A DNA stretch of 46,313 nucleotides from Sphingobacteriales bacterium 44-15 (GTDB taxonomy: Bacteria > Bacteroidota > Bacteroidia > Chitinophagales > Chitinophagaceae). The translations under genes were made by a program, and so were the position numbers. Location of the stretch: contig MKWG01000045.1 in assembly GCA_001899685.1 (NCBI GenBank), positions 1 through 46,313 of the forward strand. The letters are read 5' to 3'. The notes below the pieces were generated by a model. The model saw only the letters and a program-made list of their open reading frames with translations. It did no database searches and was not told the origin of the DNA. Below are positions 1-46,313 of this stretch, piece after piece. Position 1 is the first letter of the stretch; every line of letters starts with the position of its first letter.

Positions 1-2
1 TG

Positions 3-1031
3 TATATTTACGTGAGCAACGAAAGTCCCGTTGACGTGTTCTTTGACAACCTGCAGGTGATCCATACGAGGGGAGCTATACTGGAGGAAACGCATTATTA
101 TCCGTTCGGACTGACAATGGCAGGGATATCATCCAAAGCACTAAATAACTCTCCAGCAAATAGATTTAAGTTTAGTGGAAAAGAACTACAGTCAAATGAG
201 TTCAGTGATAATAGTGGCTTAGAATTATACGACTTTGGTGCAAGAAATTATGATCCACAAATAGGTAGATGGCATGCAATTGACCCATTGGCTGATGTAA
301 ATAGAAAGTGGAGCCCTTATGTTTATGGAGTAAATAACCCATTGAGGTTTATTGATCCGGATGGAATGGATGTAGAGGATATAAATGGTGGTGTTAGGTA
401 TACTGGAATTGATGCGCAGAATGCATTCCGCCAACTGCAATCAATGCAAAGATCGCGAGACGATGATAAAGATAATCCAGATAAAAATAAAAGGGTCTTA
501 ATGATTGGAGGTGCTGATTTATTTTTAACAGGACTATCTGATGAAACGAAAAAAATTATGGATGGAATAGATATGGATAACATATCGGAAAAGAAAGCAT
601 ATAATTATCCATATTTTTTTGAAGGCGATAATGATTTCATTAAAAAAGTAGTTAAAGACATACAACAAAATTATACAGAAGGTCAGCAAATTGTATTATA
701 CGGATATAGTAAGGGCGGGGAACTCACATTAAAAATATCAAGGGAGTTAAAAAAATTAGGTATTCCGATAGAATTGCTAATTACAGTTGATGTTGCTAAT
801 GGCCCAAAATCTAAGAGTATTGATAGAAGTGTACCTGACAACGTAAAAGAAAATAGAAACTTTTATCAAACTGAAGCAGGGTCTTTCCCTAAACCACCAT
901 CTTTTGGTGCTCCTAATATGGGAGCTAATGTTTTTAACGTTAATCAAACGGGATTAGCCAATCATTCTGATATTGATGAGTATAATATCACTAACGTTAT
1001 TAATCTTATTAATGCTGTAATAAATAGATAG
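3..1031 (+). CDS. RHS repeat protein, C-terminal part with an alpha/beta-hydrolase-like toxin tip (5' end outside the window)
   Basis: The frame is open to the left edge, so the gene is cut by the window and the GTG at base 12 is not a real start. Numbering from base 12, residues 25-115 are the RHS core ([39 protein letters not shown]). In the family this core caps a shell that encloses the toxin. The following ~220 residues are the variable tip. They contain GYSKGG with Ser233 as a nucleophile elbow, Asp260 in VDVANGP and His318 in ANHSDID. That order and spacing fit a lipase/esterase-type Ser-Asp-His triad. I infer a secreted hydrolase effector; the substrate cannot be read from the sequence. 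A small membrane-protein gene starts two bases after the stop. The tip is AT-rich, as is usual for exchanged toxin ends. Confidence 0.85.
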
Positions 1032-1033
1032 GG

Positions 1034-1351
1034 ATGCTAAAATATTTTTTCTTAAAATACTCAATATATGTAGCTACCTTAATGATAGCACAGGTTATAT
1101 TATTTTTGATAATGCCTTTTTTTAATTTTAATCTCTACGAATGGACGAGAAGTAAATCGGAGGGAGCATTTAATTTTTTGAGTGCATTTATGTTTTATAT
1201 ATTTTTTTTTAGTGTTGTTAATATTCTTGTCATTGGAGGCTCAGGAGTTTATTTTCTTTTCTGGAAGAAGGATTATAAAATCGCGTTATTATGTATAATA
1301 GCTGCTATTGCTTATTTCTGTTATGCGCTTCAGGTAGGGAGAGATTTTTAG
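1034..1351 (+). CDS. small membrane protein, candidate immunity protein for the RHS tip
   Basis: This 105-residue protein begins with ATG two bases after the RHS stop codon, so it is almost certainly co-transcribed with it. About three hydrophobic segments are visible (residues ~8-30, ~45-72, ~83-100), with short charged loops between them and a basic WKKDYK stretch before the last. I do not recognise a family. Position is the main clue: polymorphic toxins are followed directly by their immunity gene, and a membrane-embedded partner would suit a lipid-directed hydrolase. That assignment is inference. A terminator-like hairpin lies about 60 bases downstream. Confidence 0.6.
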   Translation: MLKYFFLKYSIYVATLMIAQVILFLIMPFFNFNLYEWTRSKSEGAFNFLSAFMFYIFFFSVVNILVIGGSGVYFLFWKKDYKIALLCIIAAIAYFCYALQVGRDF

Positions 1352-1410
1352 ACCACAAGTAATCGCAAATGTCCTGTTTATGACGTGAGTTAGCAGAGTA
1401 ATGATAAAAC

Positions 1411-1437
1411 AAAGCCCGGCGCACATCGCCGGGCTTT
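1411..1437 (+). terminator. rho-independent-type hairpin after the RHS/immunity pair
   Basis: Arms AAAGCCCGGCG and CGCCGGGCTTT (11 bp, perfect) enclose a 5-base loop and are followed by TAATATTTT. It closes the + strand RHS unit. It could also serve the minus-strand remnant that ends at 1444, since the hairpin is symmetrical and its left arm is preceded by AAAAC. Confidence 0.7.
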
Positions 1438-1443
1438 AATATT

Positions 1444-1614
1444 TTACGATGCATACGCCTGTTTAGTTTTTACGTCACGAAGAAATCCCCCGATTACTCT
1501 AAGCAAAGCCAGTTTATCTTCCTGTGGCAGGTTGTCCACTTCTTTAAAATAGCGGAGCCCCTTCATCGCGCAAGCAAATGAGCTCAGGAAATAAGGCGTG
1601 TTAAAAATACTCAG
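1444..1614 (-). pseudogene. C-terminal remnant of an HTH (XRE-type) regulator
   Basis: The reverse strand reads 56 codons to a TAA, ending in the segments MKGLRYFKEVDNLPQ, LLRVIGGFLRD and KTKQAYAS. This resembles the C-terminal tail of Bacteroidota XRE-family regulators, which commonly end in a 'LRDAKTK-AYAS'-like stretch after a short HTH domain. No HTH domain or start codon is left; the 5' side runs into the repeat at 1558-1641. A shorter, changed piece of the same tail recurs at 2476-2535. The family assignment rests on memory of the tail only. Confidence 0.45.
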
Positions 1615-1636
1615 GAACCAGGCGCAAGCGTCTCGC
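1558..1636. repeat. 79-bp direct repeat, copy 1
   Basis: It matches 2476-2554 at 76 of 79 positions without gaps. It contains part of the HTH remnant and the CCAGGCGCAAGCGTCTCGC end sequence. The two copies bracket the second toxin/immunity cassette, so they mark a duplication or recombination junction. Confidence 0.85.
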
Positions 1637-1879
1637 TTGTGTCGATAACTGTTAATACCTGTAATTAATTTCAGAGGCTGGTCAATAGTTTTTACATTTA
1701 ATCATGAGTCGTAAATATAAGTTTGGCGATAATGATAAGCTTTATTTTATCAGCTTTGGCGATAGGAAAAGGATTTGGAAAGCAGAGGATTATCTTTATA
1801 GTGACACGAGAGGGTTTCACGAAAATAATTGATCGAGTTATGCTACCATAGGCGGCACAAGCGAGACGCTTGCGCCTGG
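1618..1879. mobile_element. 262-bp MITE-like element with perfect 24-bp inverted ends
   Basis: Bases 1618-1641 and 1856-1879 are exact reverse complements over 24 bp. Each arm is itself a short palindrome (CAAGCG-TCT-CGCTTG). Between them lies a heavily deleted REP-associated transposase (1704-1832). Nineteen bases of the end sequence recur alone at 2536-2554. I read this as a non-autonomous element left by a REP/BIME-type or related system. The right end is fused to the start of a toxin-tail reading frame. Confidence 0.65.
1704..1832 (+). pseudogene. REP-associated tyrosine transposase (Y1/RAYT), internally deleted remnant
   Basis: A 42-codon frame starts MSRKYKFGDNDKLYFISF, which matches the usual N-terminus of Bacteroidota REP-associated Y1 transposases. 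It then jumps to KAEDYLYSDTRGF, which resembles the C-terminal 'AEDYLYSSAR' segment of the same family. A complete enzyme is roughly 180 residues, so the central part, including the HUH and Tyr catalytic motifs, is gone. It lies inside the 24-bp inverted repeats at 1618 and 1879. Confidence 0.6.
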
Positions 1880-2178
1880 GCGGGGGCAATACGGCTAAAT
1901 CTGCTGCAGTTGCTTTTGCAAGAGCAAATGGCATGAAAACGCTAGATATGACTATTAAAGGCAGACTTTTGCAGGTGCTAGAAAAATATATACCGGAAAA
2001 ATTAGCAAATAAGCTTTGGGAGAAAGCATCATCATCATTTGCAAAAGGAGCAGAAGGAACGGCTAATGTTTTTCATAATGCAACTGATGGTGTTAGATTA
2101 GAAAGTGTTTGGAGAAATGTCGAATACCCAGTATTGAAGGATAATGTTAATTTAATTTATCATGACGTTTTTAGATAA
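1870..2178 (+). pseudogene. headless toxin C-terminal tail (orphan polymorphic-toxin cassette)
   Basis: The open frame has no proper start: it reads out of the inverted repeat (first candidate codon TTG) into LGGGNTAKSA. The segments LWEKASSSFAKGA, GVRLESVWRNVEYP and VNLIYHDVF resemble the extreme C-termini of secreted polymorphic toxins (RHS or CDI type), where a 'W..AS..FA.GA.G...V' stretch is common. The delivery part is missing. It is followed after 9 bases by a small gene (2188), the usual toxin-immunity order. I read it as a displaced older tip of the RHS gene upstream. The toxic activity is unknown. Confidence 0.5.
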
Positions 2179-2187
2179 TCTGAAATT

Positions 2188-2451
2188 ATGATCACTGTAG
2201 AAAAATTAAAAGTATTCGAGAAGTATCGAGGAGATGATGATAGATTTACTCGTGCTTCAAAAAAAGAGTTAGCGATTTTAAGCGAAGACGAATTTTATAC
2301 AATTCGACGGCTTATTAGCGATTTAAAGTTAATAGGAAATGGAGTTGCTGCAGCAAGCTATGAAGCACAAGTTTTTGAACAAATAAATAACTTAGTTGAT
2401 AATAATCAGGCAAAGGAATATCTATTAAGATTGTCTAAAACATTGAGTTGA
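2188..2451 (+). CDS. small protein, candidate immunity protein of the orphan toxin tail
   Basis: This 87-residue protein looks entirely helical and soluble, and is rich in Glu, Lys and Leu (LKVFEKYRGDDDRF, LSEDEFYTIRRLISDL, EYLLRLSKTLS). It has no signal peptide and no membrane segment, and I recognise no family. The start follows the toxin-tail stop by nine bases. By position it would be the antidote of that tail. An intact reading frame beside a broken toxin is common in RHS loci, where old immunity genes are kept. Confidence 0.55.
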   Translation: MITVEKLKVFEKYRGDDDRFTRASKKELAILSEDEFYTIRRLISDLKLIGNGVAAASYEAQVFEQINNLVDNNQAKEYLLRLSKTLS

Positions 2452-2475
2452 GGGATATGTATTCGCAGACACAAT

Positions 2476-2554
2476 CCCCTTCATCGCGTAAGCATATGAG
2501 CTCAGGGAATAAGGCGTGTTAAAAATACTCAGGAACCAGGCGCAAGCGTCTCGC
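2476..2554. repeat. 79-bp direct repeat, copy 2
   Basis: It matches 1558-1636 at 76 of 79 positions. Copy 1 continues with TTGTG to complete the 24-bp inverted-repeat arm; here the match stops at base 2554, exactly where the inverted end of the IS4-type element begins. Confidence 0.85.
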
Positions 2555-2655
2555 CACAAGTGTTCGAAACCTTTCAAGCAGAATTAAAGAGATGTGGAGC
2601 ATTGTCGGGGTTACCACCGCAAAGAATAACTACGGCTTTCATAATTTGTGATATT

Positions 2656-3648
2656 TCAAGACATGTGAGACACTTTTGGTCTCAATTTGTGATAATACCA
2701 TATACTACTTCTAGAGTGTATTTCCTCTTCTTTTTCCCAATATTTAGATGTTACATCCGGCTGAATTGGAACAAGATGTTCTACAGATAAAAGTTTTTCA
2801 TGAGGAGTTTTGCCATTCAATGAAGCATGCGGTCTTTTATGGTTGTAAAAGTTTTGCCATTCAAGAAGCTTGTCAGTTAATTCAACTGTTCGTTCTTTTC
2901 GTGGAATGGTACTATAAAACTCTGCTTTATCAGTTAGTTGAGATCTTTCAACCTTGCCGTTTAAATGTGGGCTACGAGGCTTTATAGGTCGGAATTTAAT
3001 AAAGTGTATCATAAGCTCTTCCTGAAAAGCATCGTTGAAAAATTCCGTACCCCAATCAGTCTGAATTCTATGGATGGGAAATTGAAAGGTGTCTAAAATG
3101 TGCCCAACAAAATCTACAGCAGATTCAGCCTTTTTATTTGGATACAATCTAAGTGTCCTCAACCTAGTGCAATCATCGATGGCCGTAAATTGATAGCATT
3201 TAGGTCCAACCTTAGTGACATCAATTTGGACTCTATCTTCTGGAATCGGTCTGTTGTAGCGAGTTATATCGTTATGCTTTTTGTACTTTTTTATGTTAGG
3301 AATATTATTCGCTTTCAGCACTCTCCAAACAGTAGGGCTAGAAATTTCAATGTTATAGACTCTTGAAAGATGAGTGCTGATACTTTGAGGTCCAAATCTA
3401 AATTCCAATCTGATAGATTTTATCAGTTCAATAATATCTTCTGTTATTTTTTGCTTAGCCAGGATTTTAGGTCTTTTGGATTGTCCTACTAAGCCAGCTC
3501 TACCGTCAGACTTGACCCTTTTAATCCATCGATATAATGTTGATCTGGGGATGCCACACTTTCGGGCAGCCTTACTCACAGAACCGAGTTCTTCATAACA
3601 TTTTAACCAGGTCTCTCTGGCTTTAACAGCTCTCTTATTTGAACTCAT
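2656..3648 (-). CDS. IS481-family transposase
   Basis: This 330-residue protein has an N-terminal helix-turn-helix (SVSKAARKCGIPRSTLYRWIKR, about residues 23-44) and a second HTH-like segment to about residue 115. The rve/DDE integrase core follows: Asp143 in QIDVTK, Asp198 in QTDWGTEF and Glu234 in NGKVERS. The Asp-Glu spacing of 35 residues is typical of the IS3/IS481 group. The C-terminal YNHKRPHASLNGKTP motif is also typical. Length and motifs look complete, so the enzyme may be active. The ORF's stop lies at or just outside the presumed left inverted repeat. Confidence 0.9.
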   Translation of the reverse strand: MSSNKRAVKARETWLKCYEELGSVSKAARKCGIPRSTLYRWIKRVKSDGRAGLVGQSKRPKILAKQKITEDIIELIKSIRLEFRFGPQSISTHLSRVYNIEISSPTVWRVLKANNIPNIKKYKKHNDITRYNRPIPEDRVQIDVTKVGPKCYQFTAIDDCTRLRTLRLYPNKKAESAVDFVGHILDTFQFPIHRIQTDWGTEFFNDAFQEELMIHFIKFRPIKPRSPHLNGKVERSQLTDKAEFYSTIPRKERTVELTDKLLEWQNFYNHKRPHASLNGKTPHEKLLSVEHLVPIQPDVTSKYWEKEEEIHSRSSIWYYHKLRPKVSHMS

Positions 3649-3694
3649 AATACAAGTGTTCGCAGTAAATAAATCACTTCAGACCGATGAATAT

Positions 3695-3752
3695 TTTATC
3701 CACAACAGCTCATTTCAATTTGAAAGGATTTCCATTCGCTGTTGTGGATAAA
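3695..3752. repeat. 15-bp perfect inverted repeat containing two TTATCCACA (DnaA-box) sequences
   Basis: TTTATCCACAACAGC at 3695-3709 is exactly inverted at 3738-3752, with a 28-base spacer. Each arm contains TTATCCACA, the consensus DnaA box. It lies between the IS481 transposase start and the IS4 transposase stop, in otherwise gene-free DNA. It may be a terminal structure of a lost element or a stem-loop; no origin genes are nearby. Confidence 0.7.
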
Positions 3753-3846
3753 GCTATAGATAAAGTACTCAGCAGTTGATCTCTATTCAGCAATTAGTCC
3801 TCGAAGAAAGTGTCGCAATATAGAGAAAAGAAAAATGTAGCGAATG

Positions 3847-4361
3847 TCATGAAACTTCACACATAATTTCTGTTTCCGGTTCCAGTTCAAATTTCAACCT
3901 GGCAATCTTGAATCTTTTTATCCTGTTTATTTTTTTATAAGCAATAATAAGAATAGCCAGTATCATGGTCACATAAATCATTACTTTGATACCGTTAATA
4001 TTTCTTGATACCAGATGATTTACGTTGAGATGTTGCTTGATAAATTTGAAGAACACTTCTATTTCCCAGCGTTGCTTATACCAGGCGGCTATGAGATAAG
4101 CCTCTTCATTTATTATATAAGTTACGAAACAAATAGGCGCTCCGCTTTTGTCTAACCTGTAAACGATTTGAATTGTGCCGATTGCAAAAAAGTCTCTATC
4201 ACCCGCAAACTCGGCTTCGATGTATTCAACATTGAAAACAATATCAATTTGAATATGACTTCTCCTGATAATTTCTTGACTTGTGCATCTACCTTAGTCT
4301 CTGCTGATAGTTCTTCAAATATTCCTTCTGGTATCAATCCTATGATCTCTTTTGCCGTCAT
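3847..4361 (-). pseudogene. IS4-family transposase, internally deleted and frameshifted
   Basis: The reverse strand from 4361 reads an IS4-type N-terminus (MTAKEIIGLIPEGIFEEL...) for 69 codons and stops at 4152. The C-terminal part continues in another frame from about 4175 to the stop at 3847. It contains YKQRWEIEVFFKFIK, the Y-x2-R-x3-E-x6-K signature that carries the catalytic Glu, followed by HLVSRNINGIKVMIY. IS4 transposases of this type have about 400 residues. Here the middle, with both catalytic Asp residues, is missing, so the gene is dead. Confidence 0.8.
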
Positions 4362-4562
4362 AAAGCAAAATTAATCCCCAAAAAGGTTTCGAACACCTGT
4401 GGGTCTGGCCCGGCACCGGGCAATGCTACCAAACCTCTGCCAGAACGGGCTTTGCTTGATCTGCTATAATAGCTGTAAATTCATACCTGTATTATTTATG
4501 CATTACCTGTTTAAGAATGAAAAGGACAGTAAGTATTTTAATAACAATTAAACCATATTATC

Positions 4563-4973
4563 ATGAAACGTTCAGCAACTGCCGTATGGAAGGGCGCCGG
4601 CAAAGATGGCAATGGTGTAGTAAGCACACAGAGCAATGTGCTCAGCAAAACCCAGTATTCCTATAAGTCGCGCTTCGAGAATGGTACAGGTACCAATCCT
4701 GAAGAGCTGATCGCTGCCGCTCATGCCGGGTGCTTTAGCATGAAGCTGGCATTTGTGCTGGCTGAAGCCGGGTTTACTGCAGAAGAGATCAACACCGATT
4801 GTACGATCACGCTGGAAGGCACGGGCATTACCTCCTCGCACCTTGTGCTGAAAGCAAAAGTACCCGGTATTGATAAGGCAAAGTTTGATGCTGCTGCGGC
4901 TGATGCCAAAGCCAATTGCCCTGTCAGCCAATTGCTGAATACCAGTATTACGCTGGAAACAACATTGCTATAG
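4563..4973 (+). CDS. osmC: OsmC-family peroxiredoxin
   Basis: This 136-residue protein fits the OsmC group, which reduces organic hydroperoxides with two redox cysteines in the cytoplasm. Cys57 lies in AAAHAGCFSM and Cys119 in KANCPVSQLL, the two positions the family uses. The N-terminal ATAVWKGAGKDGNGVVST strand and the TNPEELIAAAHA helix are typical, and the length is normal for OsmC. The ATG follows an AT-rich leader of about 160 bases after the IS-type inverted end at 4402. It appears monocistronic, since the next gene downstream is convergent. Confidence 0.92.
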   Translation: MKRSATAVWKGAGKDGNGVVSTQSNVLSKTQYSYKSRFENGTGTNPEELIAAAHAGCFSMKLAFVLAEAGFTAEEINTDCTITLEGTGITSSHLVLKAKVPGIDKAKFDAAAADAKANCPVSQLLNTSITLETTLL

Positions 4974-5065
4974 AAAATGGATTTACTATATTCCCGGGCG
5001 TAGTCCCGGCGTGGGGAAAGTTTAATAAAAGACAACAGGTTTGTTGTGCGAGCCTGTGGTTACCG

Positions 5066-5341
5066 CTATGCTTCTTTAGCGTTTAACCCCATTATCCATT
5101 TATAACTTCTTTGGATAAAATGAACGGTCAGGATTACCAGCGCCACCAGAAAACCGTTACTGTGGGAGCCTTCAAATGCAGCAATGTAAAATATTCCCAG
5201 GAGAAAGGCCAGCCCGATCAATCTCGCCCCTTCAATCTTATCGGGAGCAATTTTGCCCGGATATCGGGTGCTCAAAAATATGTTAATGAAGAAAAGGGCA
5301 ACAATAAATACAATAATCATTGTTAATTCCGGCACGCTCAT
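5066..5341 (-). CDS. small membrane protein of unknown function
   Basis: I take the ATG at 5341, giving 91 residues (MSVPELTMIIV...). The longer reading frame to 5533 would overlap the upstream L,D-transpeptidase and adds an unconvincing N-terminus. Three hydrophobic segments are visible: residues ~6-24, ~42-58 and ~64-80. A basic C-terminus (RSYKWIMGLNAKEA) probably faces the cytoplasm. I recognise no family. It lies about 120 bases after the L,D-transpeptidase on the same strand and may share its transcript. Confidence 0.5.
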   Translation of the reverse strand: MSVPELTMIIVFIVALFFINIFLSTRYPGKIAPDKIEGARLIGLAFLLGIFYIAAFEGSHSNGFLVALVILTVHFIQRSYKWIMGLNAKEA

Positions 5342-5459
5342 GTCAATAACATTTACACTAAGATAACTCTTTTCTATACTATAAAATAGAAAAGCCATAC
5401 CAGAATCAGATGAAAGAACAATAAAAGTATAATTCAGGACTGGGCGCCGGAGCGGGAGC

Positions 5460-6101
5460 TCATTCATAAATATATAATAGTACAGGATCTGCGGATGCTG
5501 CAATCTCTTCCTGCAGCTTTTTAAAAAAGCCATGAGCTACGGCAGGGCAGCCATCGCTCTGGCAGATAGGAAAAGGAAAAGTTTCTTCTTCGGGGATACA
5601 ATCCATTTCATGCAGCACCACGAATCTCCTGAAAGCATTGTTGTTGGTGGAATCAAGCCCGTGAAGCTTATATGCCGGGCCGAACCTGCCGTTATATTTT
5701 GCACCCACTTTGTAAAGCCCCAGCGAGCTGCAGCCGCTTCCTTCGGTATTGCTGAATTTTCTGCCTTTCAGCCAGGGCTCATTACAGCGGCCATGCGTTA
5801 CAAGCCCGGAGGCGATGCCTGTATTTTTTTCAATATCATATACAAAAAACCGTTTCTTTCCCGATGAAATGCTCATATCAATAAGAAAACAAACACGGCT
5901 GTTGCATTTGTTTGCTACGGCATAGTTTTTAAGACGACCGGTGAAATGCCGTTGCTTTTTCAGAAAGGAGCTGTCTTCTGCAACAAGATTGCTATCTGCT
6001 CCCTGCAGCCCGAGGCTATGAAATTTTGAATAATACCAGGCTCCGGCAGAAATGCCGGCAAGCAGTAAAACAAGTACCAGGAACAGAATTGATTTTCTCA
6101 T
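5460..6101 (-). CDS. murein L,D-transpeptidase-like protein (YkuD-type catalytic domain)
   Basis: I choose the ATG at 6101 (MRKSILFLVL...), six codons inside the longest frame, because it gives a clean signal or anchor segment (residues ~4-24). The mature part carries the family's HG...N block (THGRCNEPW), GCSSLGLYKVG, KLHGLDSTNNNAFRRFVVLHE and the active-site SDGCPAV, with Cys185 as nucleophile. Proteins of this type cross-link or edit peptidoglycan in the periplasm. The pattern is that of the Bacteroidota 'murein L,D-transpeptidase catalytic domain family'. The product is 213 residues, a usual length. It is transcribed away from OsmC, with the small membrane protein behind it. Confidence 0.85.
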   Translation of the reverse strand: MRKSILFLVLVLLLAGISAGAWYYSKFHSLGLQGADSNLVAEDSSFLKKQRHFTGRLKNYAVANKCNSRVCFLIDMSISSGKKRFFVYDIEKNTGIASGLVTHGRCNEPWLKGRKFSNTEGSGCSSLGLYKVGAKYNGRFGPAYKLHGLDSTNNNAFRRFVVLHEMDCIPEEETFPFPICQSDGCPAVAHGFFKKLQEEIAASADPVLLYIYE

Positions 6102-6203
6102 GCAGGGAAGAAGCAGCATGGATTTTATTCCATACGAAAAATTACCTGCGCCGAGTTAAAGAAAATAAAAAACAAGCTCACGGCTCATAGCCCATAGCTA
6201 ATT

Positions 6204-8048
6204 CTACAGCATTTTACGGATCGCTTCAGTCAGCTCGCTTTTTGTAATTGGCACTCCCATTATTTTATTATATCCCCTTGCATCTATGAGATATTTGTCG
6301 CGGATGATCTTTATCAGCTGGCCGTTATTGATCTCGGGGATAAGCACCTGGTCAAAATTTTTGATGATGTCGCCAAGGTTTTTTGGAAACGGGCGCAGGT
6401 AACGGATATGCGCATGCGCAACAGCAACTCCCTGTGACTGTAGCTCAGCAACCGTGCTTTTGATCACTCCATAAGTTGACCCCCATCCTAATACCAGCAA
6501 TTGGCCTTTTTCCGGGCCGCTGTCCAGCTTTTGATCCGGGATACTGGTTGCGATTTTCTCCACTTTTTCCTCGCGGAGCTTTACCATCAACTGGTGATTT
6601 TCCGGATCATAACTCACATTGCCCGTAATATTTTGTTTTTCCAGGCCGCCGATACGATGTTCCAGTCCAGGTGTGCCGGGCACGGCCCAGGGTCTTACAA
6701 GGTTCTCGTCGCGCAGGTAAGGCTGGAATTTTTCTTCGCCATGACCAAGTGCTGTTTTGAACGCCACCTTCACGGCGGGGAGATCATCACTTTGGGGAAA
6801 CCGCCATGGTTCGGCCCCGTTGGCTATATACCCGTCGCTGAGAAAAATAACAGGGGTCATGTGCTCTACGGAAATACGGCAGGCTTCATATATGGCATCA
6901 AAGCAGTCGCTGGGGGTGGCTGCTGCCACTACAGGCATCGGGCATTCACCGTTCCTGCCATAGTATGCCTGGAGCAGGTCGCTCTGTTCTGTTTTGGTTG
7001 GCAGGCCGGTAGAAGGACCGCCTCTTTGAACATCAACGATAATAAGCGGGATCTCCAGCATTACAGCCAGCCCCATGGCTTCCGTTTTAAGCGCCATGCC
7101 GGGGCCGGAGGTGGTAGTTACTCCGAGGCTGCCTCCGTAAGACGCGCCGATAGCAGAGGTGATACCGGCAATTTCATCTTCTGCCTGGAAGGTGCGGATA
7201 CCAAAGCTTTTATGCCTGCTCAGCTCGTGCAGTATATCAGATGCGGGAGTGATAGGGTATGAACCAAGGAACATGGGCAGCTCACTCTTTTGTGAAAAGG
7301 CGATCAATCCATAGGCCAAAGCCTGGTTGCCCATAATGGAGCGGTAGACGCCCGGTGCCATTCTTGCCTTTGCAACGGTATAGGTAGTGCCGCTTGCTTC
7401 TGTGGTATCTCCGTAATTATAGCCGGCCTGTAATGCTCTTATATTGCTTTCATATATCTCTGGGCTCTTACCGAACTTCTCCTGCAGAAAGGCGATAGTA
7501 CTGTCCATGTTACGGTTATACATCCAGTAAAGGAAGCCCAGGACGAACATGTTTTTTGCACGGTCTTTTTCCTTGGTTCCCATGGAAATATCTTTCAACG
7601 CCTCCCTGGTCATTTTTGTGACGTCCATTTTTATCACCTGATAGCTCTCAAGGCTGTTGTCTTCAAGCGGGTTAACGCCGTCCGGATAATTGGCCAATCT
7701 TAGATTCTTCACGTCAAAGCCATCGGTATTGGCAATGATCTTACCCCCTTTTTTCAAAAATTTCAGGTTTACCTTGAGCGCAGCGGCATTCATGGCAACC
7801 AGCACATCGCATTCGTCTCCCGGGGTATATACCATTTCGCTTGAAAAACGAAGCTGGTAACCGCTGACGCCCGGCAGCGTGCCCTGTGGCGCCCGGATCT
7901 CCGCGGGAAAATCGGGAAAGGTTGCAAGATCTATACCTAATAAGGCGGTATTATTAGTAAACTGGCTCCCGGTAAGTTGCATACCGTCACCACTGTCGCC
8001 GGCAAATTTTATCACTACTTCCTGTAAAACTTCTGTATGAGCAGCCAT
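6204..8048 (-). CDS. korA: 2-oxoacid:acceptor (2-oxoglutarate:ferredoxin) oxidoreductase, fused gamma-alpha subunit
   Basis: This 614-residue subunit oxidatively decarboxylates 2-oxoglutarate to succinyl-CoA together with a beta subunit (KorB), reducing ferredoxin. Residues 1-190 are the gamma domain (IKFAGDSGDGMQLTG, FPDFPAEIRAPQGT). From about residue 240 follows the alpha domain (YPITPASDILHELSRH, FQAEDEIAGITSAIGASYGG, TTTSGPGMALKTEAMG, RGGPSTGLPTKTEQSDL). The C-terminal domain II carries LVLGWGSTYGVIKS. The gamma-alpha fusion order is usual in Bacteroidota. korB normally follows at once, but here the next gene is an L,D-transpeptidase. A good TAnnTTTG promoter precedes it. Confidence 0.93.
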   Translation of the reverse strand: MAAHTEVLQEVVIKFAGDSGDGMQLTGSQFTNNTALLGIDLATFPDFPAEIRAPQGTLPGVSGYQLRFSSEMVYTPGDECDVLVAMNAAALKVNLKFLKKGGKIIANTDGFDVKNLRLANYPDGVNPLEDNSLESYQVIKMDVTKMTREALKDISMGTKEKDRAKNMFVLGFLYWMYNRNMDSTIAFLQEKFGKSPEIYESNIRALQAGYNYGDTTEASGTTYTVAKARMAPGVYRSIMGNQALAYGLIAFSQKSELPMFLGSYPITPASDILHELSRHKSFGIRTFQAEDEIAGITSAIGASYGGSLGVTTTSGPGMALKTEAMGLAVMLEIPLIIVDVQRGGPSTGLPTKTEQSDLLQAYYGRNGECPMPVVAAATPSDCFDAIYEACRISVEHMTPVIFLSDGYIANGAEPWRFPQSDDLPAVKVAFKTALGHGEEKFQPYLRDENLVRPWAVPGTPGLEHRIGGLEKQNITGNVSYDPENHQLMVKLREEKVEKIATSIPDQKLDSGPEKGQLLVLGWGSTYGVIKSTVAELQSQGVAVAHAHIRYLRPFPKNLGDIIKNFDQVLIPEINNGQLIKIIRDKYLIDARGYNKIMGVPITKSELTEAIRKML

Positions 8049-8073
8049 TTTTTTAATTTAAGATTAAACGTTG

Positions 8074-8108
8074 CAAAGTTAGGTCAACATTAACTCCGGT
8101 TGTCAAAA
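8074..8108 (-). promoter_or_regulatory. Bacteroidota-type promoter of korA
   Basis: On the reverse strand TAACTTTG (8081-8074) matches the -7 consensus TAnnTTTG, with TTTTG (8108-8104) 22 bases upstream as a -33 element. The korA ATG lies 26 bases below the -7 box. Confidence 0.6.
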
Positions 8109-8128
8109 TAAACCCTCAAAAAATTAGT

Positions 8129-8136
8129 TATCTTTA
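8129..8136 (+). promoter_or_regulatory. possible -7 element of the Bax-inhibitor-1 gene
   Basis: TATCTTTA matches TAnnTTTG at all but the last base and ends 18 bases before the ATG at 8155. A TTG at 8100-8102 is somewhat far for a -33 box, so this is a weak call. Confidence 0.3.
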
Positions 8137-8154
8137 CTGTCTAAAACACTCGAT

Positions 8155-8910
8155 ATGGAATTATTTAAATCTGGAAATCCTACCCTTACCGAAAAAATGT
8201 TTCAGTCTGCGCTCACGGGCGACAGGAGTGATGTAATGACGGTAAAAGGTACGCTTAATAAATTTGGGTTCATGTTCCTGATGGTGATGGCTTCCGCCTT
8301 CTTCAGCTGGTACAGCTTCAATAAAGGTGTGGATGTTACACCGTATATGTGGGGTGGCGCTATCGGAGGGTTGGTTGTAGCGCTCGTTATTGTATTCAAA
8401 AAGACCTGGGCGCCATACCTGGCTCCTGCTTATGCTTTGCTGGAGGGGCTTTTTGTGGGCGGCATATCTGCCTACTATAATTACGCTTTTGAGGCCAAGG
8501 CGCCTTTTATAATTGTGCAGGCAGTGGGGCTCACTTTCGGTGTTGCCATAGCCATGTTCATCCTGTACAATATGCGCATTATCCGTGCCACGGAAACCTT
8601 TAAGTCTGTGATCATCACTGCTACTGCGGGTATCGCTATTTTCTACCTTATCACCATTGTGCTCGGCTTTTTTGGTATAGATATTCCTTTCATTCACCAG
8701 GGCAGCACATTCGGCATTATTTTCTCGCTTGTGGTGGTAGGTATAGCAGCGCTCAATCTCATTCTTGATTTCGACATGATCGAAAAAGGATCTGATGCCG
8801 GCGCCCCGAAATATATGGAATGGTATGGTGCGTTTGGGCTGCTGGTAACTATAGTTTGGTTGTATCTTGAGATACTCAGGTTGTTAGCCAAAATGAACAG
8901 CAGGAAATAA
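8155..8910 (+). CDS. Bax inhibitor-1 / YccA family membrane protein
   Basis: This 251-residue integral membrane protein has about seven hydrophobic segments after a polar N-terminus of ~35 residues (FKSGNPTLTEKMFQ). The family features seen are YALLEGLFVGGISAYYN, ETFKSVIITATAGIAIFYL, LNLILDFDMIEKG and the terminal KYMEWYGAFGLLVTIVWLYLEILRLL. The Asp pair in LDFDMIE fits the pH-sensing di-aspartyl of BI-1/YetJ-type proteins, which conduct calcium; activity in this organism is inferred only. It is divergent from korA across a 106-base gap and appears monocistronic, with a palindromic repeat 12 bases after its stop. Confidence 0.9.
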   Translation: MELFKSGNPTLTEKMFQSALTGDRSDVMTVKGTLNKFGFMFLMVMASAFFSWYSFNKGVDVTPYMWGGAIGGLVVALVIVFKKTWAPYLAPAYALLEGLFVGGISAYYNYAFEAKAPFIIVQAVGLTFGVAIAMFILYNMRIIRATETFKSVIITATAGIAIFYLITIVLGFFGIDIPFIHQGSTFGIIFSLVVVGIAALNLILDFDMIEKGSDAGAPKYMEWYGAFGLLVTIVWLYLEILRLLAKMNSRK

Positions 8911-8921
8911 AATGGGGAATG

Positions 8922-8982
8922 ATAGCCACGAATGCACGAATATATGATGCATTTGATTTTTTATTCGTGCATTCGTGGCTAT
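8922..8982. repeat. REP-like palindrome, copy A
   Basis: A perfect 20-bp inverted repeat (8922-8941 and 8963-8982, core GCCACGAATGCACGAAT) encloses a 21-base spacer. It sits between the Bax-inhibitor-1 gene and the GxxExxY gene and could also act as a terminator. Confidence 0.9.
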
Positions 8983-9037
8983 TGTATTCATAGATCATTC
9001 TTGCTTGCGGACCGCCGGAATTCGTAGCTATTCTTTT

Positions 9038-9412
9038 TTAAAATACTAATCTTTTATAATGTAGCTTCAGCTCTCCGAAATTCACAATCAATGCTAACCT
9101 GTTTCCCGATACTTTTAGATAATTGATCGCTTGTGCTATACTTTCTTCCGGAATTCCTGTTATTGCTTTTACTTCTAAAATAACGTTGCCAAAAGCTATA
9201 AAATCAGCGAAGAAGTTGTGTGGGAGAATAATGTCTTTATAATGTACATCATATCTTTTTTCTCTTTCATAAGGTATGCCGGCTTTTAAAAATTCATATT
9301 CTAAAGCATCTTTATATACAATCTCCAAAAAGCCAGGACCAAGGTTATTATGTACGTCCATGCAGATACCAATGATCTGATAGCTTTCGTCTTTAAAAAG
9401 AATTGCCGGCAT
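9038..9412 (-). CDS. GxxExxY protein
   Basis: I start at the ATG at 9412 (MPAILFKDESYQIIG...), giving 124 residues. The longer frame to 9568 only translates the neighbouring palindrome (PRMHECIF). The namesake motif is present as LGPGFLEIVYKDALEYEF. FFADFIAFGNVILEVKAI, with a distal D...E-x-K arrangement, suggests a PD-(D/E)XK nuclease-like fold, and AQAINYLKVSGNRLALIVNFG is typical of the C-terminal half. The molecular role is not established; a nuclease is inferred from the fold motif. Palindrome copies A and B lie close on both sides (56 and 76 bases away). Confidence 0.85.
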   Translation of the reverse strand: MPAILFKDESYQIIGICMDVHNNLGPGFLEIVYKDALEYEFLKAGIPYEREKRYDVHYKDIILPHNFFADFIAFGNVILEVKAITGIPEESIAQAINYLKVSGNRLALIVNFGELKLHYKRLVF

Positions 9413-9487
9413 TTTCTTAGGTTTTAGCTTGTATAAAAATAAGCTGAATGCCATAAAATGCAGGAATAAATTTTTTAGATACAACAA

Positions 9488-9541
9488 AGCCACGAATGCA
9501 CGAATAAATATATTAAAAATACATTCGTGCATTCGTGGCTT
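9488..9541. repeat. REP-like palindrome, copy B
   Basis: A perfect 18-bp inverted repeat (9488-9505 and 9523-9540) encloses a 17-base spacer. The 28 bases at 9478-9505 are identical to 44172-44199. Its right arm ends on the first base of the pgl stop codon. Confidence 0.9.
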
Positions 9542-10265
9542 ATCTTCCCAGCAAAGCGGCGCCATCATTGTCTGTAAACCAGTGGAGTTCCCCGGAAGAA
9601 GGCTGTATCACCTGCGAAGGATAAAGGTCGGGGTTATATTTTCCTTCCAGCACTTCATAAAGCGCATGCGCTTTTGCTGCGCCGAAGGCCAGGAAGGCTA
9701 CGCGTGCGGCCCTGTTTACTATGGGAGCCGTGAGCGTTATGCGAAACATTTGCTGCGGAGCAAGGTAAAATGCACTTACCCAGGCTTTCTTTTCGTGCAC
9801 CACTGCTGTGCCAGGAAAAAGAGAAAGCGTATGCCCGTCGTCTCCCATTCCCGAAAGTACAAGATCAAAGCTTTGGCCTTCACCGGTAAAATAGGTTCTT
9901 AATACCTGCTCGTATTCCGCGGCAGCTTTGTCCGGATCAATATCTGTGCGCATGACATGCACCTGCGACGCTGCCACCGGCACTTTATTGAGAAGATGCT
10001 CATAAGTCATTTTTGCATTGTTCCTGTCGTCGTCGAAAGGAACAGCACGTTCATCTCCCCAGAAAAAATGCAGCTTTTCCCAGGCTATGCGGCTGCTGTA
10101 AGGAGCGCCTGCCAGCAAGTCGTATAACGCCTTTGGAGAGCTGCCGCCGGTTAATACCCAGGTAAACCGGTCTTTTTTTGAAAGGATGGATTCAATATAG
10201 GCTGTTATCCATTCTGCCAGCTCCTGGCTTACCGCCGCAGGGTCTTTTTGGATATGGAGCGTCAT
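9540..10265 (-). CDS. pgl: 6-phosphogluconolactonase
   Basis: This cytoplasmic enzyme hydrolyses 6-phosphoglucono-delta-lactone to 6-phosphogluconate, step two of the oxidative pentose-phosphate pathway. The 241 residues show VLTGGSSPKALYDLL (phosphate binding), FFWGDERAVPFDDDRNN and LSGMGDDGHTLSLFPG, the conserved blocks of the DevB/Pgl family. The length is normal. It is the last gene of gnd-zwf-pgl; a 107-base gap containing palindrome copy C separates it from zwf. Its stop codon overlaps palindrome copy B, so the transcript would end in a stable stem-loop. Confidence 0.95.
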   Translation of the reverse strand: MTLHIQKDPAAVSQELAEWITAYIESILSKKDRFTWVLTGGSSPKALYDLLAGAPYSSRIAWEKLHFFWGDERAVPFDDDRNNAKMTYEHLLNKVPVAASQVHVMRTDIDPDKAAAEYEQVLRTYFTGEGQSFDLVLSGMGDDGHTLSLFPGTAVVHEKKAWVSAFYLAPQQMFRITLTAPIVNRAARVAFLAFGAAKAHALYEVLEGKYNPDLYPSQVIQPSSGELHWFTDNDGAALLGR

Positions 10266-10308
10266 AATAAGTAGGAATTACTGTTTAGCGATCCAATATA
10301 TTTTTTAT

Positions 10309-10366
10309 GCCACGAATGCACGAATAAAGGAATCAAAATACTATTAAATATTCGTGCATTCGTCGC
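10309..10366. repeat. REP-like palindrome, copy C, between zwf and pgl
   Basis: Arms 10309-10325 and 10350-10366 pair over 17 bases with one mismatch (CGTCGC instead of CGTGGC). Lying inside the operon, it may stabilise the zwf message or reduce read-through into pgl. Confidence 0.85.
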
Positions 10367-10372
10367 TGTATA

Positions 10373-11887
10373 TTATTCCTCATGCGGCTGTGAAAGCGTC
10401 AGCCAGTTAAAGCCGTCTCTTGCTATAAGCGCTTCTGCATCTTCAGGTCCCCAGGAGGCCGGAAGGTAATTGGGAAAATCAACGGGTACTCTTGTTTCCC
10501 AGGTTTCCAGTATCGGCATAATGATCTTCCAGGCGGCCTCTACCTGGTCGGCACGCATAAACAGGGTTGCATTGCCTTCCATAACGTCAAGCAGGAGCGT
10601 TTCATAAGCTTCCGGCTCATGTTCATCGTAGGCTTCATCGTAATTAAAGATCATATCCACGGGGCTCAGCACAAGATTTTGCCCGGGTCGCTTGGCCTGG
10701 AAACGCAGGCGGATATCCATTTCAGGCTGAATGCTGATAGTAAGCCGGTTAGGCCGCCAGCTGTTTGCCGCCTCAGGCGGAAAAGCGAAGCTGGGGGCTT
10801 TTCTGAACTGGATAGTGATAATGGTGCTCTTGCTGTTCATCCGTTTGCCGGTACGCACATAAAAGGGAACACCCTGCCAGCGCCAGTTGTCTATATAAAA
10901 TTTAACCGCTGCAAAGGTTTCCACGTTGGATTGCGGGCTCACATTTTTTTCCTGGCGGTACCCTGCTACTTTATCACCATGCATCCAGCCTTCGGCATAC
11001 TGACCCCTTACGGCATAATCCTGCACTTCGCCCGGGTCAATGCGGCGGATGGCGTTCAGCACATCCACTTTTTTATTCCTGATCTCGTTGGCGTCAAAAG
11101 ATACGGGAGCTTCCATGGCAACCATGCACAATAGCTGCAGCATGTGATTTTGCACCATATCGCGCAATGCGCCTGATTTCTCGTAATAAGCGCCGCGGTT
11201 TTCCGCGCCTACCGTTTCTGCGGCAGTGATCTGTATATTCTCAATGTAATTGCGGTTCCATATCGGTTCAAAAAGGGCGTTGGCAAAGCGCAGCGCCAGT
11301 ATGTTCTGCACTGTTTCTTTTCCCAGGTAATGGTCAATGCGGAAGATCTGGTTTTCATCAAACATGGTGCCCAGCAGCCGGTTGAGCTCCTGTGCACTGG
11401 CAAGATCATGCCCAAACGGCTTTTCCACCACAATACGTGTACATTTGGTATCTGCACAGATATTAAGAGGACCGAGCTTGGAAGCAATATCAGGCACAAG
11501 CTGTGGTGCAACGGCCATGTAAAAGATAACATTCGGATGTTCTCCGTATTCCTTTTCCTTTGCTTTTACCAGGTCGCTGATCTTTGAGTATGAAGCCGCA
11601 TCTTCTCCGTCCATCTGCAGGTAGCCGATGTGTTGGGAAAAAGCCTGCCATTCGCCGTTGGCCTCCTCTTTTCTTCTTGAAAATTTTTTGATCCCTTCGA
11701 GGAGGTGATTGCGGTAGGATTCATCTGTATATTCAGACCGGCCGATCCCCACAATACCGAACTTCTCAGGCATCCAGTCGTCTAAAAACAAATTATACAG
11801 GGCAGGCGTTAGTTTGCGGAGATTCAGGTCTCCGCTCCCGCCAAAAATAAAAATAAGAGAAGCGGGTGGGCGCTTATGATTTTGCAT
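10373..11887 (-). CDS. zwf: glucose-6-phosphate 1-dehydrogenase
   Basis: It oxidises glucose 6-phosphate to 6-phosphogluconolactone with NAD(P)+. The 504-residue chain begins with the nucleotide-binding [21 protein letters not shown] (residues ~13-33). It has [15 protein letters not shown], the active-site [21 protein letters not shown], and the C-terminal [16 protein letters not shown] and PDAYE-like [22 protein letters not shown] blocks. GGSGDL takes the place of the usual GASGDL. Length and motifs are complete. It follows gnd by 27 bases and is clearly in the same operon. Confidence 0.97.
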
Positions 11888-11914
11888 AATTAAGAAATGG
11901 TTCTGTCAAAATAA

Positions 11915-13327
11915 TTATTGCCATTGTGCATGGAAAATCCCTTCTTCGTCCACGCGCTGAAAGGTATGCGCTCCAAAAAAGTCGCGCTGCGCCTGGATGA
12001 GGTTTGTTGGCATGGTCTCACTGCGGTAAGCATCATAATAACCAAGGGATACGCTCAATCCTGCCACGGGGATGCCGGACAGGGAAGCTTTGGAAACGAA
12101 TTTCCTTGTATTGGCTTCCCGTGATTTTATCAGCTCTGCAATATTGGTATCGAGCAGTATATTGGAGAGAGAGGGGTTGGCAGTATATGCTTTATAATAT
12201 ACCTCAAGCAGCGTAGACCGGATGATGCAGCCGCCTCTCCATATTTTTACCACCTGCGGCAGCGGGATCTCCATGTCGTATTCTTTGGATGCCACATACA
12301 ATAATGCAAGCCCCTGGGCATAGCTGATCAGTGTGCCGAAAAATAGCGCGGCCCTGGCTTCTGCTATGATCTCTTCTTTGGAAATACCGGTGATCTTTAC
12401 CGGGCTGGTGTATATTTTAGAGGCTGCCACGCGTTCCGATTTCAGCGCGGACAGATTGCGCATGCTTACGGCGATATCTATTGTGGGAATGGCAATGCCA
12501 AGATCCATTGCATCCTGCGAAGTCCATTTGCCGGTACCTTTTGAGCCGGCTTTATCGAGGATAACATCTACCAGCCTTTTACCGGTCTTATCATCTTTTT
12601 TCAGGAAAATATCGCGGGTTATTTCCACCAGGAAGGACTGAAGCTCCCCTTCGTTCCATTGTTTAAATACTTCATGCAGCTCGTCGTTATCCAGCCCGTA
12701 GCCACGGTGCAGCACATCATATACTTCGCTGATCAGTTGCATGATGCCATATTCTATACCATTGTGCACCATTTTCACGTAATGACCGGCAGCGCCCTTA
12801 CCAAGATGCGCTACACAGGGTTCCCCGTTTACTTTGGCGGAAACCGCTTCGAGCATAGGCTGTACATGAGGATATGCTTCAGGGTCGCCACCCGGCATGA
12901 TACTTGGTCCTCTCCTGGCGCCTTCTTCTCCGCCGGAGACGCCGACCCCCATAAAATGGAAGCCTTTGTCCTGCATATATTTTACCCTCCGGAGGGTATC
13001 GGTATAGTGTGAATTTCCCCCGTCAATTATAATATCTCCTTTGCTGAGCAAAGGAATAAGCTCTTCCAGCACCTGGTCAACGGGATTACCCGCCTGCACC
13101 AGCATCATGATCCTTCTCGGGGATTTTAAAGCATTCACCATTTCTGCAAGATCCGAAGTGCCCTTAACTGTAGTGCCGGGAACTATTTCTGATTCCAGTT
13201 CAGTAACTTTTTGCGGAGACCTGTTGTAACCTATCACAGCAAAGCCGTGATCAGCCATGTTCAATAAGAGGTTGCGTCCCATAACGCCTAACCCGATCAA
13301 TCCAAAGTCGAATAATTGATTTGCCAT
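11915..13327 (-). CDS. gnd: 6-phosphogluconate dehydrogenase, decarboxylating
   Basis: It converts 6-phosphogluconate to ribulose 5-phosphate, CO2 and NADPH. The 470 residues open with the Rossmann motif LIGLGVMGRNLLLNMADHG. They carry the substrate-binding VGVSGGEEGARRGPSIMPGG, the catalytic KMVHNGIEYGIMQLISEVYD, and the family signature ILDKAGSKGTGKWTS; the chain ends DFFGAHTFQRVD. This is the long, dimeric form common in Gram-negative bacteria. It is the first gene of the operon, with a TAnnTTTG box about 30 bases upstream of the ATG. Confidence 0.97.
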   Translation of the reverse strand: MANQLFDFGLIGLGVMGRNLLLNMADHGFAVIGYNRSPQKVTELESEIVPGTTVKGTSDLAEMVNALKSPRRIMMLVQAGNPVDQVLEELIPLLSKGDIIIDGGNSHYTDTLRRVKYMQDKGFHFMGVGVSGGEEGARRGPSIMPGGDPEAYPHVQPMLEAVSAKVNGEPCVAHLGKGAAGHYVKMVHNGIEYGIMQLISEVYDVLHRGYGLDNDELHEVFKQWNEGELQSFLVEITRDIFLKKDDKTGKRLVDVILDKAGSKGTGKWTSQDAMDLGIAIPTIDIAVSMRNLSALKSERVAASKIYTSPVKITGISKEEIIAEARAALFFGTLISYAQGLALLYVASKEYDMEIPLPQVVKIWRGGCIIRSTLLEVYYKAYTANPSLSNILLDTNIAELIKSREANTRKFVSKASLSGIPVAGLSVSLGYYDAYRSETMPTNLIQAQRDFFGAHTFQRVDEEGIFHAQWQ

Positions 13328-13356
13328 AATCTTAAAAATGAGGTGAAAAAGGATGG

Positions 13357-13364
13357 CAAATGTA
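13357..13364 (-). promoter_or_regulatory. -7 element upstream of gnd-zwf-pgl
   Basis: On the reverse strand TACATTTG matches TAnnTTTG exactly. TTTTG at 13385-13381 is a possible -33 box, with a rather short 16-base spacer. The gnd ATG lies 29 bases downstream. The -33 region would overlap the end of the DUF4834 gene. Confidence 0.5.
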
Positions 13365-13366
13365 GG

Positions 13367-13588
13367 TTATTTCACCTCTTCAAAATCAATATAATCTCCA
13401 ACGGGAGTTTTGTCGGGGGATTTATTGTTGCTGCGGGGAGATGCAGCCTGCTGCTGGTCCATCTGCTCCTGCATTTGGCTGAACCGGGCTTTGATCTGCT
13501 TTCCTGTGCGGAAAACGGGGATCAGGAAACCTGTAAGGAAGCGATACAATACGTACCCGAGGAGCATATATGCGATAAATTTCCACAT
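13367..13588 (-). CDS. DUF4834-type small membrane protein
   Basis: This 73-residue protein has one N-terminal membrane segment (residues ~3-26, FIAYMLLGYVLYRFLTGF), a basic amphipathic stretch with QMQEQMDQQQ-like repeats, and the C-terminal VGDYIDFEEVK. That architecture is typical of DUF4834 proteins of Bacteroidota, whose function is unknown; the ending 'GDYIDFEEVK' is the strongest link. It lies 39 bases upstream of gnd on the same strand, so read-through into the pentose-phosphate operon is possible. Confidence 0.75.
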   Translation of the reverse strand: MWKFIAYMLLGYVLYRFLTGFLIPVFRTGKQIKARFSQMQEQMDQQQAASPRSNNKSPDKTPVGDYIDFEEVK

Positions 13589-13685
13589 CGTGCGGCTACG
13601 AAGATAAGCATTTCCGGCAGCGGGAGCAGCTATGCCTTGTTAAAAACATCCCAATGGCCTAACTTCCTAACAATAAACGCTCTTT

Positions 13686-13708
13686 ATATATATTTGCGAT
13701 ACGAAAAT
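13686..13708 (+). promoter_or_regulatory. EPS promoter block 1
   Basis: This 23-base stretch includes the -7 box TATATTTG (13689-13696) followed by CGATACGAAAAT. It is identical to 16465-16487. The first EPS gene starts 70 bases downstream. I see no clear -33 TTG. Confidence 0.65.
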
Positions 13709-13778
13709 GTAAAGAGGTGCGTTAATATTTCACCCGGCCCTGTCTTCATGGGGCAAATCTAAAATAAAGTATTCTTCT

Positions 13779-14351
13779 ATGGGTTATTTCGCGCATCCCA
13801 CTGCAGTTATAGATGAAGGTTGTATCATTGGTGAGGGAACCAGGATCTGGCATTTTTCTCATATTATGCCCGATTGTATGATTGGCAATAATTGCAATAT
13901 AGGGCAGAATGTAGTGATCTCCCCGCGGGTGGTTCTCGGCAATAATGTGAAAGTGCAGAATAATGTTTCCGTTTATACAGGGGTTATTTGTGAGAATGAT
14001 GTCTTTTTAGGCCCATCAATGGTGTTCACCAATGTGTTCAACCCGCGGAGTGCTGTATCCAGGAAAGACGAGTACCGGCAGACAATCGTGAGAAAAGGAG
14101 CGAGCATCGGAGCCAACGCCACTATTGTATGTGGTTATGAAATCGGAGAATATGCTTTTATCGGGGCCGGGGCCGTGGTCACCAGGCCGGTACCGGCTTA
14201 TGCGATGGTGGTGGGTAACCCGGCGAGGCAGACAGGCTGGATGAGCAAAAATGGCCATAAGCTGCATTTTGATGCGGACGGGGTAGCTTTTTGCCCCGAA
14301 ACCAAAGAAAAATATATACTGAAAAATAAAACTGTAACAACAGCAATATGA
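13779..14351 (+). CDS. wbpD: UDP-2-acetamido-3-amino-2,3-dideoxyglucuronate N-acetyltransferase (WbpD/WlbB type)
   Basis: This 190-residue left-handed beta-helix acyltransferase has hexapeptide repeats from about residue 10 to 160 ([45 protein letters not shown]). The subgroup marks are [16 protein letters not shown] and [32 protein letters not shown]. WbpD enzymes acetylate the 3-amino group of UDP-GlcNAc3NA with acetyl-CoA in the pathway to UDP-ManNAc3NAcA. The gene overlaps the next one (wbpB type) by four bases, and the third gene fits the epimerase of the same pathway. Substrate specificity is inferred from this context. Confidence 0.85.
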
Positions 14352-15370
14352 AAGACGGAGAAAAAATAAAATTTGCTATAGCAGGTCTTGGGCATATAGG
14401 AAAGCGCCATGCTGCTATGGTAAGCCAGAACAGCGAATGTGCCTGGGTGGCAGGCTGCGATGTGCTTTCCAGGGAAAAGGTAAAAGTAGAAAATAACAGT
14501 ATTGCATATTTCAATTCGGTAGAAGAGCTGCTGAAAAGCGACCTGGATTTTGATGTGCTGAGCATCGCTACTCCCAATGGGTTTCATGAGGAGCATGCGC
14601 TTCAGGGACTGAGAGCAGGAAAGCATGTGCTGATAGAAAAACCCATGGCGCTCACAAAAGCAGGCTGCGAGCGGATCATTTATGAGGCGCTGCATCAGCA
14701 CAGGCAGGTGTTTTGTATTATGCAGAACAGGTATTCCCCCACTTCAGTATGGCTCAGGGATGTACTTATGAAGGGCATACTGGGGAAAATTTTTATGGTG
14801 CAGGTTAACTGCTACTGGAACCGGGATGAACGCTATTATACCCCCGGCAACTGGCATGGCACCAAAGCGCTGGACGGAGGAACGCTTTTTACCCAGTTCT
14901 CGCATTTTATTGATATTATGTTCTGGCTGTTTGGAGACATAAAAAATATTAGCGGGCGTTTTGCCAATTTCAATCACCAGGGGCTGACTGAATTTGAAGA
15001 CTCCGGTTTTGTACAGTTTGATTTTGTTAACGGCGGGATGGGAAATTTCAGCTATTCCACCTCATGCTGGAACAAAAATCTCGAAAGCAGCATAACCGTT
15101 ATAGCGGAAAATGGAATGGTAAAGGTTGGAGGCCAGTATATGAATGAGGTAGAGTTTTGCCATATTAAAGATTATACGATGCCGGAGCTGCCCCCGGCAA
15201 ATCCGCCCAATGATTATGGCCCGTATAAAGGCTCGGCGGCCAATCATCATTATATTTTTGAAAATGTGGTTGATGTTTTAAAGGGGCGGTCTCCCATTAC
15301 TACGAATGCACTGGAGGGGCTGAAAGTGGTAGAAATAATTGAAAGGATATATAATCAATTAGACAAATAG
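14348..15370 (+). CDS. wbpB: Gfo/Idh/MocA dehydrogenase, UDP-GlcNAcA 3-dehydrogenase type (WbpB/WlbA)
   Basis: The 340-residue enzyme starts with the NAD-binding [16 protein letters not shown]. It carries the family's [10 protein letters not shown] (catalytic Lys of EKP) and [21 protein letters not shown], where the conserved His sits. WbpB/WlbA oxidises C3 of UDP-N-acetylglucosaminuronic acid so that an aminotransferase (WbpE) can add an amine. It is translationally coupled to wbpD through an ATGA overlap and followed four bases later by the epimerase. Gfo/Idh enzymes have many substrates; the assignment rests on the neighbours. No WbpE-type partner lies beside it. Confidence 0.8.
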
Positions 15371-15373
15371 GAG

Positions 15374-16432
15374 ATGATCATTACACTTATTGGCGCAAGA
15401 CCGCAGTTTGTAAAGGCTGCCGTGGTTTCCAAAGCATTTATTGAGAAAGGGATACCGGAGACAATTGTCCATTCCGGGCAGCATTATGACGAGAGAATGA
15501 GCCAGATATTCTGGGAAGAGCTGGGTATTCCCCAACCGCGCTACAACCTGAATATCGGTTCAGGAAGCCATGCTGTGCAAACCGCCGGTATGATGACGGG
15601 GCTGGAAAGCATTATTAACAATTTGAATGAAACACCTAAGGCGGTACTATTATATGGAGATACCAATACAACAGTAGCCGGGTCTCTGGTAGCCTCTAAA
15701 CTGCACATCCCGGTTATTCATATCGAAGCCGGGCTAAGAAGTTTTAACCGCACTATGCCTGAGGAAATAAACCGGGTGGTTACAGACCATTTGTCGGATT
15801 TACTTTTTTGCCCTTCCGAAAGTGCGGTAAGGCAACTGGCTACAGAGGGGATTGTATCCAATGTACATAATGTAGGGGACGTGATGTATGATTCTTTTTT
15901 AACATTCTCGACGCTTGCAAAAAAAATAAACCCGGTTATCAGCGGGATAGATATTGGGGCAGCATTTACTTTACTTACGCTTCATCGCCCTTCCAATACT
16001 GACAGTAAAGAACAATTATCTAAAATATTAACATCTTTGGGAGCGTTGCCTACCCGGATAATCTGGCCTGTGCATCCGAGGAACAGGGGTCATATCCGGG
16101 AATTGACGCTCCCGCCCAATGTAACGATAACAGAGCCTTTCTCCTATTTTCAGATGCTGCTGGTGTTGGAAAAGTGTCATTCCGTGATTACAGATTCCGG
16201 AGGATTGCAAAAAGAAGCATATTGGGCGAAAAAGCCCTGTATAACCCTCCGGGAAGAAACAGAATGGACAGAAACCCTGGAAGGGGGCTGGAATCAATTA
16301 GCCCCGCCTGCCGACAGTAATCTTTTGAATGCTTATAAAACCCACCCCGGGCTTCCCTGGAAACCACTGTACGGGGACGGAAAAGCTTCTGATAAAATTG
16401 CAGGGATAATAGCAGGTCGTTATTACAGGTAA
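15374..16432 (+). CDS. wbpI: non-hydrolysing UDP-sugar 2-epimerase (WbpI/WecB family)
   Basis: The 352 residues show GARPQFVKAAVVSK at the N-terminus, VLLYGDTNTT, HIEAGLRSFNRTMPEEINR, LHRPSNTD and SGGLQKEAYWAKKP, all family blocks. The C-terminal LREETEWTETLEGGWN replaces the 'TERPE' stretch of WecB-type UDP-GlcNAc epimerases and resembles the WbpI/WlbD subgroup. WbpI inverts C2 of UDP-GlcNAc3NAcA to give UDP-ManNAc3NAcA. Its place right behind wbpD and wbpB supports that role, though plain WecB activity cannot be excluded. Confidence 0.82.
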   Translation: MIITLIGARPQFVKAAVVSKAFIEKGIPETIVHSGQHYDERMSQIFWEELGIPQPRYNLNIGSGSHAVQTAGMMTGLESIINNLNETPKAVLLYGDTNTTVAGSLVASKLHIPVIHIEAGLRSFNRTMPEEINRVVTDHLSDLLFCPSESAVRQLATEGIVSNVHNVGDVMYDSFLTFSTLAKKINPVISGIDIGAAFTLLTLHRPSNTDSKEQLSKILTSLGALPTRIIWPVHPRNRGHIRELTLPPNVTITEPFSYFQMLLVLEKCHSVITDSGGLQKEAYWAKKPCITLREETEWTETLEGGWNQLAPPADSNLLNAYKTHPGLPWKPLYGDGKASDKIAGIIAGRYYR

Positions 16433-16811
16433 GCAAAAGCGCGTATCAAATCAAAACATTTAAAATATATATTTGCGATACGAAAATTCAGATGCAGACG
16501 TTCCTGTAATTGCTTGAGTTTGTTCAAGTTCTTCCATTACCGGGTAATCCAGAATATCTACTGAAAAATGACAGGGATTTGTTGACGCTCCATGTATTCT
16601 TCTTTATTTCAGCATCAGATATGAAATGATTTTCCTCTAACTTTAGAACAGGCAGACAAAATAGCAGCAAAAGATAATCTAAAAATTCAGGAATGGGACT
16701 GAGGGAGGCGAAGCTGTGTAATGCCGGCAACAAATTTGTTTAAATAACTATCTTTAACCGTCAAAATTACAGTTGTTTAAAATTTATTCAGGTTGCCGTA
16801 ACCAAACCGCT
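16433..16811. other. 379-base leader region between the sugar genes and upxY
   Basis: I see no supportable gene here. The stretch holds promoter block 2 (16465-16487) and then an AT-rich leader of about 320 bases before the upxY ATG. A 69-codon reverse frame at 16524-16733 has no recognisable features. A long leader is expected upstream of UpxY-controlled operons, where it serves as the antitermination site. Confidence 0.5.
16465..16487 (+). promoter_or_regulatory. EPS promoter block 2
   Basis: It is identical over 23 bases to block 1 at 13686-13708 and includes TATATTTG at 16468-16475. It lies 325 bases before the upxY start, giving a long untranslated leader. Confidence 0.65.
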
Positions 16812-17309
16812 ATGGGTCAGAAACATTGGTACGCGGTGTACACAAAGCCGCGGTGGGAAAAGAAAGTTTTTGCATTGCTTTCGGAAAAGGGGTTTACAAC
16901 CTATTGTCCCCTCCATAAAGTAAGAAGAAGGTGGAGCGACAGGTATAAGGTGATAGAAGAGTCCGTGTTTAAATCGTATGTGTTTGTCAGTATCACGGAG
17001 GAAGAGATCAAAAAGGTAAGATCGGTGGATGGGGTGGTAAATTTTGTGTATTGGAATGACCGCCCCGCGATCATACGGAATGAAGAAATAGGGCTGATCA
17101 AGCGTTTTCTTAATGAATTTGATTTTATAGAAGCTTCTCCTGTTGAACTAAGGCCTGAACAGCGTGTTAAAATAATGAACGGTGTACTCATGGACGAAGA
17201 GGGTGTGGTTGTGAGGTCAGACAGGAATAAAGTGGAGGTAGTATTATATAGCCTGGGTTTCAGGCTTACAGCCCATTTGACCGGCAACGAAATCCGCCCG
17301 GTGAGCTAA
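16812..17309 (+). CDS. upxY: UpxY-family transcription antiterminator (NusG paralogue)
   Basis: I start at the ATG at 16812 (MGQKHWYAVYTKPRWEKKV), because NusG paralogues begin a few residues before the 'WYAVYTKPR' strand; the frame upstream adds 13 unlikely residues. Residues 5-105 are the NGN domain (KVFALLSEKGFTTYCPLHKVRRRWSDR, VFKSYVFVSI). A C-terminal KOW-type domain follows (PEQRVKIMNGVLMDEEGVVV). UpxY proteins bind RNA polymerase at their own operon leader and let it transcribe long capsule operons. Its place as first gene of the export/assembly unit fits that role. Confidence 0.88.
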   Translation: MGQKHWYAVYTKPRWEKKVFALLSEKGFTTYCPLHKVRRRWSDRYKVIEESVFKSYVFVSITEEEIKKVRSVDGVVNFVYWNDRPAIIRNEEIGLIKRFLNEFDFIEASPVELRPEQRVKIMNGVLMDEEGVVVRSDRNKVEVVLYSLGFRLTAHLTGNEIRPVS

Positions 17310-17339
17310 AACCGGACAGTTTTTATTAGAACCAACACA

Positions 17340-18293
17340 ATGAATATCCCCTGTAAAAAACCAGCACGGTATTTTCCTCGCAGCGCTGAATGGTGCATTT
17401 CAAATTGTCGCCGCATTTTTAATTGCCCCCACCCTTTTTATTCCCTCTCCGCGCAGCAGAGAGGGAAAAGCGGTGCGACATATTGGAATGCTCCCGTCAT
17501 AGTATGGGTAATGTTGCTTTTTATATTTTCCTGTAAGGCGCCGCGGCAGGTACAATACCTGCAGGGGCCCATTGATACTGCAGCGCTGAGTAAAATAAAT
17601 ATTCCTGAACCTGTTATACAGAAAGGAGACCTTATCGGCATAACCGTTTATAGTGATAACCCGGAAGTAACAGCGGTATACAACCAGCAAATGGCGACCA
17701 CCGCAATCTCCTCTGCTGCCACTTCTTCTGCAGGGTTAAGTGCAGCCACCGGGCAAACAAGTCCTTCCATGCCCGGATATCTGGTGGATGCCGGCGGAAA
17801 TATCCGTTTTCAGTCATTAGGGTTATTGCATGTAGAAGGCATGACCCGCGCAGCGCTGGAGCAACTGCTGAAGGAAAAGCTCACGCCCTATCTCAAAAAT
17901 CCCTATTGTAATATCCGGTTCCTCAATTATAAGTTTACCATGCTGGGGGAGGTGACCCGCCAGGGTGTTTATTCTATCCCCAATGAAAAGATCAGTATCC
18001 TGGAGGCGCTGGGCATGGCGGGAGATATTACTTTATACGGCGAAAAGGACAGTATCCTTATTGTAAGGGAGGTTAACGGTAAGCGAAGCTTCGGCTACCT
18101 TAATGTAAGCAAGCCGGACGTAATGCTTTCTCCATATTATTATTTGCGGCAAAATGATGTGGTGATTGTAAAGGCAAACCCGAAGAAGCCAAGTATTTCT
18201 GAGCAGACGGCAACAAGGAGATTGGCTACGGTAGCGACGATTACGTCGATACTGGTATCGGTGTCGTTGATATTCAGCCGGGTTTGGCAGTAG
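17340..18293 (+). CDS. wza: polysaccharide export outer-membrane lipoprotein (Wza/BexD type)
   Basis: After a hydrophobic stretch with a lipobox-like LLFIFSC (Cys65) come the Poly_export domain (VIQKGDLIGITVYSDNPEV) and two SLBB-like segments (GYLVDAGGNIRFQSLG, FTMLGEVTRQGVYSIPNEKISILEALGMAGDITLYG). A terminal hydrophobic helix follows (ATITSILVSVSLIFSRV). Proteins of this type form the outer-membrane exit channel and work with the BY-kinase encoded next. The first ~50 residues, rich in Cys, Arg and Pro, do not look like a signal peptide. The true start may be later (ATG 17511 is the only in-frame one), or the 5' part may be damaged or leader DNA. It is about 317 residues as drawn. Confidence 0.85.
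   Translation: MNIPCKKPARYFPRSAEWCISNCRRIFNCPHPFYSLSAQQRGKSGATYWNAPVIVWVMLLFIFSCKAPRQVQYLQGPIDTAALSKINIPEPVIQKGDLIGITVYSDNPEVTAVYNQQMATTAISSAATSSAGLSAATGQTSPSMPGYLVDAGGNIRFQSLGLLHVEGMTRAALEQLLKEKLTPYLKNPYCNIRFLNYKFTMLGEVTRQGVYSIPNEKISILEALGMAGDITLYGEKDSILIVREVNGKRSFGYLNVSKPDVMLSPYYYLRQNDVVIVKANPKKPSISEQTATRRLATVATITSILVSVSLIFSRVWQ
17441..17467 (+). other. perfect 9-bp hairpin in the 5' part of the export gene
   Basis: TTCCCTCTC (17441-17449) pairs with GAGAGGGAA (17459-17467) around a 9-base loop. It lies inside the doubtful N-terminal codons of the export lipoprotein and is followed by AAGCGG, not a T-run. It may be an RNA structure in a leader rather than coding DNA. Confidence 0.5.
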
Positions 18294-18343
18294 AACATTC
18301 TAACGAACAATATAATTCAGGACTAAGTAAAATCTTCCAGTTC

Positions 18344-20737
18344 ATGTCTGACCGTTTTGAAGCAGGATTTGAGAGCAAGCAGCCGGTAAAAGAAATTCAG
18401 TTAAAGGAGTTTATTTTCAGGTATCTCCGTTATTGGCCGTTATTGTTTTCTTTTGTTCTGATCATGCTGACTCTCGCTTTCATTAAGCTGCGCTATGCTA
18501 CCCCCATATACAATGTAACAGGTTCTCTTTTTATCAATAAAGAAACAGGGAACAAAAGCAATAATACTGAACTTCAAAATATATTCCGGCTCTCTGATAA
18601 TGTGAACCTGAAGAATGAATTGGAAATATTGAAGTCAAAACCCCTTCTTAAGAGAGTTGTGCAGAACTTAGGATTACAGGTTGGCTATTATAATAAGGGA
18701 AAGGTTAGGACCTCAAATATATACGGCGCTAATCCGATAATGCTTGACATTATATCATTAAAGGACTCCTCCATGTCTTTTACTATTGATATTGAGGCCT
18801 CGGAAAAAGATTTTAAGTTTTCAAACACCAATAATGTCGTTTCGTATGGTACCGTCTTTCAGACGAGTGCCGGCGAGTTTAAGATTAGTAAAGTGCTTAA
18901 CAGGTCCTTTTCCGGCTTCAACAGCGATAATTATATTATTACTTATACGCCATTGCTTCATGCTGCAGCCGCTCTTGCTTCCTCGCTTACTACTGCACAA
19001 ACTATTGACCAGGCAACCATTTTGGACATTTCATTAGAAACGGATAATATCCAGTATGGCAAAGATGTAGTTAATGAACTTATGAATGAATACGGCAAAA
19101 TGAATGTGGAAGACAAGAGAGAAACATCACAGGTGACCATGCAGTTTATAGATGAACGGCTGGATACTATAAAAAACGAGTTAGGCGGTGTGGAAAACGG
19201 TCTGTTGCATTTCAGGGAAAAAAATGAAGTAATTGATTTAACCACTCAGTCTCAGCAGTACTACGAGAATTTTTCAGAAGTAAACAAGCAACTCATTACG
19301 CAACAGGTCCGGATTGGCGTGGTGGAGTATTTGCAGCAGTATATAGGTAATCCTGCTAACCGGTATAAAATAGTGCCAACAGACCTTGGCATAGAAGAAG
19401 CTACACTTCTTCCATTGCTTACGCAATATAATGCCTTTCAACTGCAAAGAAGTACGCTTACTCAAACTACAGGTCCCTCAAATCCTGCATTAGCGAGCAC
19501 AGAGCTTAATATTACAAAACTACGCGATCAAATACAGGAAGCATTAAAGAATGTAAGAAAAGCGTATGGTATTGCTGCCGATAAAATGCAGCAGCAGGCA
19601 AATAGTTTACAATCACATATTAAATCTGTTCCGTCAAAAGCCAAGGGTCTTTTAGATATTGAGCGGCAGCAGAAGATAAAACAGGACCTCTACCTTTTTC
19701 TGCTCCAGAAAAGAGAGGAGGCCGCGATCGCGGCCGCGGCTACCATTTCCAGCTCTAATCCATTGGAGGAGGCTTCATCCACAGGCGGCCCTGTAAAGCC
19801 CAATAAGAGAAATGTATATTTAATTGCGCTACTGATAGGTGTTTTGGTTCCGGTCATCATAATTTCCGTGATGGAAATGCTAAACGATAAGATCCGGGAA
19901 CGGGAAGAAATTGTCCGGCATACACAAGCGCCTGTTATAGGAGAAATCGGCCATGCCGGGGACCAAACTTTAGTTGTGCGGGCCGGCAGCAGAAGCGTTG
20001 TTGCCGAGCAGTTCAGGATCATGCGTACAAATATTCAATACTTCATAAATAAAGTAGCTAATCCTGTGATATTGGTTACGTCTTCAGTAAGCGGAGAAGG
20101 TAAATCTTTCGTAGCAACAAATTTCGGAGCTGCCATTGCCCTCACCGGGAAAAAGACCGTTATCCTGGAATTTGATATCCGCAAACCCCGTTTGCTGAAA
20201 GGGCTGAATATGCATTCTGCGGAGGGATTGAGCAATTTTATGGTAGGTACCGTAACTGATATCGAAAAAATCATACAGCCGGTTGACGGCTTTCCGAATT
20301 TATATGTCATTGGTTGCGGACCGGTCCCTCCTAACCCATCGGAGCTCCTGTTAGATCCCCAGGTTCCCGTTTTATTTGATAAGCTAAAGAATACTTTTGA
20401 TTGTATCATAATTGATAGCGCTCCTGTAGGCCTTGTAAGCGATGCTTTCACTCTGAGTAACTACGCAAATGCGAGCCTTTACATTGTCAGGCATGGATAC
20501 ACATTAAAGCGACAACTGGCCATGATAAATGATCTTTATATGCAAAAAAGGCTCTCTCAAATGGGGCTTGTCATAAATGATATCCAAACCCAGGGAAGAT
20601 ATAAAGGTTACTATGGTTATGGCGGAGGATCATATTATGGATACGGCTATGGGTACGGCTATGGGGGTGATTATTTTGAAGAACATAAAAGAGCAAAATC
20701 TATTGGTATTAATCTGTTAAGATTAAGAAAAAAATAA
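18344..20737 (+). CDS. wzc: polysaccharide co-polymerase and tyrosine autokinase (Wzc-type BY-kinase)
   Basis: I prefer the ATG at 18344 (MSDRFEAGF...); the frame also allows a TTG at 18284, which would overlap the previous gene by 10 bases. Numbered from the ATG, a Wzz domain lies between two membrane helices (residues ~35-55 and ~490-510) with a long coiled-coil periplasmic part. The cytoplasmic kinase has Walker A SSVSGEGKSFVAT, Walker A' LEFDIRKP and Walker B CIIIDSAPVG. The C-terminus has a Gly/Tyr cluster with 11 tyrosines, the autophosphorylation tail. It drives polymer length control and export with the lipoprotein upstream; the PHP phosphatase at 40159 is its expected counterpart. 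Confidence 0.94.
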   Translation: MSDRFEAGFESKQPVKEIQLKEFIFRYLRYWPLLFSFVLIMLTLAFIKLRYATPIYNVTGSLFINKETGNKSNNTELQNIFRLSDNVNLKNELEILKSKPLLKRVVQNLGLQVGYYNKGKVRTSNIYGANPIMLDIISLKDSSMSFTIDIEASEKDFKFSNTNNVVSYGTVFQTSAGEFKISKVLNRSFSGFNSDNYIITYTPLLHAAAALASSLTTAQTIDQATILDISLETDNIQYGKDVVNELMNEYGKMNVEDKRETSQVTMQFIDERLDTIKNELGGVENGLLHFREKNEVIDLTTQSQQYYENFSEVNKQLITQQVRIGVVEYLQQYIGNPANRYKIVPTDLGIEEATLLPLLTQYNAFQLQRSTLTQTTGPSNPALASTELNITKLRDQIQEALKNVRKAYGIAADKMQQQANSLQSHIKSVPSKAKGLLDIERQQKIKQDLYLFLLQKREEAAIAAAATISSSNPLEEASSTGGPVKPNKRNVYLIALLIGVLVPVIIISVMEMLNDKIREREEIVRHTQAPVIGEIGHAGDQTLVVRAGSRSVVAEQFRIMRTNIQYFINKVANPVILVTSSVSGEGKSFVATNFGAAIALTGKKTVILEFDIRKPRLLKGLNMHSAEGLSNFMVGTVTDIEKIIQPVDGFPNLYVIGCGPVPPNPSELLLDPQVPVLFDKLKNTFDCIIIDSAPVGLVSDAFTLSNYANASLYIVRHGYTLKRQLAMINDLYMQKRLSQMGLVINDIQTQGRYKGYYGYGGGSYYGYGYGYGYGGDYFEEHKRAKSIGINLLRLRKK

Positions 20738-20784
20738 GCTGATAAATAACAGGTATTCAATAAAGGGGATATTAATGCTCTGCA

Positions 20785-22065
20785 ATGAAATCTTTTGGAA
20801 TATTTAAATCCGACTTTTTTAAAAACACGCTCTGGCTTACCTCCGGCACAACAATTGCCCAGGCGATTTCATTTTTAACGGCACCCGTTCTGACCAGGAT
20901 TTATCTCCCCGAAGACTATGGAATGCTGGGTTTATACATGGTGTTCTGTACACTGGTTGGAACCTTTTCAACATTTCAGTACAGCAATGCGATAATTATT
21001 TCTGAAGATGATAATACGGCCGAGAATGTGCTACAGCTTTCCCTGCTTATTAATGTAATAGTTACGATAGTTAGTGCTGTCGGAATTTTTTTTACCCGGC
21101 ACTGGATCAGCGAAGTTTACAAAAGTCCTCATCTGAAAGATTGGATACTTTTTGCACCCTTGTCGCTCTTTTTTGCCGGATTAAATAACATATTTTCAGC
21201 ATGGGGTGTTAGAAAAAGAGCGTTTAAACTCCTGTCAAAAAATCGTATTTATACAGCCTTATTATCGCCGGTATTTTCCATCTCTATTGGTTACTTTCTC
21301 GGAGGACCGTTAGGTTTATTTGTCGGATTGCTTATTAGCCAGATACTGCCTACATTCAGAATGTCATATTTTTTTTTTCGACAAGACAATCTTCGTTTAA
21401 ATATCCATCGTGAAAATATATTGATGGTAGTAAAAAGGTTTAGCAACTTCCCCAAATTCAGTTTACCCGCAGATTTCATCAACAACTTCTCCAACCAGAT
21501 CCCTGTTATGATATTAAGCCAGGTGGCAGGACAAAGCGTTATCGGATGGTATGGCATCAGCGTTCGAATGTTAGTGATCCCGATAGCTTTAATTGCCACT
21601 TCAATCGGTGATGTATTCAGACAACGTGCAGCAAAAGATTATAATGAGTTTGGAAGTTGCAGGCCCATTTTTTTAAAAGTATTGAAAACATTGTTTTTAA
21701 TTGCTATCGTTCCTTTTGGAATTTTAATACTTTTTGCCCCGGATATTTTCTCCTTTTTTTTCGGCTCAGTATGGAGAGGTGCCGGTGAGATAACCAGTAT
21801 CTTAGGTGTTTTGTATTTATTCAAATTCGTAGTAAGCCCCCTTTCATATGTTACTTATATCGCTCAAAAACAATGGCTTTCTTTATTAATTGATATACTT
21901 CTTATTTGTGTAGTTTGTTTGATATATTTCATAGGAACCCATTGGCATATGAAATATACGTTGATCTTATTGATTTATGCATTAAGCTATTCTTTATTAT
22001 ACTTCATCACCTTATATTTTAGTTATAAATTTTCAAAGAATGAAAAGCATATTATCGCGAGTTAA
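20785..22065 (+). CDS. wzx: oligosaccharide-repeat flippase (Wzx-type)
   Basis: This 426-residue protein has about twelve hydrophobic segments and the polysaccharide-synthesis/MATE-like pattern. TLWLTSGTTIAQAISFLTAPVLTRIYLPEDYGMLGLYMVF at the N-terminus is characteristic. FPKFSLPADFINNFSNQIPVMILSQVAGQSVIGWYGIS marks the second half. Wzx flips undecaprenyl-linked repeat units to the periplasm for polymerisation. It follows the BY-kinase by 47 bases, and its 3' end overlaps the methyltransferase by 26 bases. From here to about 36.6 kb the DNA is clearly AT-richer than the flanks. Confidence 0.88.
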   Translation: MKSFGIFKSDFFKNTLWLTSGTTIAQAISFLTAPVLTRIYLPEDYGMLGLYMVFCTLVGTFSTFQYSNAIIISEDDNTAENVLQLSLLINVIVTIVSAVGIFFTRHWISEVYKSPHLKDWILFAPLSLFFAGLNNIFSAWGVRKRAFKLLSKNRIYTALLSPVFSISIGYFLGGPLGLFVGLLISQILPTFRMSYFFFRQDNLRLNIHRENILMVVKRFSNFPKFSLPADFINNFSNQIPVMILSQVAGQSVIGWYGISVRMLVIPIALIATSIGDVFRQRAAKDYNEFGSCRPIFLKVLKTLFLIAIVPFGILILFAPDIFSFFFGSVWRGAGEITSILGVLYLFKFVVSPLSYVTYIAQKQWLSLLIDILLICVVCLIYFIGTHWHMKYTLILLIYALSYSLLYFITLYFSYKFSKNEKHIIAS

Positions 22066-22705
22066 AGAAACTATTTTTAGATCGAAATTCGATTCGAAAA
22101 ACTATTGGGAAACAAGATATAAAGCTGGCGGAAATTCTGGTAGCGGTTCTTTTGGTCATCTTGCCGAATTTAAGGCGAGAACGTTAAATAATTTTGTTGA
22201 ATTATACCAGATTAAAGATGTTATAGAATTTGGATGCGGTGATGGAAACCAGTTGACCCTTGCAAAATACCCCTCTTATATTGGGTTAGATGTTTCAATA
22301 ACAACATTGAAAAGTTGCATCGAAAAGTTTAAGAGTGATACGACCAAGTCTTTTTATTTATACGATGGGCAAGTATTTAATGATAATAAGGGTATCTTTA
22401 TTTGTGACCTCGCACTTTCTATAGATGTGATCTTTCATTTAGTTGAACAAGAGGTATATGATAAATATCTCTTTAATCTTTTTAGAACAGGTAAAAAATA
22501 TGTCATTATATATTCGTCAAATTTTCACATGCCTCCGAACAGACCAGACTCACATGAATATCATAGACAGTTTACAAAAGATATACAAAATCGCTTCCAA
22601 AACTGGAAATTGAAGGAGATTATAAAAAATGAATATCCTTCAAAAAATTATGACGATGAAAAAGGATCGCTCGCTGATTTTTATATCTATGAAAGCACGC
22701 GATAA
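22040..22705 (+). CDS. class I SAM-dependent methyltransferase
   Basis: This 221-residue protein has motif I VIEFGCGDGNQL (about residue 60), then YIGLDVSITTL as motif II and CDLALSIDVIFHLVEQEVYDKYL as the motif IV region. This is the common Methyltransf_11-type fold. Within the EPS locus it probably methylates a sugar or the chain end; the acceptor is unknown. Its start lies inside the flippase gene in another frame (26-base overlap) and its stop is directly followed by the next ATG. Confidence 0.8.
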   Translation: MKSILSRVKETIFRSKFDSKNYWETRYKAGGNSGSGSFGHLAEFKARTLNNFVELYQIKDVIEFGCGDGNQLTLAKYPSYIGLDVSITTLKSCIEKFKSDTTKSFYLYDGQVFNDNKGIFICDLALSIDVIFHLVEQEVYDKYLFNLFRTGKKYVIIYSSNFHMPPNRPDSHEYHRQFTKDIQNRFQNWKLKEIIKNEYPSKNYDDEKGSLADFYIYESTR

Positions 22706-23989
22706 ATGAAGCTGTTAATAATTTCTTCTGAACCGCTGAACCCGGATAATACTTTTAGCTCAATATTTGAATTAAACCAGGCAAAAGCGCTGCAAAAAAA
22801 CGGATTTCAGGTTTCCATTTTAGCGGTAAAAAATGATTATTCTCTTGACAGAGTATTAAAATTAATTATTAGGAGATTATTCAAGAAAAAAAGCAATGAT
22901 AAGAGTCTTTCAAAGGATAGTATATATCAATTGATAAAAAAATCTTTTATTGCCTGCCTGAATATTTTTCTAAAATACAAGTTACCGGTTGAAATCTATT
23001 GCATACAAAACATCCCCGTTTATGAAGCGAAGGTGCGGTATATAAAAGCAAAGGATAATTTTAGTAATCTTAAGCAATGGAAAAGAGCCGCTGCTGCTGG
23101 TTTTTTATCTTATTGTAAAGATGGGGGAGTGCCAGAGCTGATACACGCACACAATAGATATCTTTTTGCCGGCGCATTTGCATTTGATCTTTATAAAAAA
23201 TATAAGCTTCCGTATGTTTTAACAGAGCATAGTTCATTTTATAGAAGGGGGCTTGTAAAACCTGCAGATATCCCGGTTTTAAAAGACTCTATAGAAAATA
23301 GTAGGAGATTCATCATAGTAAATCCCAATTTGAGAATTGATATTGAACAAATAATTGGAAAACCCTTAGCTCCGACAGAATATGTTCCGAATTTACTAGA
23401 TGAGGTTTTTTTAAGTGAATTGCCCTCAAAGAGAATAAAGAAAGAATTTGTATTTATTAATGTTGCCAGCTTAGTACCGATTAAAGGGCATAAATATTTA
23501 TTGGAGGCTTTTGCCCGTGTAATAAAAGTGAATCAATTAGCGAGACTGATTATAATAGGAGATGGTCCTCTTATTTACGATCTAAAAAACACGGTTGAAA
23601 AATTAAAGATAAATAAGAATGTGGAATTTTTGGGACAACTCAATACGCTGAATATTGTCAATTTTTTAGATTATGCTGATGTTTTTGTTTTGTCAAGCAT
23701 ATACGAAACATTTGGCGTTGTAGTTCTGGAAGCTTTGGTTAGAGGCAAGCCAATAGTTATTACTAAATGTGGGGGCTCAGAGATATTTTGGGATAAAGAA
23801 AATGGATTGATTGTAAACGTTGAAGACTCTAAGGCATTAGAGGTCGCAATGATTAAAATAATGAATGATATTGATAAGTATAATTCTGCTTCAATTAGAA
23901 ATAATATTTTAAAAGAGTATAACCCCGATCTTATTTCAAAGAAGCTGGAAGGTATTTATCGGGGTTCTTTAACTACCAAACAGCATTAA
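22706..23989 (+). CDS. glycosyltransferase, GT4 type
   Basis: The 427-residue protein has a GT-B layout. The N-terminal half (SSEPLNPDNTFSSIFELNQAKAL, LIHAHNRYLFAGAFAF, VLTEHSSFY) would bind the acceptor. The C-terminal Glycos_transf_1 domain has NVASLVPIKGHKYLLEAF, IIGDGPL and the E-x7-E motif YETFGVVVLEALVRGKP. It adds one sugar from a nucleotide sugar to the lipid-linked repeat unit at the inner face of the membrane. Donor and linkage cannot be told from sequence. It starts immediately after the methyltransferase stop, which suggests coupled translation. Confidence 0.85.
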   Translation: MKLLIISSEPLNPDNTFSSIFELNQAKALQKNGFQVSILAVKNDYSLDRVLKLIIRRLFKKKSNDKSLSKDSIYQLIKKSFIACLNIFLKYKLPVEIYCIQNIPVYEAKVRYIKAKDNFSNLKQWKRAAAAGFLSYCKDGGVPELIHAHNRYLFAGAFAFDLYKKYKLPYVLTEHSSFYRRGLVKPADIPVLKDSIENSRRFIIVNPNLRIDIEQIIGKPLAPTEYVPNLLDEVFLSELPSKRIKKEFVFINVASLVPIKGHKYLLEAFARVIKVNQLARLIIIGDGPLIYDLKNTVEKLKINKNVEFLGQLNTLNIVNFLDYADVFVLSSIYETFGVVVLEALVRGKPIVITKCGGSEIFWDKENGLIVNVEDSKALEVAMIKIMNDIDKYNSASIRNNILKEYNPDLISKKLEGIYRGSLTTKQH

Positions 23990-23996
23990 TTTTCTA

Positions 23997-24614
23997 ATGA
24001 TAATCATACTTGATTATGGTGTAGGTAACCTTACGTCCATTAAAAAAATGTTGACACGATGCGGCGCGGAGGCGATAATATCAAAATGCCCCAAACAAAT
24101 AGCCGATGCCGATAAATATATTCTTCCGGGAGTGGGTTCGTTTGACCATGGTATATCTAATCTGAAATCTGCTGAATATTTTCAGATTTTAGAAAAAAAA
24201 ATACTTGAAGAGAAGAAGCCAATTTTAGGTGTTTGTCTTGGAATGCAATTAATTGCAGGCTCCAGTGAAGAGGGAACGTTACCCGGATTAAATTGGTTGC
24301 CAGGTAATGTGATCCGATTCAAAAAAGAGAAAATAGGGGATAAATTAAAAATTCCGAACATGGGATGGTCAGATGTCAGCATCAAAAAGCCATCCCGAAT
24401 TTTTACAGATATGGTTAACCAACCTCGTTTTTATTTTGTTCATTCTTACCATTGGGAATGCACTAATGTAGAAGACGAATTAGTTACTGCTGTGCACGGA
24501 TATGAATTTACGGCGGGAGTAGAGCACAATAATATAATTGGAGTGCAATTTCACCCTGAAAAGAGCCACAGATTTGGTATGAAGTTATACGAAAATTTCA
24601 TTAAATATTACTAA
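23997..24614 (+). CDS. hisH: HisH-type glutamine amidotransferase of a sugar-amidination system
   Basis: This 205-residue class I glutaminase has the full triad: Cys80 in LGVCLGMQ, and His186 and Glu188 in VQFHPEKS. It also has the LDYGVGNLTSIKKML N-terminus of HisH. In histidine synthesis HisH supplies ammonia to HisF. Here it overlaps a HisF-like gene by one base and stands before a WbpG-type amidotransferase, with no other his genes. That set is known from Pseudomonas LPS loci, where HisH/HisF supply ammonia for turning an acetamido group into an acetamidino group. I infer that role here. Confidence 0.9.
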   Translation: MIIILDYGVGNLTSIKKMLTRCGAEAIISKCPKQIADADKYILPGVGSFDHGISNLKSAEYFQILEKKILEEKKPILGVCLGMQLIAGSSEEGTLPGLNWLPGNVIRFKKEKIGDKLKIPNMGWSDVSIKKPSRIFTDMVNQPRFYFVHSYHWECTNVEDELVTAVHGYEFTAGVEHNNIIGVQFHPEKSHRFGMKLYENFIKYY

Positions 24615-25381
24615 TGCGAAGAGTAAGGATTATACCTGTTTTGCTGGTTAAGCAAGGAGGGCTTTATAAATCTATAAAGTTCAGTAATTATAAGTATGTA
24701 GGCGATCCTATTAACGCTGTTAAAATATTTAATGAAAAAGAAGTTGACGAAATAATTATTTTGGATATAGATGCAACATCATCAGGTAAATCTCCGAATC
24801 TAAAACTAATCAGTGAAATAGCTGGAGAGGCTTTCATGCCTTTGGCATATGGAGGTGGAATTTCTACCATCGATCAGGTAAAACAAATACTTTATGAAGG
24901 AGTTGAAAAGGTATCCTTTAACATGGCTGCATGGAAAACGCCTCAACTTATTTCAGAAGTCGCTCGCCAATTTGGCAGTTCGAGTGTGGTTGTCTCTATA
25001 GACGTCAGAAAAGATTGGTTAGGCCGGAAAAAAGTGTTTTGTTTGAACGGCAGTAAAAATACAACTTACTGCCCTGTGAAGTTTGCAAAAGAAATGGAGA
25101 ATGCAGGTGCCGGTGAGATACTTTTAAATAGTATAGATCGTGACGGAACATTTCAGGGGTTTGATATAGAATTAATTCAAGAAGTATCAAAAAATGTAAC
25201 CATTCCGGTTATAGCATGTGGAGGGGCTTCGTCTTTACATGATTTCAGAAATGCAATTATTCAAGGTGCATCTGCCGTAGCTGCGGGCAGTTATTTCGTT
25301 TTTCAAAGGCCCCATCGGGCTGTTTTGATTACGTATCCACCCCAACAAGAATTAATTGAAGAAATTTATTCACAAGTATAA
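24614..25381 (+). CDS. hisF: HisF-like ammonia-channel protein (acetamidino modification, AglZ/HisF2 type)
   Basis: The 255-residue (beta/alpha)8 protein keeps the fold marks of HisF: IIILDIDAT, MPLAYGGGISTIDQ, VVVSIDVRKD with Asp130, GAGEILLNSIDRDGTFQGFD and VIACGGASS. The N-terminal catalytic Asp11 of true HisF is replaced: the strand reads IIPVLLVKQGG, with Leu at position 11. A histidine-pathway cyclase needs that Asp, so this copy is probably only a channel and partner for HisH and the WbpG-type enzyme. Its start codon overlaps the stop of the HisH gene. Confidence 0.88.
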   Translation: MRRVRIIPVLLVKQGGLYKSIKFSNYKYVGDPINAVKIFNEKEVDEIIILDIDATSSGKSPNLKLISEIAGEAFMPLAYGGGISTIDQVKQILYEGVEKVSFNMAAWKTPQLISEVARQFGSSSVVVSIDVRKDWLGRKKVFCLNGSKNTTYCPVKFAKEMENAGAGEILLNSIDRDGTFQGFDIELIQEVSKNVTIPVIACGGASSLHDFRNAIIQGASAVAAGSYFVFQRPHRAVLITYPPQQELIEEIYSQV

Positions 25382-25507
25382 GAGTCTTTGGAGCCTTTAT
25401 CCGTAATAGATTTCACTGATTATAAGGATTAATAACCTTAAAGGTGATGTAAAATTGGGCAATACTATCCGGAAACAGCATTTTAATCGGGTATAATAAT
25501 ATTGTAT

Positions 25508-26725
25508 ATGAAATGGTATAATGAAGAAGTCTTAAAAAATGATATTCATGCGAATTTCGGCAGAACGTATCAACAATGCACCCTGAGCGTGATGGATACT
25601 ATTGCAGATCCGGATATTACTTTTGATGAAAAAGGTATTTGCAATTATTACTATGATTATTTAGAGGCGGAGAAAAAAACTGTTTTTAATGGAGAAATTG
25701 GCGCGCAAAAATTTAGAGGAATAATCGAAGAGATAAAGAAAAAAGGGAAAGGACAACAGTATGATTGCATATTGGGTGTTAGTGGGGGCGTTGACAGCTC
25801 TTATCTTGCTTACTTGTGTAAACGCGAACAGCTAAGACCATTGTTGGTGCATTTTGATAATGGCTGGAATTCTGAACTTGCCGTCAATAATATTCAAAAT
25901 CTTGTAAAAAAATGTGGATTCGACCTATATACTTATGTAATGGATTGGGAAGAATTTAAAGAAGTACAAAAAGCATATTTTCGTGCTTCTGTTTTAGACC
26001 TGGAAATTCCTACCGATCATTTTATATTTGGAGCTTTATTTGAAATCGCAAAGAAATATAAAATCAACACAATTCTTAGTGGCTGGAACACCCGTACCGA
26101 ATTTGTGATGCCAAAGTCTTTTTTCTTTTCCCGGAAGTTTGATGCGCTAAATCTTTTGGATATCGTAAAGAAATATGGAAAATTAAAAAAAATAAGTAAG
26201 CTGCCTCTTTTATCGTTCTCTTCACAATTGTATAATTCACTTGTAAGAAAGACCCGGTTGGTTTCTTTGCTTAATTATATTGATTATAATAAAGCTGAGG
26301 TAAAGGAAGTATTAAAAAGCGAATTAGAATGGCGTGATTATGGAGGCAAACATTATGAATCTGTTTTTACGAGGTTTTATCAGGGATATATACTTCCCGT
26401 TAAATTCAATATAGACAAGCGAAAGTGTCATTTATCGAATCTGATATTTTCCGGTCAGCTATCACGACAAGAAGCCCTGGAAGAGCTGAAACAACCCCCA
26501 TATGATCCGGCGCTGCAAAAGCTGGACTTTGAATACGTTGCAAAAAAATTAGATTTTACTTTAGAGGAATTTCAGGCTATTTTAGAAACTCCGCCACGAA
26601 GTCATTATGATTTCAAGACAACAGAAAAATATTGGAAAATGTATTTGAAGGTCGTTAAACTATTAAAACCACTACAATTAACTTTTAGTAAAAGAGCGGA
26701 CGGAAGATCAAAACATAAAAAATAA
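25508..26725 (+). CDS. wbpG: N-acetyl sugar amidotransferase (WbpG/PseA type)
   Basis: I use the ATG at 25508 instead of the TTG two codons earlier, giving 405 residues. CILGVSGGVDSSYLAYLC (about residues 87-104) is the ATP-pyrophosphatase PP-loop. LSGWNTRTEF and the C-terminal FDFEYV-like LDFEYVAKKLDFTLEEF fit the family. WbpG-type enzymes activate an acetamido group with ATP and use ammonia from HisH/HisF to form an amidine. The N-terminal four-cysteine motif is degenerate: Cys24 and Cys45 remain, while the partners are Ser27 and Tyr48. About 120 bases separate it from the HisF-like gene. Confidence 0.85.
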   Translation: MKWYNEEVLKNDIHANFGRTYQQCTLSVMDTIADPDITFDEKGICNYYYDYLEAEKKTVFNGEIGAQKFRGIIEEIKKKGKGQQYDCILGVSGGVDSSYLAYLCKREQLRPLLVHFDNGWNSELAVNNIQNLVKKCGFDLYTYVMDWEEFKEVQKAYFRASVLDLEIPTDHFIFGALFEIAKKYKINTILSGWNTRTEFVMPKSFFFSRKFDALNLLDIVKKYGKLKKISKLPLLSFSSQLYNSLVRKTRLVSLLNYIDYNKAEVKEVLKSELEWRDYGGKHYESVFTRFYQGYILPVKFNIDKRKCHLSNLIFSGQLSRQEALEELKQPPYDPALQKLDFEYVAKKLDFTLEEFQAILETPPRSHYDFKTTEKYWKMYLKVVKLLKPLQLTFSKRADGRSKHKK

Positions 26726-26729
26726 TTTT

Positions 26730-27959
26730 TTGTTTAAAACAAACAATCGAAGACTGTTATATCTTGCTCCTTCTTTAGGGCTGACCTTAGATCAATCCGG
26801 AGGGGCGGGTACGCATATGCGAGGTACAATTCTGGGTTTTCAAGAAAATGGATTCGATGTGTTACCCATTATCGGAGGCGATGTGATTAAAAATACCCGG
26901 ACGCTCAATATCACGCCAACGTCGAATAGTAAAACATCAAAACAGAATGTTTTGAGAGAAAGAATAAAGTCATTTATTCCACGCCGATTACGACTATTTC
27001 TTCGAGACCTTAGAACAATATGGCAGGAAAGAAAACTACAACGACTTACTTATAACCAGATCTTTGATTATAAGCCAGATTTTATTTACGAACGTTCAGG
27101 GTATCTTTTATCTTATGGCAATCGTTTGTCAAAAAAACTAAAAGTTCCTCATTTCATAGAAACCGATGGGTGCATGGTGGAAATTATTAGTAAAGATTAT
27201 GGAGTTTTTAGTGAATATATTGGAAATTGGATTGAGAAGAGAAAATTAAAAAATGCAGACTTTGTGGTTACCATGAGTAAGATGGGCGCTTCACAAGTAG
27301 CAAGAAAATTTTCGCTTAGGGCAGAGAATATATTGGTCAAAACGCTAGGCGTAGAATTCAGCAATTTTAAATATGACGAAGCCTCTTTTGCACAATTATT
27401 AGAAAAATATAGTACTAAAAATAAATTTGTTGTTGGTTTTGCCGGTGCGATTTCAACATATCATGGCGTTAAATATTTAATAGAGGCCGCAAGTTTTTTA
27501 CATAAAAAAAATTGTAGTGAAATAATATTAATGATTGTAGGTTGGAGTAAGGAAGGAGAAAGATTAAAAAAAATAGTTGAGGAAAAAAATCTGGATAACG
27601 TAATTTTTACAGGAAGGGTGAATAAAAAGGATATTCCCAATTACTATAAATTGTTTACGGTTGGAGTGATTCCAAATGCTGAAGAAAATCTTTATCCTAT
27701 AAAGGTGTTAGAATATGGAGTATTTAAGCTTTGCCCTATAGTCCCGGATTACCCGGTATTTAAAGATATTATTGTAGAGGGAGAAACCGGATATTATTTT
27801 CAGCCACAAAATAGTTTATCACTAAGTCAGATAATCCTGAATTTGTTCAACAATCAGGAAGGATGCAACCAGGCTGGGCAAAGGTGGCATGCCCATGTGA
27901 AAGAGTATTTTGAATGGAAAAACACAGTACGCCCGATAATTGATGCGCTCTCAAAATGA
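26730..27959 (+). CDS. glycosyltransferase, GT4 type
   Basis: The 409-residue protein begins at a TTG four bases after the wbpG stop; no nearer ATG gives a full N-terminal domain. The first half has LAPSLGLTLDQSGGAGTHMRG, the glycine-rich loop of GT-B enzymes, and a basic amphipathic region (RIKSFIPRRLRLFLRDLR) that may touch the membrane. The second has VGFAGAISTYHGVKYLIEA, IVGWSKEGERL and NAEENLYPIKVLEYG. The E...E spacing in the last block is one residue longer than usual. It acts on the EPS repeat unit; donor sugar unknown. Confidence 0.78.
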   Translation: MFKTNNRRLLYLAPSLGLTLDQSGGAGTHMRGTILGFQENGFDVLPIIGGDVIKNTRTLNITPTSNSKTSKQNVLRERIKSFIPRRLRLFLRDLRTIWQERKLQRLTYNQIFDYKPDFIYERSGYLLSYGNRLSKKLKVPHFIETDGCMVEIISKDYGVFSEYIGNWIEKRKLKNADFVVTMSKMGASQVARKFSLRAENILVKTLGVEFSNFKYDEASFAQLLEKYSTKNKFVVGFAGAISTYHGVKYLIEAASFLHKKNCSEIILMIVGWSKEGERLKKIVEEKNLDNVIFTGRVNKKDIPNYYKLFTVGVIPNAEENLYPIKVLEYGVFKLCPIVPDYPVFKDIIVEGETGYYFQPQNSLSLSQIILNLFNNQEGCNQAGQRWHAHVKEYFEWKNTVRPIIDALSK

Positions 27960-28049
27960 CAAAGCAAGGTATAAATATTGCCCCTGTATTGATATCTACC
28001 TATTCAATTACGTCTAATTTTTAATTATAAGAATTCAAAAGTGTCTTCG

Positions 28050-29252
28050 ATGCCTTGTAAGACCATAAGGGTTCTCCATCTTCATGATAAAACGAGTATT
28101 CATGGCGGTGCTGAGGTTTACATTAGCCAACTCCAGGAATTATTGCCGTTACATGGATGTGAAACTTTTTGGATAGGGATTACCGAATTGAGAGGATGTT
28201 ATGTTATAACGGAATTCGGAAGGGGAGTTATAAAGGAAGCAAAAAATGCAGGTGATCTATTTCACTTTTTGACTTTGTACTGCGAGAAGGAAGATATACA
28301 CCTCATTAATATCCACAATATTTTTAATCCTGCTATTGTCAGATTTTGCTTCCAGCTAAGACCTGTTGTTAAACATGTCCATAGTCCGGTAATGGTTTGC
28401 CCGGGAAAAGATAAATTCTGGAGATATTCTGAGAAGCCCTGTAATATTTCTTATGGACTGCATTGTTTCTGGCATATTTATTCCCAGGGGTGTGCTAACC
28501 GCCACCCCAAAAGGGTATGGAATGCCTGGAATTATGTGAAGTTTGAAATAAATGATGCAGCAAACAGATATAAGAAAATCATTGTAATGTCTGACTTTAT
28601 TAAGCAGGGAATGATGGAATGCGGAGTCAGAGAAGAACAAATGATCTGTAATCCCTATTTTACTAATAAAATTGATTTTGTTAGTGATAATAGCGACCAG
28701 CCCATTAAAAAGATTCTATTTGTTGGTCGTTTGATATCGTCAAAAGGTCCGCATATTATGCTTGGAGCATTGACCAAGCTCCTATCAGAAAGAAATGATA
28801 TTCAGCTTGAAATTATAGGAGACGGTATAATGAGGGCATCATTGGCACAAGTCATTACTGACAAAGAGTTAAATAAGAAAGTCTTTTTCAGGGGATGGTT
28901 AAAAAAAGAAGAGATTGATAAGGCAATAGGAGAAAGCTATATGATAATTTTTCCTTCTATATATCCGGAAGCTTTTGGCATAGTAGGTATCGAAGCGATG
29001 ATGCAGGGTAAGCCGGTTGTGGGCTTTAATGTTGGGGGGGTAAGCACATGGCTTAAAAATGAGATAACCGGTTTTTTGACTAAGCCTGGAGATACTGAAA
29101 TGCTTAGGGAAAAAGCAGAATTGCTTTTAAATGATGCAGAAATATATAATAGAATGAGCCGGAATGCCAGAAGTGAAGCTCTGAAGAAATTTGTTCCGGC
29201 CGTACATATAGGCAAATTGATAGAAATATACAGAGGAAGTATAGAAAAATAA
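28050..29252 (+). CDS. glycosyltransferase, GT4 type
   Basis: I prefer the ATG at 28050 to the GTG at 28041, giving 400 residues. The N-terminal domain has LHLHDKTSIHGGAEVYISQL and INIHNIFNPAIVRFC. The middle has VVKHVHSPVMVCPGKDKFW and a cysteine-containing segment (KPCNISYGLHCFW, YSQGCANRHP) seen in a subset of GT4 enzymes. The C-terminal domain has ILFVGRLISSKGPHIMLGAL, IIGDGIM and the E-x7-E motif YPEAFGIVGIEAMMQGKP. It starts about 90 bases after the previous gene, so it is probably in the same operon. Donor and acceptor are unknown. Confidence 0.83.
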   Translation: MPCKTIRVLHLHDKTSIHGGAEVYISQLQELLPLHGCETFWIGITELRGCYVITEFGRGVIKEAKNAGDLFHFLTLYCEKEDIHLINIHNIFNPAIVRFCFQLRPVVKHVHSPVMVCPGKDKFWRYSEKPCNISYGLHCFWHIYSQGCANRHPKRVWNAWNYVKFEINDAANRYKKIIVMSDFIKQGMMECGVREEQMICNPYFTNKIDFVSDNSDQPIKKILFVGRLISSKGPHIMLGALTKLLSERNDIQLEIIGDGIMRASLAQVITDKELNKKVFFRGWLKKEEIDKAIGESYMIIFPSIYPEAFGIVGIEAMMQGKPVVGFNVGGVSTWLKNEITGFLTKPGDTEMLREKAELLLNDAEIYNRMSRNARSEALKKFVPAVHIGKLIEIYRGSIEK

Positions 29253-29432
29253 GCGTTTGCTTTATAATTTATTAAGTAAAAAATGACGATTTAATGCCAG
29301 GATGAGAAAAAGAATATTTAAGACCAAAGAAGTTGTCTATTGGTGTGTATGAACTGTGTTTGATGAAGATACTAGAACATGACACAATGAAACATTAAAA
29401 TAAATAATCTTAGCTGATTTAAGAATTGTTTT

Positions 29433-30311
29433 ATGACGAAAATCACACTTTTTTTAATGACTCAAAAAGGGTTTTGTGTATTGGAGTCGCTAATTCAAAA
29501 TGACTTTATAGATTTAATAGACAAGGTTGTAATTGGTCAGGATGTAAATTTAGCAGATGATTTTTCTTTAAAGATTGAACAATTATGCAAGAAAACGGAG
29601 ATTAATTATTTTTATAGAACCGAAGCCACTATAATTGACTCTGGTTTTGCTATTGCGATTTCATGGAGATGGTTAATTTCCCTTACTCATACACGGCTAA
29701 TTGTAATCCATGACGCTCTCCTGCCTAAATATCGTGGATTCGCACCGTTACCTAATCAATTGATAAAAGGAGAAAAAGAGATAGGAATAACCGCTTTGTT
29801 TGCTACCCAGGAGTATGACAAAGGAGATATTATTACTCAGGAAAAGGCGGCAGTTACTTACCCGCTGAAAATACAAAATGCAATTGAAATAGTTAGCACA
29901 TTATATTCAAGAGCAGTCTGCAAAATAATGTACCAGATCCGGATTGGACAAGAAATCACAGGCGAAACACAAGACGAAAAAGCGGCCACATATAGCCTAT
30001 GGCGTGATGAAGATGATTATAAAATAAACTGGATGGAAACGGCAGAAAATATAGTGAGGTTTATTGATGCAGTGGGTTACCCTTATAAAGGCGCTACTAC
30101 AACTATAGATGGCGAAATAATTAAAATACTGGAAGCAGAAGTTTTTCCTGATGTTAATATAGAGATCAGGCAAACAGGTAAGGTCATATTTATTGAGAAC
30201 GGTTTCCCTGTCGTGGTATGTGGCAAGGGGCTCTTAAAAATCATTAAACTGCAGAGTAAACAAGGTGAAAGCCTGTTGCCACTTAAAAAGTTCAGAACAA
30301 GATTTGTTTGA
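29433..30311 (+). CDS. sugar N-formyltransferase-like protein
   Basis: The 292-residue protein has the formyltransferase fold of VioF/WlaRD-type enzymes, which use N10-formyl-tetrahydrofolate to formylate a 4-amino sugar nucleotide. The core is VIHDALLPKYRGFAPLPNQLI...IGITALFATQEYDKGDI. His93 and Asp129 match two of the three catalytic residues with the usual 36-residue spacing, but the position of the catalytic Asn (two before His) is Val91. The C-terminal region (from about 200) looks like a small beta-rich domain. The gene lies just before a WecE-type aminotransferase that would make its 4-amino substrate. A gap of 180 bases without visible features precedes it. Confidence 0.75.
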   Translation: MTKITLFLMTQKGFCVLESLIQNDFIDLIDKVVIGQDVNLADDFSLKIEQLCKKTEINYFYRTEATIIDSGFAIAISWRWLISLTHTRLIVIHDALLPKYRGFAPLPNQLIKGEKEIGITALFATQEYDKGDIITQEKAAVTYPLKIQNAIEIVSTLYSRAVCKIMYQIRIGQEITGETQDEKAATYSLWRDEDDYKINWMETAENIVRFIDAVGYPYKGATTTIDGEIIKILEAEVFPDVNIEIRQTGKVIFIENGFPVVVCGKGLLKIIKLQSKQGESLLPLKKFRTRFV

Positions 30312-30389
30312 CATAATTATTTCTATATAAAAGCGTTACAATTAACCCATGTTAATTCCGAAAACGTATAGCTACAATAAAAAAACTGC

Positions 30390-31517
30390 ATGATCCCATT
30401 TAATAAACCATATTTGAGTGGAAAGGAAACTGAATATATAAAGCAGGCAGTGGAGTCCGGGAAGATTTCCGGAGACGGTGTATTTACGAAAAAGTGCCAT
30501 TCTTTTTTTGAAGAAAAATATGGTTTCAGAAAATGTTTACTTACGACATCATGTACCGATGCACTGGAAATGGCTGCCATATTGTTAAATATCCAGCCAG
30601 ATGATGAAGTGATTATTCCTTCATATACGTTTGTATCAACAGCAAATGCATTTGTGTTAAGAGGAGCAAAAGTAAAATTTGCGGATAGCAATCCCCTTAA
30701 CCCTAATGTTGATCCGGATTCAATTGAAAAGTTAATTACACCAAAGACGAAAGCAATTGTTCCGGTTCATTATGCTGGTATCGCATGCGAAATGAACAAC
30801 ATCCTGGCGTTGGCAAATAAATATTCCTTGTGGGTAGTGGAGGATGCAGCTCAAGCGATAGATTCATTGTATTGTGGTAAGCCTTTAGGAAGCTTTGGCC
30901 ATCTTGCTGCTTTTTCTTTTCATGAAACTAAAAACGTTATTTCCGGCGAGGGGGGAATGCTGGTAATAAATGACGAAAGATTTGTAGAAAGAGCGGAAAT
31001 AATAAGGGAAAAAGGAACAAACCGCTCTGCATTTTTTAGAGGAGAGATTGATAAATATGGATGGGTGGATATCGGGTCATCCTATCTGCCATCTGAAATA
31101 AATGCTGCTTTTCTTTTTGCTCAGCTTGAGCATCTTGATCAGATACAAATACAAAGAATAAGCATTTGGAATAAATATTGGGATCGGTTATATGAGCCAT
31201 TGTCTCAGCATGGCATACGCTTTCCTTACCTGATCGAGGGCGCGACGAATAATGCCCACATGTTTTACATAGTATGCAGAGATCTTGAACAAAGAACACG
31301 GCTTTTGAAATTGCTAAAGAATGCGGGTATATTAGCTGTTTTTCATTACTTAAGTCTGCATAAGAGCCCTTATTTCAAGAATCAATATGATGGTTCCGAT
31401 CTTCCCTGGAGTGACTTTTATTCCGATTGCCTGATAAGGTTACCAATGTTCTTTGAGTTGGGAGAGGATGCTCAGGAACACATCATTTCTACCTTGATTA
31501 AAGGACTTGAGGATTAG
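30390..31517 (+). CDS. wecE: dTDP-4-amino-4,6-dideoxyhexose transaminase (WecE/RffA type)
   Basis: The 375-residue PLP enzyme of the DegT/DnrJ/EryC1/StrS group matches the WecE pattern closely. It has IPFNKPYLSGKE, LTTSCTDALEMAAILL, IIPSYTFVSTANAFVLRGA, VPVHYAGIACEM, VVEDAAQAIDS, and FHETKNVISGEGG with the PLP-binding Lys181. WecE aminates dTDP-4-keto-6-deoxyglucose with glutamate to dTDP-4-amino-4,6-dideoxygalactose. The formyltransferase just upstream could then cap the amine. RmlA and RmlB, which supply the keto sugar, are not in this window. Confidence 0.87.
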   Translation: MIPFNKPYLSGKETEYIKQAVESGKISGDGVFTKKCHSFFEEKYGFRKCLLTTSCTDALEMAAILLNIQPDDEVIIPSYTFVSTANAFVLRGAKVKFADSNPLNPNVDPDSIEKLITPKTKAIVPVHYAGIACEMNNILALANKYSLWVVEDAAQAIDSLYCGKPLGSFGHLAAFSFHETKNVISGEGGMLVINDERFVERAEIIREKGTNRSAFFRGEIDKYGWVDIGSSYLPSEINAAFLFAQLEHLDQIQIQRISIWNKYWDRLYEPLSQHGIRFPYLIEGATNNAHMFYIVCRDLEQRTRLLKLLKNAGILAVFHYLSLHKSPYFKNQYDGSDLPWSDFYSDCLIRLPMFFELGEDAQEHIISTLIKGLED

Positions 31518-31563
31518 TTAAAAAGTGTTAAGATAAATAAGGAACAACGATAAAGTTCAAGCG

Positions 31564-32493
31564 ATGAATAACAGTACTCCATATTTTTCAATAATTAGCC
31601 CTGTATACAAAGCTGAGCAGATTGTTTCAAAACTGGTAGAATCTATTCAATCAATAATGAAAGAAATAGATGTACCATATGAAATTATCTTAGTGGATGA
31701 CCGGAGCCCGGATAATTCCTGGAGTGTAATAAAAAAGTTGAGTAATAATTATCCGGAAGTCAAATCAGTTAGGTTGAGTAAAAATTTTGGGCAGCATCCT
31801 GCAATAATGGCCGGTTTAAGTCTGGCAAAAGGTGAATGGACTGTAGTAATGGACTGTGATTTACAGGATCAGCCTAAAGAAATTATAAAACTTTATAATA
31901 AGACTAAAGAAGGGTATGATCTAGTGTTGGCAAGAAGAGAAAACAGAAAAGACAGCTACCTAAAAAAATTATCTTCAAAATTGTTCTCTAAAGCGTATGG
32001 TTTTTTTACTGACTCTTCATTTGACAATCAAATTGCAAATTTCGGGATATATAATAGAAAAGTTGTTGACTCAATTTTGAGTATTCAAGATTATATCAAA
32101 TTCTTTCCGCTGTTTGTTCAGTGGGTTGGATTTAATGCTGCAAATGTAACAGTAGAACACTCAAAAAGGGATTCGGGTAAGTCGAGCTATAATTTAAAAA
32201 AACTACTACATTTAGCAATAAACTCTTTGGTATCCTTTTCTGACAAACCATTGAGATTAGTCGTAAAATTCGGGCTGTTAATTTCCTTCGGATCTTTTAT
32301 GTCCGGAATATATTTAGTATACCGGTATCTGGAAGGAAAAATAGAAGTGGCGGGGTATAGTTCAATTATTGTTTCTATCTGGTTTCTTTCAGGGGTTATT
32401 ATAACTACAATTGGAATAACTGGCATTTATGTCGGTAAAATTTTTGATCAGTCTAAAAAAAGGCCGGTATTTGTTATTGATGAAATCGTTTAA
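31564..32493 (+). CDS. GT2 glycosyltransferase of the GtrB/DPM type (probable undecaprenyl-phosphate sugar synthase)
   Basis: Residues 1-215 are a GT-A domain (FSIISPVYKAEQIVSKLVESI, ILVDDRSPDNSWSVI, VVMDCDLQDQP with the metal-binding DxD). Two C-terminal membrane helices follow (about residues 228-252 and 265-290). GtrB/ArnC-type enzymes of 300-330 residues transfer a sugar from a nucleotide sugar to undecaprenyl phosphate. The next gene encodes a GT-C protein that would use such a lipid-linked donor in the periplasm. The sugar is not predictable; it could instead transfer directly to the growing repeat unit. Confidence 0.8.
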   Translation: MNNSTPYFSIISPVYKAEQIVSKLVESIQSIMKEIDVPYEIILVDDRSPDNSWSVIKKLSNNYPEVKSVRLSKNFGQHPAIMAGLSLAKGEWTVVMDCDLQDQPKEIIKLYNKTKEGYDLVLARRENRKDSYLKKLSSKLFSKAYGFFTDSSFDNQIANFGIYNRKVVDSILSIQDYIKFFPLFVQWVGFNAANVTVEHSKRDSGKSSYNLKKLLHLAINSLVSFSDKPLRLVVKFGLLISFGSFMSGIYLVYRYLEGKIEVAGYSSIIVSIWFLSGVIITTIGITGIYVGKIFDQSKKRPVFVIDEIV

Positions 32494-32633
32494 CAGCAAG
32501 GATTTCAGACTTATTAACTCTCTGTGGGTTTGGTAATAAATGACAATATAAGACGACCAAAATCTTTGCAATTGCCGAAAGAGAGTTATTTCCTGAGCTA
32601 TTTTCTGCATTCCAAACATTATAACCAACATTT

Positions 32634-34091
32634 ATGCTGGTAAAGAAGTCTTCCCTGCTCCTTTTCCTTCTGTCGATCTTTTTATTAGCATATCATCTAA
32701 TAACGCTATCCTTAAGTCCTTTGCCATGGTTTGACGAGGTTTTCTTCGCAAGCATTTCTCATTCAGTAATGAGTGGTAAAGGGTTGATCCTGGAGGCTGC
32801 ATCTTTCTATACGCATGATAAGCCCGTTCTTATTTATGGTCCCGTTTATTTTTATATTCAGGCGTTTATTATGAAGATATTAGGCTTCTCCGAATGGGTA
32901 TTTAGGCTGGTCAATTTCTTTTCTGCAATAGGTATTTTGTTTTTCATGAATCATGTAATGAGAAAAAGAGTTTCAAAGAAAATCAGGATTTCCATTTTGA
33001 TCCTTTTATCTTTTGACACAATTTTTTTACAAAATGCTCATAGCGGTCGTATGGACCTTTTGGCGCTTTTATTCATTATGATTTCTTATATACCGCTCAT
33101 TAATATCCGACATTCTTTTAGAGACTCCGTATTTTCTGCCGTTTTTGCTTTGCTCGCCTTGCTCACTACTCCCAGGTCTGCCATATTCTTGTTACCAATT
33201 GCTTTTTGGCTGATAAATAAAATTTTTAAGGAAAAAAGAATACTTCCTTCTTTATCCTTTATTGCCATTGTTCTATGTGGTTATTTTATTTGGATCGTCC
33301 TGGGTTTTGGCGGTGTTAAGGAATTCTTTTCATACTATACAAGTACCAGTGTACGAGAAGGCAGTAATAATCTTTTTGATTCTTTTGTCGGGGGTAATTT
33401 AAATATCCGCCCCTTTCAGATCCCTTTGATCTTTTTTACTTTAATTACATTTTTTCTTTCAAAAAAAAGGGAATGGACCTGGCTTACGGTCATTTGTATT
33501 ACAAATATTGTTGTATTTTATCTAACAGTGAAAGATACGGGTCTCTATTCGGCGCTTATCATACCTTTCTGGCTTCTCTTGCTCGCTGAAAATATTAATT
33601 CAATGAGTAGCAGTCTTTCCCGACTGAAATTCTTACCTATTTTAATTCCTGCATTTGTGAGTATAAGCATTTTCACTATAAAGGCTGTTATTATTTGGGG
33701 AAGTTTGGAAGAGAGAAAACCCGGGAACATTTATGAATGGGTAAAAAGTAACATTCCTGCCGGCTCAAGGGTTGTTGGCGATTATAAGTATTATTATGCT
33801 GTTATAAAGAGTGAGAGTGATTTTCAATTCATTGAATTAGGAGAGACCGTGAAGGACAGGCTTCAATACCATTTGAATGCTTACCACGCAGATTATATAC
33901 TTACATCTGCTGAGACCCAAAAGGAAACACTGGAAACTTATCTTGCAGGAATTGGTTCATACAATGAAATTGATATCAAACTACATCAAAGCACAGGAAA
34001 AATTCCTCAGCTTATAAAAAGAGTAGCATTAAAATTACCAGTTACCTTTAGCAATACCTACGAAGGAAAAATGTATAAAATTGTTAGATAA
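32634..34091 (+). CDS. GT-C family membrane glycosyltransferase (ArnT/GT39-like)
   Basis: This 485-residue protein has about ten hydrophobic segments up to residue ~365 and a soluble C-terminal part of ~120 residues. The first periplasmic loop has SPLPWFDEVFFASISHSVMSGKG with the Asp-Glu pair typical of GT-C enzymes, then YGPVYFYIQAFIMKILGFSEWVFRLVN. Such enzymes add a sugar from an undecaprenyl-phosphate carrier at the outer face of the inner membrane. It follows a GtrB-type gene after 140 bases, so the two probably form a side-branch decoration module of the EPS. That pairing is inference. Confidence 0.75.
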   Translation: MLVKKSSLLLFLLSIFLLAYHLITLSLSPLPWFDEVFFASISHSVMSGKGLILEAASFYTHDKPVLIYGPVYFYIQAFIMKILGFSEWVFRLVNFFSAIGILFFMNHVMRKRVSKKIRISILILLSFDTIFLQNAHSGRMDLLALLFIMISYIPLINIRHSFRDSVFSAVFALLALLTTPRSAIFLLPIAFWLINKIFKEKRILPSLSFIAIVLCGYFIWIVLGFGGVKEFFSYYTSTSVREGSNNLFDSFVGGNLNIRPFQIPLIFFTLITFFLSKKREWTWLTVICITNIVVFYLTVKDTGLYSALIIPFWLLLLAENINSMSSSLSRLKFLPILIPAFVSISIFTIKAVIIWGSLEERKPGNIYEWVKSNIPAGSRVVGDYKYYYAVIKSESDFQFIELGETVKDRLQYHLNAYHADYILTSAETQKETLETYLAGIGSYNEIDIKLHQSTGKIPQLIKRVALKLPVTFSNTYEGKMYKIVR

Positions 34092-34123
34092 AGCTTTGTG
34101 ATAAGTATATAACTTTTCGACTT

Positions 34124-35269
34124 ATGGATAATGCCTTGTCAGTAGCCTTACTTACGGATGGAATTTGGCCCTATGTGATAGGTGGCATGCAGAAGCATTC
34201 TTATTTTTTATGTAAATATCTTGCTAAGAACAAGATCAAAGTCTTACTGGTACACAGTGCTTCCGAAATAAATGAAGAAATAAACGAATTAGATTGTTTT
34301 ACTCCGGAGGAAAAGGCATTCATAACATCAATAATTATAAAAAAGCCTAAGCTACCCTGGTTCCCTGGTCATTACATTGTACAATCCTATTTATACTCAA
34401 AAGAAATATATAAGCATGTCAGCGAATTACAAAAAGTGGATTTTATTATTGCAAAAGGACTGACGGGTTGGTACTTTTTAAATAAAAAACGGAAAAAACA
34501 TCCTCCGATAGCTATAAACATTCATGGATATGAGTTTATGCAAAGAAAAGCTTCAATTAAAATGACGCTTGAATCATTGATGTTGCGCTTTCCTTTCAGG
34601 TTTGTTAATTTAAAGGCAGACTATGTATTTTCATATGGAGGTAAAATCAGTGATTATATTAGAGACCTTGGTGTTTGCCCTGCTAAAATAATCGAGATAC
34701 CCTCAGGCATTGAAGAGGAGTGGATGGGCAATAATGATTTTGCTCCAGGTCAGCATGTACGTTTTGTATTTATTGGCCGCTATGAGAGAAGAAAAGGGGT
34801 TGAAGAATTAAACTACGTAATAAAAGGGCTTTCATCAAAGTATAATTTTTCATTTACGTTTGTTGGCCCTATTCCGGAAAAGAAAAGGTTGTTAACCGAA
34901 GGAGTAGAGTACAAAGGTGTACTTCGAACCAAAGAGGAATTGCAAAAAATATTGAGCCAATCTGATGTGCTTGTTTGTCCAAGCTATTCCGAAGGGATGC
35001 CTAATGTAATCTTAGAAGGAATGGCTAATTATTGCGCAGTAATAGCTACCGATGTAGGTGCCGTATCTTTATTAGTAAATGATCAGAATGGTTGGCTAAT
35101 ACCGCCTGCGAGTACTACTGCCCTAAAGGATGCCTTGACAAAAGCCATTGCCTGTAGTGAATCAGAGCTGAGATACAAAAAACAGGCTGCGTATGATACC
35201 ATTTCAACACAATTTTTGTGGAAAGATGTAATTCAGAGGCTTATTTTAAGTATCAGAAATGTAGTTTAG
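34124..35269 (+). CDS. glycosyltransferase, GT4 type
   Basis: The 381 residues form a GT-B enzyme. The N-terminus has LLTDGIWPYVIGGMQKHSYFLCKYLAK, with the GG loop, and IAINIHGYEFMQRK. The C-terminal domain has VFIGRYERRKGVEELNYVI, FTFVGPIPEKKRL and the E-x7-E block YSEGMPNVILEGMANYCAVIATDVGAV. It probably adds one residue of the repeat unit from a nucleotide sugar in the cytoplasm. It starts 32 bases after the GT-C gene. The donor cannot be assigned. Confidence 0.84.
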   Translation: MDNALSVALLTDGIWPYVIGGMQKHSYFLCKYLAKNKIKVLLVHSASEINEEINELDCFTPEEKAFITSIIIKKPKLPWFPGHYIVQSYLYSKEIYKHVSELQKVDFIIAKGLTGWYFLNKKRKKHPPIAINIHGYEFMQRKASIKMTLESLMLRFPFRFVNLKADYVFSYGGKISDYIRDLGVCPAKIIEIPSGIEEEWMGNNDFAPGQHVRFVFIGRYERRKGVEELNYVIKGLSSKYNFSFTFVGPIPEKKRLLTEGVEYKGVLRTKEELQKILSQSDVLVCPSYSEGMPNVILEGMANYCAVIATDVGAVSLLVNDQNGWLIPPASTTALKDALTKAIACSESELRYKKQAAYDTISTQFLWKDVIQRLILSIRNVV

Positions 35270-35374
35270 GTAATTATGAGTTTACAATTTTATTTTCCGG
35301 ACTATAAATTTTCTGAAATCCGTAAAAAAAGGAATACTGCTTTTTTGATAAAGTAATATTTTATACACGCGATA

Positions 35375-36595
35375 ATGTTAGCATACTTTAAAACGATTAC
35401 ATCGCCTAATAAATTAGTCTATGAAGCATCTTTCCCGGAGCTGATGTTAATAATATCAATTTTTTCAAAGGAAATAGGATCTCGAAGAATTTTAGGAATC
35501 GATTTTGATTTTATAGCCTACCCATTTGCTATTTTATATTTTTTGTTTTACCTGAAAGAGATTTTCTTGTCTGAGACCTTTCCCTGGAAATTGTATTTAT
35601 ATCTGATTAGCACAAGTTTATTTTCAATTCTTACTTTGAACTTACTGTATAGTGGCTTCTTCAAACAAATTGTACCAATTATCATTATTCTTTCTGTTAA
35701 TTTTTTTATTCTCACTTATTATGATTGGAGGAAAGTTTTCAGGATGTATGTAAAATTTGCTTTTTTAACTGCTTTATTTGGCATTTTCCAGGTATTGCTG
35801 TCATATACCGGTGTTAAGATTCTTACCGAACAAGTAGGGCGATTGGATTCTGTAGCTTACGAGCCATCCCATTATGCTACAATTTTGGTTCCTGCATTAG
35901 TGTTTTGTTTTTTTTATTTTCAACATTATAAGCTTTATTTTGCCGTAATGCTTACTGCATTGATATTGACATACAATCTTACAGGATATATGTCCTTTTT
36001 AGTTGTAATAAGCATAGCATATATCAATCCTTTATACCTGATAATTTCAATTCCTGTATTGTACTATTTAGTTTTCCATGTTTTAATACATTTTAACTCA
36101 AACTTTAATGTCCGGATTTTAGATACACTTGCTGTTTTTAAGGGAGACATAAATGTCCTAAATAAGAATGTAGACGCTAATGGTACTACTGTATCGTTGT
36201 ACTCAAACTTAATGGTAGCAGACGATAATTTAAAAAAGGGTAATCTTATAGGGAGTGGACTAGGTGGCCATGAAGAAATGTATCATCGGTTTTATAAAAA
36301 TTCCACTTTCAAGTATAATTGGTTTTATGGAATAAACGCCGTTTCAGCACATTCATTAACTATAAGGATTTTTTCCGAGTTAGGAATAGTGGGTTTGATA
36401 TGTTACATAATTACTATTATACGATCGGTTATTTTGCTTGATAACGGCATATACCGCACAATTTCCCTTGCTTGTCTTAGTCACTTTATATGTAAGTCAT
36501 TCAAACTGGCCGGATTTATTGATTACGGTACTCCATTTTTCTTTGCCATGCTTTTAATTAATTTCAAAAGGTATTCTCAACATATTGAGAAATAA
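35375..36595 (+). CDS. wzy: probable O-antigen/EPS polymerase (Wzy type)
   Basis: This 406-residue protein has ten to twelve hydrophobic segments. A larger loop between about residues 245 and 320 carries polar residues (SNFNVRILDTLAVFKGD, GSGLGGHEEMYHRFYKN). The sequence DSVAYEPSHYATILVPALV resembles the 'EPSHYA' motif of Wzy-like polymerases, and INAVSAHSLTIRIFSELGIVGLICYI fits the late segment of O-antigen ligase/polymerase proteins. Wzy joins repeat units in the periplasm. Sequence identity within this family is low, so the call rests on topology, motif and locus. It is the only polymerase candidate in the locus. Confidence 0.75.
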   Translation: MLAYFKTITSPNKLVYEASFPELMLIISIFSKEIGSRRILGIDFDFIAYPFAILYFLFYLKEIFLSETFPWKLYLYLISTSLFSILTLNLLYSGFFKQIVPIIIILSVNFFILTYYDWRKVFRMYVKFAFLTALFGIFQVLLSYTGVKILTEQVGRLDSVAYEPSHYATILVPALVFCFFYFQHYKLYFAVMLTALILTYNLTGYMSFLVVISIAYINPLYLIISIPVLYYLVFHVLIHFNSNFNVRILDTLAVFKGDINVLNKNVDANGTTVSLYSNLMVADDNLKKGNLIGSGLGGHEEMYHRFYKNSTFKYNWFYGINAVSAHSLTIRIFSELGIVGLICYIITIIRSVILLDNGIYRTISLACLSHFICKSFKLAGFIDYGTPFFFAMLLINFKRYSQHIEK

Positions 36596-36603
36596 CGTAC
36601 AAG

Positions 36604-37659
36604 ATGCACCCTCAAAAACTTCGCTTCCTGTTCCTGTATTCAAGATTGCCTGATTATTTTTATCGTTGCGTGGAATATCTCGTAAGCGTGGAATATCCGG
36701 ATGCTTTAGCCTGGATAGTATGTCATGAAGGAGAGGATGATGCTCCTTACCGATTTGAAGGAATAACCCCCAATATCCGGATCAGTTCAAAAGCTGAGCT
36801 GCAGGAAATTGATAGCTGGAACCCTGATCTTATTTATGTAGCGGGTTGGGCAGATAAAAAGTACAATAAAATTGCCGGAAGATGGAAAGCCAAAGTACCC
36901 GTGATCCTGGGAGTTGATAATCCCTGGAAGGGTACTATTAAACAGAGGATAGCGACGATTTTTGCAGGTAATTTTTTAAATAATATTGCTACACATGTGT
37001 GGGTACCTGGCTGCCGGCAATACGAATTTGTAAGAAGGCTTGGGTTTTCTCCTTCAAAAATTTTATTTCATTTGTATTGTGCAGACAGCCGGAAATTCTA
37101 TAGAACAGATATGCCTTTCCGAAAAAGAATTATCTACGCCGGAAGGATGGTGGCGTACAAACGACCGGATTGGCTTACAGAAGTATTTGCATCCCTGATA
37201 ACAACTTTTCCTGAACTGGGTGACTGGGAGTTATTAATGGTGGGAAACGGGCCACTGTATGAACCGCTGAAGCAACAGTACGGCGGTTTTTCCCAGATCA
37301 GTATGATGCCATTTACCCAGCCGGAAAAACTTGTTGAATTGTATCATGATTCCTGCATATTCTGTATGCCCAGTTTGAATGAGCATTGGGGAGTAGTTGC
37401 TCATGAAGCGGCTGCGGCAGGACTGGCATTATTACTATCGGATTCTTACGGCGCCGCATCAGCTTTTCTCATACATGGATTTAATGGTTATGTTTTTCGG
37501 TCGAAAGAAAAGTATCATTTCCAGCAACAGCTTTTGAATTTAATGCGCTTAGAGGAACAGGATCTGACAACAATGGGGAAAAGGAGTCGGCAGCTATCTG
37601 CAACAATAAATCATACTACCTGGTCGGCCAATTTGACAAGTGTGCTTAATGATGCTTAA
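36604..37659 (+). CDS. glycosyltransferase, GT4-like
   Basis: The 351-residue protein starts eight bases after the polymerase stop. The N-terminal part (FLFLYSRLPDYFYRCVEYLV, NPDLIYVAGWADKKYNKIAG) is short for GT4 and lacks a clear GG loop. The C-terminal domain is typical: IIYAGRMVAYKRPDWLTEVFA, LLMVGNGPLYEPL, and the E-x7-E block NEHWGVVAHEAAAAGLALLLSD. It should add a sugar to the repeat unit; specificity is unknown. Base composition returns here toward that of the locus ends. The next gene starts within its last codons. Confidence 0.8.
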   Translation: MHPQKLRFLFLYSRLPDYFYRCVEYLVSVEYPDALAWIVCHEGEDDAPYRFEGITPNIRISSKAELQEIDSWNPDLIYVAGWADKKYNKIAGRWKAKVPVILGVDNPWKGTIKQRIATIFAGNFLNNIATHVWVPGCRQYEFVRRLGFSPSKILFHLYCADSRKFYRTDMPFRKRIIYAGRMVAYKRPDWLTEVFASLITTFPELGDWELLMVGNGPLYEPLKQQYGGFSQISMMPFTQPEKLVELYHDSCIFCMPSLNEHWGVVAHEAAAAGLALLLSDSYGAASAFLIHGFNGYVFRSKEKYHFQQQLLNLMRLEEQDLTTMGKRSRQLSATINHTTWSANLTSVLNDA

Positions 37660-38794
37660 TCCTAAGATCCTGCTCTTTACCGATTGGTATGCCCCAGGCT
37701 TCAAAGGCGGAGGCCCTATACGCTCTGCCGTCAATTTTGCGAGGGAAATGAGCAGCGATTATGATATTTATATTTTTACTGCAGACAGAGATCTTGGCGA
37801 TACGAAACCTTATGATGACATCGAGGCGGATACATGGATCCGGAAGGAAAATATGCATATATTTTATGCATCCCCGCAATGGCTGGGCTGGCGGAATATC
37901 AAAAATTTGATCCGCACCACTGGGCCTGATTTTATTTACCTCAACAGCATGTACTCACGGTATTTTACTATTTATCCGCTGCTGCTTTATAGCCTGGGTA
38001 AGGTGTCTTCTCAAATCATACTGGCGCCGCGGGGAATGCTGCAGGAGGGTGCTATGCAATACAAAACCGGAAAGAAGAAATTATTTCTGGGGGTACTAAG
38101 GAATATACGGATATTAAAAAATGTGCACGCTCATGCTACTGACGAACAGGAAAAAAAAGATATATCTATTCAGCTTTCCGGTATCAGCAGCGTAAAAGTA
38201 ATACCTAATTTCTCTGCTCCTGTGCAGACTTACCAGGCGACAATGAAAAACATGGGCGAAATAAATCTTATATTCATTTCGCGTATTTCATCCAAAAAAA
38301 ATCTCATATTCCTATTGACTGTGCTCGGCCGGGTTACCGGTTCAATAACAGCGAAGCTGACAATAAGAGGCACTATTGAGGACGATAGCTATTGGGAGGA
38401 ATGCAAAACCCTTATTAATAAACTCCCGGGCAATGTAAGGGTAAATTATGATGGACCGGTGAGTAATGAAAGAGTATGTTCTCTCATTCAGCAATACCAT
38501 CTCTTTGTGCTGCCTACTTTTGGTGAAAATTTTGGGCATGCTATTTTTGAAGCGCTTGCGGCCGGGCGACCGGTATTGATAAGCGACCAGACACCCTGGC
38601 GGCATCTTGAACAACAGCATGCAGGCTGGGATCTCCCCCTTGATGACTCCCGTAGGTTCATCAATGTAATTGAAAACATTGCCGAAATGGACAATACCGC
38701 TTTTGAACAATGGAGCCGTGGAGCATGGGAATATGCAAAAGCACATTCAGAGAATACCAAACTCAGGGAGCAATATAAAGACCTGTTCAGTTAA
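37649..38794 (+). CDS. glycosyltransferase, GT4 type
   Basis: I start at the ATG at 37649 (a second ATG follows directly at 37652); it overlaps the preceding gene by 11 bases, so translation is probably coupled. The 381 residues show LLFTDWYAPGFKGGGPIRSAVNFARE with the glycine-rich loop, LAPRGMLQEGAMQYKTGKKKLF, a C-terminal LIFISRISSKKNLIFLLTVL, and the E-x7-E block FGENFGHAIFEALAAGRPVLIS. The PRGML segment is typical of EPS GT4 enzymes that recognise a lipid-linked acceptor. Donor sugar unknown. Confidence 0.84.
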   Translation: MMLNPKILLFTDWYAPGFKGGGPIRSAVNFAREMSSDYDIYIFTADRDLGDTKPYDDIEADTWIRKENMHIFYASPQWLGWRNIKNLIRTTGPDFIYLNSMYSRYFTIYPLLLYSLGKVSSQIILAPRGMLQEGAMQYKTGKKKLFLGVLRNIRILKNVHAHATDEQEKKDISIQLSGISSVKVIPNFSAPVQTYQATMKNMGEINLIFISRISSKKNLIFLLTVLGRVTGSITAKLTIRGTIEDDSYWEECKTLINKLPGNVRVNYDGPVSNERVCSLIQQYHLFVLPTFGENFGHAIFEALAAGRPVLISDQTPWRHLEQQHAGWDLPLDDSRRFINVIENIAEMDNTAFEQWSRGAWEYAKAHSENTKLREQYKDLFS

Positions 38795-38803
38795 TATCGT
38801 TTA

Positions 38804-39361
38804 ATGAAACGCACAGACCATAGTATATACAATAACGACTGGTATAAGAAAGAGATCGGGGCAGGCCGATTTAAACAGGTCTGCTGGTATTTTATTAACG
38901 TGTTGTTTTTTATAAACCCGCTCAATCCATCGTCGGGATTGAAATGTATGCTGCTCAAATGGTTTGGAGCAAAGCTGGGAAAAGCTGTAATGATCAAGCC
39001 GGGGGTTAATATCAAGTATCCATGGAAGCTTGTCTGCGGCGATTATGTGTGGTTAGGCGAAAAAGTATGGATAGATAATCTTGCCGTTATAAAAATAGGT
39101 AACAATGTTTGTGTATCTCAGGGCGCCATGCTGCTTACAGGCAATCATAACTATAAGAAAAGCAGCTTTGATCTTATTGTAAAAGAAATAGTTTTGGAAG
39201 AAGGTGTTTGGCTAGGAGCGGGAACCCTTGTTTGCCCGGGTGTAACCGCTCATTCTCATGCTATGCTTACAGCGGGATCGGTGGCGACAACTTCCCTTGA
39301 CGCATATATTATTTACTCCGGAAACCCGGCAGGGGCTGTAAAGCAGCGCGTAATTATGTAA
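38804..39361 (+). CDS. WcaF-type EPS O-acetyltransferase
   Basis: This 185-residue left-handed beta-helix acyltransferase has an N-terminal region (FKQVCWYFINVLFFINPLNPSSGLKCMLLKWFGAKLG) that matches colanic-acid WcaF and related proteins. Hexapeptide repeats follow (VMIKPGVNIKYPWKLVCGDYVWLGEKVWI, IGNNVCVSQGAMLLTGNHNY), and then LGAGTLVCPGVTAHSHAMLTAGSVA and the SGNPAGAVKQR end. It should acetylate a hydroxyl group of the repeat unit using acetyl-CoA. It lies nine bases after the GT4 gene and 16 before the GT2 gene. Confidence 0.85.
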   Translation: MKRTDHSIYNNDWYKKEIGAGRFKQVCWYFINVLFFINPLNPSSGLKCMLLKWFGAKLGKAVMIKPGVNIKYPWKLVCGDYVWLGEKVWIDNLAVIKIGNNVCVSQGAMLLTGNHNYKKSSFDLIVKEIVLEEGVWLGAGTLVCPGVTAHSHAMLTAGSVATTSLDAYIIYSGNPAGAVKQRVIM

Positions 39362-39377
39362 TTTTCCGGTTTCGGGT

Positions 39378-40124
39378 ATGAAAATCTCCATCATCACAAC
39401 AACCTTCAACAGCGCTGCTACCATCCGCGATACACTGGAATGTATCAGCAGCCAGGACTATGACGATGTGGAACATATCATAGTAGACGGAGGCTCTACG
39501 GATGATACGCTGGACATTGTGCGCGGGTTCCCCCATGTACAGAAAATAATATCGGAAAAAGATGAAGGGATATATGATGCCATGAACAAAGGCATCACCG
39601 CCTCTACCGGAGATGTTATCGGGATTCTTAACTCAGACGATATATATGCAGACCGGCAGGTGCTCGCTCTGATTGCTGCAACCTTTAGCCAGCCGGGGAT
39701 TATGGCCTGCTATGCAGATTTACAGTTTGTGCAACGCGATGATATCCGAAAAGTGGTACGTACCTGGAAAGCAGGCAGCTATACCAAAAGAAGCTTTTAT
39801 TACGGGTGGATGCCGCCCCACCCTACTTTTTTTGTTCGCAGGGAAGTATATGACCGCACCGGGGTCTTTAATAATAACCTGCAGTCGGCTGCTGATTATG
39901 AGCTTATACTTCGTATCTTACTTAAACATGCGATCCCTGCTTATTATATTAATAAAGTGATTATAAAAATGCGGGTGGGCGGTATGAGCACCGCGTCTTT
40001 CAGGAACAGGATAAAAGCTAATATGCAGGACAGGATGGCCTGGAAGATCAATAACCTGTCCCCTCATCCGTTTACTTTATACCTGAAACCCATGCGTAAG
40101 CTGGGCCAGTTTTTTAAAAAGTAA
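39378..40124 (+). CDS. glycosyltransferase, GT2 type
   Basis: This 248-residue GT-A enzyme has the nucleotide-binding ISIITTTFNSAATIRDTLECI and VEHIIVDGGSTDDTLDIV at the start. The metal-binding NSDDIYAD lies at about residue 88, with GWMPPHPTFFVRREVYDRTGVF and SAADYELILRILLKH as the acceptor half. This last pattern is common in WcaA/EpsE-type EPS transferases. It has no membrane segment. It is the last transferase of the locus, followed after 34 bases by the phosphatase. Confidence 0.87.
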   Translation: MKISIITTTFNSAATIRDTLECISSQDYDDVEHIIVDGGSTDDTLDIVRGFPHVQKIISEKDEGIYDAMNKGITASTGDVIGILNSDDIYADRQVLALIAATFSQPGIMACYADLQFVQRDDIRKVVRTWKAGSYTKRSFYYGWMPPHPTFFVRREVYDRTGVFNNNLQSAADYELILRILLKHAIPAYYINKVIIKMRVGGMSTASFRNRIKANMQDRMAWKINNLSPHPFTLYLKPMRKLGQFFKK

Positions 40125-40158
40125 TTAACCTTACCTTTAGCCCAGATATAATTTATTT

Positions 40159-40899
40159 ATGTTCTCCTTCTTCAAAAAAAAGCAACCTCCGTTTGAGGGC
40201 GACCTCAGCATCCTTGGCACCGATATGCATTCCCACCTTATTCCCGGGATTGATGACGGCTCACCTGATCTTGATACCTCTGTAGAATTAATACAGGGCA
40301 TGATAGCGCTTGGCTACAAAAAGCTGATCACCACGCCGCACCTTATGATAGATCTTTATCCCAACAACCGGCAAACGATCGCCAAAGGATTTGAAACGCT
40401 CAAAGCGGAGCTGAAAAAAAGGAAGATAAACATTGAAATACAGGCGGCTGCCGAATATTTTCTTGACGATCATTTTGACAGCCTGCTGGAAAAAAAAGAA
40501 CCGCTGCTTACCCTTAAAGACAACCTGGTGCTGGTTGAGTTTTCTTTTGCCAGTCTTCCTTTGGATTATAAAGAAAAAATATTTGCCATTCAGTTAAATG
40601 GCTACAAGCCGGTACTGGCGCATCCCGAGCGCTATACCTACCTTCATAACAAACCGGATATATATGAAACGCTCCGCGATGTGGGCTGCCTGTTCCAGGT
40701 GAACCTGCTTTCGCTGACCGGCTATTATGGTAAAAGCGTGGCACAGGTTGCCGACAGGTTCTTCAAAAAGCAACAGATAGAGCTCCTGGGCTCTGATCTT
40801 CATCACGACCGCCATATGCAGAACCTCCAAAGCCCGCAGCTTCGCCAAAGAGCTAATGAAGTGGCTAATGCGCTTCCTTTGCTCAATAGCCAGTTGTGA
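40159..40899 (+). CDS. cpsB: PHP-domain tyrosine-protein phosphatase (CpsB/YwqE type)
   Basis: This 246-residue metal-dependent phosphatase has the PHP motifs DMHSHLIPGIDDGSPDLD (residues ~22-39), ITTPHLMIDLYPN, AAAEYFLDDHF, VLAHPERYTYL and LGSDLHHDRH. These supply the His/Asp/Glu ligands for the usual cluster of Mn or Fe ions. Such enzymes dephosphorylate the tyrosine tail of BY-kinases, here the Wzc at 18344, and so set the kinase cycle needed for polymer export. It is the last gene of the + strand EPS locus, convergent with idi across a short gap that holds a hairpin. Confidence 0.9.
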   Translation: MFSFFKKKQPPFEGDLSILGTDMHSHLIPGIDDGSPDLDTSVELIQGMIALGYKKLITTPHLMIDLYPNNRQTIAKGFETLKAELKKRKINIEIQAAAEYFLDDHFDSLLEKKEPLLTLKDNLVLVEFSFASLPLDYKEKIFAIQLNGYKPVLAHPERYTYLHNKPDIYETLRDVGCLFQVNLLSLTGYYGKSVAQVADRFFKKQQIELLGSDLHHDRHMQNLQSPQLRQRANEVANALPLLNSQL

Positions 40900-40934
40900 T
40901 AAGCAGGCCTGATGTTGATCGTGAAATGTCAGAA

Positions 40935-40975
40935 GTGAGACGTGAAAATCTCACATCTCACCTTTCACGTCTCAC
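40935..40975. terminator. perfect 13-bp hairpin between the convergent cpsB and idi genes
   Basis: GTGAGACGTGAAA (40935-40947) pairs with TTTCACGTCTCAC (40963-40975) around a 15-base loop that repeats CTCAC. AATTTT follows on the + strand. It overlaps the last codons of idi and could end both transcripts. Confidence 0.6.
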
Positions 40976-41491
40976 AATTTTCAGATATTCCTCCAGCCGC
41001 GGAAAAGCTATAAGAAACCAGGCGGTATATTTTTCCGGCGAAGCGGAAAGCTCCTTTCTGATATCTTCCACCGGCTTATAACAATAGTCCATCACCTCCG
41101 CCGGATCAGGCACGATAACCCCATTGTATTCCCCCGTAAACACATGGTCAAATTCATTTTCCGTGAGCCCGTTATCAAAGGCAGCCTTGTACACAAATTC
41201 AAAGGCCTCCGTGAGGGGAACTGCAAACCCCAGCTCTTCTTTTAGTCTTCGCTGCGCTCCAGCAATACTGGTTTCGCCGGGGCGGGGATGACTGCAGCAG
41301 GCATTGGTCCATAAGCCGCCGCTGTGATACTTGGTCATCGCCCTACGCTGCAGCAGCATTTCTCCCTGATTATTGAAAATAAACACGCTGAAAGCCCTGT
41401 GCAGCAGCGCTTTATAGTGAACATCCATCTTTTCCCCCGTTCCGGTTTCCTCGTCTTTTTCATTCACCAGGATAATATCATGTTGGCTCAT
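40958..41491 (-). CDS. idi: isopentenyl-diphosphate delta-isomerase, type 1
   Basis: It interconverts isopentenyl and dimethylallyl diphosphate for isoprenoid synthesis. The 177-residue Nudix-fold protein has HRAFSVFIFNNQGEMLLQRRA, KYHSGGLWTNACCSHPRPGE with the active-site Cys in ACCSHP, the Nudix-like RRLKEELGF and NEFDHVFTGEYNG with the catalytic Glu pair. The length is usual. Its last codons (IVRRER) run into the hairpin at 40935-40975, so the extreme C-terminus may be repeat-derived. It reads toward the EPS locus and has no operon partner here. Confidence 0.94.
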   Translation of the reverse strand: MSQHDIILVNEKDEETGTGEKMDVHYKALLHRAFSVFIFNNQGEMLLQRRAMTKYHSGGLWTNACCSHPRPGETSIAGAQRRLKEELGFAVPLTEAFEFVYKAAFDNGLTENEFDHVFTGEYNGVIVPDPAEVMDYCYKPVEDIRKELSASPEKYTAWFLIAFPRLEEYLKIVRRER

Positions 41492-41648
41492 ATTGACAAA
41501 TTATCTTCCTGCAAACCTATATATTTCCCCGACCTCTTCTTCAACCGCAATGATTTTTTTTCGTTTATGTAACATTCCTGCCGTCCGACCGTATAATATA
41601 TACAATCACACATTAGGGACGTAATTTTATCGGGATTTAACTGACTGT

Positions 41649-42131
41649 ATGACGGAAAAAGAATATAATGAATGTGTCACCCATTATGCTGATAATGTGT
41701 TCAGGTTCATTTTTAAGAATCTCAGGAATGAAGAAGATGCGAGGGATGTAGTGCAATCGGCTTTTGAAAAACTGTGGCGCAACAGGGAAGATGTACTGTG
41801 GGAAAAGAGTAAATCTTACCTCTTTACTGTTGCCTACCGCCAGATGATTGATCATATACGCAAAGGAAAAAGGGTAAGCCTTAAGGAAGAATTTAATGAA
41901 ACATCCAAAACAGAGGAGCCCAGGCATAGTTTAAGAAAAGTGCTGGAAACAGCATTAGGCAGGCTGAATGAAACACAGCGCTCCCTGGTAATGCTGAAGG
42001 ATTATGAAGGGTATTCTTATGATGAAATTGGTAAGATCATGGGACTCAGCGAAAGCCAGGTAAAAGTGTACCTCCACAGGGCAAGGCTGCAACTGAAAGA
42101 ATACCTGGTGAAAATAGAATATGTGGTGTAA
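41649..42131 (+). CDS. ECF-type RNA polymerase sigma factor
   Basis: This 160-residue sigma-70 family protein has region 2 at residues ~10-75 (NVFRFIFKNLRNEEDARDVVQSAFEKLWRN, YLFTVAYRQMIDHIRKGKR) and region 4 at ~100-155 (QRSLVMLKDYEGYSYDEIGKIMGLSESQVKVYLHRARLQLKEYL). It has no region 1.1 or 3, as is normal for ECF factors. The next gene, 14 bases downstream, encodes a membrane protein with anti-sigma-like layout, and a barrel protein follows. I infer a cell-envelope signal system; the signal is unknown. Confidence 0.93.
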   Translation: MTEKEYNECVTHYADNVFRFIFKNLRNEEDARDVVQSAFEKLWRNREDVLWEKSKSYLFTVAYRQMIDHIRKGKRVSLKEEFNETSKTEEPRHSLRKVLETALGRLNETQRSLVMLKDYEGYSYDEIGKIMGLSESQVKVYLHRARLQLKEYLVKIEYVV

Positions 42132-42145
42132 TAAAAAACTGCAAA

Positions 42146-43273
42146 ATGACAATCAACAGTAATAATTACGAAGAATTTTTCCTGCTTTACGTGGATAATG
42201 AGCTTGAAGCAGCGCAAAGGGCCGAGGTAGAAGCTTTTGCTGCAGCGCATCCTGGTCTTCAGGGAGAGCTGAATGCATTGCTTCAGACAAAGCTTTCTTC
42301 GGCGGAAGAGATCTCTTTTGAAGGGAAAGCATTACTTTATAAGCAGGAAATGCCCGGGCTGATCACTGCGGATAACTATGAAACTTTCTTCCTGTTATAT
42401 GCAGATAATGAGCTGCCTGCAGCACAGCGCGCCGCAGTAGAAAGATTTATAGAAGAACACCCGGCAAAAAAACAGGAATGGGTATTGCTGCAACATACCA
42501 GATTACAGGCAGATGAGTCAATTATGTGTCCTGATAAGGAAAGTCTTTATAACATTGGCAAAAAGCCTTCCCGTATCATACCCTTTGCATGGGTGCGTGC
42601 TGCTGTGGCCGCTGCTGTTATCATCACCGGGGGATTATTGTGGATGAATGAAGGAAATAAAACGGAATTGACGGATGGCGCACAACGGCAAATTGCTGCC
42701 ACATCCCGGCCCGTCGCCCAAACCGGCAGGAATATTTCCCTGGACACGGCAGTCACAGACCGTGAAAATGTTTCCTCTTCCGGGAAAACAGTTGTGAAAC
42801 AGGAAGCAAGCTATAGGAGTGGCCCGGAAAGAGATATTATAAAAGCAACGTCAAAAAAGCCGGTGCAAGCGCCTGAGATAGTACCTGCTGTTGATGCTCA
42901 GCCTGTACTGCAGGAATCATCGGTAGCTATTGTCCGGAGCGCCACACAACAGCCGGTAAAAACCCAGCCTGTGTATGAGTCCGCCCCGACACCTCAGGAA
43001 GACACAAAGACGAAGGAGCCGGCTCCGCCGGTAAAACCGGTAATCCTGGATGCTGCTGCGTTCAACGGAGACCGTGATATAACGGCTGCCGGGCAAAGGG
43101 AAGCAGAGGATATGCATTATCTCAGTGCAAACAATGATGATAAAAGATCAAAAGGTAAATTCCGGGGTTTGTTCAGAAAGGCATCCCGCCTGATTGACCG
43201 GGTTACCAATGCCGGAACTGAAGATGAAAAATCAATCGTCAGGGTCGCCAGTTTTGAGATCGTAAAAAAATAA
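42146..43273 (+). CDS. anti-sigma-factor-like single-pass membrane protein
   Basis: The 375-residue protein has two similar cytoplasmic modules (residues ~5-45, NYEEFFLLYVDNELEAAQR, and ~77-117, NYETFFLLYADNELPAAQR). One membrane helix follows (~148-168, WVRAAVAAAVIITGGLLWM), then a Pro/Thr-rich, probably extended periplasmic part and a basic segment near the C-terminus. Anti-sigma proteins often have one such helical module, usually with a zinc-binding His/Cys set; none is present here. It directly follows the sigma gene, so I infer that it holds the ECF factor at the membrane. No database-type family name is certain. Confidence 0.7.
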   Translation: MTINSNNYEEFFLLYVDNELEAAQRAEVEAFAAAHPGLQGELNALLQTKLSSAEEISFEGKALLYKQEMPGLITADNYETFFLLYADNELPAAQRAAVERFIEEHPAKKQEWVLLQHTRLQADESIMCPDKESLYNIGKKPSRIIPFAWVRAAVAAAVIITGGLLWMNEGNKTELTDGAQRQIAATSRPVAQTGRNISLDTAVTDRENVSSSGKTVVKQEASYRSGPERDIIKATSKKPVQAPEIVPAVDAQPVLQESSVAIVRSATQQPVKTQPVYESAPTPQEDTKTKEPAPPVKPVILDAAAFNGDRDITAAGQREAEDMHYLSANNDDKRSKGKFRGLFRKASRLIDRVTNAGTEDEKSIVRVASFEIVKK

Positions 43274-43297
43274 CAACAACAATTTAAAGCAGGAAAA

Positions 43298-44146
43298 ATG
43301 AAGAAAGCACATCTTATGATGACGGGGAGCGTTTTGCTATGCCTGGGCGCCATGGCTCAAACAGATACCACCGGCTCGCCGGTAAAGTCGCCGGATACCC
43401 TCCGGGTCGGCAGCATCCTGATAGTAAAGGATGGTAAGGAATCCGGAACCGCAGAAGATAGCCGGCGTAATTATCATCATCCCAGCCGCTGGAAAAACAA
43501 TGTCTCCACCAATTGGTTTGTGGTAGACATCGGCTTTGCCAACCAGGATGACAAAACCAATTACAATTCAGCAGAAGCCCAGAATTTTGTGCATGGGCAA
43601 ACAGCAGGGCATCCGGCAGCACAGAGCGATTTTAAGGTAAAGACCGGTTCTTATAATTTCAACCTCTGGCTTTTTATGCAGCGCATGAGCCTCGTGAAAA
43701 GAGTGGTGAACCTGAAATATGGTGTGGGCATAGAGCTGTATAAATATTTTTACAAATCAGATATACGGTATATTGACGGAGCGGATCCTTATGTGGAAAG
43801 ACAGGATGTTGACTTTACCTGCAATAAGCTGGCGCTTGATTATGTAACTGTTCCTTTGATGATCAATATCAATCCTAATGGCAACCACAGGAGCGGTGGG
43901 CTCAATATCAGCTTCGGCGCCAGTGCGGGCTACCTTTACGGCGCCAGGAACAAGCAGCGCAGCGATGACTTTGGAAAGCAGAAATTTAGCGGCGACTTTA
44001 ACCTGGAGCGTTGGAAGCTTGCTTATATAGGAGAGCTTGGATTAGGTCCCGTAAGATTATATGGTTCTTATGCTATTACTCCGCTGCATCAGTACGGTGT
44101 TGATCAGCATCCGTATACGGTGGGCATACGTTTTAGCAGTTGGTAA
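43298..44146 (+). CDS. outer-membrane beta-barrel protein (porin-like, OmpW/PorT-type size)
   Basis: This 282-residue protein has a signal peptide (MMTGSVLLCLGAMAQ, cut after Ala). A polar linker comes next, then from residue ~65 alternating strands with aromatic girdle residues (NWFVVDIGFANQ, YNFNLWLFMQRMSLV, LNISFGASAGYLYGAR, LAYIGELGLGPVRLYGSYAITPL) and a final strand VGIRFSSW ending in an aromatic residue. That is the normal end of a barrel. It lies 24 bases after the anti-sigma-like gene, so it may be the envelope component controlled by or linked to that system. The ligand is unknown. Confidence 0.78.
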   Translation: MKKAHLMMTGSVLLCLGAMAQTDTTGSPVKSPDTLRVGSILIVKDGKESGTAEDSRRNYHHPSRWKNNVSTNWFVVDIGFANQDDKTNYNSAEAQNFVHGQTAGHPAAQSDFKVKTGSYNFNLWLFMQRMSLVKRVVNLKYGVGIELYKYFYKSDIRYIDGADPYVERQDVDFTCNKLALDYVTVPLMININPNGNHRSGGLNISFGASAGYLYGARNKQRSDDFGKQKFSGDFNLERWKLAYIGELGLGPVRLYGSYAITPLHQYGVDQHPYTVGIRFSSW

Positions 44147-44171
44147 ATTGCGGCTGATTCTTTCTTTTATG

Positions 44172-44224
44172 GATACAACAAAGCCACGAATGCACGAATG
44201 TATTTTTATTAGTGCATTCGTGGC
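44172..44224. repeat. REP-like palindrome, copy D (partly decayed)
   Basis: Arms GCCACGAATGCAC (44183-44195) and GTGCATTCGTGGC (44212-44224) pair perfectly over 13 bases; the inner bases have diverged. Bases 44172-44199 equal 9478-9505. A further half-copy, TTTCGTGGCTAT, follows at 44231. It lies just after the barrel gene. Confidence 0.85.
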
Positions 44225-44270
44225 GATGTTTTTCGTGGCTATATCTTCATGGTATAAATAGATATTTGGC

Positions 44271-44278
44271 TATTTTTG
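44271..44278 (+). promoter_or_regulatory. possible -7 element of the OmpA-family gene
   Basis: TATTTTTG matches TAnnTTTG, 66 bases before the ATG at 44345. No clear -33 TTG is seen upstream, so confidence is limited. Confidence 0.4.
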
Positions 44279-44344
44279 ACAGAAATTGATTGAGTCGTGC
44301 TTTGTTTGGCATGAATTTTTTATTTCTGGTAAAAAAATCTACAC

Positions 44345-45202
44345 ATGAAATTTATCCAATTATCTTTTGCAGCATTATTGTTTGTTTCCATCTTAAGCTC
44401 CTGCGTTTCAAAGAAAAAATTTCTGGAAGCCACCAATACCATCTCCGCCCTGAAGCAGGATAGCCTGAGGCTTGAGAATGATCTGGCTTCCAGCAGGGAT
44501 AACCTGAAAAGCAGCAGGGATCAAAATGCCGATCTTCAGAAAAAATATGATGACCTGGCTAATGCTGCCCGGCAAAAGGAGCAGGCCCTGAATTCCACAA
44601 AGGAAGTGCTTAACTCTACCCAGGAAATGCTTAACTCGGCGAAGGAAAAATTATCAAGCAGCAATCTTACTATTGAAGAGCAGCAAAAACGCCTTGAAGC
44701 GCTTCAAAAGCTTATAGACCAGCAGCGTGCAGTAGTGGAAAACCTCCATAAAACCATAGATGCTGCATTGGGTCAGTATAAAGCGGAAGACCTTGATGTA
44801 TACGTAAAAAATGGTAAAGTGTATGTATCGCTCCAGGAAAAGCTGTTGTTTAAATCGGGCAGTGCGGTTGTAGGAAAAGAAGGTGTGGAAGCATTGGGAA
44901 AAATAGCCAATGTGTTGAATGCTGATCCCAAAATACAGATACTGGTGGAAGGGCATACAGACAGTATCCCTATCCGTCGCACCTTTGAAGATAACTGGGC
45001 ATTGAGTGTGGCAAGAGCGGTCTCTATAGTGCGTATTCTTACCAAAGACTATAATGTTGATCCTGCAAGGGTCATCGCTTCCGGGCACAGCTATTTTGAC
45101 CCGCGGGATACTAATTCAACTACGGAAGGAAGAGCGCTGAACAGGAGAACAGAGATCATTCTTTCACCCAATCTTGATGAGCTTTACCGCCTGATGCAAT
45201 AA
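44345..45202 (+). CDS. OmpA-family peptidoglycan-binding lipoprotein
   Basis: The 285-residue protein has a lipoprotein signal with lipobox LSSC (Cys20). A long heptad-rich coiled coil follows (residues ~27-140, with repeated NSTKEVLNSTQEMLNSA units). The C-terminal OmpA domain (~155-275) has LLFKSGSAVVGKEGVEALGKIA, ILVEGHTDSIPI and DNWALSVARAVSIVRIL...VIASGHSYFDP. The domain binds diaminopimelate peptide in peptidoglycan, and the lipid anchors it in the outer membrane, so it tethers envelope layers. The next gene starts on its stop codon (TAATG). Confidence 0.9.
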   Translation: MKFIQLSFAALLFVSILSSCVSKKKFLEATNTISALKQDSLRLENDLASSRDNLKSSRDQNADLQKKYDDLANAARQKEQALNSTKEVLNSTQEMLNSAKEKLSSSNLTIEEQQKRLEALQKLIDQQRAVVENLHKTIDAALGQYKAEDLDVYVKNGKVYVSLQEKLLFKSGSAVVGKEGVEALGKIANVLNADPKIQILVEGHTDSIPIRRTFEDNWALSVARAVSIVRILTKDYNVDPARVIASGHSYFDPRDTNSTTEGRALNRRTEIILSPNLDELYRLMQ

Positions 45203-45741
45203 TGAAACAATTTCTGATATTCCTGTCTTTCCTTGCCGTTTGCTTCACTACCGGCAGGGCACAAACGCCGCCGTCTGCAGACCAGGTGCTGCAGGCGGCG
45301 TATACTAAAGCTGCCCGGGAGCATAAGAAAGTATTCCTGATCTTTCACGCCTCATGGTGTGGCTGGTGCCGCAAGATGGACAGCTCTATGAATGATGTAT
45401 CCTGTAAGAAATTTTTCGATGACAATTTTGTTATAACGCATCTCGTGGTTATGGAATCCAAAGGAAAGGAGAACCTTGAAAACCCGGGCGCACTGGATTT
45501 GCTCAAAAAATATAAGGCCGACAGATCCGGTATTCCGTTCTGGGTGGTTTTTGATGCGGAAGGCAACATTCTTGCTGATGCAAAAATGCCTCCGCAAAAC
45601 AGTAATACAGGCTGCCCGGCAAAGGAAGAAGAGGTTGAATATTTTATTGATGTGTTAAAAAAGGTTACCAACCCCACCGAAGGGGAACTGAATGCAATAA
45701 GAACCAGGTTCAGGAAAAATGAATACAGGCGGCCTGCATGA
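45202..45741 (+). CDS. secreted thioredoxin-fold protein
   Basis: This 179-residue protein has a signal peptide (residues 1-20, cut at GRA-Q). The thioredoxin fold carries the redox motif SWCGWCRKM, with Cys53 and Cys56. FLIFHASWCGWC, DNFVITHLVV and GIPFWVVFDAEGNIL are typical of the thioredoxin_7/DUF255-like group of Bacteroidota periplasmic proteins. It probably reduces or rearranges disulphides in the periplasm; partners are unknown. Its ATG overlaps the stop of the OmpA-family gene by one base, so the two are translationally coupled. Confidence 0.88.
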   Translation: MKQFLIFLSFLAVCFTTGRAQTPPSADQVLQAAYTKAAREHKKVFLIFHASWCGWCRKMDSSMNDVSCKKFFDDNFVITHLVVMESKGKENLENPGALDLLKKYKADRSGIPFWVVFDAEGNILADAKMPPQNSNTGCPAKEEEVEYFIDVLKKVTNPTEGELNAIRTRFRKNEYRRPA

Positions 45742-45752
45742 GTTCCGGCTTC

Positions 45753-46178
45753 TTAAACCGGATTTTGGGCAAAATAACGGTCAAGCGAAAGCAGTCCTCC
45801 GCCCCTTTTCAGAAAGAAAACAAGCAATATTAAAATTGCCAGCGCAAATACAAATTCTCCCATATCCACTCCGGGCCGGTTTATAAATATAAGCGCCCCG
45901 AGCAGGATAGGGATCTGCAATACTACGGCAGGACGGGTAAACAGGCCGATGGCAACCAGAAAGCCGCCAAGAAAATGCGCCCAGGTGATCACTATAGCCA
46001 ACCACGAAGAATACGGCGCCAAACTGCTTTTGGTAAGCAGGGCTTCCAGCTCGCCCATATTACGCATAAATGAAATTCCTTTGATAAATAAGCAAAAGCC
46101 CAGGGCAACGCGTAAGACAAAAAACAGTGCAGGCAAATTATCAGTCCGCTTTTTTTGAATATGCTGTATCGTTTCCAT
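45753..46178 (-). CDS. DoxX-family membrane protein
   Basis: I use the ATG at 46178 (METIQHIQKKR...), giving 141 residues; the longer frame adds 13 unlikely residues. Four hydrophobic segments are visible (about residues 13-32, 56-78, 82-100, 107-122). The family-typical VALGFCLFIKGISFM, WAHFLGGFLVAIGLFTRPAVVLQIPILLGALIFI and a C-terminal basic tail are present. DoxX-type proteins are linked to quinone or thiol redox chemistry in some bacteria, but the role here is open. It is convergent with the thioredoxin-like gene, 11 bases apart. Confidence 0.85.
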   Translation of the reverse strand: METIQHIQKKRTDNLPALFFVLRVALGFCLFIKGISFMRNMGELEALLTKSSLAPYSSWLAIVITWAHFLGGFLVAIGLFTRPAVVLQIPILLGALIFINRPGVDMGEFVFALAILILLVFFLKRGGGLLSLDRYFAQNPV

Positions 46179-46313
46179 GATAATTGTTTTTTGTACAGCA
46201 ATAAGGATGACATACAAAGTTTACTAAAATTATTGCCAATATCCAAATCAACCGGTGCATTTCAATTTTTCGCAGGCGGGGTGGTGACACCCGCCTGTAG
46301 AATCGCTACCGGT

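Follow-up and report, generated by a model that had tools for sequence, protein, structure and literature searches.

GxxExxY genes and their accompanying palindromic repeats: a possible REPtron-like pairing built on a different enzyme

The stretch of DNA considered here (46,313 nt, called the window throughout) carries a short gene of the GxxExxY family set between two palindromes of one kind, with a third close by and a fourth far off. The first-pass annotation likened this layout to a REPtron lacking its Y1 transposase, which raises the question whether the gene and the palindromes are partners, and if so, how widely the partnership extends. No description of a GxxExxY-palindrome pairing was found in open-licence PubMed Central, which is weak evidence of its absence in print; the open-licence papers that name GxxExxY (e.g. 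PMC8934634) include none on repeats, so far as their titles tell.

The palindromes and the gene between them

Arms of the type GCCACGAATGCACGAAT occur eight times in the window at up to three mismatches, where shuffled sequence gave a mean of 0.14 and at most one, and they pair into palindromes A to D (Table 1), all four of which fold as single-stranded DNA into hairpins of -15.7 to -22.7 kcal/mol (z -5.9 to -10.7). The palindromes proposed from the bare sequence, three within 1.5 kb and one distant, are on this evidence real. Palindrome D lies 34 kb from the others, and the position originally given for it, 44172, is right as the start of the 28 bases identical to B, which comprise GATACAACAAA and an arm; the hairpin proper begins later. 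When 62 points were placed uniformly, a triple within 1,442 bp arose in 132 of 20,000 simulations; the copies are intergenic, and points restricted to such DNA would form triples more often. In 10 other species of the genus the pgl locus has no hairpin of the palindrome C type. A known RNA family was considered for the hairpins and rejected, the search having returned three weak matches to miRNA models, far below their gathering scores. Elsewhere in the window, positions 1558-1636 and 2476-2554 form a 79-base direct repeat (96% identical), within which 1618-1644 has an inverted copy at 1853-1879.

Table 1. Palindromes, genes and associated elements of the window
Feature	Position	Strand	Arm pair (up to 3 mismatches)	Remarks
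Bax-inhibitor-1-like gene	8155..8910	+		context
Palindrome A	8922..8982	.	8925+/8963-	stem 21 bp, perfect; loop 19 nt
Non-arm module	8983..9037	.		from palindrome A to the GxxExxY stop codon
GxxExxY gene	9038..9412	-		124 aa; TIGR04256 / PF13366; start at 9412 inferred from homologs
Linker GATACAACAAA	9478..9488	.		also in copy D; variants in many dispersed copies
Palindrome B	9488..9541	.	9489+/9523-	abuts pgl stop codon
6-phosphogluconolactonase-type gene (pgl)	9540..10265	-		context
Palindrome C	10309..10366	.	10309+/10350- (1 mismatch)	pgl-zwf intergenic
Glucose-6-phosphate dehydrogenase gene (zwf)	10373..11887	-		context
Palindrome D	44172..44228	.	44183+/44208- (1 mismatch)	hairpin 44183-44224, plus 28-base stretch in common with B

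The bracketed gene had been named as a member of the GxxExxY family, and its scores place it there firmly: 128 bits against TIGR04256 (cut-off 35) and 115.7 against PF13366 (cut-off 22). The longer open reading frame, to 9568, is taken simply to run through palindrome B, since homologs start at the position in Table 1. Palindromes A and B bracket the gene with one complete hairpin on each side. PADLOC gave no known defence gene for it, PHROGs returned two insignificant matches only (E 0.035 and 0.37), and a scan of viral contigs found no relative, so that carriage by phage was rejected.

The structure model of the encoded protein has a pLDDT of 96. Its fold is matched best by chains of 4ic1 (SSO0001), which is presumably a Cas4 protein, at E 5e-4 and a TM-score of 0.60, and these are the only matches at E ≤0.001; next come lambda exonuclease, LHK-Exo, AddAB and the Cas4 protein Pcal_0546 (E 0.003-0.03). 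No solved structure was matched by the window protein at the sequence level. Across 167 proteins the putative active-site residues E30, D70, E80 and K82 are conserved in 166, 165, 167 and 166 respectively, G27, Y33 and Y98 in 165-167, and Q94 in 143; the motif Q94xxxY98 is thus conserved among GxxExxY proteins, and QxxxY is a motif of RecB and Cas4. The model and these residues point to a conserved minimal PD-(D/E)XK fold nearest to Cas4 and lambda exonuclease, with predicted nuclease activity; it would share with the Cas4, lambda exonuclease and RecB-type nucleases the fold, E30, D70, E80-x-K82 and Q94xxxY98, and differs from them in having so few residues. The GxxExxY orthologs are under purifying selection, dN/dS being 0.02-0.16 in the 13 of 17 ortholog pairs that gave usable values (synonymous sites are near saturation in some).

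Throughout the genome to which the window belongs, arms at up to two mismatches number 140 (75 + 65), against none for the reversed control. Clustering covered 100 of the 140 arm places and gave 62 clusters, so that there are at least 62. Arms lying no more than 60 nt apart (up to three mismatches) form 41 pairs of an arm followed by an inverted arm and none in the opposite order, with loops of 8 to 40 nt. Only 2 of the 58 listed clusters outside the window lie inside an open reading frame of at least 150 aa, compared with 1,353 of 1,575 random places, the other 56 being intergenic. With the arms masked, sequence resembling the module at palindrome A also adjoins 23 of 58 other palindrome loci; among these 58 dispersed copies the upstream flank is shared with 7 and the outer flanks with 2 and 1, and the flanks of four relatives from the genus matched the dispersed copies weakly (0 to 9 of 58). 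Five loci (L088, L089, L093, L099, L140) belong to a palindrome class of about 206 bp that is apparently nested in an element of the MITE type, whose ends resemble AGGGGCTGCTG and in which the arms have fixed positions.

Repeat types follow GxxExxY subfamilies

Five GxxExxY genes are present in the window's own genome, and the window palindrome lies within 1.5 kb of only one of them, the window's; A and B are the only ones among the 62 listed clusters that flank that gene. A tie between GxxExxY genes in general and this exact palindrome was rejected on these grounds, four of the five genes being without it. The link was sought through relatives of the window protein. For the genus, 40 stretches around GxxExxY matches were sampled from ten other species (52 matches including fragments, in eleven species). 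Five genes there (L144, L152, L154, L158, L166) encode products with 70-75% identity to the window protein, and all five have the arm type on both sides, the arms of L166 reading CACAGAT on both sides in place of CACGAAT. Of the remaining 38 GxxExxY genes from the genus, four of them from the own genome, 36 have nothing that matches the relaxed arm pattern in the nearest 400 bp; the two exceptions have one poor match (L170) and a different motif (L156).

For a wider sample, an alignment of six proteins served as query against one genome per species for 84,980 species, loci being chosen by protein only, and the best 80 of 503 relatives were kept: 57 from Bacteroidota, 10 from Ignavibacteriota, 5 from Chlorobiota, 3 from Calditrichota, one each from Acidobacteriota and Planctomycetota, and 3 unplaced. 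An arm of the GCCACGAATGCACGAAT type lies within 400 bp of 77 of these 80 best relatives (upstream in 72, downstream in 74, on both sides in 69). Arm density is 40 times higher near the genes (408 matches in 61,444 bases) than far from them (92 in 550,455), where the reversed control gave 0 and 7 matches respectively. When the five loci of the query genus are left out and shared sites are counted once, an arm is near 60 of 63 genes. Each arm of this subfamily consists of two heptamers of the CAC type. The stricter test for a near-perfect hairpin succeeded beside 26 of the 80 only, because many arms are single, imperfect or in direct arrays. At L200 and L253 the gene is flanked by direct arrays of arms, with a period of 22 or 28 bp and no hairpins, and at L186 what appear to be degenerate extra GxxExxY copies stand in tandem around an intact gene.

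The link joins a subfamily of GxxExxY to the repeat type proper to it, and not the family as a whole to the window palindrome. The association that had been suggested holds for the subfamily far beyond the species, and fails for the family at large. It had also been said that GxxExxY genes with no palindrome nearby would count against the idea; four such paralogs do exist in the own genome, yet two of them carry other motifs of the CAC type, CACAGAG with a spacer of 3 (L032) and CGCAAAG with a spacer of 1 (L034), where the window has CACGAAT with a spacer of 1.

Other subfamilies have short repeated motifs of their own, in most cases inverted on the two sides of the gene. A loose motif, defined as two heptamers C[AG]C[AGT][AG]A[GT] with 1-3 bases between them, lies no more than 400 bp from the gene in 24 of 28 cases from the phylum (about 50-71% identity), in 16 of 26 from the search for relatives and in 11 of 38 from the rest of the genus, the last two sets overlapping; its density near the genes is 10 to 18 times that in farther DNA, and the reversed controls gave 0, 3 and 1 near matches. 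Some subfamilies have quite different motifs, for example TGTCTGAACCGGGATT (L031). A motif-free test compared repeats between 250-bp flanks with a threshold set at the 99th percentile of 381 random places. Inverted repeats exceeded it at 56 of 77 subfamily loci, 26 of 29 phylum loci (the window locus included), 20 of 37 other loci of the genus and 10 of 18 other relatives; direct repeats did so at 56, 9, 17 and 6 loci of the corresponding sets, and are thus as frequent as inverted ones in the subfamily. Twenty further genes gave inverted repeats at 15, and at 18 with direct repeats counted. Mispaired flanks of different loci have a 99th percentile of 20.0 against 13.5 for random places; such high scores are expected if loci share repeats, so the random-place threshold is lenient.

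Repeat labels were placed on a tree of 167 proteins, 124 of them with arms, and compared with 200 shuffles. The last base of the heptamer changes 4 times on the protein tree (shuffled mean 13.5, minimum 11), the spacer 13 times (mean 33.8, minimum 30) and the middle dinucleotide 40 times (mean 58.5, minimum 52). The end base of the motif and its spacing follow the GxxExxY protein tree. Paralogs within one genome differ in repeat type, and one genome (G010) has two of the same heptamer type with different spacers.

Occupied sites, empty sites and palindromes without a gene

Within one genus, taken to be Flavobacterium, the gene can be seen present and absent at a single orthologous site, which lies between a UPF0004/radical SAM/TRAM gene, presumably MiaB-like, and a sigma-54 activator gene. 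Several repeat types occur there across species, with both ends matching in each, around elements of 435-521 bp (L316 scored 600). Over the two sites read, the elements measure 433-521 bp apart from L316, and GxxExxY is the sole gene between the repeats. At the MiaB-like site, 30 species loci were read out of 61 genomes matched: the gene is present in 11 (two partial, one with a stop codon) and was not found in 19, two of which retain a lone repeat end. These lone ends (L315, L318), of the form AATCTGCGAATTTGCGGTT, have a relic-like appearance. Five loci at this site (L299, L300, L302, L305, L310) have no GxxExxY gene and carry other tandem heptads instead (TTTCAGG TTTCAAG TTTCAGG or similar) together with their complement. 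A target-site duplication was not established there, occupied and empty species being too diverged for their junctions to be aligned; apparent inversion of elements at orthologous sites was traced to the loci being in contig orientation.

Counting palindromes and genes across genomes, as the first-pass annotation had suggested, gave a mixed answer. Genomes of the genus with a subfamily gene hold 12, 41, 52, 56 and 140 arms, against 0, 0, 3, 7, 7, 11 and 29 in those without. Across 395 genomes of the phylum, counted by hand, at least ten GCCRCDRATNCRCDRAT arms are present in 10 of 36 with a GxxExxY protein of at least 50% identity and in 4 of 359 without (Fisher p 9e-9, shared ancestry ignored). 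Co-occurrence is thus enriched, but 8 of the 14 arm-rich genomes showed no matching gene among those read, so that the outcome named beforehand as speaking against the idea, palindromes without the gene, occurs in part. The other six (G000, G087, G224, G260, G280, G375) have one beside the arms; the GxxExxY genes read in G081, G256, G299 and G367 have repeats of a different type, and in G077, G145, G276 and G319 there is no GxxExxY of at least 50% identity. Among the genomes behind the subfamily loci, of which 12 of 80 were tried, exact arms occur in 11, numbering 2 to 224 (reversed control 0), the largest number coming from tandem arrays.

What maintains and moves the repeats

The reading preferred here, with confidence a little short of even, is that GxxExxY proteins and palindromes together make up a system of the REPtron kind, with another enzyme at its core. 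The protein would recognise its own motif, which would probably be presented in a hairpin or by two paired ends, and cutting there would lead to hairpins being copied or moved at a low rate. The gene itself would mostly stay put and be kept by selection, as RAYTs are, and the scattered hairpins would be gene-less, MITE-like derivatives. Recognition is supported because repeat type co-varies with the protein, and cutting because the active site is conserved; mobilisation is an inference. Against this reading, no transposition was seen, palindromes appear orphaned in eight arm-rich genomes, only two of the 62 listed clusters of the own genome flank the gene, and, weightiest of all, a set of unrelated genes turned out to share the architecture. 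Direct repeats as frequent as inverted ones in the subfamily, the high scores of mispaired flanks, the weak matches between relatives' flanks and the dispersed copies, the lack of an established target-site duplication and the negative scan of viral contigs also count against it.

That set, PF05635 four-helix-bundle genes known as 23S rRNA IVPs (L329-L358), was intended as a negative control. It was negative for CAC heptamers (0 of 30 loci) and unexpectedly positive for inverted tandem heptads (22 of 30, with direct ones in 3). The repeat units are mostly 7 bp long, among them TTGGATG, GGGCTGT, TTAGGTG, AGCTATC and GTATTAA; a search of the open-licence literature for IVPs with inverted repeats gave only papers unrelated by title. 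Since these genes, which do not encode nucleases, share the architecture, a bracketed gene need not be a mobiliser. Two options follow: each of these unrelated proteins is the partner of its own repeats, or some third agent carries the two of them as cargo. The second option, that tandem-motif inverted repeats are moved by another enzyme while small genes such as GxxExxY and the four-helix-bundle genes ride inside, the protein perhaps binding the repeat without moving it, is considered unlikely, if to be taken seriously. The PF05635 loci speak for it, and so do the gene-less palindromes, which exceed the genes in number and turn up in genomes that showed no matching gene; a shared outside enzyme, however, predicts neither that repeat type tracks the GxxExxY tree nor that it differs between paralogs of one genome, and GxxExxY is alone between the repeats at both sites read.

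A broader proposal may be put forward, doubtful as it is: GxxExxY genes may constitute a large undescribed class of minimal mobile elements. Their only recombinase would be a PD-(D/E)XK nuclease of some 125 residues, similar to Cas4 and lambda exonuclease, working on ends composed of short motifs in tandem, with a different motif read by each subfamily. The scattered CAC-type palindromes of many Bacteroidota and related genomes would be their gene-less offspring, and PF05635 with its own heptads would represent another such system, running in parallel and with ends of like architecture.

An improbable explanation is homing, in which the nuclease cuts palindromic motif sites and its gene sits inside one, so that flanking arms are half-sites and gene-less hairpins are unoccupied targets. 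PD-(D/E)XK homing endonucleases are known, simple cases of an arm, a gene and an inverted arm exist (L276, L280, L282), and different variants occupy one orthologous site. Homing should fill sites, yet this genome has a single gene of the kind for its 62 or more palindrome clusters; the window has a complete hairpin on each side and no half-site, and the spread of hairpins would be left unexplained.

It is very improbable that the hairpins are transcription terminators or mRNA-stabilising elements, the gene being an unrelated neighbour or regulating itself through them. The copies are intergenic (of 55 dispersed ones, 24 lie between convergent, 26 between tandem and 5 between divergent genes) and form strong hairpins, but the direct heptamer arrays at L200 and L253 are unable to form any such hairpin, and control genes lack inverted flanks (pgl 0 of 9, sigma-54 0 of 29). 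A heptamer pair does occur near 8 of the 29 sigma-54 loci, and there a GxxExxY gene adjoins except at L318, with its lone end. A terminator scan of 8800-10500 found none, with loops of 3-8 only and hence blind to most of these hairpins. Least credible of all is mobilisation by host Y1 (HUH) transposases as in true REPtrons: the genome has three PF01797 genes, but none is bracketed by palindromes (0, 0 and 1 arms at up to four mismatches at L036, L037 and L038), and GTAG or CGTC lies within 8 nt of the hairpin foot in 0 of 41 own-genome hairpins.

The preferred, REPtron-like reading can be set beside known systems. With REPtrons and REPIN-RAYT systems (excerpts of PMC8049555, PMC8266576, PMC3733652 and PMC3116915 were compared) the present case shares a mostly single-copy gene bracketed by palindromes, many dispersed, gene-less copies in intergenic DNA, and genes and palindromes that form matched pairs. 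It differs in having a PD-(D/E)XK superfamily enzyme in place of an HUH Y1 transposase, no GTAG/CGTC tag, and arms made of tandem heptamers. The likeness to a REPtron without the transposase, as first remarked, survives: the gene is PF13366/TIGR04256, the Y1 genes lie elsewhere, and arms on both sides are general among the best relatives. By analogy, the system appears to work like a REPtron without being one. REPINs, according to the excerpt of PMC8049555, are also found in E. coli genomes without RAYT. TIRtrons, described in the excerpt of PMC3733652 as Y1 transposase genes between long terminal inverted repeats that in some genomes also form dispersed families, likewise have a gene between inverted repeats that are also dispersed, and differ in the enzyme and in lacking the tandem short motifs seen here. 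MITEs and small insertion sequences resemble the present elements in their short inverted repeats, gene-less copies and presence or absence between species at one site, whereas here there is no classical transposase and no established target-site duplication; terminal inverted repeats do surround the gene, as in insertion sequences, at the two sites read and at the phylum loci that passed the motif-free test, the window having a full hairpin on each side.

A function has yet to be settled for GxxExxY proteins, widespread though they are (in 42 of 58 relatives), and a repeat partner specific to each subfamily leads directly to the question of whether they bind and cut their own motif. If the preferred reading is true, a class of intergenic palindromes in Bacteroidota and their relatives would be explained, and the REPtron way of life would have arisen with an unrelated nuclease; the parallel with PF05635 hints at a wider principle.
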